From Actinomycetota bacterium (lineage in GTDB: Bacteria > Actinomycetota > Thermoleophilia > RBG-16-64-13): a stretch of 49,893 nt of DNA. Position numbers and translations under genes: made by a program. The notes below the pieces were generated by a model, which was not told the DNA's origin, did no database searches, and saw nothing but the letters and a program-made list of their open reading frames with translations. Where the stretch lies: NCBI GenBank assembly GCA_012514635.1, contig JAAYZX010000007.1, positions 87,735 through 137,627 on the forward strand, in the 5' to 3' direction. This document shows positions 1 through 49,893 of the stretch, piece by piece (the stretch's first letter is position 1; each line of letters starts with the position of its first letter).

Positions 1-1
1 T

Positions 2-634
2 TTGTCGCCCTATGAGGCGCTTCAGAATTCACTGCTGTACTCGCTGGCCGCAACCGTCATCTCGCTGGTGATAGGTCTGCTCGCCGCCGGCGTGATAGCG
101 CGCGGGCGGGATCTCCTGTCTCGTGGGTTCGACGTCCTTCTAATGCTTCCTCTCGGCACCTCGGCCGTGACCATCGGACTTGGGTTCCTGATCGCTTTGG
201 ATCGCCCCATCGATATTCGCACTTCTCCCATTCTGATACCTCTGGCTCATTCCTTGGTGGCCATTCCCTTTGTGGTGAGAAGTTCGGTTCCGGTGCTGAG
301 GGCTGTGCGCGAGCAGTTGCGCGAGGCGGCACGCGTGCTGGGGGCATCACCGCTCAGAGTGTGGAGGGAGGTTGACCTTCCCTTGGTGACACGGTCGGTC
401 ATGGTCGCTGGAGGCTTTGCGTTTGCGATTTCTCTGGGGGAGTTCGGCGCTACGGCCCTGATCGCCCGTCCGGACACCACGACTGTTCCCGTGGCCATAT
501 ACCGGTTACTGTCTCAGCCGGGGCGAGGCAGCTTTGGTCAGGCTATGGCTTTGGCCACCATCCTCATGATTGTAACGGCGCTCTCCATCGTCCTCATCGA
601 GCGGGTGCGTGTGGGAGAGGCAGGCGAGTTCTGA
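2..634 (+). CDS. ABC transporter permease, C-terminal part
   Basis: This is the membrane subunit of a binding-protein-dependent ABC importer; the 5' end lies outside the window. The EAA loop that docks on the ATPase is clear (EAARVLGASPLRVWREVDLP, about residues 108-127 of the visible part), and about five hydrophobic segments surround it. The C-terminal part (PDTTTVPVAIYRLLSQPG, then a membrane helix) looks like permeases of the Fe3+/thiamine class (FbpB/ThiP). The ATPase gene follows directly, so the two form one operon; a solute-binding protein gene probably lies upstream. Substrate cannot be told from the sequence: iron, thiamine and polyamine importers all fit. Confidence 0.85.
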   Translation: MSPYEALQNSLLYSLAATVISLVIGLLAAGVIARGRDLLSRGFDVLLMLPLGTSAVTIGLGFLIALDRPIDIRTSPILIPLAHSLVAIPFVVRSSVPVLRAVREQLREAARVLGASPLRVWREVDLPLVTRSVMVAGGFAFAISLGEFGATALIARPDTTTVPVAIYRLLSQPGRGSFGQAMALATILMIVTALSIVLIERVRVGEAGEF

Positions 635-701
635 TGATGCCGGACTGGAGCGAAAATCTAGGACGGTTTCAGGATCGGCAATCAATGGACAGGGTGGCGA
701 T

Positions 702-1757
702 GTGCTTGAGATAGAGGATCTTGTTGTTGTGCTCGGGGAACTTCAAGTTCTGAACGGGCTGAATCTGGAGGTGGATGACGGTCAGATGGTGGCCGTACTC
801 GGTCCCAGCGGGTCGGGTAAGAGCACGCTGCTTCGTGTCGTCGCGGGCCTCCTTGCACCGCGGTCCGGACGTGTGCTGTGGGACGGCAGGGATCTGGCGG
901 GGGTGCCGACACATCGCAGAGGCTTCGGCCTCATGTTCCAGGATTTTGCCCTCTTCCCGCACAAGAACGTAGCGGCCAACGTGGCCTTTGGTCTACGCAT
1001 GGCAGGCGAAGAGCCGGCCGCAGTGAAGCAGAAGGTGGACGAGGCCTTGGGCTGGGTCGGTCTTGACGGATATCAAGAGCGGCCGGTTACCGCCCTCTCC
1101 GGCGGGGAGCAGCAGAGGGTGGCACTCGCTCGTGCTCTGGCTCCGTCGCCGCGCCTGCTTATGCTGGACGAGCCGTTGGGCGCGCTCGACCGTGTTCTGC
1201 GGGATCGTCTGCTGCCCGAGCTGCGCGACCTGCTTCGTGCCCGCGGAATGACCGGTCTCTACGTTACTCATGACCACGACGAAGCATTTTCGGTGGCGGA
1301 TCGCCTGGCTCTGATTCGGGACGGAAAAGTTGTACAGGTCGGTCCGCCGGGAGAAGTGTGGGCGCGGCCGGCGGGCGCGTGGGCGGCACGTTTCATGGGC
1401 ATCTCGAACATCTTCTCGGCAGAGGTCCGGGGAGGCTTCGCGCGGTTGCCCTGGGGCACAGTGCGCGTCGCGTCCCAGGAGGTCGGTCAACGGACGCTGG
1501 TGATGCGGCCTCAGGGGATCGACCTCCTGCCGCCGGATGTTGATGCGTCGGGAGAGGGGTTGTCCGCTGACGACAGAGCGCTCGCTCGTGTCGTGACAAG
1601 CACCTTCCGTGGGGGCCGCTACGCCGTCACCGTTGTACTCACCGATGGCTCTGAATTGGAGGCGGAAGTGGAGACGAACAGAGGTCCGACACAAGGGGAT
1701 CTCTTCGAAGTTCAGGTGGATCCGGAGCAGGTCATAATCCTGAACGATTATGGCTAG
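702..1757 (+). CDS. ABC transporter ATP-binding protein with TOBE-like C-terminus
   Basis: Energises the importer whose permease precedes it. From GTG 702 the protein (351 residues) opens MLEIEDL, the usual first strand of this family. Walker A GPSGSGKST is at about 34-42, the Q-loop is FQDFALFP, the signature LSGGEQQR is near 131-138, Walker B LLMLDEP follows, and the switch histidine lies in YVTHDHDEA. The last ~110 residues resemble a TOBE regulatory domain, as in PotA/FbpC/ThiQ relatives. An in-frame GTG at 609 would add 31 residues overlapping the permease; I prefer 702 because of the N-terminal fit and the AGGGTGG just upstream. Substrate is unknown. Confidence 0.88.
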   Translation: MLEIEDLVVVLGELQVLNGLNLEVDDGQMVAVLGPSGSGKSTLLRVVAGLLAPRSGRVLWDGRDLAGVPTHRRGFGLMFQDFALFPHKNVAANVAFGLRMAGEEPAAVKQKVDEALGWVGLDGYQERPVTALSGGEQQRVALARALAPSPRLLMLDEPLGALDRVLRDRLLPELRDLLRARGMTGLYVTHDHDEAFSVADRLALIRDGKVVQVGPPGEVWARPAGAWAARFMGISNIFSAEVRGGFARLPWGTVRVASQEVGQRTLVMRPQGIDLLPPDVDASGEGLSADDRALARVVTSTFRGGRYAVTVVLTDGSELEAEVETNRGPTQGDLFEVQVDPEQVIILNDYG

Positions 1758-1926
1758 GCACAAGGCATACCAGCCTGAATCCTTCACCTTCGCAGCGGGG
1801 TGTCTGCCGGGATGGATGAGGACGAAAGGTCGGGGGGCTTTGAATATGGGCGTACCTGGTGCCGTGCGTAAGAAGCTTCCGGATGATTTCTGGAAGATCA
1901 TCCCCCATCGTCATTTGTCCGTATAA
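1750..1926 (+). CDS. Hypothetical 58-residue ORF overlapping ABC ATPase stop
   Basis: An ATG-initiated frame begins inside the last codons of the ABC ATPase gene (ATGGCTAG overlap) and runs 58 codons to TAA. The product is basic with a tryptophan/histidine-containing tail (FWKIIPHRHLSV). I do not recognise it. The overlap would suit translational coupling, but no good ribosome-binding site is present and the frame contains an inverted repeat (1881-1903) that may be a transcription terminator. It may be a chance ORF. Confidence 0.25.
   Translation: MARHKAYQPESFTFAAGCLPGWMRTKGRGALNMGVPGAVRKKLPDDFWKIIPHRHLSV
1881..1903 (+). terminator. Inverted repeat after ABC operon, weak terminator candidate
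   Basis: GGATGAT (1881-1887) is perfectly complementary to ATCATCC (1897-1903) with a 9-base loop. It lies between the ABC transporter genes and the ffh promoter, where a terminator is expected, but no T-run follows, so intrinsic termination is doubtful. Confidence 0.25.
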
Positions 1927-1954
1927 CTTTTGTTCATCGCTCGAACGCTATAAT
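1927..1954 (+). promoter_or_regulatory. Promoter candidate for ffh transcript
   Basis: A perfect TATAAT (1949-1954) lies about 130 bases upstream of ffh. The -35 side is weak: CTTTTG at 1927-1932 gives a 16-base spacer, whereas the better match TTGTTC at 1930-1935 is only 13 bases away. The site would start a leader of about 120 bases that contains the nested inverted repeats described next. Confidence 0.5.
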
Positions 1955-1988
1955 ATTGTGTAACTTGGTTTACGGAGAGATGCGATAC

Positions 1989-2037
1989 GCGTCGGAGGAG
2001 TACGGAGAGCCCCCGGTTTGACGGGCTCAGGCGACGC
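1989..2037 (+). promoter_or_regulatory. Nested-hairpin leader upstream of ffh
   Basis: Outer arms GCGTCG (1989-1994) and CGACGC (2032-2037) enclose inner arms GAGCCC (2007-2012) and GGGCTC (2023-2028), all perfectly complementary. The element lies between the TATAAT box and ffh. It does not carry the GGTCAGG/GGAAG/AGCAGCC core of SRP RNA, so it is not a 4.5S RNA gene. Function is unknown; it may be a structured 5' UTR. Confidence 0.35.
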
Positions 2038-2082
2038 CGGTAAACTGCCTTGTCCGCGCCCAACATGTGAGGAGTGCCTCGG

Positions 2083-3411
2083 TTGTTCGAATCCCTGTCC
2101 GATCGGCTCCAAGGAGCCTTGGGCGGCCTGAAAGGCCACGGAAAACTGACAGATACAGATATTGAGCGGGTGGCCCGTGAGATTCGGCTTGCCCTGCTCG
2201 AGGCCGATGTCAACTTCAAAGTGGTCAAGGAATTCGTCGCCCGCATCAAAGAGCGGGCTCTGGGCGCGGAGGTGCTGGAGAGTCTTACTCCGGCTCAACA
2301 GGTCATCAAGATCGTCAACCAGGAACTCACCACGCTCATGGGATCCACGGCCAACAAGCTCGCCTTCTCGTCGCGGCCGCCCACGGTCGTGATGATGGTA
2401 GGGCTGCAGGGTTCGGGTAAGACTACGGCCTGCGGTAAGTTGGCCAACTTCCTACTGGGGCAGGGCAAGAGCCCGTTATTGGTCGCCGGTGATGTTTATC
2501 GACCTGCAGCGGTGGACCAGCTCAAGGCCCTGGGTGCCCAACTCAATGTTCCCGTATACGACGAGGGTACGGACGCCGATCCGGTCGATATTGCCGAGCA
2601 CGGTGTTGCCCGTGCCCGGGAGGACGGCCGCGACGTAGTCATCATCGACACGGCCGGTCGGCTGCACATCGACGAGCCCCTCATGGAGGAACTGGCGCGC
2701 ATCCGCCGGAACGTGAAGCCGCACAACATTTTGTTGGTGGTGGACTCTATGACCGGCCAGGACGCCGTCAACGTGGCCCAGCAGTTCCAAGACAAGGTCG
2801 ACTTGGACGGCATTGTGCTCACCAAGCTGGACGGCGATGCCAGAGGTGGTGCGGCATTGTCGGTGCGGGCTGTTACCGGCAGACCGGTCAAGTTCGTGAG
2901 CACGGGCGAGAAGCTTGACGGCTTCGAGTACTTCCACCCCGACCGCATGGCGTCGCGCATCTTGGGCATGGGAGATATGCTCTCGCTGATCGAGAAGGCG
3001 GAACAGTCGCTCGATGCCCAGCAGGCGGCCGAGTTGGAGAGACGGCTTCTCAAGAGCCAGTTCACATTTGACGATTTCATGGACCAGTTGCAGCAGGTGC
3101 GCAAGATGGGCTCATTGCAGAGTATCCTGTCCATGATCCCCGGATTGCCCACTGCTAAGTTGCGCAACCTGCAGGTCGACGACAAGGCATTCGATCGCAT
3201 TCAGGCTATTATTCAATCTATGACACCAGAGGAGCGCCGTCATCCGGATATCATTGGTGGGAGTCGGCGGCGTCGTATTGCGGTTGGATCGGGCAGCGAT
3301 ATTCAGGCGGTCAACCAGCTGCTGAACCAGTTTAAACAGATGCAGAAAATGATGAAACAGATTGGATCGGGCCGCATGCCGAAGAACCCGTTCCAGATGT
3401 TTGGCATGTAG
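2083..3411 (+). CDS. ffh: Signal recognition particle GTPase Ffh
   Basis: Protein part of SRP, which with 4.5S RNA takes nascent membrane proteins to FtsY. The N domain begins MFESLSDRLQGALGGL; the G domain has P-loop GLQGSGKTT (about 107-115), DTAGR and TKLDGDARGG; the methionine-rich M domain ends KNPFQMFGM. I chose TTG 2083 because it gives the family's usual N-terminus and sits nine bases after the GAGGAG site; GTG 2074 would add MPR but lies right on that site. At 442 residues the length is normal. rpsP follows, as in many Gram-positive lineages. Confidence 0.96.
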   Translation: MFESLSDRLQGALGGLKGHGKLTDTDIERVAREIRLALLEADVNFKVVKEFVARIKERALGAEVLESLTPAQQVIKIVNQELTTLMGSTANKLAFSSRPPTVVMMVGLQGSGKTTACGKLANFLLGQGKSPLLVAGDVYRPAAVDQLKALGAQLNVPVYDEGTDADPVDIAEHGVARAREDGRDVVIIDTAGRLHIDEPLMEELARIRRNVKPHNILLVVDSMTGQDAVNVAQQFQDKVDLDGIVLTKLDGDARGGAALSVRAVTGRPVKFVSTGEKLDGFEYFHPDRMASRILGMGDMLSLIEKAEQSLDAQQAAELERRLLKSQFTFDDFMDQLQQVRKMGSLQSILSMIPGLPTAKLRNLQVDDKAFDRIQAIIQSMTPEERRHPDIIGGSRRRRIAVGSGSDIQAVNQLLNQFKQMQKMMKQIGSGRMPKNPFQMFGM

Positions 3412-3480
3412 AAAGGCGCAAGAAGACACACAGGGCCGGGAGGCGGGGAACGTCGGCCGGCCAAGCACAAGGAGGTGCGC

Positions 3481-3723
3481 ATGGCGGTCTCGATCAGACT
3501 GGCCAGGCGGGGAAGCAAAAAGAACCCTATCTATCGCGTGATGGTTGCGGACTCACGTGCTCCACGTGATGGGCGTTTCATTGACAGTATCGGGCTCTAC
3601 AATCCTCAGACGGATCCCTCTACCATCGAGATCGATGAGGAGAGGGCCCGCAAGTGGTTGTCCGAGGGCGCTCAGCCCACCGACACGGTGCGGAATCTTC
3701 TGGTAATCAAGGGCATCTTGTAA
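3481..3723 (+). CDS. rpsP: Ribosomal protein bS16
   Basis: Small-subunit protein needed for 30S assembly, 80 residues. The N-terminus [20 protein letters not shown] and the [14 protein letters not shown] segment are diagnostic. ATG 3481 is placed 5 bases after AGGAGG; an in-frame GTG six bases upstream lies inside that site and is rejected. The 69-base gap from ffh contains weak inverted repeats (GGCCGG 3434-3439 with CCGGCC 3457-3462). It heads the rpsP-khpA-rimM-trmD-rplS ribosome-maturation cluster. Confidence 0.97.
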
Positions 3724-3726
3724 GAG

Positions 3727-3975
3727 ATGTCTGTGGATCCCGACCCCAAGGAGTTGCTCGAGTACTTGGCCCGCTGTCTTGTAGAGCAGAAGGAAGAAGT
3801 GCGGGTGGAGGAACGCGAGACCGACGCCGGTGTCGTTTTAGAGCTTCGTGTAGCCAAGGACGAGGTGGGGAAGGTAATAGGACGTCAGGGCCGCATAGCT
3901 CGGGCCCTGCGCACTCTGATCAAGGCGGGCTCGGTACGCAGCGGTAGGAAGACCATTATCGAGATTGTTGACTGA
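3727..3975 (+). CDS. khpA: KH-domain RNA-binding protein KhpA
   Basis: Small (82-residue) single-KH protein of the YlqC/KhpA family, always found next to rpsP in Gram-positive bacteria. The nucleic-acid-binding GxxG loop is seen as VIGRQGRI around residues 45-52. In other species KhpA pairs with KhpB (Jag) and affects cell division and small-RNA binding; no khpB is present in this window. The stop overlaps the rimM start region, which suggests coupled translation. Confidence 0.92.
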   Translation: MSVDPDPKELLEYLARCLVEQKEEVRVEERETDAGVVLELRVAKDEVGKVIGRQGRIARALRTLIKAGSVRSGRKTIIEIVD

Positions 3976-4513
3976 GAAAAAGCAGGTGGGCAGACCTGAT
4001 TGGATCGTGGTGGGGCACGTCCAGCGTGCACACGGTCTGCACGGTGAGGTTCGGGTAGTTAACGATTCTGACAATCCGGATCGCTTCGTGAAGGGCAGCG
4101 TGGTGTTCTGCCGCAGAAGAGAGGAAGTCTCTTCTGCAACGGAACGCAGCGAGCTTGTGATTGCGGCCGTTCGTCCTACGACGGGCGCGTTGCTCATCTC
4201 GTTTGCAGGCGTCCCCGACCGGACGGCGGCGGAGGCGCTGGGCGGCTGCATACTTGAGATTCCCTCCTCCTCCCTGCCCGTACTACCCGAGGGTGAGTAC
4301 TATCCTTTTGAGTTGGCGGGTCTGCACGTGGAAGACGAGCACGGCGATCTCTTGGGGGAAGTTGTGGAACTTCTGGACACACCGGCCCAGCCGGTTCTCA
4401 ATCTGCGGCTCAGTGACGGCGGCATGCTGCTCGTTCCCTTCACTATGGAGGCGGTTCCGACGATAGATCTGCCGGGCGGGCGACTTGTGGTCCTGCGCAG
4501 ATTTGTAGGCTGA
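3965..4513 (+). CDS. rimM: 16S rRNA processing protein RimM
   Basis: Ribosome-maturation factor that binds uS19 during 30S head assembly. The N-terminal beta-barrel motif VGHVQRAHGLHGEVRVV and the C-terminal PRC-barrel region (YYPFELAGLHVE, then LLVPFTMEAVPTIDL) are clear; 182 residues. The start is uncertain: TTG 3965 or TTG 3968 overlap the khpA stop, and GTG 3986 (MGRPDWIVVGHV) is also possible. None has a strong ribosome-binding site. The position between khpA and trmD is standard. Confidence 0.93.
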   Translation: MLTEKKQVGRPDWIVVGHVQRAHGLHGEVRVVNDSDNPDRFVKGSVVFCRRREEVSSATERSELVIAAVRPTTGALLISFAGVPDRTAAEALGGCILEIPSSSLPVLPEGEYYPFELAGLHVEDEHGDLLGEVVELLDTPAQPVLNLRLSDGGMLLVPFTMEAVPTIDLPGGRLVVLRRFVG

Positions 4514-4568
4514 ACGGCAGGATGCCGGCAGCGGTCTGTGTTTTGAAGGGGGGAGTACGAGTAGGCGA

Positions 4569-5297
4569 ATCGACATCTTCACGCTGGTACCGGAAGCCTT
4601 CTCGTGGTTCGTTGACCAGCATCCCTTGAGCGAGGCCATCAAGGGCGGTGTCGTCCGGGTTAAGATTCACAATATCCGTGATCACACCCGGCTGCTGCAC
4701 GGGGAGGTCGACGATACTCCTTATGGCGGCGGGCCCGGCATGGTCATGCGGGTCGATGCCGTGGGCTGGGCGCTTGAGGATGTGTTTGGGATACCTCCAC
4801 AGAATGTGCGCAGAGAGCGTCGGGTGGTGGTCCTGTCGGCGGCGGGGGAACCGTTCGATGACGGTGTGGCCGGCAAACTCGCCTGCGATACGCGAGATTT
4901 GGTTTTTCTCTGTGGTCGCTTCGAGGGTTTCGACGCGCGGGTGAGTGGGCTCTTCGCTACGGATGAACTGTCTGTGGGGCCGTATGTGGTTGCCGGTGGC
5001 GAGTTGCCGGCCATGATCGTGGTGGAGGCTCTGGTACGCAAAATGCCGGGGGTGCTGGGTAACCAGGCAAGTACGCTGGAAGAGTCCTTCTCCGCCGCTT
5101 TGGGTGGAGCAGGCGAATATCCTCATTTCACCCGTCCCCGTGAGTATCTGGGAAGCGAGGTGCCCGAGATTCTCGTCAGCGGCAATCATGGGGCCATAGC
5201 CGCTTGGCGGCGCAGCATGACGAGGCTCTCGGCGTGGGCGGAATGGAGTGGAGTCTCGTCCTCTCACGGAGGCGGAATGGAATCGATAGACGGCTGA
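4569..5297 (+). CDS. trmD: tRNA (guanine37-N1)-methyltransferase TrmD, non-canonical start
   Basis: SAM-dependent methyltransferase making m1G37 in tRNA, which prevents +1 frameshifting. The SPOUT-fold signatures are intact: YGGGPGMVMR, GRFEGFDARV, and the knot segment ELSVGPYVVAGGELPAM, with the C-terminal EYPHFTRPREYLG. Conserved N-terminal sequence RIDIFTLVPEAF is encoded from 4566 on, but no ATG, GTG or TTG exists between the in-frame TAG at 4506 and TTG 4626, which would remove some 20 conserved residues. A strong GAAGGGGGGAG site (4545-4555) precedes. The start set here is ATC 4569; AGG 4563, which aligns with the family's Met, is the other candidate. Confidence 0.9.
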   Translation: MDIFTLVPEAFSWFVDQHPLSEAIKGGVVRVKIHNIRDHTRLLHGEVDDTPYGGGPGMVMRVDAVGWALEDVFGIPPQNVRRERRVVVLSAAGEPFDDGVAGKLACDTRDLVFLCGRFEGFDARVSGLFATDELSVGPYVVAGGELPAMIVVEALVRKMPGVLGNQASTLEESFSAALGGAGEYPHFTRPREYLGSEVPEILVSGNHGAIAAWRRSMTRLSAWAEWSGVSSSHGGGMESIDG

Positions 5298-5319
5298 AAC
5301 CGCAGCGATCCCCAAAAGT

Positions 5320-5354
5320 CTGGTATCTTTGCTGCCGGTCATCGCCGGAACCAG
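5320..5354 (+). promoter_or_regulatory. Nested inverted repeat upstream of rplS
   Basis: CTGGT (5320-5324) pairs with ACCAG (5350-5354) and encloses CCGG (5335-5338) with CCGG (5345-5348). It lies in the 82-base trmD-rplS gap, about 25 bases before the rplS start. An L19 leader or a translation-control hairpin is possible; the evidence is only the pairing. Confidence 0.3.
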
Positions 5355-5379
5355 CATGTGCGGGTAGAGGAATGGAGTC

Positions 5380-5724
5380 ATGACGGTCATCGACGTACTC
5401 GAACAGAAGCAGCTTCGCAGTGATATTCCCCAATTCAAGGCCGGTGATACGTTGCGGGTTCACTTCAAGGTAATTGAGGGCAGCCGCGAGCGTATCCAGG
5501 TGTTTCAGGGTTTCTGCATCAAGCGCCAGGGCCAGGGTGTGCGGGAGACATTCACCGTGCGCAAGCAGTCTTTCGGTGTGGGTGTAGAGCGTACTTTCCC
5601 TCTGCACTCCCCCAAGATAGATAAGATTGAAGTTACAGCTATCGTCGATGTCCGCCGTGCCAAGCTGTACTATCTGCGGCAGAAGATCGGCAAAAAGGCC
5701 CGCATAAAAGAGAAGCGCGTCTGA
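5380..5724 (+). CDS. rplS: Ribosomal protein bL19
   Basis: Large-subunit protein at the 30S-50S interface, 114 residues as usual. Diagnostic stretches are [32 protein letters not shown] and the basic tail [21 protein letters not shown] 5380 follows a GGAG at good distance. Last gene of the rpsP-rimM-trmD-rplS cluster; a short hairpin in the preceding gap may serve its regulation. Confidence 0.97.
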
Positions 5725-5742
5725 GTCTCTTCGAGTCCACTC

Positions 5743-6342
5743 GTGCGTTTGCGCCGCGCCCAATCAGATAGGCCGGAAACCGTGCAGCCGCATGCCGTCG
5801 GTCCTCCCGGCCGCGGCAACACACAATCCGGAGCTTCGCTGCTGGGGTTCATAGGTGAGATCATCCTTATCGTGGGAGCGGCTTTTGTCCTGGCTCTGCT
5901 GATCCAGCAGTTTCTGGTGAAGCCGTTCGGGATTCCTTCGGAATCGATGGAGCCAACGTTACTCAAGGGCGATCGTGTGCTTGTGAATCGTTTGTCGTAT
6001 CGCTTCGGGGAGCCTCAGCGCGGAGATATCATCGTGTTTCGTCCACCGTTGGGCAAGGAAGACTACATCAAGCGCATCGTGGCCATGGGTGGCGATACGG
6101 TTGAGGTGCGTTCCGGCAGGTTGTTCGTGAATGGGGTGACCCTTGAGGAGCCGTATCTGAAGGAGCAGCAGATACTCGGCTACTACGACGAGATCGTGCT
6201 GCCCGAAGGTTCGTACTTCATGATGGGGGATAACCGAAATAACAGCGGCGACAGCAGAGTGTTCGGCCCAGTGGACGAGAAAGCCATTCTCGGCAAAGCA
6301 TTCCTTGTCTATTGGCCGCTGAGCCGCTTTGGAGGGCTTTAG
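5743..6342 (+). CDS. lepB: Signal peptidase I
   Basis: Membrane-anchored serine protease that removes signal peptides from exported proteins. One transmembrane helix (about 35-58) leads into the catalytic box with Ser68 (IPSESMEPTL) and the general-base Lys109 (DYIKRIVAMGGD); the box GDNRNNSGDSR is also present. The 199-residue length and single anchor match Gram-positive enzymes. GTG 5743 has only a weak ribosome-binding site, and the 30-residue proline/arginine-rich cytoplasmic head is poorly conserved, so the exact start is open. lepB between rplS and rnhB is a usual arrangement. Confidence 0.95.
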   Translation: MRLRRAQSDRPETVQPHAVGPPGRGNTQSGASLLGFIGEIILIVGAAFVLALLIQQFLVKPFGIPSESMEPTLLKGDRVLVNRLSYRFGEPQRGDIIVFRPPLGKEDYIKRIVAMGGDTVEVRSGRLFVNGVTLEEPYLKEQQILGYYDEIVLPEGSYFMMGDNRNNSGDSRVFGPVDEKAILGKAFLVYWPLSRFGGL

Positions 6343-6354
6343 AGGCAGGCCTTC

Positions 6355-7059
6355 GTGTGCCCGTCAGATTTCTCCCGGAACCGTCGCAGCAATTCTCGCC
6401 ACGATGTGGGTGAACTGTTCAAGTTCGATCGCGATATGTTGCGTTGTGCGGGGATGGATCTCAGGCTCCTCGCCGGAGTGGACGAGGCGGGTCGGGGTTG
6501 TCTGGCGGGACCTTTGGTCTGTGCTGCTGTGGTGCTCGACTATGCGGCTGCGCCGCAGCGGGTCCTCGCTGGTTTGCGGGATTCCAAGCTCCTGACGGCA
6601 CGCCGTCGTGAAAACTTCTACCAGACAATTCTGACGAGCTGCGCGCGATGGTCGGTGGTAAGCGTGTCGCCGGACTCCCTGGATGCTCGGGGGTTGCATC
6701 GCTCGAATTTGGCTGCATTGGCTTCGGCGCTGCGTATTGTGGAAGCTGCGTACGATGTAGCCGTGGTGGACGGTTTCGACTTGGGACGCGATGAGCTCCG
6801 CTGTAGCGCGGTGGTGGGAGGAGATCGGCGGAGTGCAGCAGTGGCGGCGGCGTCCATCGTGGCCAAGGTGACTCGCGATCGGCTGATGCACGCCCTTCAC
6901 GCGCATTACCCGGCATATGGTTTCGATGAGCATGTGGGCTACGCCACGCGACGTCATCGTCAAGTGTTGGCCGCGCGGGGTGCGTGTCCGTTTCACCGGC
7001 TTTCTTTTGCGGGAGTCAGTACCCACCAGCTTTCGTTGCCCGAGCCGGACGATATGTAG
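6355..7059 (+). CDS. rnhB: Ribonuclease HII
   Basis: Removes ribonucleotides from RNA-DNA hybrids. The active-site block LLAGVDEAGRGCLAGPLV (about 37-54) gives the Asp-Glu pair; AVVDGFDLG and SIVAKVTRDRLM supply the other acidic residues and core; GFDEHVGYATRRHR is the C-terminal signature. The N-terminal 30 residues (VGELFKFDRDMLRCAG) match the pre-domain seen in many actinobacterial and Bacillota enzymes, so GTG 6355 with GAGGCAGG upstream is reasonable. 234 residues. Confidence 0.94.
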   Translation: MCPSDFSRNRRSNSRHDVGELFKFDRDMLRCAGMDLRLLAGVDEAGRGCLAGPLVCAAVVLDYAAAPQRVLAGLRDSKLLTARRRENFYQTILTSCARWSVVSVSPDSLDARGLHRSNLAALASALRIVEAAYDVAVVDGFDLGRDELRCSAVVGGDRRSAAVAAASIVAKVTRDRLMHALHAHYPAYGFDEHVGYATRRHRQVLAARGACPFHRLSFAGVSTHQLSLPEPDDM

Positions 7060-7118
7060 CCAAGATACAACCAAAGACCGATCTTCGATGCGGTAGTGCC
7101 ACCGTACCCTTCCTGCAG

Positions 7119-7517
7119 ATGGAAATACCTGACGAAGGGCGGCGGAACTTGAAGGTCACCAGTACGAGCAAAGGTCGGTTGGCGGAAGATGTTGCGCTTC
7201 TGCACGTCGAAAACCTAGGCTGGGAGGTTCTCGCTACCAGATTCCACACTCCGGCCGGTGAGGTGGATATTTTGGCGTGGGATCAGGGCTGCCTGGTGGT
7301 GATTGAGGTGAAGGCCCGGAGCGGCGTCCGGTACGGTGAGGGCTTGGAGGCAGTGGGCCCGCGCAAGGTAAGAAGGCTTCTTGGCGCTGCCGCCTACTGG
7401 TTGGCGGGTCTGGAGCGCCCACCCGTCATGGGCGTACGGTTGGATGTGATCGTGGTGGAACTGGACACCAACAGTCCACGGCTGCTGCGGCATCTTCGCG
7501 ATGTCCTGGCGGCTTGA
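7119..7517 (+). CDS. YraN/UPF0102 nuclease-fold protein
   Basis: Member of the UPF0102 (YraN) family, a restriction-endonuclease-like fold of unsettled role usually found next to rnhB and comM/dprA. The motif GEVDILAWDQGCLVVIEVKA, with acidic residues D and E-x-K, marks the family active site. ATG 7119 gives 132 residues, the normal size; TTG 7149, which has a better AAGGGCGG upstream, is an alternative, and a still longer frame to 6984 overlaps rnhB and is unlikely. It sits directly before comM. Confidence 0.88.
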   Translation: MEIPDEGRRNLKVTSTSKGRLAEDVALLHVENLGWEVLATRFHTPAGEVDILAWDQGCLVVIEVKARSGVRYGEGLEAVGPRKVRRLLGAAAYWLAGLERPPVMGVRLDVIVVELDTNSPRLLRHLRDVLAA

Positions 7518-7525
7518 TAAACAAT

Positions 7526-9100
7526 ATGGGCACGGCCTCAATCAGTGCGTATGCCTTGTTAGGAATAGATGCGGTTCCTGTACGCGTAGAAGCGCATGTA
7601 CGGCCTGGTCTGCCGGGCGTGACCATTGTGGGCCTCCCGGACACAGCTGTGCGTGAAGCCAAAGAGCGTGTGCGGTCCGCTGCCGCTACGGCGGGATGCC
7701 CTTTGCCCACTCAGCGGATCACGGTGAGTCTCAGCCCGGCCGATGTGAGGAAGGAGGGGCCGGGATTCGATCTTCCGCTGGCCCTGGCCATACTGGGTGC
7801 CGCAGGCCACCTTCCGGCCGCCTTGCTGAGAGATATTGGGGCGGTGGGGGAGCTCGGTTTGCAGGGAGAAGTTCGTAGTGTGCGGGGAGTGCTGGGAATG
7901 GCGGAAGCGGCCGGAGGTGCCCGGATGCGTTCATTTCTGGTCCCTATGGAGTGCCTCTCCGAAGCTATGGCTTCTGCACCGGAACTGGCCATCGGTGTGC
8001 GCAATCTCACAGAGGCGGTGACGGCATGTTGTTGTCCGCGCTCTCGTGCGTGGTTTCGCAGGCGCGGGCAACGTTGGGTGCAATGGAGACAGAAGAGACT
8101 CGGTTCCGTTGCGTCGCATCAGCCGGATTTTGCAGATGTGGCCGGACAGCGTGCCGCCAAGAGGGCGCTGGAGATTGCGGCGGCCGGTGGGCATCACCTG
8201 CTCATGGTGGGGCCACCCGGAGTAGGGAAGACCATGTTGGCTCGGCGCATACCGGGAATTATGCCGGATTTCAATGGCGAAGAGGCGCTTGAAGTCACCC
8301 GCATCTGGAGCGCCGCCGGCCTGCTCTCGCAGGCCGGCGGACCGGTGACGGAACGTCCATTTCGCAGCCCTCACCACACCGCATCTACTGCAGCTCTGGT
8401 GGGAGGCGGGTCACCCGCCCGCCCCGGGGAGGTAACACTGGCGCATCGCGGCGTGTTGTTCTTGGATGAGTTTCCGGAGTTGATGAGGGACTCGCTGGAA
8501 GCTCTGAGAGAGCCGTTGGAGGACGGGCATGTGATTATCACCAGGCGCTCAGGGTCATTCCGGTTCCCGGCTCGGTTCACGTTGGTTGCGGCAATGAACC
8601 CGTGTCCGTGCGGTTACGCAGGCCATCCAACAATCCCCTGCACCTGCTCGCCGGCGCAGGCCGATCGCTACAGACGCCATGTAAGTGGACCTCTTCTGGA
8701 CCGTGTCGACATGCTGCTGGAGTTGCCGCCCATTTCTCTGGGGAGTTTGATGACGGCGGATGTGCCGGTAGAAGAGACATCTGCGCTCATCAAGCAGCGG
8801 GTAATGACAGCGCAGAACTTTAGGCGATTGCGGGTGGACACGGAGCGCGCTGCAGGATATGGCGTTGCGGGTGAACAGCATCCACGACGTGTGGAGGAGC
8901 GTGCCCAGCTCACCAGCGGAGCCATCAAGCTGCTTCACCGTTTCCTTGCTGGTGGACGCGCTGGAGCGCGGAGCCATGCTCGGTTGGTAGCTCTTAGCAG
9001 GACTGTGGCGGACTTGGATCAATCGCCTTTCGTGCGGGAGGAGCATGTGGCTGAGGCGGCGGGACTTCACCTCACTGATCGTTGGACGTGGAGGACATGA
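7526..9100 (+). CDS. comM: ComM/YifB family Mg-chelatase-like AAA+ ATPase
   Basis: Hexameric helicase-like AAA+ protein; ComM drives branch migration during natural transformation in Vibrio. An N-terminal Lon-S5-like domain (VEAHVRPGLPGVTIVGLPD) is followed by the Mg-chelatase ATPase with Walker A GPPGVGKTML, HRGVLFLDEFPEL as Walker B, and AAMNPCPCG. A cysteine cluster CPCGYAGHPTIPCTCS follows, as in family members. ATG 7526 is preferred to TTG 7514; neither has a clear ribosome-binding site. 524 residues. It overlaps dprA, in keeping with a DNA-uptake role. Confidence 0.94.
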   Translation: MGTASISAYALLGIDAVPVRVEAHVRPGLPGVTIVGLPDTAVREAKERVRSAAATAGCPLPTQRITVSLSPADVRKEGPGFDLPLALAILGAAGHLPAALLRDIGAVGELGLQGEVRSVRGVLGMAEAAGGARMRSFLVPMECLSEAMASAPELAIGVRNLTEAVTACCCPRSRAWFRRRGQRWVQWRQKRLGSVASHQPDFADVAGQRAAKRALEIAAAGGHHLLMVGPPGVGKTMLARRIPGIMPDFNGEEALEVTRIWSAAGLLSQAGGPVTERPFRSPHHTASTAALVGGGSPARPGEVTLAHRGVLFLDEFPELMRDSLEALREPLEDGHVIITRRSGSFRFPARFTLVAAMNPCPCGYAGHPTIPCTCSPAQADRYRRHVSGPLLDRVDMLLELPPISLGSLMTADVPVEETSALIKQRVMTAQNFRRLRVDTERAAGYGVAGEQHPRRVEERAQLTSGAIKLLHRFLAGGRAGARSHARLVALSRTVADLDQSPFVREEHVAEAAGLHLTDRWTWRT

Positions 9101-10254
9101 GTCGGGACGATGGGCGGGGTGGTGGGGAAGAAGCGGCGGCGCGTGCCGCCGCCCTCTGGATCTCGTCGCTGGTGTCTAAGGGGCAGTCTAGGCTTCTGCG
9201 CCTCTCCTGCCAACTGGGGCTAGACATCCTGTGGACGGCGTCGCCTCGGGAGCTGGTTGCCCGCGGTATGTCTATGACAGCGGCGGAAGGAGTGGTGGAG
9301 CACAGGCGGCGCTTCGATGTCTGTGCTATGGAGGAACGGCTTCGGAGAAAGAACGTATGGTTCGTCACCTATGGGCAGGAGTATTACCCACATGTACTTG
9401 TCGGTCTGGCCAAACCACCGGTTGGTCTGTACTTGAAAGGGGAGCACAGTGTTTGGGAGGCGATCCTGGCTTTGCCGCGCGTAACCATCGTGGGAACGCG
9501 ACGTTCTTCGGGATACGGGTGCAGTATCGCCCAAGCCCTGGGGCAGATGTTCTCTCGTGCGGGTGTGTCGGTTATAAGCGGTATGGCAAGGGGCATCGAC
9601 GGTAGGGCACATGCGGGGGCACTCAGAGGTGATACGCCCACTGTAGGCGTGTTGGGGGCGGGGCCGGATATCGTCTATCCCCGCAACCATGCTCATCTCT
9701 ACCGTGAAGTTGGGGACCGAGGCGTACTGGTAAGCGAATACCCGCCGGGCACACCGGCGGCGCGCTGGACGTTCCCGGCTCGTAATCGCATCATGGCTGC
9801 GTTGGGCGATGCCGTGATCGTTGTTGAAGCGGGTGAACGGAGTGGTGCATTGCTCACAGTTGACGAGGGGCTCGAACTTAATCGGCCGATCTTTGCGGTA
9901 CCGGGGCCGGTGGGGAGTGCGGGGAGCTTAGGAACCAATCGCTTGGCTGCCGAAGGAGCATTCATCATCTACGACATTGAGCAGGCTGTGGAGGACTACG
10001 CTACTCAAACGAGAACGGAGAGAAGAGAGCGGAAATCGGAAGTTCGTTGTGGGGATGGTGGACGTCGACCCCTTCCGGAAGGAGCGGTTGAGAGGCTTGT
10101 ACTTCAAGCGCTGAGCAACGGGCCGCGATCTATTGACGAGGTAGCGGCGGCGGTGGGATGCTCCACGCGGGAGTCGGCGGCGGCGCTATCCGTGCTCGAA
10201 CTGGATGGAGCGGTCAATCGTTGTAGTGTAGGTGTGTATGGTCTTCCACCTTGA
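9097..10254 (+). CDS. dprA: DNA processing protein DprA
   Basis: Loads RecA on incoming single-stranded DNA in transformation. The Rossmann-like core is clear: VTIVGTRRSSGYG, SGMARGIDGRAHAGAL, WTFPARNRIMAALGDAVIVV, SGALLTVDEGLELNRPIFAVP and GTNRLAAEGA. The C-terminal ~60 residues form a winged-helix-like DML1 domain (LPEGAVERLVLQALSNGPRS). ATG 9097 overlaps the comM stop (ATGA) and has GTGGAGG just upstream; TTG 9082 is possible. 385 residues. In many relatives topA follows; here it does not. Confidence 0.95.
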   Translation: MSRDDGRGGGEEAAARAAALWISSLVSKGQSRLLRLSCQLGLDILWTASPRELVARGMSMTAAEGVVEHRRRFDVCAMEERLRRKNVWFVTYGQEYYPHVLVGLAKPPVGLYLKGEHSVWEAILALPRVTIVGTRRSSGYGCSIAQALGQMFSRAGVSVISGMARGIDGRAHAGALRGDTPTVGVLGAGPDIVYPRNHAHLYREVGDRGVLVSEYPPGTPAARWTFPARNRIMAALGDAVIVVEAGERSGALLTVDEGLELNRPIFAVPGPVGSAGSLGTNRLAAEGAFIIYDIEQAVEDYATQTRTERRERKSEVRCGDGGRRPLPEGAVERLVLQALSNGPRSIDEVAAAVGCSTRESAAALSVLELDGAVNRCSVGVYGLPP

Positions 10255-10427
10255 CGTACGGCAAAAAGACCGACTCGTCGGGTGGTGAGAGGGCGGTCCT
10301 CCGGAAGAGAGGACGAGCGGGCGTGGTCCAAGTGCCACATAGGAAGATCTCATATACCACGGGCAAGACCACGGCAAAGAAGACCCGCCGGTGTCAGTGG
10401 GCGATGGCGGGAGCGCTTTGCAAATGA
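10251..10427 (+). CDS. Possible 58-residue basic ORF in the dprA-xerC gap
   Basis: A TTG-initiated frame fills the entire gap between dprA and xerC: it overlaps the dprA stop (TTGA) and ends in TGA that overlaps the xerC ATG (ATGA). The peptide is basic, with a YTTGKTTAKKTRRC stretch that resembles the lysine-rich tails of topoisomerase I proteins. topA is the gene expected here, so this may be the remains of its 3' end; it may also be a small coupled ORF or chance. No ribosome-binding site is seen before the TTG. Confidence 0.3.
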   Translation: MTYGKKTDSSGGERAVLRKRGRAGVVQVPHRKISYTTGKTTAKKTRRCQWAMAGALCK

Positions 10428-11353
10428 CGTTAGAAGAACAAAGAGCGCGCTTCCTGCGGAGTCTGGTGGCGGCGGATTATAGTCCTCACACTATTCGGGC
10501 CTATCAAGCAGATGTGGATCGCCTGCTGGCGTTCCTTAAGGAGCAGGGAAAGGAGTCACTGGACGAGGTTTCCGTCGAGGAGCTAAGGATCTTTGTGTCT
10601 CGCTTGGCGGATGGTTCCTTTGCTTCTGATGGGCAACCGTGCTCCAAGCGGAGCTTGGCCCGCAAACTCTCCACCATGCGCAGCTTCTTCCGCCATGCCG
10701 CCGACGATGGTATCGTAGAGGCGGATCCCGCCGCAACTTTGCGCACGCCTAGACTGCCTAAGCGTCTCCCTGCGGTACTCTCGCCGGAGGAGATGAGTAA
10801 GGTTTTGCGCGCCGTGCCGGGCAGAGGTGCGTTGGCGCTTCGTGACCGGGCTATGTTCGAATTGCTATACTCATCCGGCCTGCGTACCAGAGAGTTGCTG
10901 GAGTTACGGCTTTGTGACCTCGACTTTGCCACGGGCGAGGTCAGGGTGAAGGGGAAAGGGAGGAAGGAGCGGGTGGTTCCGTTTGGACGGCCGGCTCGTC
11001 ATGCCTTGGAGGTATATATCTCTGATGGGCGGGGTGAGCTCGTCTGCAAGCTACCTGACCGTGCAAGAGAAGGGCAGGATCGTGTGTTTGTGAGTCGGAA
11101 CGGCCGCCCGCTGAGCCCATCCGATGTTAGGCGCAGATTGCTTAACATCATGGATCGTTCGGGAGTCGCCACCAAGATTTCACCACATACGCTTCGCCAC
11201 TCGTTTGCAACGCACCTACTAGAGGGTGGAGCGGACCTGAGGTCCATTCAAGAGTTCCTGGGGCACGCATCCTTGAATACCACTCAGGTTTACACGCACG
11301 TCTCGGCCACCCATCTGCGAGAATCGTACCGACGTGCTCATCCGAGGGCTTGA
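10424..11353 (+). CDS. xerC: Tyrosine recombinase XerC
   Basis: Site-specific recombinase that resolves chromosome dimers, acting with XerD or alone on dif. An N-terminal SAM-like core-binding domain (about 1-105) precedes the catalytic domain with Arg154 (SSGLRTREL), Lys178 (GKGRKER), His255-x-x-Arg258 (HTLRHSFATH), His281 (LGHASLNTTQ) and the nucleophile Tyr290 (VYTHV): a full active site. ATG 10424 follows GGGAG at ten bases; GTG 10391 is an upstream alternative. 309 residues. dprA-xerC-sigma order matches actinobacteria, apart from missing topA. Confidence 0.94.
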   Translation: MTLEEQRARFLRSLVAADYSPHTIRAYQADVDRLLAFLKEQGKESLDEVSVEELRIFVSRLADGSFASDGQPCSKRSLARKLSTMRSFFRHAADDGIVEADPAATLRTPRLPKRLPAVLSPEEMSKVLRAVPGRGALALRDRAMFELLYSSGLRTRELLELRLCDLDFATGEVRVKGKGRKERVVPFGRPARHALEVYISDGRGELVCKLPDRAREGQDRVFVSRNGRPLSPSDVRRRLLNIMDRSGVATKISPHTLRHSFATHLLEGGADLRSIQEFLGHASLNTTQVYTHVSATHLRESYRRAHPRA

Positions 11354-11354
11354 A

Positions 11355-12152
11355 ATGCGGGTGGAGGAGCGCAACGCAGCACATGATCTGGGCTTCTGTT
11401 GGTCACGTTACAAGGAATTCGGCGACGAACAGGCTCGTAACGAGTTGATATTGGCGTATTCGCCGTTGGTCAAGTACGTGGCCGGACGTATGCGCAGCGG
11501 TTTGCCGGCGCATGTTGAAGAAGCCGACTTGGTGTCTTACGGATTGCTGGGGTTGATTGGGGCTATTGAACGCTTCGATCCGGGGCGCAACATCAAGTTT
11601 GAAACGTATGCGCTGTCTCGTGTCAAGGGCGCCATCATCGATGAACTTCGGGCCTTGGATTGGGTACCGCGATCAGTGCGCCACTGGGCACGGCAGGTGG
11701 AGCGTTCCGTGACTCGGCTGGAGAATCAGTTGGGACGTGCGCCCTCCGACGAGGAAATTGCCGCCGATCTCGAGATGAGCGCCACCGAGCTTCAGGACAT
11801 CCTCCTTCAAATTAGCAACGGCTCCATCGTGGCCCTGGATGAGTGTTGGCGTATGTCCGGGACAGAGGGTGACAGGATCAGCCTCATGGACACCCTGGAG
11901 GATGGGAGCGCTCCAGACCCTTCCAAGGCGCTCGATCTGCTTTCCCTCAAAGAGCATCTGGCCAACGCCATCCGGCGCCTGCCTGAACGGGAGAAGATTG
12001 TCATCGGTCTCTATTACTATGAGGGGCTGACTCTGAGGGAGATCGGAGAGGTGTTGGGTGTGACGGAATCACGTGTCTCGCAGTTACATACCAAGGCCAT
12101 CCTGCGCCTCAAAGGCCGTGTCAAGGATCAGCTGGACCCGAACAGCTTCTGA
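11355..12152 (+). CDS. whiG: RNA polymerase sigma factor, WhiG/FliA type
   Basis: Alternative sigma factor of the sigma-28 class, controlling motility genes in most bacteria and sporulation in Streptomyces (WhiG). Region 2 is clear (YSPLVKYVAGRM, EEADLVSYGLLGLIGAIERF, FETYALSRVKGAIIDELR), then region 3 (SVTRLENQLGRAPSDEEIA) and region 4 with its helix-turn-helix (EGLTLREIGEVLGVTESRVS). ATG 11355, one base after the xerC stop, follows GAGGG. 265 residues. The location before rpsB is that of Streptomyces whiG. No flagellar or sporulation gene is in the window, so the regulon is unknown. Confidence 0.92.
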   Translation: MRVEERNAAHDLGFCWSRYKEFGDEQARNELILAYSPLVKYVAGRMRSGLPAHVEEADLVSYGLLGLIGAIERFDPGRNIKFETYALSRVKGAIIDELRALDWVPRSVRHWARQVERSVTRLENQLGRAPSDEEIAADLEMSATELQDILLQISNGSIVALDECWRMSGTEGDRISLMDTLEDGSAPDPSKALDLLSLKEHLANAIRRLPEREKIVIGLYYYEGLTLREIGEVLGVTESRVSQLHTKAILRLKGRVKDQLDPNSF

Positions 12153-12206
12153 CGTACTCTTAGACCCTCAGGAAGGCTGAGCGTGGCTCGTCTGGGAGCG
12201 GCCGCC

Positions 12207-12239
12207 TTGGTCTAAAGACGGCGGACCGTGTGCTACACT
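12207..12239 (+). promoter_or_regulatory. Extended -10 promoter candidate for rpsB
   Basis: TGCTACACT (12231-12239) is an extended -10 element (TGn + TACACT). The -35 side is poor: TTGGTC (12207-12212) would give a 21-base spacer, so activity would rest on the extended -10. The position, about 100 bases upstream of rpsB after the sigma gene, is right for the rpsB-tsf transcript. Confidence 0.45.
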
Positions 12240-12259
12240 ACATCGGCTCGTCGATCGAC

Positions 12260-12312
12260 CGAGAGGATGGCGCCCGCGGTGGTGCCTCTTGGGTTCCGTG
12301 AGCGTCCTCTCG
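12260..12312 (+). promoter_or_regulatory. Structured rpsB leader (possible S2 autoregulation site)
   Basis: CGAGAGGA (12260-12267) is perfectly complementary to TCCTCTCG (12305-12312), and inside it GGCGCC (12269-12274) pairs with GGTGCC (12281-12286) with one G-U. The structure lies downstream of the promoter candidate and ends about 20 bases before the rpsB ribosome-binding site. Ribosomal protein leaders upstream of rpsB are known in other bacteria; homology to those is not shown here. Confidence 0.45.
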
Positions 12313-12342
12313 TGGTTATACACAACCAGAAGGAGTAAGAAC

Positions 12343-13116
12343 ATGCCTGCTGCCTCCATGAAGCAGCTGCTGGAGTCTGGGGTGCATTTTGGACACCAGA
12401 CACGGCGTTGGAATCCCAAGATGAAGCCCTATATTTTCACCGAGCGGGGCGGTATCCATATCATCGATCTGGAGAAGACTTCCGCGCTGCTTGATCGCGC
12501 CTACGATTTCACGCGCAACGTGGCGGAACGCGGTGGCACCGTGCTCTTCGTAGGAACCAAGAAGCAGTGCCAAGATGTAATTCGTGAGGAGGCTGCGAGA
12601 GTAGAAATGCCTTACGTCTCGCATCGTTGGCTGGGCGGGCTCCTTACCAACTTCTCCACTATTCACAATCGTATCAATCGCCTGCACGAGCTCAGGCGTC
12701 TGCAGACCGATGGCTCGCTGAACCTGCTTCCAACCAAAGAGCGCATGAATCTGGAACGTGAGCTGGGGAAACTGGAGACCAACCTGGGCGGTGTGGCCGG
12801 GATGTCGCGGCGCCCGGATGCCGTCTTCATCGTTGACCCCAAACGGGAAGTTATCGCCACCAACGAGGTGAACAAGCTCGGTATCCCGCTTCTTGGGCTT
12901 GTAGATACAAACTGTGACCCGGATGAGGTTACATATATTATCCCCGGTAACGATGATGCCATCCGTTCCTGCAGCCTGATCGTCCGCACTATCGCGCGCG
13001 CAATTGAGGAAGGACGTCGGCGCTTCACGGAGACCGACTTCGCAGCAGCTTCGGAAGGCGCAGAAGGCGAGCAGGCTCCCGCCGAAGCCCAGGACGCGAC
13101 CACTGAAACCGTCTGA
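12343..13116 (+). CDS. rpsB: Ribosomal protein uS2
   Basis: Small-subunit protein, 257 residues. Recognised by [37 protein letters not shown] and the PDAVFIVDP segment. ATG 12343 follows AAGGAG; a GTG at 12289 in the same frame lies inside the leader hairpin and is rejected. The C-terminal ~30 residues are an acidic/alanine-rich tail ([14 protein letters not shown]), as in many actinobacterial S2 proteins. Followed by tsf, the universal partner. Confidence 0.97.
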
Positions 13117-13179
13117 GAGGCCCGCGGGCTGGTAGTGTGACGAGGCCCCAAGGGCCCAGTAATTGGAGGCGACAGAAGC

Positions 13180-13782
13180 ATGGCAGTCGATGCAAATACA
13201 GTGAAAGAACTCCGTGACCTCTGTGGCGCGGGGATGATGGACTGCAAGAGGGCCCTGGAAGAGGCCGCCGGCAACATGGAAGAGGCGGTCAAGATCCTAC
13301 GAACCAAGGGTATGGCCACGGCTGACAAGAAGGCTTCGCGGGTGGCCAACGAGGGGCTGGTGCACGCATATATCCATCCCGGAGCCCGTGTTGGCGTGTT
13401 GTTGGAGGTCAACTGTGAGACGGACTTCGTGGCGCGTAACGAGCTATTCGTGGCGTTCGTTCACGACGTAGCCATGCATATTGCCGCCTCGTCTCCGCGC
13501 TGGGTCAGTCGTGAAGATATCGCTGAAGATGAGCTGAAGAAAGAGATGGATATCTATGTGGCCCAGGCGCGAGAAACCGGGAAGCCGGAGAAAGTGCTGA
13601 CCAAGATAGCCGAAGGCAAGCTCAACAAGTGGTACGAACAGGTAGTACTCCTCGAGCAACCGTTTGTCAAAGAACCCGAGAAGAGTATCGAGACCCTGCG
13701 CCGGGAGCTGGTGGGTCGCATTGGGGAGAATATCGAAATTGCGAGATTCGCCCGATTCAAAGTGGGCGAACAGGCAGAGTAA
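13180..13782 (+). CDS. tsf: Elongation factor Ts
   Basis: GDP/GTP exchange factor for EF-Tu. N-terminal UBA-like domain (VKELRDLCGAGMMDCKRALE) and the TDFVARN motif that contacts EF-Tu are present. At 200 residues it is the short form with one reduced core subdomain, compared with ~280 in Escherichia coli; short forms occur in many actinobacteria, cyanobacteria and Thermus. ATG 13180 follows TTGGAGG. The gap to rpsB holds a small GGCCC/GGGCC hairpin. Confidence 0.96.
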   Translation: MAVDANTVKELRDLCGAGMMDCKRALEEAAGNMEEAVKILRTKGMATADKKASRVANEGLVHAYIHPGARVGVLLEVNCETDFVARNELFVAFVHDVAMHIAASSPRWVSREDIAEDELKKEMDIYVAQARETGKPEKVLTKIAEGKLNKWYEQVVLLEQPFVKEPEKSIETLRRELVGRIGENIEIARFARFKVGEQAE

Positions 13783-13800
13783 ACTCCCGAAGAAACTGGG

Positions 13801-13830
13801 GAGGGGGCGGCGCGTATGCGCCGCCCCCTC
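13801..13830 (+). terminator. Perfect 13-bp hairpin between tsf and pyrH
   Basis: GAGGGGGCGGCGC (13801-13813) and its exact complement (13818-13830) flank a GTAT loop. No T-run follows, so it is not a classic intrinsic terminator; it could partly terminate, stabilise the upstream mRNA 3' end, or adjust expression of pyrH, whose ribosome-binding site AGGGAGGTGA starts about ten bases after it. Confidence 0.6.
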
Positions 13831-13851
13831 TCGTGAAAGGGAGGTGATGGG

Positions 13852-14625
13852 GTGCTCGATGAAGAGGGCGTGCGGCCGGCATACACGCGCATATTGCTTA
13901 AACTGAGCGGTGAGGCCCTCCTGGGCGACTTGGCGTTCGGTATCGATACCCAGCGCGTGGCTGCGGTGGCCGCAGAGATAGAGCGGGTGTGCAGTTGGGG
14001 CGTTCAGGTGGCTGTGGTGGTGGGGGCCGGTAACATTTTCCGCGGCAGTATGGGGACGGCGCACGGCATGGACCGAGCCACTGCCGATTATATGGGGATG
14101 GTGGCTACGGTGCTGAACGCGGTGTCCCTGCAGGACGCGTTGGAGGCACGGGGTACGTACACGCGGCTCATGTCGGCAATAGATATGCGTGAAGTGGCTG
14201 AACCCTACATTCGTAGGCGGGCAATTCGTCATCTGGAGAAGGGTCGTGTAGTCATATTTGCCGCAGGAACAGGCAATCCCTACTTCACCACAGATACTGC
14301 CGCAGCTCTGCGGGCTCTGGAAGTCGGCGCTGAAGCCCTCCTGATGGCAAAGAAGAAATATGGAGGCGTATACGACTCCGATCCGGAAACCAACGCGGAT
14401 GCCCATCTTATCCCTAAACTCAGCCATCGCCAGGCTTTGGAGCAGGGGCTGCGGGTAATGGATTCTACGGCCTTTTCGCTGTGTATGGACAACAACCTCC
14501 CCATCGTAGTGTTCAGCATGGCGGATGCAGCCGATATAGGCCGGGTGGTGCAGGGTGAGAGATTGGGCACGGTGGTATCATCCGGCGATGTTCTGCCGGG
14601 GCGGGGAGAAGGAGGACGGCAGTGA
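13852..14625 (+). CDS. pyrH: UMP kinase
   Basis: Phosphorylates UMP to UDP in pyrimidine synthesis; amino-acid-kinase fold, hexameric. Motifs: [55 protein letters not shown] (split here: [10 protein letters not shown] and [11 protein letters not shown]) and [10 protein letters not shown]. 257 residues. GTG 13852 lies a few bases after AGGGAGGTGA, the best ribosome-binding site in this region. The frr start overlaps its stop, the standard pyrH-frr pair. Confidence 0.96.
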
Positions 14626-15179
14626 TTGACGAGCTGATGGCCGACGCCAAGCGCCGCATGGAAGGGGCGGTCGAGTCCCTGGTAGGGGAATTCAACGCGG
14701 TGCGCACAGGGCGCGCGTCCACCGCGCTTCTCGACCGTATCCAGGTGGATTATTATGGTTCGCGGACTCCTTTGAGACAGTTGGCGAATCTCGCTACTCC
14801 GGACCCACGCACCATCTCTATCACCGTGTACGACAAATCGGCGGTCAATGCAGTGGTGCGTGCCATACAGGAATCTGATCTTGCGCTCACCCCCAATAGT
14901 GACGGGAACATCGTACGTTTGAGCATCCCTGTACTTACGCAGGAACGTCGCAAAGAGCTGGTGCGTCTGGTCCGCAGCATGGCGGAAGACGCTAGAATAG
15001 CGGTGCGCAACGTTAGACGCGATGTCATTCAGGATCTCAAGGAGATGAAGAAAGAGGGTATGGTATCCGAGGATGATGAGCGTCGTTACGAAGATGAAGT
15101 ACAAAAGCTGACAAACGCTTATATTGAGCAATTAAATGAGCGTTTGGTCTACAAGGAGGAGGAGATCCTCGAGGTCTGA
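14622..15179 (+). CDS. frr: Ribosome recycling factor
   Basis: Splits post-termination ribosomes together with EF-G. The 185-residue length and motifs [40 protein letters not shown] and [19 protein letters not shown] are diagnostic. GTG 14622 forms a GTGA overlap with the pyrH stop, with GGAGAAGGAGG upstream; translation is likely coupled. Confidence 0.97.
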
Positions 15180-15206
15180 GCCTCTGCCTTCGGAGGCCCC
15201 TCAGCT

Positions 15207-15986
15207 ATGAACGCCCTCGCATGGCTCAAGGGCATCTTTCGGGCAGACCGCCGCCCGTGTGCCGCGTCGGCGCGGAGTTCTCATGTCGTCGTGCCACGCC
15301 ATGTTGCCATTATCATGGATGGTAACGGGCGCTGGGCGACACGACACGGTCTACCCGTTGCAGTGGGACACGAAGCCGGAGCCCGCGCGGTGAAGCGCGC
15401 TGTGAAAAGCGCTGTGCGCCTGGGTGTGAAAGAGTTGACCGTGTACTCCTTCTCCACCGAGAACTGGAATCGGCCGCGCGAGGAAGTAGACGGCTTGATG
15501 AAGCTGTTTGCCGCTACGCTGGATCGAGAGATCGAGGAGTTGAATGCCAATGATGTGCGGCTGGTGTTCATCGGCAGGCGCGCGGGTTTGGATCAAGGGC
15601 TCCTGGACCGAATGGTGAGCGCTGAACGACGGACGGCGGAAAACACAGGACTCCAACTCTACGTAGCGCTGAACTACGGCGGCCGGATTGAGATCGTCGA
15701 TGCGGTGAAATCCTTGGTTAACATGGGATGCGGTGTCGAGGATGTGACGGAGGAAGCCATAGCCTCCCGACTCTATGCGCCGGACATGCGTGACCCTGAT
15801 CTGGTCATCCGTACCTCCGGCGAGCAGAGGCTGTCCAACTTCCTTCTCTGGCAAACCGCTTACTCCGAATTTTACTTCTCTGAAATTCTCTGGCCGGACT
15901 TTGGTGAGGCTGAATTCGAAGCCGCTATTGCGGACTATGCTGCTCGTGAACGACGCTTCGGCGCGCGACAGGACAGGGATGCTTAA
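15207..15986 (+). CDS. uppS: Isoprenyl transferase (undecaprenyl diphosphate synthase)
   Basis: cis-prenyltransferase that builds undecaprenyl diphosphate, the lipid carrier for peptidoglycan. Catalytic Asp is in HVAIIMDGNGRWA; other signatures are VYSFSTENWNRP, YVALNYGGRIEIVDA and the C-terminal DLVIRTSGEQRLSNFLLWQ and SEFYFSEILWPDF. 259 residues, with a 28-residue poorly conserved head; GGAGG precedes the ATG. It overlaps cdsA, forming the frr-uppS-cdsA-dxr-rseP lipid/isoprenoid run. Confidence 0.96.
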   Translation: MNALAWLKGIFRADRRPCAASARSSHVVVPRHVAIIMDGNGRWATRHGLPVAVGHEAGARAVKRAVKSAVRLGVKELTVYSFSTENWNRPREEVDGLMKLFAATLDREIEELNANDVRLVFIGRRAGLDQGLLDRMVSAERRTAENTGLQLYVALNYGGRIEIVDAVKSLVNMGCGVEDVTEEAIASRLYAPDMRDPDLVIRTSGEQRLSNFLLWQTAYSEFYFSEILWPDFGEAEFEAAIADYAARERRFGARQDRDA

Positions 15987-16791
15987 ACAGCGGTTACTTG
16001 TAGCAATCGTTGGCGTCCCGCTGGCGCTTCTGGTTATCATTTGGGGCGGATATGCCTTCTTGGCCTTCGCGTTGATCGTGACGCTCCTCGGGCTCCATGA
16101 ATATTACAACATGGTTCGTCCGTATCGACCCAACCTGCTCATCGGGTATGTGGTTGGAGCGGGGACACTCGTTGCGGTGTACTTTGGGGGTCTGAGCGGC
16201 CTGGCAGGCGGTTTTGCGGCCGGGCTCGCGCTGCTGGTGATGTGGTCCCTGCGCGCGGGGCCTGGAGACCACCTCACGGGACGGATGAGCGTGACGATTT
16301 TTGGTCTGGTGTGGGTGGTGATGGGAATATCGTATCTGATGATGCTGCGGGCGCTGGAGCACGGTGTCGCGCTGGTGTTGTTGGCTGTGGGGGTCACATG
16401 GTTTAACGACAGTTTCGCCTATGCTATAGGCCGACTCATTGGCCGGCATAAGTTGGCGCCAAGGATCTCGCCCAACAAGACCATCGAAGGAGCTATTGGC
16501 GGCCTGGTAGGGTCTGTGTTGTTTGCCATTGGTGTGAAAATCTACAATCCGGAATGGTTGTCGCTGCGTGACGCCGTAATATTGGGCGTCGTCATCGGCG
16601 TAGCCGGACAGCTGGGAGATCTTCTGGAGTCGGCGGTGAAGCGGGATTTACGGGTCAAAGACTCCGGGCGCATCCTTCCAGGGCACGGTGGCGTCCTGGA
16701 TCGCTTCGATTCCATCTTTCTGGCCGGAGTCGTCGCTTATTGGGCCGTGTGGCTGCTCCTACGAGATTCGATAGAAGGCTTTCCGTTATGA
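15979..16791 (+). CDS. cdsA: Phosphatidate cytidylyltransferase
   Basis: Membrane enzyme that makes CDP-diacylglycerol from phosphatidate and CTP. The family signature is intact near the C-terminus: SAVKRDLRVKDSGRILPGHG followed by GVLDRFDS. The protein (270 residues) is mostly hydrophobic, with around seven or eight membrane segments. ATG 15979 overlaps the uppS stop by eight bases; a longer open frame upstream lies within uppS and is rejected. PgsA, a user of its product, is encoded at 42.8 kb. Confidence 0.95.
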   Translation: MLKQRLLVAIVGVPLALLVIIWGGYAFLAFALIVTLLGLHEYYNMVRPYRPNLLIGYVVGAGTLVAVYFGGLSGLAGGFAAGLALLVMWSLRAGPGDHLTGRMSVTIFGLVWVVMGISYLMMLRALEHGVALVLLAVGVTWFNDSFAYAIGRLIGRHKLAPRISPNKTIEGAIGGLVGSVLFAIGVKIYNPEWLSLRDAVILGVVIGVAGQLGDLLESAVKRDLRVKDSGRILPGHGGVLDRFDSIFLAGVVAYWAVWLLLRDSIEGFPL

Positions 16792-17945
16792 GGAGGGTCA
16801 TCGTGCTCGGCTCCACGGGCTCCATTGGTCGCCAGGCCCTGGAGGTGATCGCCGGCAGTTCGGATCTCACGGTGGTGGGTCTAAGTTGCGGAAGCAACGC
16901 CGAGCTTCTGCTGGAGCAGGCATTGGAGTTTGGAGTACCACACGTGGCCGTCGCACATGCTAAAAAGGCGGCCGTGTGCTCCTCCTTGCATCCGGAAGGT
17001 GTGGTGTGGAGTGGGCCCGACGCCGCAGCGCAACTGGTGCGCGAAGTGGACGCCGACTTGGTGCTGAACGGTATCGTAGGCTTCGCCGGCCTCGAGGCTA
17101 CGCTGGCGGCGCTGGGGCGAGGAGTAGATCTTGCCCTTGCCAACAAAGAAAGTCTGGTATGCGCCGGGTGCATGGTACGGGCGGCCGCCTTGGCCACCGG
17201 AGCGCGCCTGATACCGGTGGATTCCGAGCATTCGGCTCTTTTTCAACTTATGTTGGGCAGGGAGACGAGCGAGATTGACTCGCTTGTGATCACCGCCTCC
17301 GGCGGGCCTTTTCGCGGCTGGGCCCGCGACGCGCTATGCACAGTGACGCCCAAGCAGGCCTTGGCACATCCCACGTGGAACATGGGGCCCAAGATCACGA
17401 TCGACTCGGCTACGCTGATGAATAAGGGGCTCGAGGTGATCGAAGCACACCATCTCTTCGACATTCCCTACGAACGGATTGAAGTGGTCGTTCATCCGCA
17501 ATCCATCGTGCACTCCTTGATCCGTTTGGTTGATGGCGCACTACTCGCACATCTCGGCCTCCCGGATATGAGGGTACCCATCTCCTATGCCCTTCACTAT
17601 CCTCGGCGCCTACCGGTTGGAAAGAATCTGATGGATCTCGCGCGAACCGGTATGCTTTTCTTTGAGGAACCTGACGAGGAGGCGTTTCCGTCATTATCGG
17701 TGGCTCGTGCTGCAGGATTGCAGGGAGACGGCGCCACCTGCGTCCTGAATGCCGCCAACGAGGTGGCTGTGCACGCCTTCCTTGCAGGGCGATTGATGTT
17801 TTCCGGTATCCCGGAGGTTGTAGCGGAGACGGTTCATAGGGAGGCTGTCGACGCGCCCACTACGTTCGCCGAGGTTGTAGATCTTGATTACAGAACCCGT
17901 GCTGCAGCAGAGATGGTGGTTGCGGAACTCACGCAGAATGGATAG
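16788..17945 (+). CDS. dxr: 1-deoxy-D-xylulose 5-phosphate reductoisomerase
   Basis: Makes 2-C-methyl-D-erythritol 4-phosphate, first committed step of the MEP isoprenoid route. NADPH site LGSTGSIGRQALEVI at the N-terminus; metal/substrate motifs LANKESLVCAG, PVDSEHSALFQ, ITASGGPFRG and HPTWNMGPKITIDSATLMNK. 385 residues. ATG 16788 overlaps the cdsA stop (ATGA). ispG of the same pathway is two genes downstream. Confidence 0.97.
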   Translation: MRRVIVLGSTGSIGRQALEVIAGSSDLTVVGLSCGSNAELLLEQALEFGVPHVAVAHAKKAAVCSSLHPEGVVWSGPDAAAQLVREVDADLVLNGIVGFAGLEATLAALGRGVDLALANKESLVCAGCMVRAAALATGARLIPVDSEHSALFQLMLGRETSEIDSLVITASGGPFRGWARDALCTVTPKQALAHPTWNMGPKITIDSATLMNKGLEVIEAHHLFDIPYERIEVVVHPQSIVHSLIRLVDGALLAHLGLPDMRVPISYALHYPRRLPVGKNLMDLARTGMLFFEEPDEEAFPSLSVARAAGLQGDGATCVLNAANEVAVHAFLAGRLMFSGIPEVVAETVHREAVDAPTTFAEVVDLDYRTRAAAEMVVAELTQNG

Positions 17946-17952
17946 ATAACAC

Positions 17953-19098
17953 GTGGCTACTCTGGCAGGCATTGTGGTGGGTGTACTGGGCCTGGGATTG
18001 TTGATCCTGGTCCACGAAATGGGTCACTTCTTGGTGGCCAAGGCCACCGGTATGCGAGTGGAAGAATTCAGTATCGGGTACGGGCGTTTTCTAGTGAGCC
18101 GGCGTATAGGTGAGACCGTATACGGCATCTCTGCCATTCCTATAGGCGGTTATGTGCGCGTGACCGGTATGCACCAGGAGGAGTTCGCCGCCAGACAGGA
18201 GGCGGCTCTTACCAAGCAACAGGCTGTGGTGAGAGATCCAGAGGAATACGTCACCGGATCTTCCGCCATCAGCGATGAAGAGGTTGCGAATACGCCTTTG
18301 GAGCGCCGGTACTACGCCAAGCCACTGTGGCAGCGTCTGTTGTTCATCGTTTCCGGTGTGACCATGAACCTGGTGGTGGCCTTTGTAATGCTGGTCATTG
18401 TGGGACTCCAGGGCCTCTATGTACCTACCACGGGCATTCAAGAAGTAGCGGCCGACAGTCCGGCGGAGTCTGCCGGAGTGATATCCGGTGACACCATCTT
18501 GTCCATTGACGGACAGGATGTGAGCAGCTGGGAAGAGGTTCAGGCGGTTATCCGCGCCAATCCGGAGAAGACTATATCGGTGGTTGTGGAACGCGACGGC
18601 CAACGGGTCACCCTGCACGCCACGTTGGACCGGCAAGAAGCAGGAGGTTTCTTGGGAGTGGGGCCGGCCGCGGTGAAGCAGCCATCCACCCTGGGCCAAG
18701 CCTTAACGTTTGCAGGGGACCGCACCTGGAACCTCCTGACCCTCCTTGTCCGTGAGATCGGGAAGTTGATCACGGGGCAATCGCCGGTAACGGGCCCCAG
18801 CGGCCTGGCCGGCCCCGTGGGTATTGTGGCCATTTCTTCGTCGGCTTTTCAGGACGGCTACTATCTCACCCTTCTTGCATTCATCAGCATCCAACTGGCG
18901 TTGCTAAATATGCTGCCGCTTTTACCGCTCGATGGTGGGCACTTCTTCATCAATATCGTACAGGCCCTTGCAAAGCGCACGTTTTCTCTGCGCACATTCG
19001 AGCGTGTATCTATAGTGGGACTCGGTCTGTTTCTCTTACTGGCTTTGGTCGCCACTGGAAACGATATTGGGCGACTGGTGACCGGAGCGGGTTTCTAG
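17953..19098 (+). CDS. rseP: Site-2 protease family metalloprotease RseP
   Basis: Intramembrane zinc protease that cuts anti-sigma factors or remnant signal peptides. Zinc motif HEMGH is at 21-25 in the first membrane helix; the second motif NMLPLLPLDGGH lies in a late helix; a PDZ domain (about 150-225, VAADSPAESAGVISGDTILSIDG) sits between. 381 residues with four predicted membrane segments. GTG 17953 has no strong ribosome-binding site, but the next residues match the family start. dxr-rseP-ispG order is common in Gram-positive bacteria. Confidence 0.95.
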   Translation: MATLAGIVVGVLGLGLLILVHEMGHFLVAKATGMRVEEFSIGYGRFLVSRRIGETVYGISAIPIGGYVRVTGMHQEEFAARQEAALTKQQAVVRDPEEYVTGSSAISDEEVANTPLERRYYAKPLWQRLLFIVSGVTMNLVVAFVMLVIVGLQGLYVPTTGIQEVAADSPAESAGVISGDTILSIDGQDVSSWEEVQAVIRANPEKTISVVVERDGQRVTLHATLDRQEAGGFLGVGPAAVKQPSTLGQALTFAGDRTWNLLTLLVREIGKLITGQSPVTGPSGLAGPVGIVAISSSAFQDGYYLTLLAFISIQLALLNMLPLLPLDGGHFFINIVQALAKRTFSLRTFERVSIVGLGLFLLLALVATGNDIGRLVTGAGF

Positions 19099-19099
19099 C

Positions 19100-20194
19100 A
19101 TGTCCAGTTCGCTTCAGATCATGCTTGGTGGGGTGCCCGTGGGCGGGGGTGCACCAGTGAGTATTCAATCCATGACCAATACGCCAACGGAAGACGTAGA
19201 GGCCACGCTCAGCCAAATACGGGCATTGGTGACGGCGGGGGCGGACATAGTGCGGATAGCGGTGCCGCATCGTGCCGCGGCCGCTGCTCTGCCCCGCATA
19301 ATAGTACAGGCGCCTGTACCCATAGTGGCCGACGTGCATTTCGATCACCGGCTGGCGGTGGCTGCGGTGGGAGCAGGTGCTGCCGGGGTACGTATCAACC
19401 CGGGTAACATCGGCGGTGTCCGGGCGTTGCGCGAGGTGGTGGCGGCCGCGCAGGAACATCGTGCGGTAATACGGGTGGGGGTGAATGCCGGCTCGCTGGA
19501 GAGAGAGTTACGCGGCTTGGAAGAGCGCGATCCGGCCGGCGCTCTGGTGGAATCGGCACGGCGCAACGTGGCCTATCTGGAGGACTTGGGGTTTCAAGCC
19601 ATCAAAGTATCGGTGAAGTCCTCGTCGGCCGCAGTCACCATCGATGCTAATCGCCGGTTGGCCGACGTGTTGCCGTATCCTCTGCACGTGGGACTCACAG
19701 AGGCGGGCACGCCTCGGCTGGGGTCGATACGCAGCGCCGTAGCCATGGGAGCGTTGTTGGCGGAAGGGATTGGCGATACCATTCGCGTCTCTTTGACGGG
19801 TGATCCGGTGGACGAGATCCCCGTGGCGCGGGAGATCCTGCGCAGTCTATGTTTGAGCGAAAGTGGTCCGCGTTTGGTGTCCTGCCCTACATGCGCAAGG
19901 ACGCAGGTGGACTTGGTCGATATGGCCGAGCAGATAGAGCGCCGGCTGTGGGAGATCGAAGAGGACCTAGAAATCGCGGTCATGGGTTGTGCGGTCAACG
20001 GCCCCGGTGAGGCGCGCAAGGCAGACTACGGAATTGCCGGCGGTAGAGGTGAGGGCGTGATTTTCGCTAACGGCCGGCCCGTAAAGAAGGTGGCACAAGA
20101 ACACTTGGTTGATGAGCTCTTTGCTTTGATCGCCGCAGAAGCGCGAGATCGGCGGGAGCGGGTCAAGGAGGAGGACACGAATGAGGGCCTCTGA
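19100..20194 (+). CDS. ispG: 4-hydroxy-3-methylbut-2-en-1-yl diphosphate synthase (GcpE)
   Basis: Iron-sulfur enzyme that makes HMBPP in the MEP pathway. N-terminal TIM-barrel motifs are PVSIQSMTNTPTEDV and GVRINPGNIG; the [4Fe-4S] ligands appear as CPTC and in MGCAVNGPGEA. 364 residues, the usual short bacterial form. ATG 19100 starts one base after the rseP stop. The electron donor (flavodoxin/ferredoxin) is not encoded here. Confidence 0.96.
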   Translation: MSSSLQIMLGGVPVGGGAPVSIQSMTNTPTEDVEATLSQIRALVTAGADIVRIAVPHRAAAAALPRIIVQAPVPIVADVHFDHRLAVAAVGAGAAGVRINPGNIGGVRALREVVAAAQEHRAVIRVGVNAGSLERELRGLEERDPAGALVESARRNVAYLEDLGFQAIKVSVKSSSAAVTIDANRRLADVLPYPLHVGLTEAGTPRLGSIRSAVAMGALLAEGIGDTIRVSLTGDPVDEIPVAREILRSLCLSESGPRLVSCPTCARTQVDLVDMAEQIERRLWEIEEDLEIAVMGCAVNGPGEARKADYGIAGGRGEGVIFANGRPVKKVAQEHLVDELFALIAAEARDRRERVKEEDTNEGL

Positions 20195-21911
20195 GCTCTT
20201 CATGCCCACACTGAAAGAAGATCCGGCGGATGCTGAGGCGGTGAGCCACAAGCTGCTTGTCCGAGGAGGCTTCATCCGACAGTTCGCCGCGGGAATATAT
20301 ATGTTTCTGCCTCTGGGGTGGCGGGTCATGGAGCGGATCAACGACATCATCCGCGAGGAGATGAACGCTATAGGGGCCCAGGAATTGTCAATGCCCACGC
20401 TTCATCCGGCTGAAGTATGGAAGGCCACCGGTCGTTATGACGCTATTGGTTCAGAGATGTTCCGTCTCAAGGACCGCAACGCCCGCGACATGGTCTTGGC
20501 GATGACCCACGAGGAGGCGTTTGCGTGGCTGGCTTCGCGCGAACTGCGCTCTTACCGGGAGTTGCCCCAGATCTGGTATCAGATCCAGATCAAGTTTCGG
20601 GATGAACCTCGGGCCAAGGGGGGCATTCTACGGGTGCGCGAGTTTCTCATGAAGGACTCCTATAGTTTCGACATGGACGCAGAAGGGCTGGATGTCAGCT
20701 ACGAGATGCATGCCCGGGCCTACGATCGCATCTTCAAGCGCTGTGGCCTGACCTTCTACCGGGTAGAGAGTGATCCGGGCATGATGGGAGGGGCTACCGC
20801 TCACGAGTACATGGCGCCCACACCGGCCGGTGAGGACAAGGTGGCGCTGTGTGCGGGGTGCGGTTATGCGGCCAACGTGGAGCTGGCGGTATCGGTGGCA
20901 CAAGCGCCGGAACCCTATGAAGAGGGAACCATCCCCTCCGATGTCGTAGAAGTGCCCACCCCGGAGTGCAGGACCATTGATGAAGTGTCGCAGTTCTTGG
21001 GAGTACCGCCCTCGTCTCTGATCAAATCGCTGCTGATGATGGCCGATGGAAACAAGCCCGTGCTGGCGTTGGTACGTGGAGACCACGAGCTGCACGAAGC
21101 CAAGCTGGTCCGTCATCTGAAGAGTGACACGCGGCCGGCGCACCCCGATGAGGTGATCGATGCGCTTGGTGTTGAGGTTGGGTTTGTGGGACCGGTGAAC
21201 CTGAGCGACGACATAAGAGTGATTGCAGATGACAGTCTGCGTCCGGGTGGAGTGGGTGGGGAACGCCCCTATGTTACGGGTGCCAACAAGGCACACACCC
21301 ACCTCTGTGGTGTGATTGTGGGACGCGACTTCTCACCCGAGTTCGCTGATCTCCGCGAGGCACGCTCGGGGGATACGTGTCTGCGCTGTGGCGCGGCGCT
21401 GAGCGTGGAGCAGGTGCTTGAAATAGGAAACATCTTCAAGCTGGGCACCAAGTATTCGAAGCCGCTCAAGGCCACCGTTTTGGATGAATCGGGTACTGAG
21501 CGGCCTATCGTGATGGGCTCGTACGGTATTGGGCCGGCCAGGATCAGTGCAGCGGCGGTGGAACAGCACTACGATGAGAAGGGTATCGTGTGGCCTAAAA
21601 GTATTGCGCCGTTTGATGTCCACATTGTGCAGATCAAGTCGGAAGATGAGGTGCAGACCAAAGTGGCCCAATCTCTGCACAATCTCCTGGCTCAGGAGGG
21701 ATTCACCTGTCTATGGGATGACCGACCAGAGAGGCCGGGCGTCAAGTTCAAGGACGCTGAACTGATCGGATGTCCCGTGCGGCTGACAGTGGGCAAAAAA
21801 GCCGGAGAACGCGTGGTGGAAGTGGAGGCGCGTGCGGGAGGAGAAAGGCTGGAAGTGCCCCTGGAAAGGGTGGTGGCCAAGGTGTCCCGACTCTGGGAGG
21901 AGGCACCGTAG
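20181..21911 (+). CDS. proS: Prolyl-tRNA synthetase, bacterial (long) type
   Basis: Charges tRNA-Pro. Class II motifs: motif 1 around GWRVMERINDIIREEMNAIG, motif 2 IQIKFRDEPRAKGGILRVRE, motif 3 VMGSYGIGPARISAAAVEQ. Residues of about 225-390 form the INS/YbaK editing domain that clears Ala-tRNA-Pro (KSLLMMADGNKPVLALVRGD), and the C-terminus is an anticodon-binding domain. 576 residues. ATG 20181 overlaps ispG and follows AAGGAGGAGGA. A promoter follows its stop, so it appears to end the preceding operon. Confidence 0.97.
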   Translation: MRASELFMPTLKEDPADAEAVSHKLLVRGGFIRQFAAGIYMFLPLGWRVMERINDIIREEMNAIGAQELSMPTLHPAEVWKATGRYDAIGSEMFRLKDRNARDMVLAMTHEEAFAWLASRELRSYRELPQIWYQIQIKFRDEPRAKGGILRVREFLMKDSYSFDMDAEGLDVSYEMHARAYDRIFKRCGLTFYRVESDPGMMGGATAHEYMAPTPAGEDKVALCAGCGYAANVELAVSVAQAPEPYEEGTIPSDVVEVPTPECRTIDEVSQFLGVPPSSLIKSLLMMADGNKPVLALVRGDHELHEAKLVRHLKSDTRPAHPDEVIDALGVEVGFVGPVNLSDDIRVIADDSLRPGGVGGERPYVTGANKAHTHLCGVIVGRDFSPEFADLREARSGDTCLRCGAALSVEQVLEIGNIFKLGTKYSKPLKATVLDESGTERPIVMGSYGIGPARISAAAVEQHYDEKGIVWPKSIAPFDVHIVQIKSEDEVQTKVAQSLHNLLAQEGFTCLWDDRPERPGVKFKDAELIGCPVRLTVGKKAGERVVEVEARAGGERLEVPLERVVAKVSRLWEEAP

Positions 21912-21913
21912 CG

Positions 21914-21922
21914 TGCTATAAT
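21914..21922 (+). promoter_or_regulatory. Extended -10 promoter for the rimP-nusA-infB operon
   Basis: TGCTATAAT is a perfect extended -10 (TGn + TATAAT), starting three bases after the proS stop. No -35 hexamer is seen at the right distance, which is normal for extended -10 promoters. Transcripts would start near 21930 and run into the attenuator-like leader. Confidence 0.65.
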
Positions 21923-21947
21923 GTAACAAAGTGAATCAAGACGAGGG

Positions 21948-21988
21948 AGTGGGAACAGAAGTGGGTACAGTCGGCCCACTTTTGTTTT
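21948..21988 (+). terminator. Attenuator-like terminator in the rimP leader
   Basis: AAGTGGG (21959-21965) pairs with CCCACTT (21975-21981), followed by TTTGTTTTG: an intrinsic terminator only 12-20 bases before rimP. A second copy of the 5' arm, AGTGGG (21948-21953), could pair with the same CCCACT and give a larger-loop alternative. Such a terminator between promoter and first gene suggests control of the rimP-nusA operon by attenuation; NusA itself is a natural candidate regulator (inference). Confidence 0.6.
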
Positions 21989-22000
21989 GTGCAAAAGAAA

Positions 22001-22474
22001 ATGGCACACGTGCTGGACGAAGAATATATCCAACAACTACTCCAGGATTCCACGCCGGAAGTGGAGGTGGTCCTGGTAGAAGCGGCCGGTGTAGCACCGC
22101 ACCGCATCGTGAGGGTGTTCATCGACCATCCGCGTGGAGTTACGCATGAGCAATGTGCCGCGGTCTCCAGGATTCTCGAAGCTCGGCTGGAGGAGGCCGG
22201 TCTGGTTTCTGGAGATTGCGTGATAGAAGTGAGTTCGCCGGGGTTGGACCGGCCACTGAGGACCCCAGCACATTTCGCCGCCCAGACGGGCAGGCGGGTG
22301 CGGGTGCGTACCAGTGTCGCGGTTGACGGTCGCAAAGCGTGGGATGGGATTCTGATGGATTCCACGGATGACTGCATCGTCATCCGCCAGGATGGCTCTG
22401 ATGTAAGGCTTGATTTGGCCGTGGTATCGAAAGCCAACCTGGTCTACGAATTTGGACAGGGGGCAAGGGATTGA
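22001..22474 (+). CDS. rimP: Ribosome maturation factor RimP
   Basis: Needed for 30S assembly. The N-terminal alpha/beta domain (VRVFIDHPRGVTHEQCAAVS) and conserved VIEVSSPGLDRPLRTPAHF are clear, with the C-terminal SH3-like part ending NLVYEFGQ. 157 residues from ATG 22001; GTG 21989, four codons earlier, lies in the terminator's T-run and is less likely. The start has no Shine-Dalgarno sequence. It overlaps nusA (TTGA), as in most bacteria. Confidence 0.94.
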   Translation: MAHVLDEEYIQQLLQDSTPEVEVVLVEAAGVAPHRIVRVFIDHPRGVTHEQCAAVSRILEARLEEAGLVSGDCVIEVSSPGLDRPLRTPAHFAAQTGRRVRVRTSVAVDGRKAWDGILMDSTDDCIVIRQDGSDVRLDLAVVSKANLVYEFGQGARD

Positions 22475-23655
22475 ATAGGGAGACCATTGAAGCCCTGCGC
22501 CAGATTGAGAAGGAGAAGGGGATCCCCTTTGATGTGCTGATCTCCGCGCTTGAAGACGCGCTTCATTCGGCGTTCAATAAGACGGCGAGTGCCGTACCCT
22601 TCTCGGAGGTCGAGATCGATCGGGAGACCGGGGAGATTCATGTCTTTGAGCTGATTTTCCCGGAAGACTATCAGCCTGTACTTGAAGAAGAGGGTCAGGA
22701 GATCGACACCTCCATGGCCGAGCGCTTGGAAGTTACCCCTGACGACTTCGGCCGCATAGCTGCACAAACGGCAAAGCAGGTTATCTACCAGCGCATCCGC
22801 GAAGCTGAACAGGATATGTTCTTCCGTGAATATTCTACGCGTCTGGGAGAGATCGTCACCGGTATCGTGCAGCAGTCGGACAATCGTTACACTCTGGTGG
22901 ACCTGGGGCGGGTGGAGGCGTTGCTTCCCAAGTCGGAACAAGTCCCGAATGAGAAGTACGAACACGGCATGAGGGTCAAGGCCGTCATCAAGGAAGTGTC
23001 CCAGAACCCAAAGGGGCCTCCGGTTACACTATCGCGACGCAGCGAGGAGCTGATTCGGCGCTTGTTCGAGTTGGAAGTGCCGGAGATCTCCGACGGCCTG
23101 GTGGAGATCATGGGTGTCGCTCGGGAGCCCGGGGTTCGCTCCAAGATATCGGTGGTTTCTCACAATGATAGTGTGGATCCGGTCGGCGCGTGCGTCGGTC
23201 CGCGCGGATCGCGCGTACGCATGGTTGTCTCGGAACTACGGGGCGAGAAGATAGATATCATTCCCTACAATGAGGAGCCGGCTCGTTTCGTGGCCAAAGC
23301 GCTGTCACCGGCGCGTGTGCGGGAAGTGCTGTTGGATGATGCCAATAGGGAAGCCACGGTGGTGGTGCCCGACGATCAACTGAATCTTGCCATAGGCAAA
23401 GAAGGTATCAATGCGCGCCTGGCCAATAGGCTTACCGGTTGGAAGATTGACATCAAATCTGAGACCCAGATGGCCGAGTGTGAGGCGGAGGTAACACCGG
23501 TGGAGATGACGGAGGACGTGGCGGATGGGCGGTGCCACGCGCTCACGGCCGGCGGGAAGCGCTGCCCCAACGCAGCCTTGCCGGGCAGTCTATACTGCGG
23601 TATACCTGAACATCAGGCCGCAGGTGAGCGGCAGGAGGACGAGGAGCGTTCCTGA
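22471..23655 (+). CDS. nusA: Transcription factor NusA with zinc-knuckle-like tail
   Basis: Modulates pausing, termination and antitermination. N-terminal RNAP-binding domain (1-~125), S1 domain (GEIVTGIVQQSDNRYTLVDL), KH1 (GACVGPRGSRVRMVV) and KH2 (QLNLAIGKEGINARLANRLT) are complete. After KH2 comes a tail with four zinc-type ligands: C in GRCHAL, C in KRCPNAALPG, then YC and H in YCGIPEH, spaced C-x9-C-x10-C-x4-H. This resembles small zinc knuckles of the G-RC-GS-YC-H kind and replaces the acidic repeats of proteobacterial NusA. TTG 22471 overlaps rimP; AAGGGA precedes. Confidence 0.95.
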   Translation: MNRETIEALRQIEKEKGIPFDVLISALEDALHSAFNKTASAVPFSEVEIDRETGEIHVFELIFPEDYQPVLEEEGQEIDTSMAERLEVTPDDFGRIAAQTAKQVIYQRIREAEQDMFFREYSTRLGEIVTGIVQQSDNRYTLVDLGRVEALLPKSEQVPNEKYEHGMRVKAVIKEVSQNPKGPPVTLSRRSEELIRRLFELEVPEISDGLVEIMGVAREPGVRSKISVVSHNDSVDPVGACVGPRGSRVRMVVSELRGEKIDIIPYNEEPARFVAKALSPARVREVLLDDANREATVVVPDDQLNLAIGKEGINARLANRLTGWKIDIKSETQMAECEAEVTPVEMTEDVADGRCHALTAGGKRCPNAALPGSLYCGIPEHQAAGERQEDEERS

Positions 23656-23684
23656 GGGAGCGTAGGTCCGGTGGGCAGAAGGGT

Positions 23685-23993
23685 ATGGGACAGGGTCGCC
23701 GGACACCGGAGCGCAGATGTGTGGCCTGTGGTGCTCGTGTAGCGCAGGCCTCTCTTTTCAGGCTCCATGTGGAGGAAGCTGACGGAGAAGCGCAGGTAGT
23801 GTTCGATGAGCCGGGCGAGTTGCGTACCGGTAGAGGCGCATATCTGTGCAGACGGAGGGTTTGTCTCGAACGGGCACTCAAAAAAAGGGTATTCTCCAGA
23901 GTATTCCGGCGAACGGTAATGATAAAAGAAGAAGAGCTGCGCGGGTCTTTGGTGGCGTTGCTCAACACAACGAGTGAAGAGTGCGGTAGGTGA
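23685..23993 (+). CDS. ylxR: YlxR family RNA-binding protein (DUF448)
   Basis: 102-residue protein of the YlxR/DUF448 family, almost always between nusA and infB; it has been linked to RNase P activation or nucleoid binding in some species. The N-terminal PERRCVACG and GRGAYLCRRRVCLERALKK, with conserved cysteines, are family hallmarks. ATG 23685 follows AGAAGGG. The stop is three bases before infB. Confidence 0.92.
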   Translation: MGQGRRTPERRCVACGARVAQASLFRLHVEEADGEAQVVFDEPGELRTGRGAYLCRRRVCLERALKKRVFSRVFRRTVMIKEEELRGSLVALLNTTSEECGR

Positions 23994-23996
23994 GTT

Positions 23997-26909
23997 TTGG
24001 CTAAGCGGCGTATCTATGAGGTGGCTAAAGAGAAAGGCATGTCCACGCATGACCTGGCCGAGTTGTTGCGTGCGGCCGGAGTGGAAGTAGCCAGCAATCT
24101 TTCCAGCGTGGAGGAGTCTGATGTGGAGCGTGCTCTGAGCGCACCCACGGCCACCGACGGAGACGCTGCTAAGACTTCGCGGGCTGAAGAAGCTTCTTCT
24201 CCGGAGCCGAAGAGCGCGGCGGCGGCGCCCGTGGAGGGCGCCGCCGCCGGCAAACGTGACGGTGGGCAGGAGGTTCGTGACTCCAAGCCGGAAGCAAAGA
24301 CCGCCGACAGACAAGAGGTCAAGTCGGATGCGGTCCCCGCATCGCGACAACCGGACGGTCGGTCGGCCGTCGCGGATGGGGGTCGTGCGGACGCTGCTCG
24401 GCCTTCGCGTGCGCAGAAAACATTTTCAAGCCGTCCTGCCACGAGCCCCGCTCCCCGTGGACCGCGTATCGTGGCGACAGCAGAAGAGCTGAGGAACCAG
24501 GAGGCAGCGGCCCGCAGTACGCGTTCGTCTGCAGCTCCTCGCAGAGGGCCCCGGCCCCGCGGTAGGGGACCTCGTCTAGACGATCTCCCCACCGTTGTGG
24601 GACCGGATGTGCCCCTGCGCAAAGGGGTTAAAGCGCCCAATACAGTGCGCCTCAAGGGAGAAGAACCGCCGGCGCCACCCGCCGGCGCCTCCGGCACACC
24701 CGCAGGCAAAGCACAGCCGGCCGGGCAACGGCCCGGCGGCTCAAGACCCACAGGTGCGCCGCGCGGCGCGCGTCCCACAGCGGGACCGGAACCGGCCCGC
24801 GGTGGAGCCGCCCGTTACGGCAAGGATGCTCCCAAGGGCGCTCCCGCCAGGCGGAGCCGCGATTCGGAGGAGCGTGGTGGAAGAGCGCCTAAGGTAGCCG
24901 GCGGGGATCCGCGGGCGGAGGGAGTACTTAAGGAGATGGGGCCTGAGGCTAAAGCGGCGGCCCCCGTGAGGCCCACAGGCACGCCTGCCCCTTCGCGAGT
25001 GCGTCGTGGAGATGAGCGCGGCGGGCGGCGGCGTGTGGTGATCGACTCCCAGGCAGGGCGCAAAGGTGGCCGCGGCGGCACACGCGATGCCAAGGGGCCC
25101 CGCACTCCGGAAGCAGAGAAGCAGGTGAAAAAGAAAACGCCGCCGGGGACGGAGTCACCGGTGACGCTGCCCAGCGGGGCCACCGTGAAGGACTTCTCGG
25201 ACGCCTTCGAGATCTCAGCCGGCGAGGTCATCAAAGCCATGATGCGCATGGGGGAGATGGTCACCATCACGCAATCGCTGTCGGATGAGGCGATCCTGGT
25301 GTTGGCTGAGGAGTTCGAGCGTCAGGTGGTGATCCAGCACGCCGAGGAAGAGGAATCCCAGCGACCGGGCTTTGACGATGACCCCGCAGACCTGCTGGAA
25401 CGTGCTCCGATTGTCACAGTTATGGGACACGTGGACCATGGGAAGACTTCGCTACTGGACGCCATTCGTGAGACTGAAGTAGCTGCAGGCGAAGCCGGCG
25501 GTATTACCCAGCATATCGGAGCATATCGGGTTCGACACAAGGATCGTAACCTGACCTTTGTTGATACTCCCGGCCACGAGGCCTTCACCGCCATGCGGGC
25601 GCGCGGCGCCAATATGACCGACGTAGCCGTGATCGTGGTGGCGGCCAACGACGGAGTGATGCCGCAGACACTGGAGGCCATCAACCACGCGCGCGCGGCA
25701 GAAGTACCCATGCTGGTGGCACTCAACAAGGTGGATCTGTCGGATGCGAACGCGGACCGTGTCAAACAGCAGTTGGCGGAACAGGGTCTGATTCCGGAGG
25801 ACTGGGGTGGAGACACCGTAATCGTTCCTGTGTCCGCTAAGAAACGCACCAATCTCGACGAGCTCATGGACATGATCCTGCTGGTGGCCGACGTGCAGGA
25901 GCTCAAGGCCAACCCCAAGGCAGAGGCCTCAGGCATCATCATTGAAGGCCAGTTGGACGCCGGCAGGGGGGCCGTGGCAACCATGTTGGTCCAGCGCGGC
26001 ACACTACACGTGGGCGATGCGTTGGCCAGTGGGGAATCGTATGGGAAAGTCAAGGCCATGTTCGATTTCCGTGGGAATCCACTGAAGGAAGCGGGCCCAT
26101 CGGTTCCGGTGCAGATTCTTGGTTTCAATACCGTGCCTACGGCTGGCGACTTCACCCAAGTGGTGAAAGACGAGAAGGTGGCGCGACAGAAGGCAGAAGC
26201 GCGGTCCGCACGGGTGCGTATGGAAGCGCTGGCCAAGGCACGCGCAGCTACCACCAGTCTGGATGACTTCTTCCAGCGCCTGAAGGAAGGTGAAGTCAAG
26301 GAACTCGCTCTGGTTATCAAGGGTGATGTTGCCGGTTCAGTGGAAGCGCTTGAAGAGGCTCTCACCGGGATCGAGCATCCCGAGGTCAAGGTGCGCGTCA
26401 TACACTCCGGCGTGGGTGGCATCAACGAATCGGATATCAACTTGGCGGCCGCTTCGCGTGCGGTGGTCATCGGCTTCAATGTGCGTCCCTCGGTAGCAGC
26501 CAAGGCGCTCGCTGAGTTCGAGGGCGTGGATGTGCGGACCTATCGCGTCATCTACAAGGCCATCGAAGATGTCGAGGCTGCGCTTGTCGGCATGCTCGAG
26601 CCGGAACATATCGAGAGCGAAATCGGTTCGGCTGAGGTCAGACAGTTGTTCCGTGCCTCTAAAATCGGGGTCATCGCGGGCTGTTACGTGCTGTCCGGGA
26701 AACTGCTCCGCAACGGCAAAGTCCGGGTGGTGCGCGACGGCAGTATTGTCCACGAGGGTGTCATCGGGTCGCTGCGGCGCTTCGTAGAGGACGCCCGTGA
26801 GGTCGCGGTCGGTTTTGAGTGTGGAGTTCATATCGAGGCATTCGATGATCTCAAAGAGGGCGACATCCTCGAGGCCTACGAGATAAAGGAAGTTGCGCGC
26901 ACCAGATAA
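23997..26909 (+). CDS. infB: Translation initiation factor IF-2
   Basis: GTPase that brings fMet-tRNA to the 30S subunit. IF2N domain at the start ([20 protein letters not shown]), then about 330 residues of Ala/Pro/Arg/Gly-rich linker, a second IF2N-like segment ([20 protein letters not shown]), G domain with G1 [14 protein letters not shown] (near 476), DTPGHEAF and NKVDL, and C-terminal domains to 970 residues. The long basic linker is typical of actinobacteria and deltaproteobacteria. TTG 23997 with AGGTGAG upstream gives the expected [12 protein letters not shown]. Confidence 0.97.
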
Positions 26910-27213
26910 GAGGCCGGCACGGGGGTTCGTCGGTGTGGTGAGAGCAGAGTTATATCTTCCCGGCGCCACCTCCCTGAAAGACAAGCGCATGCTTCTTCGT
27001 AGCATGCGGGCTCGTCTTACGCGTTCTTATGGCGCGTCGTTCGCAGAAGTTGGTTATCAAGGCCTGTGGCAACGAGCCGGAGTGATCTTGGCCATCGCCG
27101 CCTCGGATCTGAAGAAGCTCAAACAGGACCTAGACGCAGTTGAAGCGTATTTGGTGGATCAGGAGTGCGAGGTGTTGGAAGCATACCAGGAGGTCCACGA
27201 GGTCGATGCGTAA
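26893..27213 (+). CDS. ylxP: YlxP family protein (DUF503)
   Basis: Small protein of the DUF503 family found between infB and rbfA; function unknown, ribosome-linked by context. Family motif SLKDKRMLLRSMRARL and the FAEVGYQGLWQRAGVILAI segment are present. The start is uncertain: TTG 26893 overlaps infB with AAAGGAAG too close, while GTG 26935 (10 bases after GGGGG) would start just past the family's usual first residues. 106 residues from the TTG. Confidence 0.85.
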   Translation: MRAPDKRPARGFVGVVRAELYLPGATSLKDKRMLLRSMRARLTRSYGASFAEVGYQGLWQRAGVILAIAASDLKKLKQDLDAVEAYLVDQECEVLEAYQEVHEVDA

Positions 27214-27622
27214 GCCTACACAGAGAATGATGCGGGTGAACGAAGCCGTGCGCGAGGTGCTCAGCAGCGCTGTGGCTTCGCGTCTCAAGGACCCCCGCAT
27301 TGGTTTTGTGACCATTACCGGTGTCGAAGTCACCTCCGACCTGCGTCACGCCAAGGTCTACTACTCAGTGCTGGGTTCGCGCTTCGAGAAGGAGGAGACG
27401 TTGAATGCGTTGCGTGCCTCTGGGGGCTTCCTGCGTGCAGAAATCAACCGTGAGCTGAACCTCAAACGCAGCCCTGAGCTGGAATTCGCCTATGACGAGA
27501 GCATAGACGCAGGCATGCGCATCAATATGATGATCCGTGCGCAGGAACGTGCGCTGGGCATCGATGCTGATGTAGATGAGCTTCCGGATGATGAAGGGTC
27601 AATAGACCCAACGCAACGGTGA
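27206..27622 (+). CDS. rbfA: Ribosome-binding factor A
   Basis: KH-like fold protein that assists 16S rRNA 5'-end maturation and cold adaptation. N-terminal MMRVNEAVREVLSSAV, KDPRIGFVTITGVEVTSDLR and FLRAEINRELNLKRSPEL are diagnostic. ATG 27206 overlaps the ylxP stop and follows GAGG; 138 residues with an acidic tail. Longer open frame upstream is within ylxP. Confidence 0.95.
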   Translation: MRKPTQRMMRVNEAVREVLSSAVASRLKDPRIGFVTITGVEVTSDLRHAKVYYSVLGSRFEKEETLNALRASGGFLRAEINRELNLKRSPELEFAYDESIDAGMRINMMIRAQERALGIDADVDELPDDEGSIDPTQR

Positions 27623-27636
27623 CACCGGAGGAAGGC

Positions 27637-28644
27637 ATGGGTGTGGACGACAGGCGGGGTTCAGTAGTCGGAGGGACCGTTGCAACTCCCGAGGAGGTGG
27701 CCGCCCGCCTGAAAGACGAGCGGAAGGTCCTCATCGCTGTTCATGAGAATCCTGACGGCGATGCGTTGGGCAGTCTGTCGGCATTGGGCCAAGTATTCGA
27801 CGACCTGGGATGCTCATGGAAAGGGTACGTACCGGGTCGCGCGCCGTTGCCGTCGGAATATCTCTTTCTGCCGGGGTTGGATCGAGTGGCGCGGGGTGAG
27901 TTGCCGCCCTCGCCCGGCACGCTGTACACGCTGGACTGCGCATCGGTGGAGCGTTTCGGCCCTGAGGGCCTGCAGAGCCGCTTCTGTGTGAACATTGATC
28001 ACCATCCCGACAATCCCCACTTCGGCGACGTCAACTTGGTTGACCCCACGGCATCTTCCACCACTCAGGTGCTGTACGACGTCTTTCGGGCGGGTGGTTT
28101 CCCCATAACCAAAGCCATAGGGACGGCGCTATACGTAGGTATAGTGACTGATACCGGACGGTTTCAGTACAGCAACACCACAGCAGCCGCACACCGCATG
28201 GCCGCTGATTTGCAGGATATGGGCGTGGATGTGCATGACGTGTATCGCCGGGTGTACGAGAGCACGCCGGTGAGCAAGATGATGCTGAAGATTAGAGCCT
28301 TCGAAACCATGCGGTTTCTCCTCGATGGAGCATTGGCGGTGGCCGTCTTACGTGTCCAGGATTTTGAGGATACGGCGGCTCAGGAGAGTCACACCGAGGG
28401 CATCATCGACGGTATCAGAACTGTGGCCGGGATTCGTGTGGCTGCGCTCTTCCGGGAGAAGTTGGTGGGCGGCGCAAGCGAGTTCCGGGTCAGTCTGCGA
28501 TCCACCGACGGCTCGGTGGACGTGTCGGAGGTGGCCCACATTTGGGGCGGCGGCGGTCACGTACGAGCAGCTGGGTACACCATCCGCGCGGATGTGGAGG
28601 AGGCCGTAGCAGCTCTGAAGAAGGAGATCGAGACACGTCTATGA
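27637..28644 (+). CDS. nrnA: DHH-DHHA1 phosphoesterase, NrnA-like oligoribonuclease
   Basis: Degrades short RNA oligonucleotides and probably pAp, finishing mRNA decay. DHH domain motifs HENPDGDALGS and NIDHHPDN supply the metal ligands; the DHHA1 domain has GGGGHVRAAG. 335 residues. ATG 27637 follows GGAGG at six bases; GTG 27619, which overlaps the rbfA stop, is the alternative. The rbfA-nrnA-truB order is common in Gram-positive bacteria. Confidence 0.93.
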   Translation: MGVDDRRGSVVGGTVATPEEVAARLKDERKVLIAVHENPDGDALGSLSALGQVFDDLGCSWKGYVPGRAPLPSEYLFLPGLDRVARGELPPSPGTLYTLDCASVERFGPEGLQSRFCVNIDHHPDNPHFGDVNLVDPTASSTTQVLYDVFRAGGFPITKAIGTALYVGIVTDTGRFQYSNTTAAAHRMAADLQDMGVDVHDVYRRVYESTPVSKMMLKIRAFETMRFLLDGALAVAVLRVQDFEDTAAQESHTEGIIDGIRTVAGIRVAALFREKLVGGASEFRVSLRSTDGSVDVSEVAHIWGGGGHVRAAGYTIRADVEEAVAALKKEIETRL

Positions 28645-29528
28645 CGGCGTCGCCGGAGACTCCTGCGCGGGTCGTGTTGGTGGACAAGCCGGAGGGTTGG
28701 ACCAGTTTCCAGGTAGTACGTCGGCTGAAGCCGCTACTGGGGCGCCGATTAGGACATGCCGGCACGTTGGATCCGTTTGCTACCGGTCTGTTGGTCCTGT
28801 TGGCGGGGCAGGCGACACGTATCTCGGAATTCGTCATGGAGTTCCCCAAGGAATACCTGGTCACCGTTCAGTTCGGGACGGTATCTTCCACCCAGGATCC
28901 GAGTGGGCGTCTCGAAATGACCGGTAAAACCACAGATGAGGCGACGGTGGCACAGGCGTTGGAGTCGTTTCGCGGGGATATTGTGCAGCAGGTCCCGCTC
29001 ACTTCGGCCGTGAAGGTGGAAGGAGAAGCACTGTATCGTCGTGCACATCGCGGAGAAACATGTGATACGCCCGTCCGCCGGGTGCAGGTGCACCATCTAT
29101 CATTGTTGGAGTTCGACGACGCCGCCCAGCGGGCCCGTCTTAGGGCCTGCACGTCGAAGGGGACGTATATACGCACTTTGGCTCACGACCTTGGTCGGGC
29201 ATTGGGGGTGGGAGCGTATGCTCTGGAACTGCGACGGTTAAGGTCCGGAGCGCTCAGTGTGGAGGATGCCGTGTCACCCGATGATGTAGCGGAGGCGATC
29301 GAGGCGGGAGGTTCGCCCGCCGTTCTGTCCGTGTCCGACGTGCTTTTCTCGCTCCCCAGGTATGATGTGCAGGGTGTGGAAGAGAAGCGGGCGCGGAACG
29401 GCAACAATTTGGCCGAAGCTCCTGCGGGGCTCGTCCGTGTGTACGGAGCCGACGGCCTGTTGGGCATCTACGAGGGAGTGACGGGTAAGTCGCGACCCCG
29501 TGTTGTGTTCAGCAGCCCGGTGGAGTAG
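28641..29528 (+). CDS. truB: tRNA pseudouridine(55) synthase TruB
   Basis: Makes pseudouridine 55 in the T loop of tRNAs. Catalytic Asp lies in GHAGTLDPFATGLL; other motifs are AHRGE and CTSKGTYIRTLAHDLG. A C-terminal PUA-like part (YGADGLLGIYEG) completes 295 residues. ATG 28641 overlaps the nrnA stop (ATGA). Confidence 0.96.
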   Translation: MTASPETPARVVLVDKPEGWTSFQVVRRLKPLLGRRLGHAGTLDPFATGLLVLLAGQATRISEFVMEFPKEYLVTVQFGTVSSTQDPSGRLEMTGKTTDEATVAQALESFRGDIVQQVPLTSAVKVEGEALYRRAHRGETCDTPVRRVQVHHLSLLEFDDAAQRARLRACTSKGTYIRTLAHDLGRALGVGAYALELRRLRSGALSVEDAVSPDDVAEAIEAGGSPAVLSVSDVLFSLPRYDVQGVEEKRARNGNNLAEAPAGLVRVYGADGLLGIYEGVTGKSRPRVVFSSPVE

Positions 29529-29547
29529 GAAGGGGAGCCGAACCGGC

Positions 29548-30528
29548 GTGCGGGTATATCGGTCGTTGGAAGAAGTGGCACTGTTGCCCCAGGATGTGCC
29601 GCGGGCTGTGGCTATCGGCACATTTGACGGTGTCCACGTGGGTCATCAGCGCATAATCGGTATGGCAGTGGACATGGCGCATTCCATGCAGGGTGTGCCC
29701 ACTGTTGTGACCTTCGAGCCGCATCCGGGAGCCGTTCTCAGACCGAACTCCAAGCCTACGATTCTCACTCCACTCGGTGTCAAGGTGAGATTGTTAGAAC
29801 GCTACGGTGTGGAAGAAGTGGTGGCCGTCCCGTTCACCGTGGAGTTTGCGACTCTAGAGCCCGCCGAGTTCTGTCTTCGCCTGTTGTCGGAAAGATTGGG
29901 TGCGCGACAGGTGTCGGTAGGGGCAAACTTTCGTTTTGGTAGAGGCGGGAGGGGCACTGCTATCGATCTGCTCTCGCTGGGCCGGGACCAGGGCTTCTCG
30001 GTGAGCGCCATACAGCTCATCAAGTCGCAGGGAGACGCGGTATCGTCCACACGCATTCGCCGGTTGGTGGCGGAGGGTGACGTTGAAGACGCCGCCCGTC
30101 TACTAGGCAGACCACATCTGCTGGCGGGGCAGGTTGTGGCGGGCGTAGGGCGAGGTCGTACGCTGGGCATGCCCACCGCCAACCTGCGGCCCCCCGAAGA
30201 TGCAGCCGTACCCGGACAGGGGGTTTACGTGACCAGGACGCATACTGCGCAGTGGCCGTCTCAAGATTCAGTGACGAGCATCGGGACAAACCCCACGTTT
30301 GAATCCGACGACGTTGTGCATATCGAGACCTTCCTGTTGGACTTTTACGGCACACTTTATGATGCGCCTCTGGAGATAGAATTTCTTGCGCGCCTGAGGG
30401 GTCAGCAGGCGTTTGCCACCAAGGAGCTGTTGGTGGAGCAGATGCATCGTGATGTGGAAGAGGCGCGGCGCATCCTGGCGGATGCGCGCGAGGCCGCATC
30501 GGACGAGGACCGCCCGCGCTTGTGGTAA
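29548..30528 (+). CDS. ribF: Bifunctional riboflavin kinase / FAD synthetase
   Basis: Converts riboflavin to FMN and FAD. N-terminal FAD synthetase domain has the nucleotidyltransferase motif GTFDGVHVGHQ (about 25-35) and SSTRIRRLVAEGDV; the C-terminal kinase domain has GRGRTLGMPTANL, SIGTNPTF and ETFLLDFYG. 326 residues. GTG 29548 is set about 11 bases after GGAAGGGGAG. Position between truB and rpsO is standard. Confidence 0.96.
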   Translation: MRVYRSLEEVALLPQDVPRAVAIGTFDGVHVGHQRIIGMAVDMAHSMQGVPTVVTFEPHPGAVLRPNSKPTILTPLGVKVRLLERYGVEEVVAVPFTVEFATLEPAEFCLRLLSERLGARQVSVGANFRFGRGGRGTAIDLLSLGRDQGFSVSAIQLIKSQGDAVSSTRIRRLVAEGDVEDAARLLGRPHLLAGQVVAGVGRGRTLGMPTANLRPPEDAAVPGQGVYVTRTHTAQWPSQDSVTSIGTNPTFESDDVVHIETFLLDFYGTLYDAPLEIEFLARLRGQQAFATKELLVEQMHRDVEEARRILADAREAASDEDRPRLW

Positions 30529-30646
30529 CCTACCGATGCGCTTGTAGCCGCGTTTTGGCGTGGGTGCGAGGCTTAGCCCACCTGTCGCTCGGCTCAGATC
30601 GTAGTATTTGTGCTGGGGGCATGGAATTCAAGGAGGCTGTACTAAA

Positions 30647-30913
30647 GTGTTGAGCAAAGAGAAGAAAACAGAAATAATAGATCGGTTCAAGAAGCACGAC
30701 TCGGATACGGGCTCGCCGGAAGTCCAGGTCGCCATTCTGACTGAACAGATCAACGTGCTAACCGAGCACCTCAAGATCCATTCAAAGGATCATCACTCCA
30801 GGCGCGGCCTACTGAAGATGGTGGGCCAACGTCGTCGTCTGCTGAATTACCTTCAGAGAGAGGACGTGGAGCGCTACCGCGGATTGGTCAAGGCCCTGGG
30901 TCTGAGGAAGTAG
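30647..30913 (+). CDS. rpsO: Ribosomal protein uS15
   Basis: 88-residue 30S protein. Key stretches are [38 protein letters not shown] and [19 protein letters not shown] 30647 is ten bases after AAGGAGG; TTG 30650 is the next in-frame option. The 118-base gap before it has an inverted repeat GTGGG (30560-30564)/CCCAC (30577-30581) and an AT-rich TAGTATTTG; S15 autoregulates through leader structure in other bacteria, so a leader is possible but not shown. Confidence 0.97.
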
Positions 30914-30940
30914 GCTGGGCGTAGAGAAAAGCCACACTAA

Positions 30941-30959
30941 GCTCGGGAGGGACCCGAGC
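30941..30959 (+). promoter_or_regulatory. Hairpin in the rpsO-pnp gap
   Basis: GCTCGGG (30941-30947) and CCCGAGC (30953-30959) pair perfectly around AGGGA. In Escherichia coli the rpsO-pnp gap holds a stem-loop that RNase III cuts, allowing PNPase to repress its own mRNA; this shorter hairpin is in the same place. No T-run follows. Confidence 0.45.
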
Positions 30960-30980
30960 GTGCAAAGGAGAACCCAAGGA

Positions 30981-33107
30981 ATGACTGATCAGGGAGGAAG
31001 CTCCGCAACCGTCCACACCCGTACAATTCAACTCGGTGACAAAGAGATCATCCTCGAGACCGGAAGGTTGGCCAAACAGGCCAGCGGAGCGGTGCTGGTG
31101 CGTCTCGGCGATACCATGGTGCTGGTGACAGCTGTAGTCGCCAAGAACGAGCGCAATGTCGACTTTTTCCCGCTGACGGTGGACGTGGAAGAAGGTATGT
31201 ACGCAGCCGGGAAGATCCCCGGTGGTTTCATTAAGAAAGAAGGTCGTCCAAGCGACCATGCCATCCTCAATGCCCGCATGATCGACCGGCCCATTCGTCC
31301 CCTGTGGCCGGCGGGCTTCAATAGGGAAACCCATATCGTGGCCACTGTGCTCTCGCTGGATAAGACCAACCCGTATGATGTACTTGCCATCCTAGGTGCG
31401 TCGGCGGCGCTGAGTTTGTCGGAGGCTCCGTTTCAGGGTCCTATTGGTGCGGTACGGGTCGCAAAGATCGACGGACGCTGGGTTATCGATCCCACATTCG
31501 AGGAGATCGAGAACAGCGCCATCAATCTGGTGGTTACAGGTACTGATGACGCCATCAGCATGGTGGAAGCCGGTTGCCAGGAAGTACAGGAAGCCGATCT
31601 TCTGGAGGCTATGGCGCTGGCCCATGTCGCCATCCAAGAGCAGGTGGCGGTTCTGAAAGAGTGGGCTGCGGAGATTGGTGTTCCCAAGATGGAGGCGCCG
31701 GAACGGAAGGCCGATCCAGAGCTCGTGGAGAAGATACGGGCGCGTTTCGGGGCCGAGCTCAAGGCCGCATCGGCCGTGCAGGAGAAACTGGCCCGGTATG
31801 AGGCGGTTGGAGAGTTGCGGCAGACTGTGTTAGAGACGTGGCCTCCCGCAGACGACTCGGCAGATCCCGCCGCTGAAATTGCGGCTCTGGGCAAGGCGTT
31901 CGATGCTTTGGAGAGGGAGATTGTTCGGCAGCAGATCGCCGTGGAGAAGATAAGGCCTGATGGTCGTGCTTCAACGGAGATCCGGCCGCTCACAGTGGAA
32001 GTGGGCGTGGCGGCGCGCACGCACGGTTCGGGGCTGTTCACTCGCGGGCAAACGCAAGTGCTGAGCCTATTGACGCTCGGCGCCAGTCGTGACGAGCAGA
32101 GGATCGATGGGCTCGGGGTGGAGGAGTCCAAGCGCTTCATGCACCACTATAAATTTCCCCCCTTCTCCGTAGGTGAGGCTGGATTCATGCGTGGCCCCGG
32201 GCGTAGGGAGATCGGACACGGCGCGCTGGGAGAACGTAGCTTGTACCCTCTGATTCCTGATGAGGAGTCGTTCCCGTATACCATCCGCCTGGTTTCGGAA
32301 GTCTTGGAGTCCAACGGTTCCAGTTCCATGGCCAGCGTGTGCGCCTCTTCGCTTGCGCTTATGGATGCCGGTGTGCCCATTGAGAGACCGGTGGCCGGTA
32401 TCGCTATGGGGTTGATCAAGGAAGGCGATGACTACATCGTTCTTACCGATATCGCCGGGGTGGAAGACCATCTGGGGGATATGGATTTCAAAGTAGCCGG
32501 AACGCGCGCAGGTGTTACTGCGCTGCAGATGGATATCAAGATCAAAGGCGTGACTTTCGACATCCTCCGTGACGCGCTGGAGCAGGCACGACAGGCTCGG
32601 TTGGCCATCCTGGACGCCATGGAAAAGGTGATAGAAGGTCCGCGGGGCGCGCTTTCGGCGTTTGCACCGCGGATTGCCACCATCCGCATTGATCCGGAAA
32701 AGATCGGGGCCATCATTGGCAAGGGCGGCGAGACCATCCGCGGTATGGAAGAAGAGTTCGAGTGCACCATAGAAGTGGAGGATGACGGTCTGGTCAAAGT
32801 CTTCGCCACCGATGGCCTGTTGGGTGACGCCTGTGTAGAGCGTATTGCCGGCATTACTAAGGATATCGAGATCGGTGATGTGATCGTAGGCAGAGTGGCC
32901 TCAACAACCAACTTTGGGGCGTTTGTCAATTTGAAGCCCGGGACCGACGGTTTGGTTCATATTTCCAAGTTGGCTCCACATCGCGTGGCGACTGTAGAAG
33001 ACGTGGTGCAGAAGGGCGATCTGGTCAAAGTGGAAGTGTTGGATGTCTCCCAGCAGGGCGGCAAGGAGAAGATCAGCCTGTGCTTGATCGAGAAAATAGA
33101 AGGGTAG
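30981..33107 (+). CDS. pnp: Polyribonucleotide nucleotidyltransferase (PNPase)
   Basis: Phosphorolytic 3'-5' exoribonuclease. Two RNase PH domains (first with LVRLGDTMVLVTAVV and PGGFIKKEGRPSD; second with FTRGQTQVLSLLTLG and YKFPPFSVGEAG), KH domain with IGAIIGKGGETIRGMEEE near 575 and S1 domain with GRVASTTNFGAFVNLKPG to the end. 708 residues. ATG 30981 follows AAGGAG at ten bases. It ends in TAG; the next gene is in the same frame six bases on. Confidence 0.97.
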   Translation: MTDQGGSSATVHTRTIQLGDKEIILETGRLAKQASGAVLVRLGDTMVLVTAVVAKNERNVDFFPLTVDVEEGMYAAGKIPGGFIKKEGRPSDHAILNARMIDRPIRPLWPAGFNRETHIVATVLSLDKTNPYDVLAILGASAALSLSEAPFQGPIGAVRVAKIDGRWVIDPTFEEIENSAINLVVTGTDDAISMVEAGCQEVQEADLLEAMALAHVAIQEQVAVLKEWAAEIGVPKMEAPERKADPELVEKIRARFGAELKAASAVQEKLARYEAVGELRQTVLETWPPADDSADPAAEIAALGKAFDALEREIVRQQIAVEKIRPDGRASTEIRPLTVEVGVAARTHGSGLFTRGQTQVLSLLTLGASRDEQRIDGLGVEESKRFMHHYKFPPFSVGEAGFMRGPGRREIGHGALGERSLYPLIPDEESFPYTIRLVSEVLESNGSSSMASVCASSLALMDAGVPIERPVAGIAMGLIKEGDDYIVLTDIAGVEDHLGDMDFKVAGTRAGVTALQMDIKIKGVTFDILRDALEQARQARLAILDAMEKVIEGPRGALSAFAPRIATIRIDPEKIGAIIGKGGETIRGMEEEFECTIEVEDDGLVKVFATDGLLGDACVERIAGITKDIEIGDVIVGRVASTTNFGAFVNLKPGTDGLVHISKLAPHRVATVEDVVQKGDLVKVEVLDVSQQGGKEKISLCLIEKIEG

Positions 33108-33113
33108 CCGGCC

Positions 33114-34364
33114 ATTCAGGAATATAGGCTGGAAACACTGTCCAACGGTCAGCAGCTCATCACTGAGCGGCTGGGTCATCTGCGTTCCATATGTCTGGGA
33201 TTCTGGATTCCGACAGGATCACGTAACGAAGATGATGCGCATGCCGGGGCCACCCACTTCATTGAGCACCTGTTGTTCAAGGGTTCGTCCCGGTATACGG
33301 CGGAGGAGATAGCGCAGGAGTTCGACGGCATCGGCGGCGAGCTGAATGCAGCCACCTCCAAGGAGTACGTGGTGGTGTACGGTCGTTTTCTCAACCGGCA
33401 TCTGGAGCGCGCCCTGGACGTGCTGGTGGATATGCTGCTCACACCCACCTTCGCGGATTTGGATAGGGAGCGCCAGGTTGTGCTGGAGGAGATTGCCATG
33501 TACGAGGACGCTCCCCAGGACCTGATCCACGATCTCTTTGCGCAGCAGGTATTCGGTGACCATCCCCTAGGTCATGCCGTGTTGGGAACTCGCAACAGCA
33601 TTGCCGAGATGCCGGAGAAACAAATTCGCGCTTATCACCACCACCACTTCGCCCTGAGCGACATGGTGGTGGCTGCGGCGGGAGATATCGATCACGATGA
33701 GCTGCGTGAGCTGCTGCTCAGCAAACACAATACACACAACGGCCACGGGACCCTGCGTCCTGTGACGGATGTGGCTTGGGCGCCAAGGACATCGTTCCTG
33801 GCCAAGGATACTGAGCAGATGCACGTGTGTCTGGGCGGTCCGGGAATGGCTCGTAACGACGAGCGTCGCTACGCACTATCCGTGATGGACGGCTTGTTTG
33901 GAGGTTCTCTCAGCTCGCGACTGTTCCAAGAGGTACGGGAGAAGCGCGGGCTTGTCTACAGCATCTTCTCTTTTGCGGCCATGTATCGGGAAACCGGTTT
34001 GATGGGCGTGTACTTTGGATGTAGGCCGGAGCGGCTCGTCGAGGTGATGGATACGGTGCGCCGCGAGATCGGTCGTTTGCGTGATCAGCCCGTGGGAGAG
34101 GAAGAGTTGATTCGTTCCCGGGAGCATTTAAAGGGGAGGATCATCCTGGGCCTGGAGAGCACTTCCAGTCGCATGACGCGATTGGGTAGGGGGCAAGTCA
34201 CTCAATCTGAGATCCTGTCGCTGGACGAGATCGCCGCCCGCATCGATGCGGTTACCGCCGCCGATATTCAGTCATTGGCCGAAGAGTTGCTGGATCCGGA
34301 TTGCCTGACGATAACGGCCATCGGCGCAGATGAAGATGTCTTTCGCGCCGCCGTTCAAGTCTAA
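33114..34364 (+). CDS. M16 family zinc peptidase, apparent ATT start
   Basis: Processing-peptidase-like M16 protease (MlpA/YmxG group), usually adjacent to pnp. Zinc motif HxxEH is HFIEH with the family context GSRNEDDAHAGATHFIEHLL, and the downstream Glu in ELNAATSKEYVV. The conserved N-terminus YRLETLSNGQQLITE is encoded directly after the pnp stop, but the frame has no ATG, GTG or TTG before TTG 33273, which would delete the HxxEH zinc site. ATT 33114 lies nine bases after AGAAGGG and gives a normal N-terminus and 416 residues. Amber read-through from pnp, in the same frame, is a less likely alternative. Confidence 0.9.
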   Translation: MQEYRLETLSNGQQLITERLGHLRSICLGFWIPTGSRNEDDAHAGATHFIEHLLFKGSSRYTAEEIAQEFDGIGGELNAATSKEYVVVYGRFLNRHLERALDVLVDMLLTPTFADLDRERQVVLEEIAMYEDAPQDLIHDLFAQQVFGDHPLGHAVLGTRNSIAEMPEKQIRAYHHHHFALSDMVVAAAGDIDHDELRELLLSKHNTHNGHGTLRPVTDVAWAPRTSFLAKDTEQMHVCLGGPGMARNDERRYALSVMDGLFGGSLSSRLFQEVREKRGLVYSIFSFAAMYRETGLMGVYFGCRPERLVEVMDTVRREIGRLRDQPVGEEELIRSREHLKGRIILGLESTSSRMTRLGRGQVTQSEILSLDEIAARIDAVTAADIQSLAEELLDPDCLTITAIGADEDVFRAAVQV

Positions 34365-34447
34365 GTCCCGACGCTGCCGTTGCACGGATAGAGGTTGTGA
34401 TGATGAGCGATGGGGCTTGTTCTCGTTTTGCCAAGGAGCGGTGAGCG

Positions 34448-35185
34448 ATGGATGGTGTGGTAAAAGTTGCGGTAAGCGGAGCGCTGGGGAGCATGGGTAA
34501 GTTTACGTGCGCTGCTGTTTTGCAGGACGCCGGCTTGGCGCTGGTGGCAGCGGTAGATCCTCGCTACGCAGAGACGGACGACAGCTTCCCGGACTATTGC
34601 CCTCACTTCGTCACTGTCGAGAGCGCACTCGGTGCGGTGGAAGTCGATGTGCTGGTGGACTTCACGCAGCCCGCGGTTGTTCTTGCCAACGTGCTGGCGG
34701 CGTTGCAGCGGCGCGTGGCGCCGGTAGTGGGCACTACAGGCCTGAGCGACGAGTCTTTGTCTCGTATTGCCGCAGAATGCCGTAGGCAGGATACCCCAAC
34801 GTTCGTTGCGCCCAACTTCGCTCTGGGTGCCATACTCATGATGCAGTTTGCGCGCGAGGCGGCACAACATCTGGATGCCTGCGAGATCGTTGAGCTCCAT
34901 CATACGGGCAAGCTGGACGCACCTTCCGGGACCGCCAAGCGCACGGCGGGCCTGGTGGAAGAAGAGTGGGGGAAGCGCAGTCACCAAGCGCAGGTTCCCG
35001 TGCATAGCGTGAGGTTACCGGGATTGGTGGCCCACCAAGAGGTCATCTTCGGTGGATTGGGAGAAACTTTGACCATTCGTCACGATTCCTTGTCTCGTGA
35101 ATCCTTCATGCCGGGAGTGGTTTTGGCGGTGAAGCGGGTGCGCAATCTGCAGGGACTCGTGGTGGGCTTGGAGAACATAATCTAA
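34448..35185 (+). CDS. dapB: 4-hydroxy-tetrahydrodipicolinate reductase
   Basis: Second enzyme of the diaminopimelate/lysine branch, supplying peptidoglycan. NAD(P)-binding VSGALGSMGKF, VDVLVDFTQPAV, GTTGLSDE, and substrate motif ELHHTGKLDAPSGTA. 245 residues. ATG 34448 follows AAGGAG. dapA, a common partner downstream, is absent; rnj follows one base on. The 83-base gap before it holds nothing I can identify. Confidence 0.94.
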   Translation: MDGVVKVAVSGALGSMGKFTCAAVLQDAGLALVAAVDPRYAETDDSFPDYCPHFVTVESALGAVEVDVLVDFTQPAVVLANVLAALQRRVAPVVGTTGLSDESLSRIAAECRRQDTPTFVAPNFALGAILMMQFAREAAQHLDACEIVELHHTGKLDAPSGTAKRTAGLVEEEWGKRSHQAQVPVHSVRLPGLVAHQEVIFGGLGETLTIRHDSLSRESFMPGVVLAVKRVRNLQGLVVGLENII

Positions 35186-35186
35186 C

Positions 35187-36848
35187 GTGGAAGATGGAAT
35201 GCTGAGAATAATCCCGCTGGGTGGCCTGGGGGCCATCGGCAAGAATATGACCGTGCTTGAGCACGGGGATAATATGCTGGTTGTGGATTGCGGTCTCATG
35301 TTTCCCGACGAGGACATGCTGGGTGTGGACCTGGTGCTGCCCGATTTCAGTTACGTGGTGGAAAACAGCCACAAAGCGCTGGGCATAGTCATCACTCACG
35401 GCCATGAGGACCACGTGGGCGCGTTGCCCTATCTGTTGAAGCAGGCGGACATGCCGGTATTTGGGTCGCGTCTGACACTGGGGTTGATCAACGGCAAACT
35501 GGGCGAGCATCGTCTGCAGGGTCAGGTCGATCTCCGTGAAGTGGGTCCGGCAAAACCGGTGGAACTGGGACCGTTCACCATCGAATTCCTTGAGGTGTGC
35601 CACAGCATACCGGACGGACTTGGCCTCGCTATTCACACGCCGGCCGGTGTGGTGATTCATACCGGTGATTTCAAACTTGACCAAACCCCTGTTGATGGGC
35701 GTCTGACCGCTATGCATCGTTTTGCCGAGCTGGGCTCGCAAGGGGTGTTGCTGCTCATGTCGGACTCCACCAATGCGGATATTCCGGGGTTGACTCCGGC
35801 TGAAGCCTCAGTGGGTCAACGGCTGGACACCATCCTGGCAACAGCGCCCGGACGCGTAATCGTAGCCTGCTTCGCCAGCCACATCCACCGCATTCAGCAG
35901 GTGATAACCACGGCGGCCCGACACGAGCGTCGTGTGGCTGTGGTTGGTCGGAGCATGACAAAGAACGTTAATATTGCGGCCAACCTAGGCTTCCTGCACG
36001 TGCCGGAAGGCACACTGATCCGGCCCGCGGAGATCGCGGACTACGATGACGATGAAGTGGTCATCATTAGCACCGGTAGCCAGGGAGAGCCCATGTCTGC
36101 CTTGGCGCGGATGGCATCCGGAGATCACCACGTTGTGGCCATCAAGCCCACTGATACGGTGATCATCTCGGCTCGTCCTGTACCGGGTAATGAGAAGAGC
36201 GTGCTTCGCACCGTCAACCGGCTTTTCGCCGAAGGTGCCACTGTGGTTTACGGGCCGCAGGCCGAGCTGCACGTGTCGGGTCACGCGGCCGCCGAGGAGC
36301 TCAAGATCATGCTCAACCTGGTGCGGCCTAGATATTTCATGCCCATCCACGGAGAGGCACGTCATTTGCACTTCCATTCACGGTTGGCGCAGGATATCGG
36401 GATGTCGGAAGAGAACATATTCGTCCTGGAGAACGGTGACGTCCTGGAGCTGGCGGACGGAGAAGCCTGGGTGGGCGGTCGCGTGCAGGCGGGCATGATA
36501 TTCGTCGACGGGATGGCCATGCGTGGTATCGGAGAGCTGATATTGCGGGATCGCACGCACCTGTCCACCGACGGTATCGTAATCGCGGTGGTGACCATGA
36601 GCGCACAGGACGGTTCTTTGGCGGATGTCCCCGAACTGGTGTTTCGAGGGTTCGTGCACTCCGGTGACATGGAGGAATTGGCGCAGGAGGCTCGTAGCCA
36701 GCTCATAGAGACCCTGCATCAGGACGAGATCCAGCGTGCTGCAGATACGGCCATATTGAAGACACACATCCACGACTTCCTTCAGAGGTTCCTGTATCGG
36801 AAGACGCGGCGCCGGCCGCTGGTACTTCCCGTTGTCGTGGAGGTGTAG
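35187..36848 (+). CDS. rnj: Ribonuclease J
   Basis: Metallo-beta-lactamase/beta-CASP nuclease with endo- and 5'-3' exoribonuclease activity, central to mRNA decay in Gram-positive bacteria. Zinc motif HGHEDH (ITHGHEDHVGALPYL), VIHTGDFKLD, then beta-CASP motifs SDSTNAD, VACFASHIHRIQQV, and PIHGEARHLHFH. A C-terminal domain ends RRRPLVLPVVVEV. 553 residues. GTG 35187 is used; ATG 35199 (MLRIIPLGGLGAIG) is an equally good start. dapB-rnj adjacency is usual in actinobacteria. Confidence 0.96.
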   Translation: MEDGMLRIIPLGGLGAIGKNMTVLEHGDNMLVVDCGLMFPDEDMLGVDLVLPDFSYVVENSHKALGIVITHGHEDHVGALPYLLKQADMPVFGSRLTLGLINGKLGEHRLQGQVDLREVGPAKPVELGPFTIEFLEVCHSIPDGLGLAIHTPAGVVIHTGDFKLDQTPVDGRLTAMHRFAELGSQGVLLLMSDSTNADIPGLTPAEASVGQRLDTILATAPGRVIVACFASHIHRIQQVITTAARHERRVAVVGRSMTKNVNIAANLGFLHVPEGTLIRPAEIADYDDDEVVIISTGSQGEPMSALARMASGDHHVVAIKPTDTVIISARPVPGNEKSVLRTVNRLFAEGATVVYGPQAELHVSGHAAAEELKIMLNLVRPRYFMPIHGEARHLHFHSRLAQDIGMSEENIFVLENGDVLELADGEAWVGGRVQAGMIFVDGMAMRGIGELILRDRTHLSTDGIVIAVVTMSAQDGSLADVPELVFRGFVHSGDMEELAQEARSQLIETLHQDEIQRAADTAILKTHIHDFLQRFLYRKTRRRPLVLPVVVEV

Positions 36849-39545
36849 GTGGCTGCAGTGCCGCAGAGGAAGCGCTCGGGGCGGGCGGCGGCAACGGCGC
36901 CCACGGAAGTGCGCACCCGCCGAAAGGCCGCGGGAAGCGCGCACCGCTCGGCCGATAATCACGGGCGGGAGCTGTGGGGTCTGGCCGTGTTGGGCGTGGC
37001 GGTATTTCTGACCTTCGTGTTGGTGGTCGGTAGTGGAGGAGGCGTCCTGGGAGGAGCGGCTGCGGGGGCGCTGGAGATCGCTTTGGGCCGGATGGCCTTC
37101 CTAATTCCTCTTTCGCTGTTGGTAGTGGCTGTTGTGCTTCTGGTAAGAATCCGCATCACGATAGCCGGGGCCATGGTAGGAGGCGGAGTCCTGATCCTCT
37201 TCAGCCTATTCACTTTGCTGGCCGCCGGGTTTCCGCCTTTGGGTTCGGGTCACGAGCCGAGTGAATTCGTAACCGCCGTTTACCGCATGCGTGCCGGCTG
37301 GGTGGGAGAAGCGCTGTTTGTGGGCATATCGCGATTGGTGGGATCGGTGGGTGTGGCCCTGATCGGCTGGTTCGGTCTTATCGCGGGCGTGAGTTTGGTG
37401 ACGGGATGGACACTGCGGAGTGTGGCTGCCACCACGCGCAGCGCCGCCCACGCCGTGGGCAGCGCTGCGGCTACCCATGTCATGAGACGCAGCGGGGGGC
37501 GGGATGAACATGGTCCTCTGGACGACCCTTATCTGACAGGTTTCGGACCGGCAGAGCATCCCGAGGAGGTCGAGCCCGACGAGGAGTGGGCCACATGGCC
37601 GGATGAGACTGTGTATGCCGGCCCCGGCGCGCCGCCCGATCTCAAAACCATGCGGCGCCCCACACTCAGAGTGTTGCGACCGAGCGATCGCCCCGTGCAT
37701 CTACATGATGCGGCCACCGATTTTCCCGACTTCTACCGGGGGCAGACGGACGAGAGCACCGTACTCCTTCGTGAGACCACTCAGCCTCGTGACATCGCCG
37801 ACTCCGGTGAAGCCATCGCGTCCCTCAAAATCGCCGATCCGGGCGAAACCGCAATCCTGGACGACCCTGCCGACCTCGGTGACGGCATAGAACTCGGTGA
37901 AATCGGTGAGGCCGGCGAAGAGGTGGCGGCCGCCGGCGACGGGAGTGCCGCGGCCGGCGCGCTGTCGGGGGAAGGCGGCTTGGAGAAGGAGCGGGACGAC
38001 ACCGTCGCGAGAGAGCAAGTGGACGAACCCGCCGCGGCTCAAGTTCAATACCTTCTTCCCGAACCCGAGTTCCTGCAGAAGACGCGAATGAGCAATGCCG
38101 CCACAACTCAAGACGATCGCGAGATCGCAGCCCTGTTGGTGGAAACCCTGGCACACTTCGGGGTGACCGCGCGCGTGAGCGGCACGGTGGTGGGACCACG
38201 CGTGACGCGATACGAACTGCAGCTGGCTCCGGGCACCAAGGTGAGCAAGGTCACCAATCTGAAGGACGACATCGCCTACGCGCTGGCCAGCACTGAGATT
38301 CGTATCTTGGCTCCCATACCCGGCAAGAGCGCTATTGGAGTGGAAGTTCCCAATCAGCGCCCCGATTTTGTGAAGCTGGGAGATATCTTCCGCGAGTTCC
38401 CGGCGTCTGCCGGCCCCCTGATGGTGTGGTTGGGCAAAGATATTTCAGGCAAAGCAGTATATACCGATCTAACTAAAATGCCGCATTTACTGATTGCCGG
38501 CACCACCGGATCGGGGAAGAGCGGGTGCATCAACTGTATCATTTCGTCGGTATTGCTGCGTTCCACGCCCGATGAGGTGCGGCTGGTGCTGATCGATCCC
38601 AAAAAGGTGGAACTGTCGCATTACGAACGCATCCCTCACCTCCTGGTGCCGGTGGTAACGAATATGAAGAGCGCTGCGGGCGTGCTCGCCAACCTGGTGC
38701 GCGAAATGGACGAACGCTACACGCTCATGGAGATGGTGAAAGCGCGCAACCTAGAGGAGACGAATCGTGCACGAAGGCGGCGGGGCGAGCCGCTACTGCC
38801 CTATCTGCTGGTAGTGATAGATGAGCTGGCGGATCTCATGATGGTGTCACCGGCGGAGGTAGAAGAATACGTGATCCGTCTGGCCCAGAAGGCGCGGGCG
38901 GTGGGCATCCATCTGGTGGTGGCCACGCAGCGGCCGTCGGCCGACGTAATCACGGGGATGATCAAGGCCAATATACCTTCGCGCATTGCCTTTGCGGTGT
39001 CGAGTCAGACGGATTCGCGGGTAATTCTAGATGTAAACGGAGCGGAAGCGCTTCTGGGTTTGGGCGACATGCTGTTCAAACCCTTGGGCTCCAGTCGTCT
39101 GCAACGCGTTCAGGGTGCGTTCATCACCGAGGAAGAGATTCACATGCTGGTGACCCATTGGCGACAACAGGCGGAGCCTACATTCCGCGAGGAGCTCCTG
39201 CAAACCCCGGAAGAGGCCATGGCCGAGGAGGCCATCTTTGATCCCGATACCGATGATCTCATCGCCGATGCCGCTGAACTGGTGATGGATACCGGAAATG
39301 CTTCGGTCTCCATGCTGCAGAGACGTCTGCGTGTGGGTTACACCAGAGCCGGGCGCCTCATCGATATGTTGGAGAGACGGGGGATTGTGGGCCCGTATGA
39401 GGGGAGCAAACCCCGGCAGGTGTTGGTCAATCCCCTCGATCGGGATCGGGTGCTGGAGGCCCTGCACACCGAGGTGCAGTCGGGTCGACCCCAGCAGATG
39501 TCGCTCACTGATATGCCCGCTGAGGATGAGGAGGGAGCGGACTAG
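36849..39545 (+). CDS. ftsK: DNA translocase FtsK/SpoIIIE
   Basis: Pumps chromosomal DNA through the division septum. About four membrane helices (residues ~40-190), an acidic linker of about 200 residues with short repeats, then the RecA-like motor with Walker A GTTGSGKSG (near 551) and Walker B LLVVIDELADLMM (near 654), QRPSADVITGMIKANIPSRI, and a C-terminal winged-helix gamma domain (SVSMLQRRLRVGYTRAGRLI) that reads KOPS/SRS sites. 898 residues. GTG 36849 directly follows the rnj stop. Confidence 0.96.
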   Translation: MAAVPQRKRSGRAAATAPTEVRTRRKAAGSAHRSADNHGRELWGLAVLGVAVFLTFVLVVGSGGGVLGGAAAGALEIALGRMAFLIPLSLLVVAVVLLVRIRITIAGAMVGGGVLILFSLFTLLAAGFPPLGSGHEPSEFVTAVYRMRAGWVGEALFVGISRLVGSVGVALIGWFGLIAGVSLVTGWTLRSVAATTRSAAHAVGSAAATHVMRRSGGRDEHGPLDDPYLTGFGPAEHPEEVEPDEEWATWPDETVYAGPGAPPDLKTMRRPTLRVLRPSDRPVHLHDAATDFPDFYRGQTDESTVLLRETTQPRDIADSGEAIASLKIADPGETAILDDPADLGDGIELGEIGEAGEEVAAAGDGSAAAGALSGEGGLEKERDDTVAREQVDEPAAAQVQYLLPEPEFLQKTRMSNAATTQDDREIAALLVETLAHFGVTARVSGTVVGPRVTRYELQLAPGTKVSKVTNLKDDIAYALASTEIRILAPIPGKSAIGVEVPNQRPDFVKLGDIFREFPASAGPLMVWLGKDISGKAVYTDLTKMPHLLIAGTTGSGKSGCINCIISSVLLRSTPDEVRLVLIDPKKVELSHYERIPHLLVPVVTNMKSAAGVLANLVREMDERYTLMEMVKARNLEETNRARRRRGEPLLPYLLVVIDELADLMMVSPAEVEEYVIRLAQKARAVGIHLVVATQRPSADVITGMIKANIPSRIAFAVSSQTDSRVILDVNGAEALLGLGDMLFKPLGSSRLQRVQGAFITEEEIHMLVTHWRQQAEPTFREELLQTPEEAMAEEAIFDPDTDDLIADAAELVMDTGNASVSMLQRRLRVGYTRAGRLIDMLERRGIVGPYEGSKPRQVLVNPLDRDRVLEALHTEVQSGRPQQMSLTDMPAEDEEGAD

Positions 39546-39551
39546 TTCCGC

Positions 39552-40652
39552 ATGAAGGCTGTGCAGAGTCCCGTGATTACCCGCGTGGAACCAGCGGAGT
39601 TGGCGGGTGGGCGGTACGTCGTGGTGGATGTTAGATCTGCGTCAGAATTTGGGAAGGGTTCAGTACCGGGCTCAGTGAATCTCCCGTTGCTCGACGACGC
39701 GGCACGTTCCCTGATAGGAACAACCTACTCGCGCGAAGGCTCCAAAGCAGCACGTCTTTTGGCCATGGATTTGGTGAGCCCGCGTCTTCCGAGCTATCTG
39801 CGATCCATAGTGGATCGTATCCCTAAGGGGTGTCGCCCGGCGGTACTGTGTTGGCGGGGAGGAGAGCGCAGCCGCAACGTGGTGCTGTTAATGGCGCTCA
39901 TTGGAGTGCATGCGGTGCAGGTTAGGGGTGGATACCGGGCGCATCGGCGCTGGGTGTGCGAGGAACTGGAGACTTGGGAGTCTCCGTGCCCGGTTGTCAC
40001 GCTCCACGGCCACACCGGTGCCGGTAAGAGCGAACTTCTGAGGACGCTGCGCACGTTGGCTTTTAGTCTGGATGGTCCGCGGCCGTGGGTTGTGGATCTG
40101 GAGGAATTGGCACTACACAGAGGCTCACTCCTGGGCGGGTTGAACCAGCCGGGGCAGCGCACACAGCGCGATTTTGAAGCTCTGTTGTGGGAGAAGTTAC
40201 GCGATCCTCAAGGAGATTACCTCGTGCTGGAGGGAGAGGGTAAGCGTATCGGACGACTATCTGTTCCGCCCAGTGTGGCTGCGGCGGTGAGTAGCGGACT
40301 TCCTATACAGGTGACGGCGTCGGTGGAGGAGCGAACGGCGCGTATTCTGGGGGAGTACGCGCCTCACAGTTGGACCGACGCAGAGCGACAGGCCTTCCGA
40401 GAAAGCCTCGATCTGATTGGACGTGGCATGTGCACTACAAGCCTTACCGGCTTGAGAACAGCTTTCGAGGATGGTAGATTTGCCGAAGTCGTCAACACAT
40501 TACTAGTGGAATATTACGACCCTTTGTACCAGAAGTCGTCGGTTGAGGGGAGGGACTTCGTTCTCACGGTGAGGATGGGTCATAATCCGGCGGCTGATGC
40601 CCGGCGGTTCGCGGCCCGGGTTGCGTCCATTCTCGTGGGGAGCGATGCGTAG
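39552..40652 (+). CDS. mnmH: tRNA 2-selenouridine synthase MnmH (SelU)
   Basis: Replaces sulfur by selenium at wobble uridine 34 of Lys, Glu and Gln tRNAs, via a geranylated intermediate, using selenophosphate from SelD. The rhodanese domain carries catalytic Cys100 in VLCWRGGERS; the second half is a P-loop domain with GHTGAGKSELL (153-163) and the family motif LEELALHRGSLLGGL. 366 residues, normal. ATG 39552 is six bases after the ftsK stop, with GAGGAGGGAG upstream. Its place between ftsK and a rodZ-like gene is not usual. No selD, selA, selB or selC is seen here. Confidence 0.92.
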   Translation: MKAVQSPVITRVEPAELAGGRYVVVDVRSASEFGKGSVPGSVNLPLLDDAARSLIGTTYSREGSKAARLLAMDLVSPRLPSYLRSIVDRIPKGCRPAVLCWRGGERSRNVVLLMALIGVHAVQVRGGYRAHRRWVCEELETWESPCPVVTLHGHTGAGKSELLRTLRTLAFSLDGPRPWVVDLEELALHRGSLLGGLNQPGQRTQRDFEALLWEKLRDPQGDYLVLEGEGKRIGRLSVPPSVAAAVSSGLPIQVTASVEERTARILGEYAPHSWTDAERQAFRESLDLIGRGMCTTSLTGLRTAFEDGRFAEVVNTLLVEYYDPLYQKSSVEGRDFVLTVRMGHNPAADARRFAARVASILVGSDA

Positions 40653-40657
40653 GCACC

Positions 40658-41521
40658 GTGGTAGAGATCGGAAACACCCTCCGTGAAGCTCGGACCCGTC
40701 AGGGTCTATCCATTCACGACGCTGAGGAAGCCACCAAGATACGCACGAGGTACCTCCAGGCGCTCGAGCAGGAGGACTTCGAGGTCATTCCCGGCTCCAC
40801 CTTTGTCATGGGTTTTCTGCGCACCTACGCTCTGTATCTGCAGTTGGATGCAGATGCGCTGGTGGAGGAATATCTCAGTCAACATGATCCTCAGTTCATG
40901 GACTGTCATCGACTGCCCACTATTCGGATGCGCTCCCGCAGCAGTCGATCGCCGTCGACCCGCTCGAGCTACGTGGTGGTGGCCATCTTGGCCCTTATCA
41001 TCATCTTGGTGCTTGCATGGATTGGATGGGGCAACCGGGGCAAAGTGCCGGCAACCATGGAGACGCCATCCACCACCACCACCGGCCTGGCGAGCGCCGG
41101 TACCCTTTCGACGACGCCGTTTTCTACAGGTACCAGCGCGAGTGCTACCGTTACTGAATCCACCGCCCAAAGCGTGGAGACGCAAAGCGAAGGGGAGCAT
41201 AGTGGGGATACGCAGAGCGAAGGAGCGCCGATGGTGGTGGAAGGGCGTCAGGCTCAGGAGGCCTCTGAGCTGATTGTGCAGGTCAAGGCACAGGATGATC
41301 GCTGCTACTTGATGGTCCGCGAGGATTCGGAGGGTGGGCGCACGCTCTACTCGCAGACGCTCGACGAGAATGAAGAAGTCACCTTCACCGCCACCAACGC
41401 TCTGTGGATGAACATAGCCAATCCCTCGGCCATTGCCCTCGTGATCAATGGTATGCGTTACCAAGCACCGGAACCATACGGTGTCTTCAAGGTAACCGCC
41501 GCCGGCCTGGAGCGCCTCTAG
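40658..41521 (+). CDS. RodZ-like helix-turn-helix membrane protein
   Basis: Cytoplasmic helix-turn-helix of the RodZ/HTH_25 type (LREARTRQGLSIHDAEEATK, then YLQALEQEDFEVIPG and GFLRTYALYL), a basic stretch, one membrane helix (YVVVAILALIIILVLAWIGW), a Ser/Thr-rich linker and a DUF4115-like C-terminal domain (LIVQVKAQDDRCYLMVREDS). RodZ links MreB to the envelope in rods; in bacteria without MreB the role is unclear. 287 residues. GTG 40658 starts five bases after mnmH. Confidence 0.88.
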   Translation: MVEIGNTLREARTRQGLSIHDAEEATKIRTRYLQALEQEDFEVIPGSTFVMGFLRTYALYLQLDADALVEEYLSQHDPQFMDCHRLPTIRMRSRSSRSPSTRSSYVVVAILALIIILVLAWIGWGNRGKVPATMETPSTTTTGLASAGTLSTTPFSTGTSASATVTESTAQSVETQSEGEHSGDTQSEGAPMVVEGRQAQEASELIVQVKAQDDRCYLMVREDSEGGRTLYSQTLDENEEVTFTATNALWMNIANPSAIALVINGMRYQAPEPYGVFKVTAAGLERL

Positions 41522-41523
41522 CC

Positions 41524-42825
41524 CTGCACGCCTCCGTCTACGTCCACACCTTGGGATGCTCCAAGAACGAGGTCGATAGTCGCGCACTGGGACGCGCCCT
41601 CGTTGGCAGGGGATTCCAACTAGTGGATTCGCCCGAAAAGGCGGGTGCCCTGGTCATAAATACCTGCGGTTTCATTCAAGCGGCTAAGGAGGAATCTCTC
41701 GAAGCCATCTTGAGTGCAGCTCGTGAATGGCCGGACCGTCCGCTGGTGGCGGTGGGATGTTTGGTGGAACGATATCGTCGGGAGCTCGCGCAGGGTATCC
41801 CTGAGGTGAGCGGTTGGTTTGGTGTCGATGAGGGCGACGCCGTGGTAAGACATCTGGCCAAAGTCTGCGGTCTCCAAATATCCGTCGGCGCGGAGACATC
41901 GTTTCGACCCAGTTTGTCGGGTTCGTGGGCATACCTCAAGATCTCCGACGGCTGCAGCCACCGGTGCAGCTTCTGCGCCATACCTCTCATCAAGGGTCCT
42001 TATCGCGGTGCGTCTGCCGAGGCTATTCTCTCCCAAGCCGACGAGGTTTTGGCCGCCGGTGCGCGGGAACTGGTATTGGTAGGGCAGGACTCGGCGCTGT
42101 GGCGCGATGGCGGTATGACCTTATCCGCGCTACTTCTGCGTCTGACCGAAGATCCACGTGTACTGCGTCTGAGGCTCATGTATCTTCACCCGGAACACGT
42201 GGATGAACGGCTGCTGGAGTCGGTGGCGGAGAATCCGCGTGTCTGCCGGTATCTGGATATACCCTTCCAGCACGCCGCACCCGGTTTATTGCGGCGGATG
42301 GGACGCACGGGGAGTAGTCGGACTTACTTGGATCTTATCGCACGCGCCCATCGTATGATGCCCGAAGTGTCACTGCGCTCTACGTTCATTGTAGGCTTTC
42401 CGGGGGAGACGGAAGAGGACTTTCAGGAACTCCTGAGGTTTGTGGAGAACGCTGAATTCGACCACGCAGGGGCTTTTGCATTCAGCGCTGAAGAAGGCAC
42501 CGCCGCCGCGGAGATGCGACCACGCGTGCCGGTTAGGTCGGCGCAACGGCGGTTGGCTGCTCTGACGGGCCTGCTGGCCGACGTAGCGGAGGCCGGAAAG
42601 AGAGCATGGCTGGGTCGGCGGGTGGACGTGCTGATCGATAATTCCGCACCCACCGACGCTCCGGAAGGTGTTGTGGCCGTGGGGCGTACGGAAGGACAGG
42701 CTCCCGAGGTGGATGGTGTGACCTACTTGGTGGCGGCAGATAGTGATGTGCCGCGGGTGGGTGAGCTGGTGGAGGCCGTCGTCACCGATGTGCTGGGGTA
42801 CGATCTGTTGGCGGAGTTGCTCTGA
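41524..42825 (+). CDS. rimO: Ribosomal protein uS12 methylthiotransferase RimO, apparent CTG start
   Basis: Radical-SAM enzyme that adds a methylthio group to Asp of uS12. MTTase N-terminal domain (LGCSKNEVDSRALGRAL, NTCGFIQAAKEESLEAIL), radical-SAM cluster CSHRCSFC (C-x3-C-x2-C), and C-terminal TRAM domain. MiaB, its paralogue, is at 47.7 kb; the substrate match to RimO rests on the CSKN and NTCGFI motifs. There is no ATG, GTG or TTG at the expected start: CTG 41524, three bases after the rodZ stop and 11 after GGAG, gives MHASVYVHTLGCSKN. GTG 41404 would overlap the previous gene by about 120 bases and TTG 41551 would cut the first strand. 433 residues. Confidence 0.88.
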   Translation: MHASVYVHTLGCSKNEVDSRALGRALVGRGFQLVDSPEKAGALVINTCGFIQAAKEESLEAILSAAREWPDRPLVAVGCLVERYRRELAQGIPEVSGWFGVDEGDAVVRHLAKVCGLQISVGAETSFRPSLSGSWAYLKISDGCSHRCSFCAIPLIKGPYRGASAEAILSQADEVLAAGARELVLVGQDSALWRDGGMTLSALLLRLTEDPRVLRLRLMYLHPEHVDERLLESVAENPRVCRYLDIPFQHAAPGLLRRMGRTGSSRTYLDLIARAHRMMPEVSLRSTFIVGFPGETEEDFQELLRFVENAEFDHAGAFAFSAEEGTAAAEMRPRVPVRSAQRRLAALTGLLADVAEAGKRAWLGRRVDVLIDNSAPTDAPEGVVAVGRTEGQAPEVDGVTYLVAADSDVPRVGELVEAVVTDVLGYDLLAELL

Positions 42826-42826
42826 G

Positions 42827-43411
42827 ATGAATCTGCCCAACGCCATCACGTTGTTTCGCATCCTGCTCATCCCTGTTTTCATGGCCTTCCTGCTCGGCAC
42901 TATTCCGTACGGTGCGGCGTTTGCCGTAGGTACCTTCGTGCTGGCGGCAGCCACCGATTCATTGGACGGCTACTTTGCACGCCGCCGAAGGCAGGTCACC
43001 ACCCTGGGGGCCTTTCTGGATCCTCTGGCGGATAAGTTGTTGGTGTCGTCGGCGTTGCTGGCCCTGGTGCAACTGGGGAAGCTGTCCGCGTGGGTTGCTA
43101 TGGTAATCATCACGCGTGAGTTCGCGGTATCGGGACTGCGGATGGTGGCCGCGGCCGAAAAAGTAGTGATAGCCGCCAGCATGATGGGTAAGGTCAAGAC
43201 GGCGGCTCAGATGGTGGCCGTTGTGTTCATGATCATCGATCCGGGGTGGTCTTTGTGGGGTATCAAACCAAGCACCGTGCTCATGGGGGTGGCGGTGATA
43301 TTGACTCTATGGAGCGGGATCGACTATTTCGTGAGGGCGTGGGATAAGCTGCGCATGTCTCCGGAATCGTCTCCCCAGGGTTCCGGTAAGGAGATGAAGA
43401 CGCGGGAATGA
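42827..43411 (+). CDS. pgsA: CDP-diacylglycerol-glycerol-3-phosphate 3-phosphatidyltransferase
   Basis: Makes phosphatidylglycerophosphate from CDP-diacylglycerol. The CDP-alcohol transferase motif is intact (DSLDGYFARRRRQ, then GAFLDPLADK, i.e. DG-x2-AR-x8-G-x3-D-x3-D). About four to five membrane segments, 194 residues. ATG 42827 starts one base after the rimO stop. pgsA before recA is typical of actinobacteria and Bacillota. Confidence 0.95.
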   Translation: MNLPNAITLFRILLIPVFMAFLLGTIPYGAAFAVGTFVLAAATDSLDGYFARRRRQVTTLGAFLDPLADKLLVSSALLALVQLGKLSAWVAMVIITREFAVSGLRMVAAAEKVVIAASMMGKVKTAAQMVAVVFMIIDPGWSLWGIKPSTVLMGVAVILTLWSGIDYFVRAWDKLRMSPESSPQGSGKEMKTRE

Positions 43412-44016
43412 ACGCATTCGGCGGGCCCCGGGATTTCGGACGGTGCGGTCAACAGCCTCCGGATGGTGGACCGACGCGCATCTTTGTGGGTGTGCCGTTG
43501 CCGCCTGATTTATTGCCGGTGGTTAATCGTGCGCAGGAGACGTTGCAGGAGATACCCGGCGTCAGGCTCACACGCCCTGAACAACTACATGTCACACTGG
43601 CTTTTATCGGCGAAGTAGAGGTGGACAAGGTACAGGCGGCGGTGCAGATAGTGGAAGATATTCCCCCATCTTTGGGCGGAGCGGTTCCGCTGGGCGAAAT
43701 GCTGGCGTTGCCGTCGGCGTCACGGGCACGGGTGATGACACTTGCACTGGATGATTCCGGACAGGTGTTGCAGCGTCTGTTTGAGATGGTGATGAGCGCT
43801 CTGGAGCGAGAAGGAGTCATGCAGCGAGAAAAACGGCCGTTTCGCGCTCATTTGACCATCGCGCGCCTACGCAGGCCCGTCGCCGTACAACCAAAGTACC
43901 AGTGTGAGCCGGTGGGTTATGAGGTATCGTCGGTCTGCCTTTACCGGAGCCAACTCCTGCGTTCGGGCGCGGTGTACACGGTCGTCAAGAGACAAGTCCT
44001 CGAGGTGGCTCGGTGA
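43408..44016 (+). CDS. thpR: RNA 2',3'-cyclic phosphodiesterase ThpR
   Basis: 2H-phosphoesterase that opens 2',3'-cyclic ends of RNA and can reversibly ligate 2',5' bonds. The two catalytic HxT/S motifs are HVTLAF (near 61) and HLTIAR (near 148). 202 residues, with a 20-residue non-conserved head before [16 protein letters not shown] 43408 overlaps the pgsA stop (ATGA). In many genomes cinA sits here, often next to thpR; cinA is absent. Confidence 0.92.
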
Positions 44017-44039
44017 TCTCGAGACGTGGAGGAGGAGCA

Positions 44040-45146
44040 GTGGACAAGGACAAAGCCTTAGATATGGCCGTGACACAGATAGAGCGGCAATTCGGGAAGG
44101 GCGCCATCATGCGCATGGGAGATGAAGCCGGGGTTCGCATTCCGGCCATCCCCTCCGGTGCGCTGAGCCTGGATCTGGCGCTGGGGATCGGTGGAATACC
44201 GCGGGGGCGCGTGGTGGAGATCTTTGGCCCGGAGTCCAGCGGTAAGACCACATTGGCCTTCCATATGGTGGCGGAAGCTCAAAAGCGGGGAGGCAAAGCA
44301 GCGTTCATCGACGCGGAACACGCCATGGATCCCATGTACGCCCGTCGTATCGGGATCAACGTGGATGATCTGCTGGTCTCTCAGCCGGACCACGGTGAAC
44401 AGGCACTGGAGATTGTGGAGCTGCTCATACGCAGTGGGGCGCTGGACGTGGTGGTGGTGGACTCCGTGGCGGCGCTCACTCCTCGAGCTGAGATTGAGGG
44501 TGAGATGGGTGACTCTCATGTTGGGCTTCAGGCTCGTTTGATGAGCCAGGCCTTGCGCAAGCTGGCCGCAACCATCAACAAGACCATGACCACCGCCATA
44601 TTCATCAATCAGTTGCGGGAGAAGGTGGGGGTTATGTTCGGAAACCCGGAAGTGACTCCGGGGGGCCGCGCTCTGAAGTTCTACTCGTCGGTGAGGTTGG
44701 ATATCCGGCGCATAGAGACGCTCAAGGATGGAGATGCGGCCGTGGGAAGTCGCGTGCGGGTGCGGGTGGTAAAGAATAAGGTGGCACCGCCGTTCAAGCA
44801 GGCCGAGTTCGACATTATGTTCGGCACGGGCATATCGTATGAAGGCGACGTGTTGGATCTAGCTGTAGATCAGGGCGTGGTTCAGAAGAGTGGTGCATGG
44901 TACTCATACGGGGACCAGCGCTTGGGGCAGGGGCGGGAGAATGTCAAACAGTTCCTGCGCGACAATAGCGACCTGACACACGTCCTGCGCGAAGCGGTCA
45001 TCGTGTCCCTGAAGCCGGAGTGGTGGGAGGGTGACGAGGCGTCGGCGGCGGAAGCAGAGGCGGCCGCTGAGGAGGGCGCCGCCGCGGTGCAGCCGCAAAA
45101 ACCGAAGGCCAAAGAAGCTCCTGCGGCGGCGCGCAAAGAACGCTGA
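44040..45146 (+). CDS. recA: Recombinase RecA
   Basis: Strand-exchange protein of homologous recombination and coprotease for LexA. Walker [15 protein letters not shown]-like motif, Walker [41 protein letters not shown] (L2) and the C-terminal domain are complete; the last ~40 residues are a low-complexity alanine/glutamate/lysine tail. GTG 44040 is preceded by GGAGGAGGAG and gives [15 protein letters not shown]. 368 residues. No SOS-box is evident upstream, and the gene is probably transcribed with pgsA and thpR. Confidence 0.98.
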
Positions 45147-45149
45147 GAT

Positions 45150-45188
45150 GCCGGTTTGTCTGTGATGCCGATGATGGGAGAGACCGGC
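45150..45188 (+). promoter_or_regulatory. Inverted repeat between recA and recX
   Basis: GCCGGT (45150-45155) and ACCGGC (45183-45188) pair across a 27-base loop that includes the GGGAGAG likely to serve recX translation. It could lower recX expression relative to recA; this is inferred from pairing only. Confidence 0.25.
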
Positions 45189-45193
45189 TAGAC

Positions 45194-45679
45194 GTGGAGG
45201 ATACCGTCACCAAGGCTAGAGGGCGCGCTGTGCGCTTCCTGGAGTACCAGGACAGGACATGCCACGAGGTGGAACAACGGCTGTTGCGCTACGGTTACAC
45301 GGAGGAGATGGCCTCCGAAGTTGTGGAGTGGTTGCGTGATTTGGACTACCTCGACGATGGTCGTTTTGCCCGCAATCTGGCCTCTCAGAAGAGGCGAGAA
45401 GGGTGGGGGCCTGTAAGAATTCGTCAGGCGCTACTGCGCAAAGGAGTGAGCGCCGAGTTGGTGGCCGCAGTCATAGATGAGCCGATAGACCTGGATGCGC
45501 TTGTGGCCATGGTGAGAAGAAGGTTCGCGGCTGCGGCGGCGGCGGAGCCGGCCGCCGCGCGGCGCAAAGCTGCCTCATTTTTGGCTCGAAAAGGGCATAA
45601 ATGGGAGATCATCGCGCAGGTGTTGGCGCGTGCCTTGGATACCGGAGTGGAAGAGGACTTGGTGGGAGACGAAACTTGA
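45194..45679 (+). CDS. recX: Regulatory protein RecX
   Basis: Caps and inhibits RecA filaments. The tandem three-helix repeats are seen as FLEYQDRTCHEVEQRLLRYG, then WLRDLDYLDDGRFARNLA and RREGWGPVRIRQALLRKG. 161 residues with an alanine-rich third repeat. GTG 45194 follows GGGAGAG. recA-recX adjacency supports the call. Confidence 0.92.
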   Translation: MEDTVTKARGRAVRFLEYQDRTCHEVEQRLLRYGYTEEMASEVVEWLRDLDYLDDGRFARNLASQKRREGWGPVRIRQALLRKGVSAELVAAVIDEPIDLDALVAMVRRRFAAAAAAEPAAARRKAASFLARKGHKWEIIAQVLARALDTGVEEDLVGDET

Positions 45680-46043
45680 CTCGCTGTGTCCACTCAGAGT
45701 AAACTCGACTCGCAAGTGACGATCGGTTGACGACGGTATATCGTGGTCCTGTTCGTATGTAGATAGATTTTCGGTACGTCTGCGAATCTGCGTTGCCCGA
45801 GCCATGAAATCAGCTCGTTGCCGCGGATCAGGAGGAAGAGGAAGGCTTGAGAGCCACCCTCTGGGTCTCTCGTTTTTGAGGAGAGAATAGGCATAAGTCG
45901 CCCATAAGCACAGTCGCCTGCCTTCTGTTTAGATAGTCTCGCATACGCCGGGTTGACTCGGCTTTTGCCGAATCGCCATCGTCCAGACCCCTTGTCACTG
46001 CATAGGATTATTCTCGCCTTCTTGCGATTGGAGAGATGAGAGC
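45680..46043 (+). other. 364-base non-coding gap before rny
   Basis: No convincing gene. It holds an inverted pair ACTTG (45674-45678, in the recX end)/CAAGT (45713-45717), a TTGACG -35-like hexamer at 45727-45732 without a matching -10, a CGAGC (45798-45802)/GCTCG (45813-45817) hairpin, the intrinsic terminator at 45849-45877, a TCGGC-TTTT-GCCGA hairpin near 45959-45972 and TTGTCA (45992-45997). The first 200 bases could be the 3' UTR of recX or a small RNA ending at the terminator; the rest should contain the rny promoter, which I cannot place. Confidence 0.5.
45849..45877 (+). terminator. Intrinsic terminator before rny
   Basis: GAGAG (45849-45853) pairs with CTCTC (45867-45871), and inside it ACC pairs with GGT around CTCTG; GTTTTT (45872-45877) follows. 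It would end transcription of the ftsK-to-recX run about 170 bases after recX. Confidence 0.7.
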
Positions 46044-47582
46044 ATGGACGGCTTGGCCATAGTGGTCGCAATCATTGTGGGGGTTATCTGTCTTGCGGCC
46101 GGATATGTGCTGCGGAAGATGATCGGGGAAGCTAAGATCAGTTCTGCCGAACAGGAAGCGCAGAAGTTGGTGGAGGAGGGGCGTCGTCAGGCAGAGGCCG
46201 TGCAGCGCGAGGCCCGCTTGGAAGTCAAAGAAGAGCTGCACAAGCTACGCACGGAGACCGAGACGGAACTCAAAGAGCGGCGCGCGGAGCTGACGCAGCT
46301 CGAGAAACGCCTGCTGCAGAGGGAAGAAGGTCTGGACCAAAGAGGCGCGGAACTGACGCGCAAAGAGCAGTCTGTCAGCGATCGCGAAGTCCACTACCGC
46401 AAAATGGTGGAAGAAGCCGAAGCGGCGCGTGACGAGCAGAAGCGTCTGCTGGAGGAACTATCCGGCCTAACCGAGGACGACGCCCGCGAGCTTCTGTTGA
46501 ACCGCGCCGAAGGCGAGATCCGTCACGACATGGCCAAGATGGTGCGGCAGGTGGAGGAGGAGGCGCGACGCGAGGGCGAACGCCGGGCCCGCGACATCCT
46601 GTCCATGTGCATCCAACGCACCGCGGCGCCGCACGTGGCCGATACCACTGTGTCGGTGGTGGCGCTGCCGTCGGACGATATGAAGGGTCGCATCATCGGC
46701 CGCGAGGGTCGCAATATCCGCACCCTGGAGAACCTCACCGGTATCGATTTCATCATCGACGACACGCCTGAAGCTGTGGTGTTGTCGGGATTTGATACCG
46801 TGCGGCGCGAGATCGCCAGGCTGACGTTGTCCAAGCTGGTGACCGATGGTCGCATCCATCCGGCCAAGATCGAGGAGATGTACGGCAAGGCCAAGGAAGA
46901 GGTGGAGAAGGAGATCAAGGAGGCCGGTGAGCAGGCCACTTTTGATGCTGATATCCATGGACTGGCCCCCGAACTGGTGAAGATTCTGGGACGGTTGCGT
47001 TATCGCACCAGCTACGGACAGAATGTGTTGGCCCACTCCCTGGAGGTAGCCCATCTCGCCGGCATGTTGGCGCAGGAGTTGGGCGCAAATGCCAAACTGG
47101 CCAAGCGCGCGGGTCTCCTGCACGACTTGGGAAAGGCTGTGGATCACGAAGTGGAAGGTTCGCATGCCGTGATCGGCGCGAATCTGGCGCGACGCTACAG
47201 TGAAAATGACGCCGTGTGCCACGCCATCGAAGCCCACCACAACGATGTGGAGCAGGAAACGGTGGAGGCGGTACTGGTGGCGGCTGCCGACGCGGTGTCC
47301 GGTGCGCGTCCGGGAGCCCGCCGCGAGACACTCGAGACTTACATCAAACGTCTGGAGCGCCTGGAAAGCATAGCCGAGGCCAAGAAGGGCGTGGAGAAGT
47401 CTTATGCCATACAGGCCGGTCGTGAAATTCGAGTGATGGTCAAACCCGACGAGATCGACGACGACGGCGCATCTCTGCTGTGCCGGGAGATCGCGCGGGA
47501 GATCGAACAAGAACTGGATTATCCGGGCCAGATCCGCGTCACCGTGATCCGCGAGAGCCGGGCCGTGGACTACGCCAAGTAA
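46044..47582 (+). CDS. rny: Ribonuclease Y
   Basis: Membrane-bound endoribonuclease that starts mRNA decay. N-terminal membrane helix ([20 protein letters not shown]), a long coiled coil (about 35-190, rich in Glu, Lys, Arg and Gln), KH domain with [15 protein letters not shown] and HD domain with [12 protein letters not shown] (near 357) and [13 protein letters not shown]. 512 residues, normal. ATG 46044 follows GGAGAG. RNase Y is absent from most well-known actinobacteria, which use RNase E, so its pairing with RNase J here hints at an early-branching lineage. Confidence 0.97.
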
Positions 47583-47660
47583 GCGGGGACGAAGGGCTTT
47601 GTAGTGGACCGGGTGGCGCGTGTTGCCCCGGGTTGTGTTCAGGTGGGAAGCTTGGCCGAT

Positions 47661-49013
47661 ATGATTGGTCTTCCCACCTTCTATCTGCGTACCTTCGGAT
47701 GCCAGATGAACGAGCATGACTCCGAGCGGCTCCACGGTCTTCTGGCGGCTGAGGGCCTTACCCGCGTGGCGTCTCCGGAAGAAGCGGGCATCATCGTTTA
47801 CAACACGTGCTCAGTGCGGGAGAAAGCGGAAACGCGTCTTTTGGGGCACCTGGGGACGGCCCGCAGGTTGAAGGCCCAGGACGCGGGGCGCCTGGTAGTG
47901 GTGGCGGGTTGTGTTGCCCAGAGTTGGGGCGAGGGCCTGCTGAAGGAGCAGCCACACGTGGACGTGTTGGTGGGTCCGCAGAGCCTGGCCGAACTACCCC
48001 GCCTCCTGCGGGACAGAATCGTTCACCGCACCCGGGGCGCCGCTTTGGCTGAATCATCTTCTGTGTTTAGCGCAGATTTGCCGCGGGTGCGTCGTGCCGG
48101 CCCCACGGCTTGGGTGCAGATCATGACGGGTTGCACCAACTTCTGCTCGTACTGCGTGGTGCCGTTTGTGCGGGGTCCGGAGATATCTCGTGCGGCGTCG
48201 GACATTATTGTGGAAGTGGAAGACCTGGTGCGAGATGGTGTGCGGGAGATCACGCTGCTGGGCCAGAACGTCAATGCATACGGCCGGGAACCGGGTTTCA
48301 ACGGCACCCAGGATTTCGGTGAGCTTCTGTGGCGGTTGGCGGACATCCCCGGATTGGCCCGTCTGCGCTTCATGACCTCGCATCCCAAAGATGTCTCTCC
48401 GCAGTTGATAGAAGCCTTGGCCGCGTGTCCGGTGGTGTGTCGACACCTGCACCTACCTGCCCAATCCGGGAGCGACCGCATCCTGAAGGCTATGCGCCGT
48501 GGGTATACGCGTTCCCAATATGTGGATCTGGTGGGTAGGCTCCGTGCGGCGTCTCCCCAGCTGGCGCTGACCACCGATCTCATTGTGGCCTTCCAGGGAG
48601 AGACGGAGGACGATTTCCAAGACACGCTGTCACTGGTGCGGGACTGTGCCTACGAGACGGCGTTCACCTTCATATACTCTCCACGACCGCACACGGCGGC
48701 CGCGGCGTTGCCCGGCTGCGTATCGCACGACACGGCCCGCCGCAGAATGGAAGAGTTGATCGCTCTGGTGCAGGAACAGTCGGCGGAGATGAACAGTCGG
48801 CTCGTGGGCTCCACCCAGGAGATCATGGTGGAGGGTGAAAGTGAAGACGGAACGGTTTGGGGCCGCACCGGCACGTACAAGATGGTGCACGCAGCCATGG
48901 GGACTGCGGCCGTGCCTCCTCCGGGGACTATACTGGATGTGACTGTTCAATCCGCCACCTCGGCCACCTTGAAAGGCACGGTGGTGGAGGCGGGCGCGGC
49001 CGCCTCCGACTGA
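47661..49013 (+). CDS. miaB: tRNA-2-methylthio-N6-dimethylallyladenosine synthase MiaB
   Basis: Radical-SAM methylthiotransferase that completes ms2i6A37 after MiaA. The N-terminus FYLRTFGCQMNEHDSERL and YNTCSVREKAETRLLGHLG are typical of MiaB; the cluster motif is CTNFCSYCVVPFVRG; a TRAM domain (LVGSTQEIMVEGESEDG) closes the 450-residue protein. ATG 47661 follows GGGAAG; GTG 47604 is an upstream option. miaB-miaA adjacency confirms the role. Confidence 0.96.
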   Translation: MIGLPTFYLRTFGCQMNEHDSERLHGLLAAEGLTRVASPEEAGIIVYNTCSVREKAETRLLGHLGTARRLKAQDAGRLVVVAGCVAQSWGEGLLKEQPHVDVLVGPQSLAELPRLLRDRIVHRTRGAALAESSSVFSADLPRVRRAGPTAWVQIMTGCTNFCSYCVVPFVRGPEISRAASDIIVEVEDLVRDGVREITLLGQNVNAYGREPGFNGTQDFGELLWRLADIPGLARLRFMTSHPKDVSPQLIEALAACPVVCRHLHLPAQSGSDRILKAMRRGYTRSQYVDLVGRLRAASPQLALTTDLIVAFQGETEDDFQDTLSLVRDCAYETAFTFIYSPRPHTAAAALPGCVSHDTARRRMEELIALVQEQSAEMNSRLVGSTQEIMVEGESEDGTVWGRTGTYKMVHAAMGTAAVPPPGTILDVTVQSATSATLKGTVVEAGAAASD

Positions 49014-49893
49014 TGGTGCGCGCGGGGGTGGATGCGGCCTCGCAGATGGTCGTCGGTGTTCTCGGGCCCACGGGTGTGGGCAAGACGGCGGTGGGCGTGG
49101 AGTTGGCCGCCATGCTGGGTACACGCGTCATCTCCTGCGATTCCCTTCAGATCTACCGGGGTCTACCCATCCTCACCAATCAACCCTCCGGCGCAGAACG
49201 GTGTGGGGTACGGCACGAGATGGTGGGGATCGCCGAGCCGTTGGAAGAATGGAGCGCCGCTCAGTACGCGCGGGCCGTGCGACCTTTGATAGAGCAGGAC
49301 CTGGAGACCGGCGGTGCCGCACTTCTGGTGGGAGGTACCGGGTTGTATATGCGGGCGGCGGTGGCGCCGCTGGCGGCGCCACCGCCCGCGCCGCGCGTCC
49401 TCCAGCAAGAGCTGGAGGCGCGCGCGGCAATCGAGGGGCCGGCGGCCCTGCACGCCGAACTGTCGCGCTTGGACCCGGCGGCCGCCGCGGCCATCGATCC
49501 GCGCAATGTGCGTCGTTTGGTGCGCGCCCTGGCGGTAGTGAAGACCTCCGTCTCTGTCGAGGGCGACGAGGTTCGCTGGTCCGGACGCAGCGACCTATGG
49601 GATCCCATCTATTATCATCACACGATGCTCGTGGGACTCACGCTGCCCCGGACCGAACTCTATGCACGCATCAACCTGCGCACGCAGCACATGCTGCAGC
49701 AGGGGGCCGTCGCGGAGGTGGCGGCCATTCTGGAGCAGCACGGTCGAACAGAGGAAGGTCGTCGGGCTTTGGAGCGCGGGATCGGCAAGGCCATCGGTTT
49801 CCGGTTGCTTGCAGCTCATCTGGAAGGTGAGATGTCGCTGGAGGAAGTGGAAGAGAAGCTGTCGGCGGCTACGCGGGCATACGCGCGGCGCCA
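49013..49893 (+). CDS. miaA: tRNA dimethylallyltransferase MiaA, truncated by window end
   Basis: Adds a dimethylallyl group to A37 of tRNAs reading UNN codons; substrate for MiaB. Visible: P-loop GPTGVGKTAVG, SCDSLQIYRGLPILTN, GIAEPLEEWSAAQYA, LLVGGTGLYMRA, and RNVRRLVRAL, ending GIGKAIGFRLLAA. About 293 codons are present, so only a short C-terminal end (after TRAYARR) is missing. ATG 49013 overlaps the miaB stop by one base; ATG 49046 (MVVGVLGPTG) is the more usual N-terminus. The usual Asp of the DxxxxY motif is present as DSLQIY. Confidence 0.94.
   Translation, partial: MVRAGVDAASQMVVGVLGPTGVGKTAVGVELAAMLGTRVISCDSLQIYRGLPILTNQPSGAERCGVRHEMVGIAEPLEEWSAAQYARAVRPLIEQDLETGGAALLVGGTGLYMRAAVAPLAAPPPAPRVLQQELEARAAIEGPAALHAELSRLDPAAAAAIDPRNVRRLVRALAVVKTSVSVEGDEVRWSGRSDLWDPIYYHHTMLVGLTLPRTELYARINLRTQHMLQQGAVAEVAAILEQHGRTEEGRRALERGIGKAIGFRLLAAHLEGEMSLEEVEEKLSAATRAYARR

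Follow-up and report, generated by a model that had tools for sequence, protein, structure and literature searches.

The trmD gene (tRNA guanosine(37)-N1-methyltransferase) of the window, by which we mean the whole stretch of 49,893 nucleotides analyzed here, has no ATG, GTG or TTG codon where its conserved N-terminus begins. Judged by its sequence, the gene is intact and, from codon 4566 onward, under selection; TTG 4626, its earliest in-frame canonical codon, is not the start; and initiation probably takes place at 4557–4563, directly 3' of a strong Shine-Dalgarno (SD) site. The most likely reading, to which we give about an even chance, is that this metagenome-like assembly carries a one-base consensus error or a minor population variant here, such that the assembled base difference would not be the true dominant sequence.

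Results

The trmD reading frame and its setting

The source genome comprises 2.34 Mb in 129 contigs and is an estimated ~98% complete; the window is part of contig 8 and is identical in sequence to its whole-genome copy. Here trmD is found in the usual rpsP-rimM-trmD-rplS gene order, with a small KH-like ORF after rpsP. The features of this block and the candidate start codons are:

3481–3723, + strand: rpsP (ribosomal protein S16), which opens the block
3727–3975, + strand: small ORF between rpsP and rimM, which from its position and GKVIGRQGRIARALR motif we take to encode a putative KH-domain RNA-binding protein
3965–4513, + strand: rimM
4545–4555, + strand: SD site GAAGGGGGGAG, best register AAGGGGG at 4546–4552, about −13.8 kcal/mol
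4557–4559, + strand: ACG, near-cognate start candidate, SD spacing 4, aligned with the ATG of G009 and G014 (ATG ACC CGC CGC)
4560–4562, + strand: AGT, where 12 of 15 family members have RTG (RTG ARG CGN), spacing 7–8
4563–4565, + strand: AGG, where distant TrmDs (E. coli, class level) have their Met and close relatives the Lys/Arg codon 2, spacing 10
4566–5297, + strand: trmD body, single copy, intact
4569–4571, + strand: ATC, near-cognate, 16 nt from the SD core, an unlikely start
4626–4628, + strand: TTG, first canonical codon in frame, where a start would cost 20 conserved residues
5380–5724, + strand: rplS (ribosomal protein L19), ATG start

The open frame extends from the TAG at 4506–4508 to the stop ending at 5297, and within it the conserved opening of TrmD, RIDIFTLVPEAFSW, begins at 4566. 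The in-frame codons after the TAG are GCT GAA CGG CAG GAT GCC GGC AGC GGT, followed by CTG TGT TTT GAA GGG GGG AGT(4554) ACG(4557) AGT(4560) AGG(4563) CGA(4566) ATC(4569), with the sequence AGTACGAGTAGGCGA at 4554–4568, and neither ATG, GTG nor TTG is found before TTG 4626. Re-reading the frame thus bore out the original prediction of a trmD that lacks these codons at its conserved N-terminus, correct in every coordinate. Among near-cognate candidates, that prediction had listed AGG 4563 and ATC 4569. It had omitted ACG 4557, the counterpart in the alignment of the ATG in two members of the family, and the likewise in-frame CTG 4536. By simple arithmetic (3/61 codons) a run of 39 codons without the three canonical starts is expected ~14% of the time. 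The absence is therefore unremarkable by chance; the anomaly is the contrast with 109 of 109 other trmD loci.

trmD is intact upstream of TTG 4626

Read from 4557, the protein scores narrowly above both NCBIfam TrmD cut-offs (NF000648, 223.7 vs 220; TIGR00088, 196.5 vs 195). It keeps 55 of the 58 near-invariant columns in an alignment of about 110 TrmDs, and the gene is free of internal stops and frameshifts. A Glu occupies the position of the E. coli catalytic Asp169 (EESF for EDSF) and SVGPYV takes the place of SIGDYV, both features being common to all 16 aligned TrmDs of the family (4566–5294 in the window). TrmD is essential in most bacteria, and trmD is present in the genome as a single copy. 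A genome search for Trm5 as a replacement yielded only a sub-threshold hit, no Trm5 family hit passing its cut-off, so there is no evident substitute for TrmD. With the only trmD of the genome clearing both cut-offs, 55 of 58 columns kept and no Trm5 hit above cut-off, a working start must exist.

Compared with 15 relatives, codons 4566–4625 show 99 synonymous and 68 non-synonymous differences, against 35 and 147 in the +1 frame and 19 and 234 in the stretch upstream. This synonymous excess, absent upstream, indicates that protein coding begins just before 4566. It argues both against a shortened TrmD starting at TTG 4626 and against a trmD pseudogene from which none is made, readings that we regard as very improbable although TTG 4626 is the first canonical codon in frame. 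The protein read from this TTG falls below both cut-offs (209.2 vs 220; 185 vs 195), and the sole candidate SD lies at spacing 21. Nor does a pseudogene fit with the intactness of the remaining gene and the lack of a second trmD or a Trm5 hit above cut-off. The earlier rejection of TTG 4626 as the start is thereby upheld, by coding conservation upstream of it and by the scores of the truncated protein.

Canonical starts in all other trmD loci

The other 109 trmD loci, sampled from within the family out to distant phyla, all have a canonical codon at −1 to −5 before the conserved opening: ATG in 65, GTG in 42 and TTG in 2. The start is at −1 in 88 of these loci, at −2 in 16, at −3 in 3, and at −4 and −5 in one each. 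N-terminus positions were decided by alignments, and the relatives are probably mostly metagenome assemblies. The window's own family is distributed differently, with −2 in 12 of 15 relatives, −3 in 2 and −4 in 1. Its arrangements are mostly RTG-ARG-CGN (−2), with ATG-ACC-CGC-CGC (−3) in G009 and G014 and a GTG at −4 in G004. The identification of AGG 4563 as the Met of the family therefore holds for distant TrmDs, E. coli included (the 88 loci with codon −1), and not for the window's own family, whose Met would usually fall at codon 4560. ATC or AGG at the trmD start of relatives, which the original prediction named as support, occurs in none of the 109 loci. As a non-canonical start conserved in relatives was not found among them, we do not file trmD as an established member of the genes with such starts.

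In one relative (G013, 64% complete), trmD is split over two frames, residues 1–62 and 54–232 (L112 and L113, G013:C131), an apparent frameshift.

In a tree built from TrmD and L19, G007 branches as the sister genome of the window's (support 90/91). The trmD start of G007 is AGTG-AAG-CGC, and that of the window AGT-AGG-CGA, which, on this alignment, is what aGTG-AGG-CGA minus a single base would give. Alternatively, the −3 arrangement ATG-AGT-AGG-CGA, as in G009 and G014, could have become ACG-AGT-AGG-CGA by one transition.

The Shine-Dalgarno site places initiation at 4557–4563

SD energies were approximated with a hand-written nearest-neighbor table and a consensus anti-SD (16S 3' end). On this scale about −13.8 kcal/mol is reached by 73 of 777 ORFs of the genome and by 1.2% of random positions; the trmD SD ranks with the genome's stronger sites without being exceptional. 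Measured from the SD core, the spacing is 4 for ACG 4557, 7 for AGT 4560, 10 for AGG 4563 and 16 for ATC 4569, and a GTG with one base restored would lie at 8. In the 50 strong-SD genes of the genome the spacing clusters at 4–8, with 5 of 50 at 4 and none at 16, which makes ATC 4569 unlikely and points to a start within 4557–4563. The strong SD reported at 4545–4555 is thus present, and it points to 4557–4563 rather than the previously suggested region of about 4560–4569.

Translation from AGT 4560, AGG 4563 or ATC 4569 is in our view improbable. Each has a point in its favor: AGT occupies the Met position of close relatives and AGG that of distant TrmDs, and ATC is an AUH codon (ATA, ATC or ATT), a type used elsewhere in the window's family. 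However, AGT departs from ATG in two of its three bases, AGG is among the weakest near-cognates, and ATC, proposed earlier as a start candidate, is dropped here, its distance from the SD core being one at which no strong-SD gene of the genome starts and its best alternative SD, at −5.3, not being a good one.

Least probable of the readings weighed is a start at TTG 4543 in the +1 frame, with slippage in translation or transcription on the G6 run at 4548–4553 to reach the frame of trmD. A −1 shift on GGGGGGA would take TTG AAG GGG GGA into that frame, but the SD available to this TTG is too far off to be used (−7.7 kcal/mol at spacing 18), none of the 15 relatives has a homologous arrangement, and the G6 run is better explained as the SD.

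A single-base error or variant as the likeliest source of the anomaly

If the assembled base difference is an error or a minor variant, trmD would be an intact, functional gene with initiation at 4557–4563 behind the strong SD. One base would be missing from aGTG-AGG-CGA, the arrangement of G007, or ATG-AGT-AGG-CGA, the arrangement of G009 and G014, would have been changed to ACG-AGT-AGG-CGA, and in the living cell translation would proceed from a normal GTG or ATG at 4557–4563. In favor of this reading, all 109 comparable loci, among them the 15 from the window's family with its sister genome, have a canonical start at −1 to −5, and a one-base gap separates the RTG-ARG-CGN of 12 of 15 relatives from the AGT-AGG-CGA of the window. 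The spacings of 4 (ACG), 7 (AGT) and 8 (GTG with the restored base) all lie inside the normal range of 4–8 of the genome. Moreover, the same contig carries another single-base lesion ~35 kb upstream, in an XdhC-like gene.

The assembly was compared with relatives over about 261 kb of conserved coding sequence. An elevated indel rate was not found: this comparison revealed one clear frameshift, in the XdhC-like gene (G000:C8:57557-58377, locus L116, outside the window), where a single G is missing (CTGGCATG) and G007 implies CTG GGC ATG. With so low a rate the assembly is clean, which makes it unlikely a priori that an error should strike any of the roughly 180 starts tested. The lineage, moreover, uses non-canonical starts in other genes, so an odd start does not by itself imply an error. 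Lineage-specific ACG starts in essential genes are likewise rare, with only three of 183 conserved genes lacking a canonical start, and the rates of assembly error and of start-less genes are both too small to discriminate error from biology.

A frameshift rate derived from G004 queries was discarded as artefactual, G004 itself being rich in indels (24 candidates in the reverse direction), and G009, G002 and G007 took its place. The other flagged frameshifts were judged by inspection to be G004 assembly indels, or wrong-frame or two-gene joins from G002 and G009. G004 (loci L134–L173) consists of long contigs in which apparent frameshifts are numerous among conserved genes, much like a long-read assembly left unpolished.

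A possible near-cognate ACG start

A less probable reading, but one that deserves serious consideration, is that the sequence is correct and that trmD starts at the near-cognate ACG 4557. The initiator tRNA would then decode ACG inefficiently, aided by the strong SD, and TrmD output would be low and could be IF3-sensitive. ACG 4557 aligns with the ATG of G009 and G014, giving M-S-R-R-I-D vs M-T-R-R-L-D, and its SD is strong, with a spacing of 4 as in 5 of 50 genes. The low indel rate of the assembly and the AUH starts that the lineage keeps in gmk, mreB, an M16 peptidase and infC are also in its favor, as are two precedents, S. aureus with AUA and AUU starts that follow extended SDs (PMC13009471) and Streptomyces sigR with GTC (PMC5472188). 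Against it, none of the 109 other trmD loci uses such a start, the other unusual starts of the lineage are AUH and not ACG, and the sister genome G007 starts one codon later. An ACG start is also much weaker than AUG, and TrmD is an essential protein in most bacteria. The original prediction had offered a rare non-AUG start, a mutation or a base-call error; this was the right list, and all three are still candidates.

AUH starts in other genes of the family

Of the 183 conserved genes in the start test, only mreB, the M16 peptidase and trmD are, after inspection, truly without a canonical start. Most of the 14 genes flagged in the ORF-by-ORF test proved, when inspected one by one, to be alignment run-on. 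An automatic search for aligned non-canonical start columns returned mostly internal Ile/Leu columns, from which only mreB, M16 and gmk survived inspection. The family counts given below come from motif patterns that name the start codon class; they find only genomes that keep the motif and hence are no census. One of these genes lies in the window:

33114–34364, + strand: M16 peptidase, ATT start only two codons past the preceding gene's stop, with ATT or ATC in five other family genomes

The M16 peptidase has no canonical codon for more than 50 codons, and its start is AUH in 6 of 6 motif-matching genomes, the window's included. For gmk (G000:C8:74661 in the source genome), with a pattern that allowed ATN, GTN and TTN, the start is ATC or ATA in all 16 motif-matching family genomes, spanning ten genera, and GTG in two genomes of another family. 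The gmk of G009 is free of canonical codons ahead of the conserved P-loop; that of G007 has its first one five codons past the ATA, within the strand preceding the P-loop. The copy in the window's genome has an in-frame GTG four codons upstream and is therefore ambiguous. In mreB (G000:C16:25741, − strand) ATC or ATA is found in 10 of 10 matched genomes at an SD spacing of 5–9, though the start might instead be the later ATG of GRDM, and infC (G000:C19:4833, − strand) has ATA in 4 of 4.

On these counts, non-canonical initiation looks normal in the window's lineage, and the AUH set may be a more interesting result than trmD itself. It is possible, if rather doubtful, that the conserved AUH starts of infC, gmk, mreB and the M16 peptidase, all genes that are essential or related to growth, form an IF3-sensitive regulon across about ten genera, which trmD would have joined with ACG in the window's species.

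Discussion

Were the ACG start genuine, an essential gene, trmD, would be expressed from a near-cognate codon and cut back to TTG 4626 by gene callers; were the base an error, it would be an example of how one base makes an intact gene look startless. The AUH starts of gmk, mreB and the M16 peptidase, conserved in the family, would add to the few natural non-canonical starts on record (infC, pcnB, sigR, ccpN), and would make it testable whether nucleotide supply, cell shape and the synthesis of IF3 itself are co-regulated by the level of IF3.

The gene infC, which encodes IF3, is known with AUU, AUA or AUC as start codon, and pcnB of E. coli has AUU. Like them, trmD of the window is a conserved gene without ATG, GTG or TTG at its start, and infC has ATA in the window's family too; unlike them, it does not have an AUH codon, and its anomaly is confined to one species, whereas the start of infC is kept across genera. 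Non-canonical starts of infC are reported from both E. coli and Streptomyces, with which the ATA of the window's family agrees (PMC5472188). Streptomyces sigR, with a GTC start repressed by IF3, likewise has a start codon outside ATG, GTG and TTG that annotation overlooked (PMC5472188). In S. aureus, the AUU of cvfC1 and the AUA of ccpN are conserved starts with an extended SD, and they share with trmD a weak start codon behind a strong SD (PMC13009471), which together with sigR (PMC5472188) makes this a known mechanism. The sigR start is, however, established by mutation and immunoblot and conserved in Streptomyces (PMC5472188), and those of cvfC1 and ccpN are conserved and seen by ribosome profiling (PMC13009471), whereas that of trmD is read from DNA sequence alone. 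The remaining comparison is with single-base errors and variants of metagenome assemblies: although the indel rate of the window's assembly is low, trmD resembles them in being one base off the arrangement of its family, with a second lesion, that of the XdhC-like gene, on the same contig.
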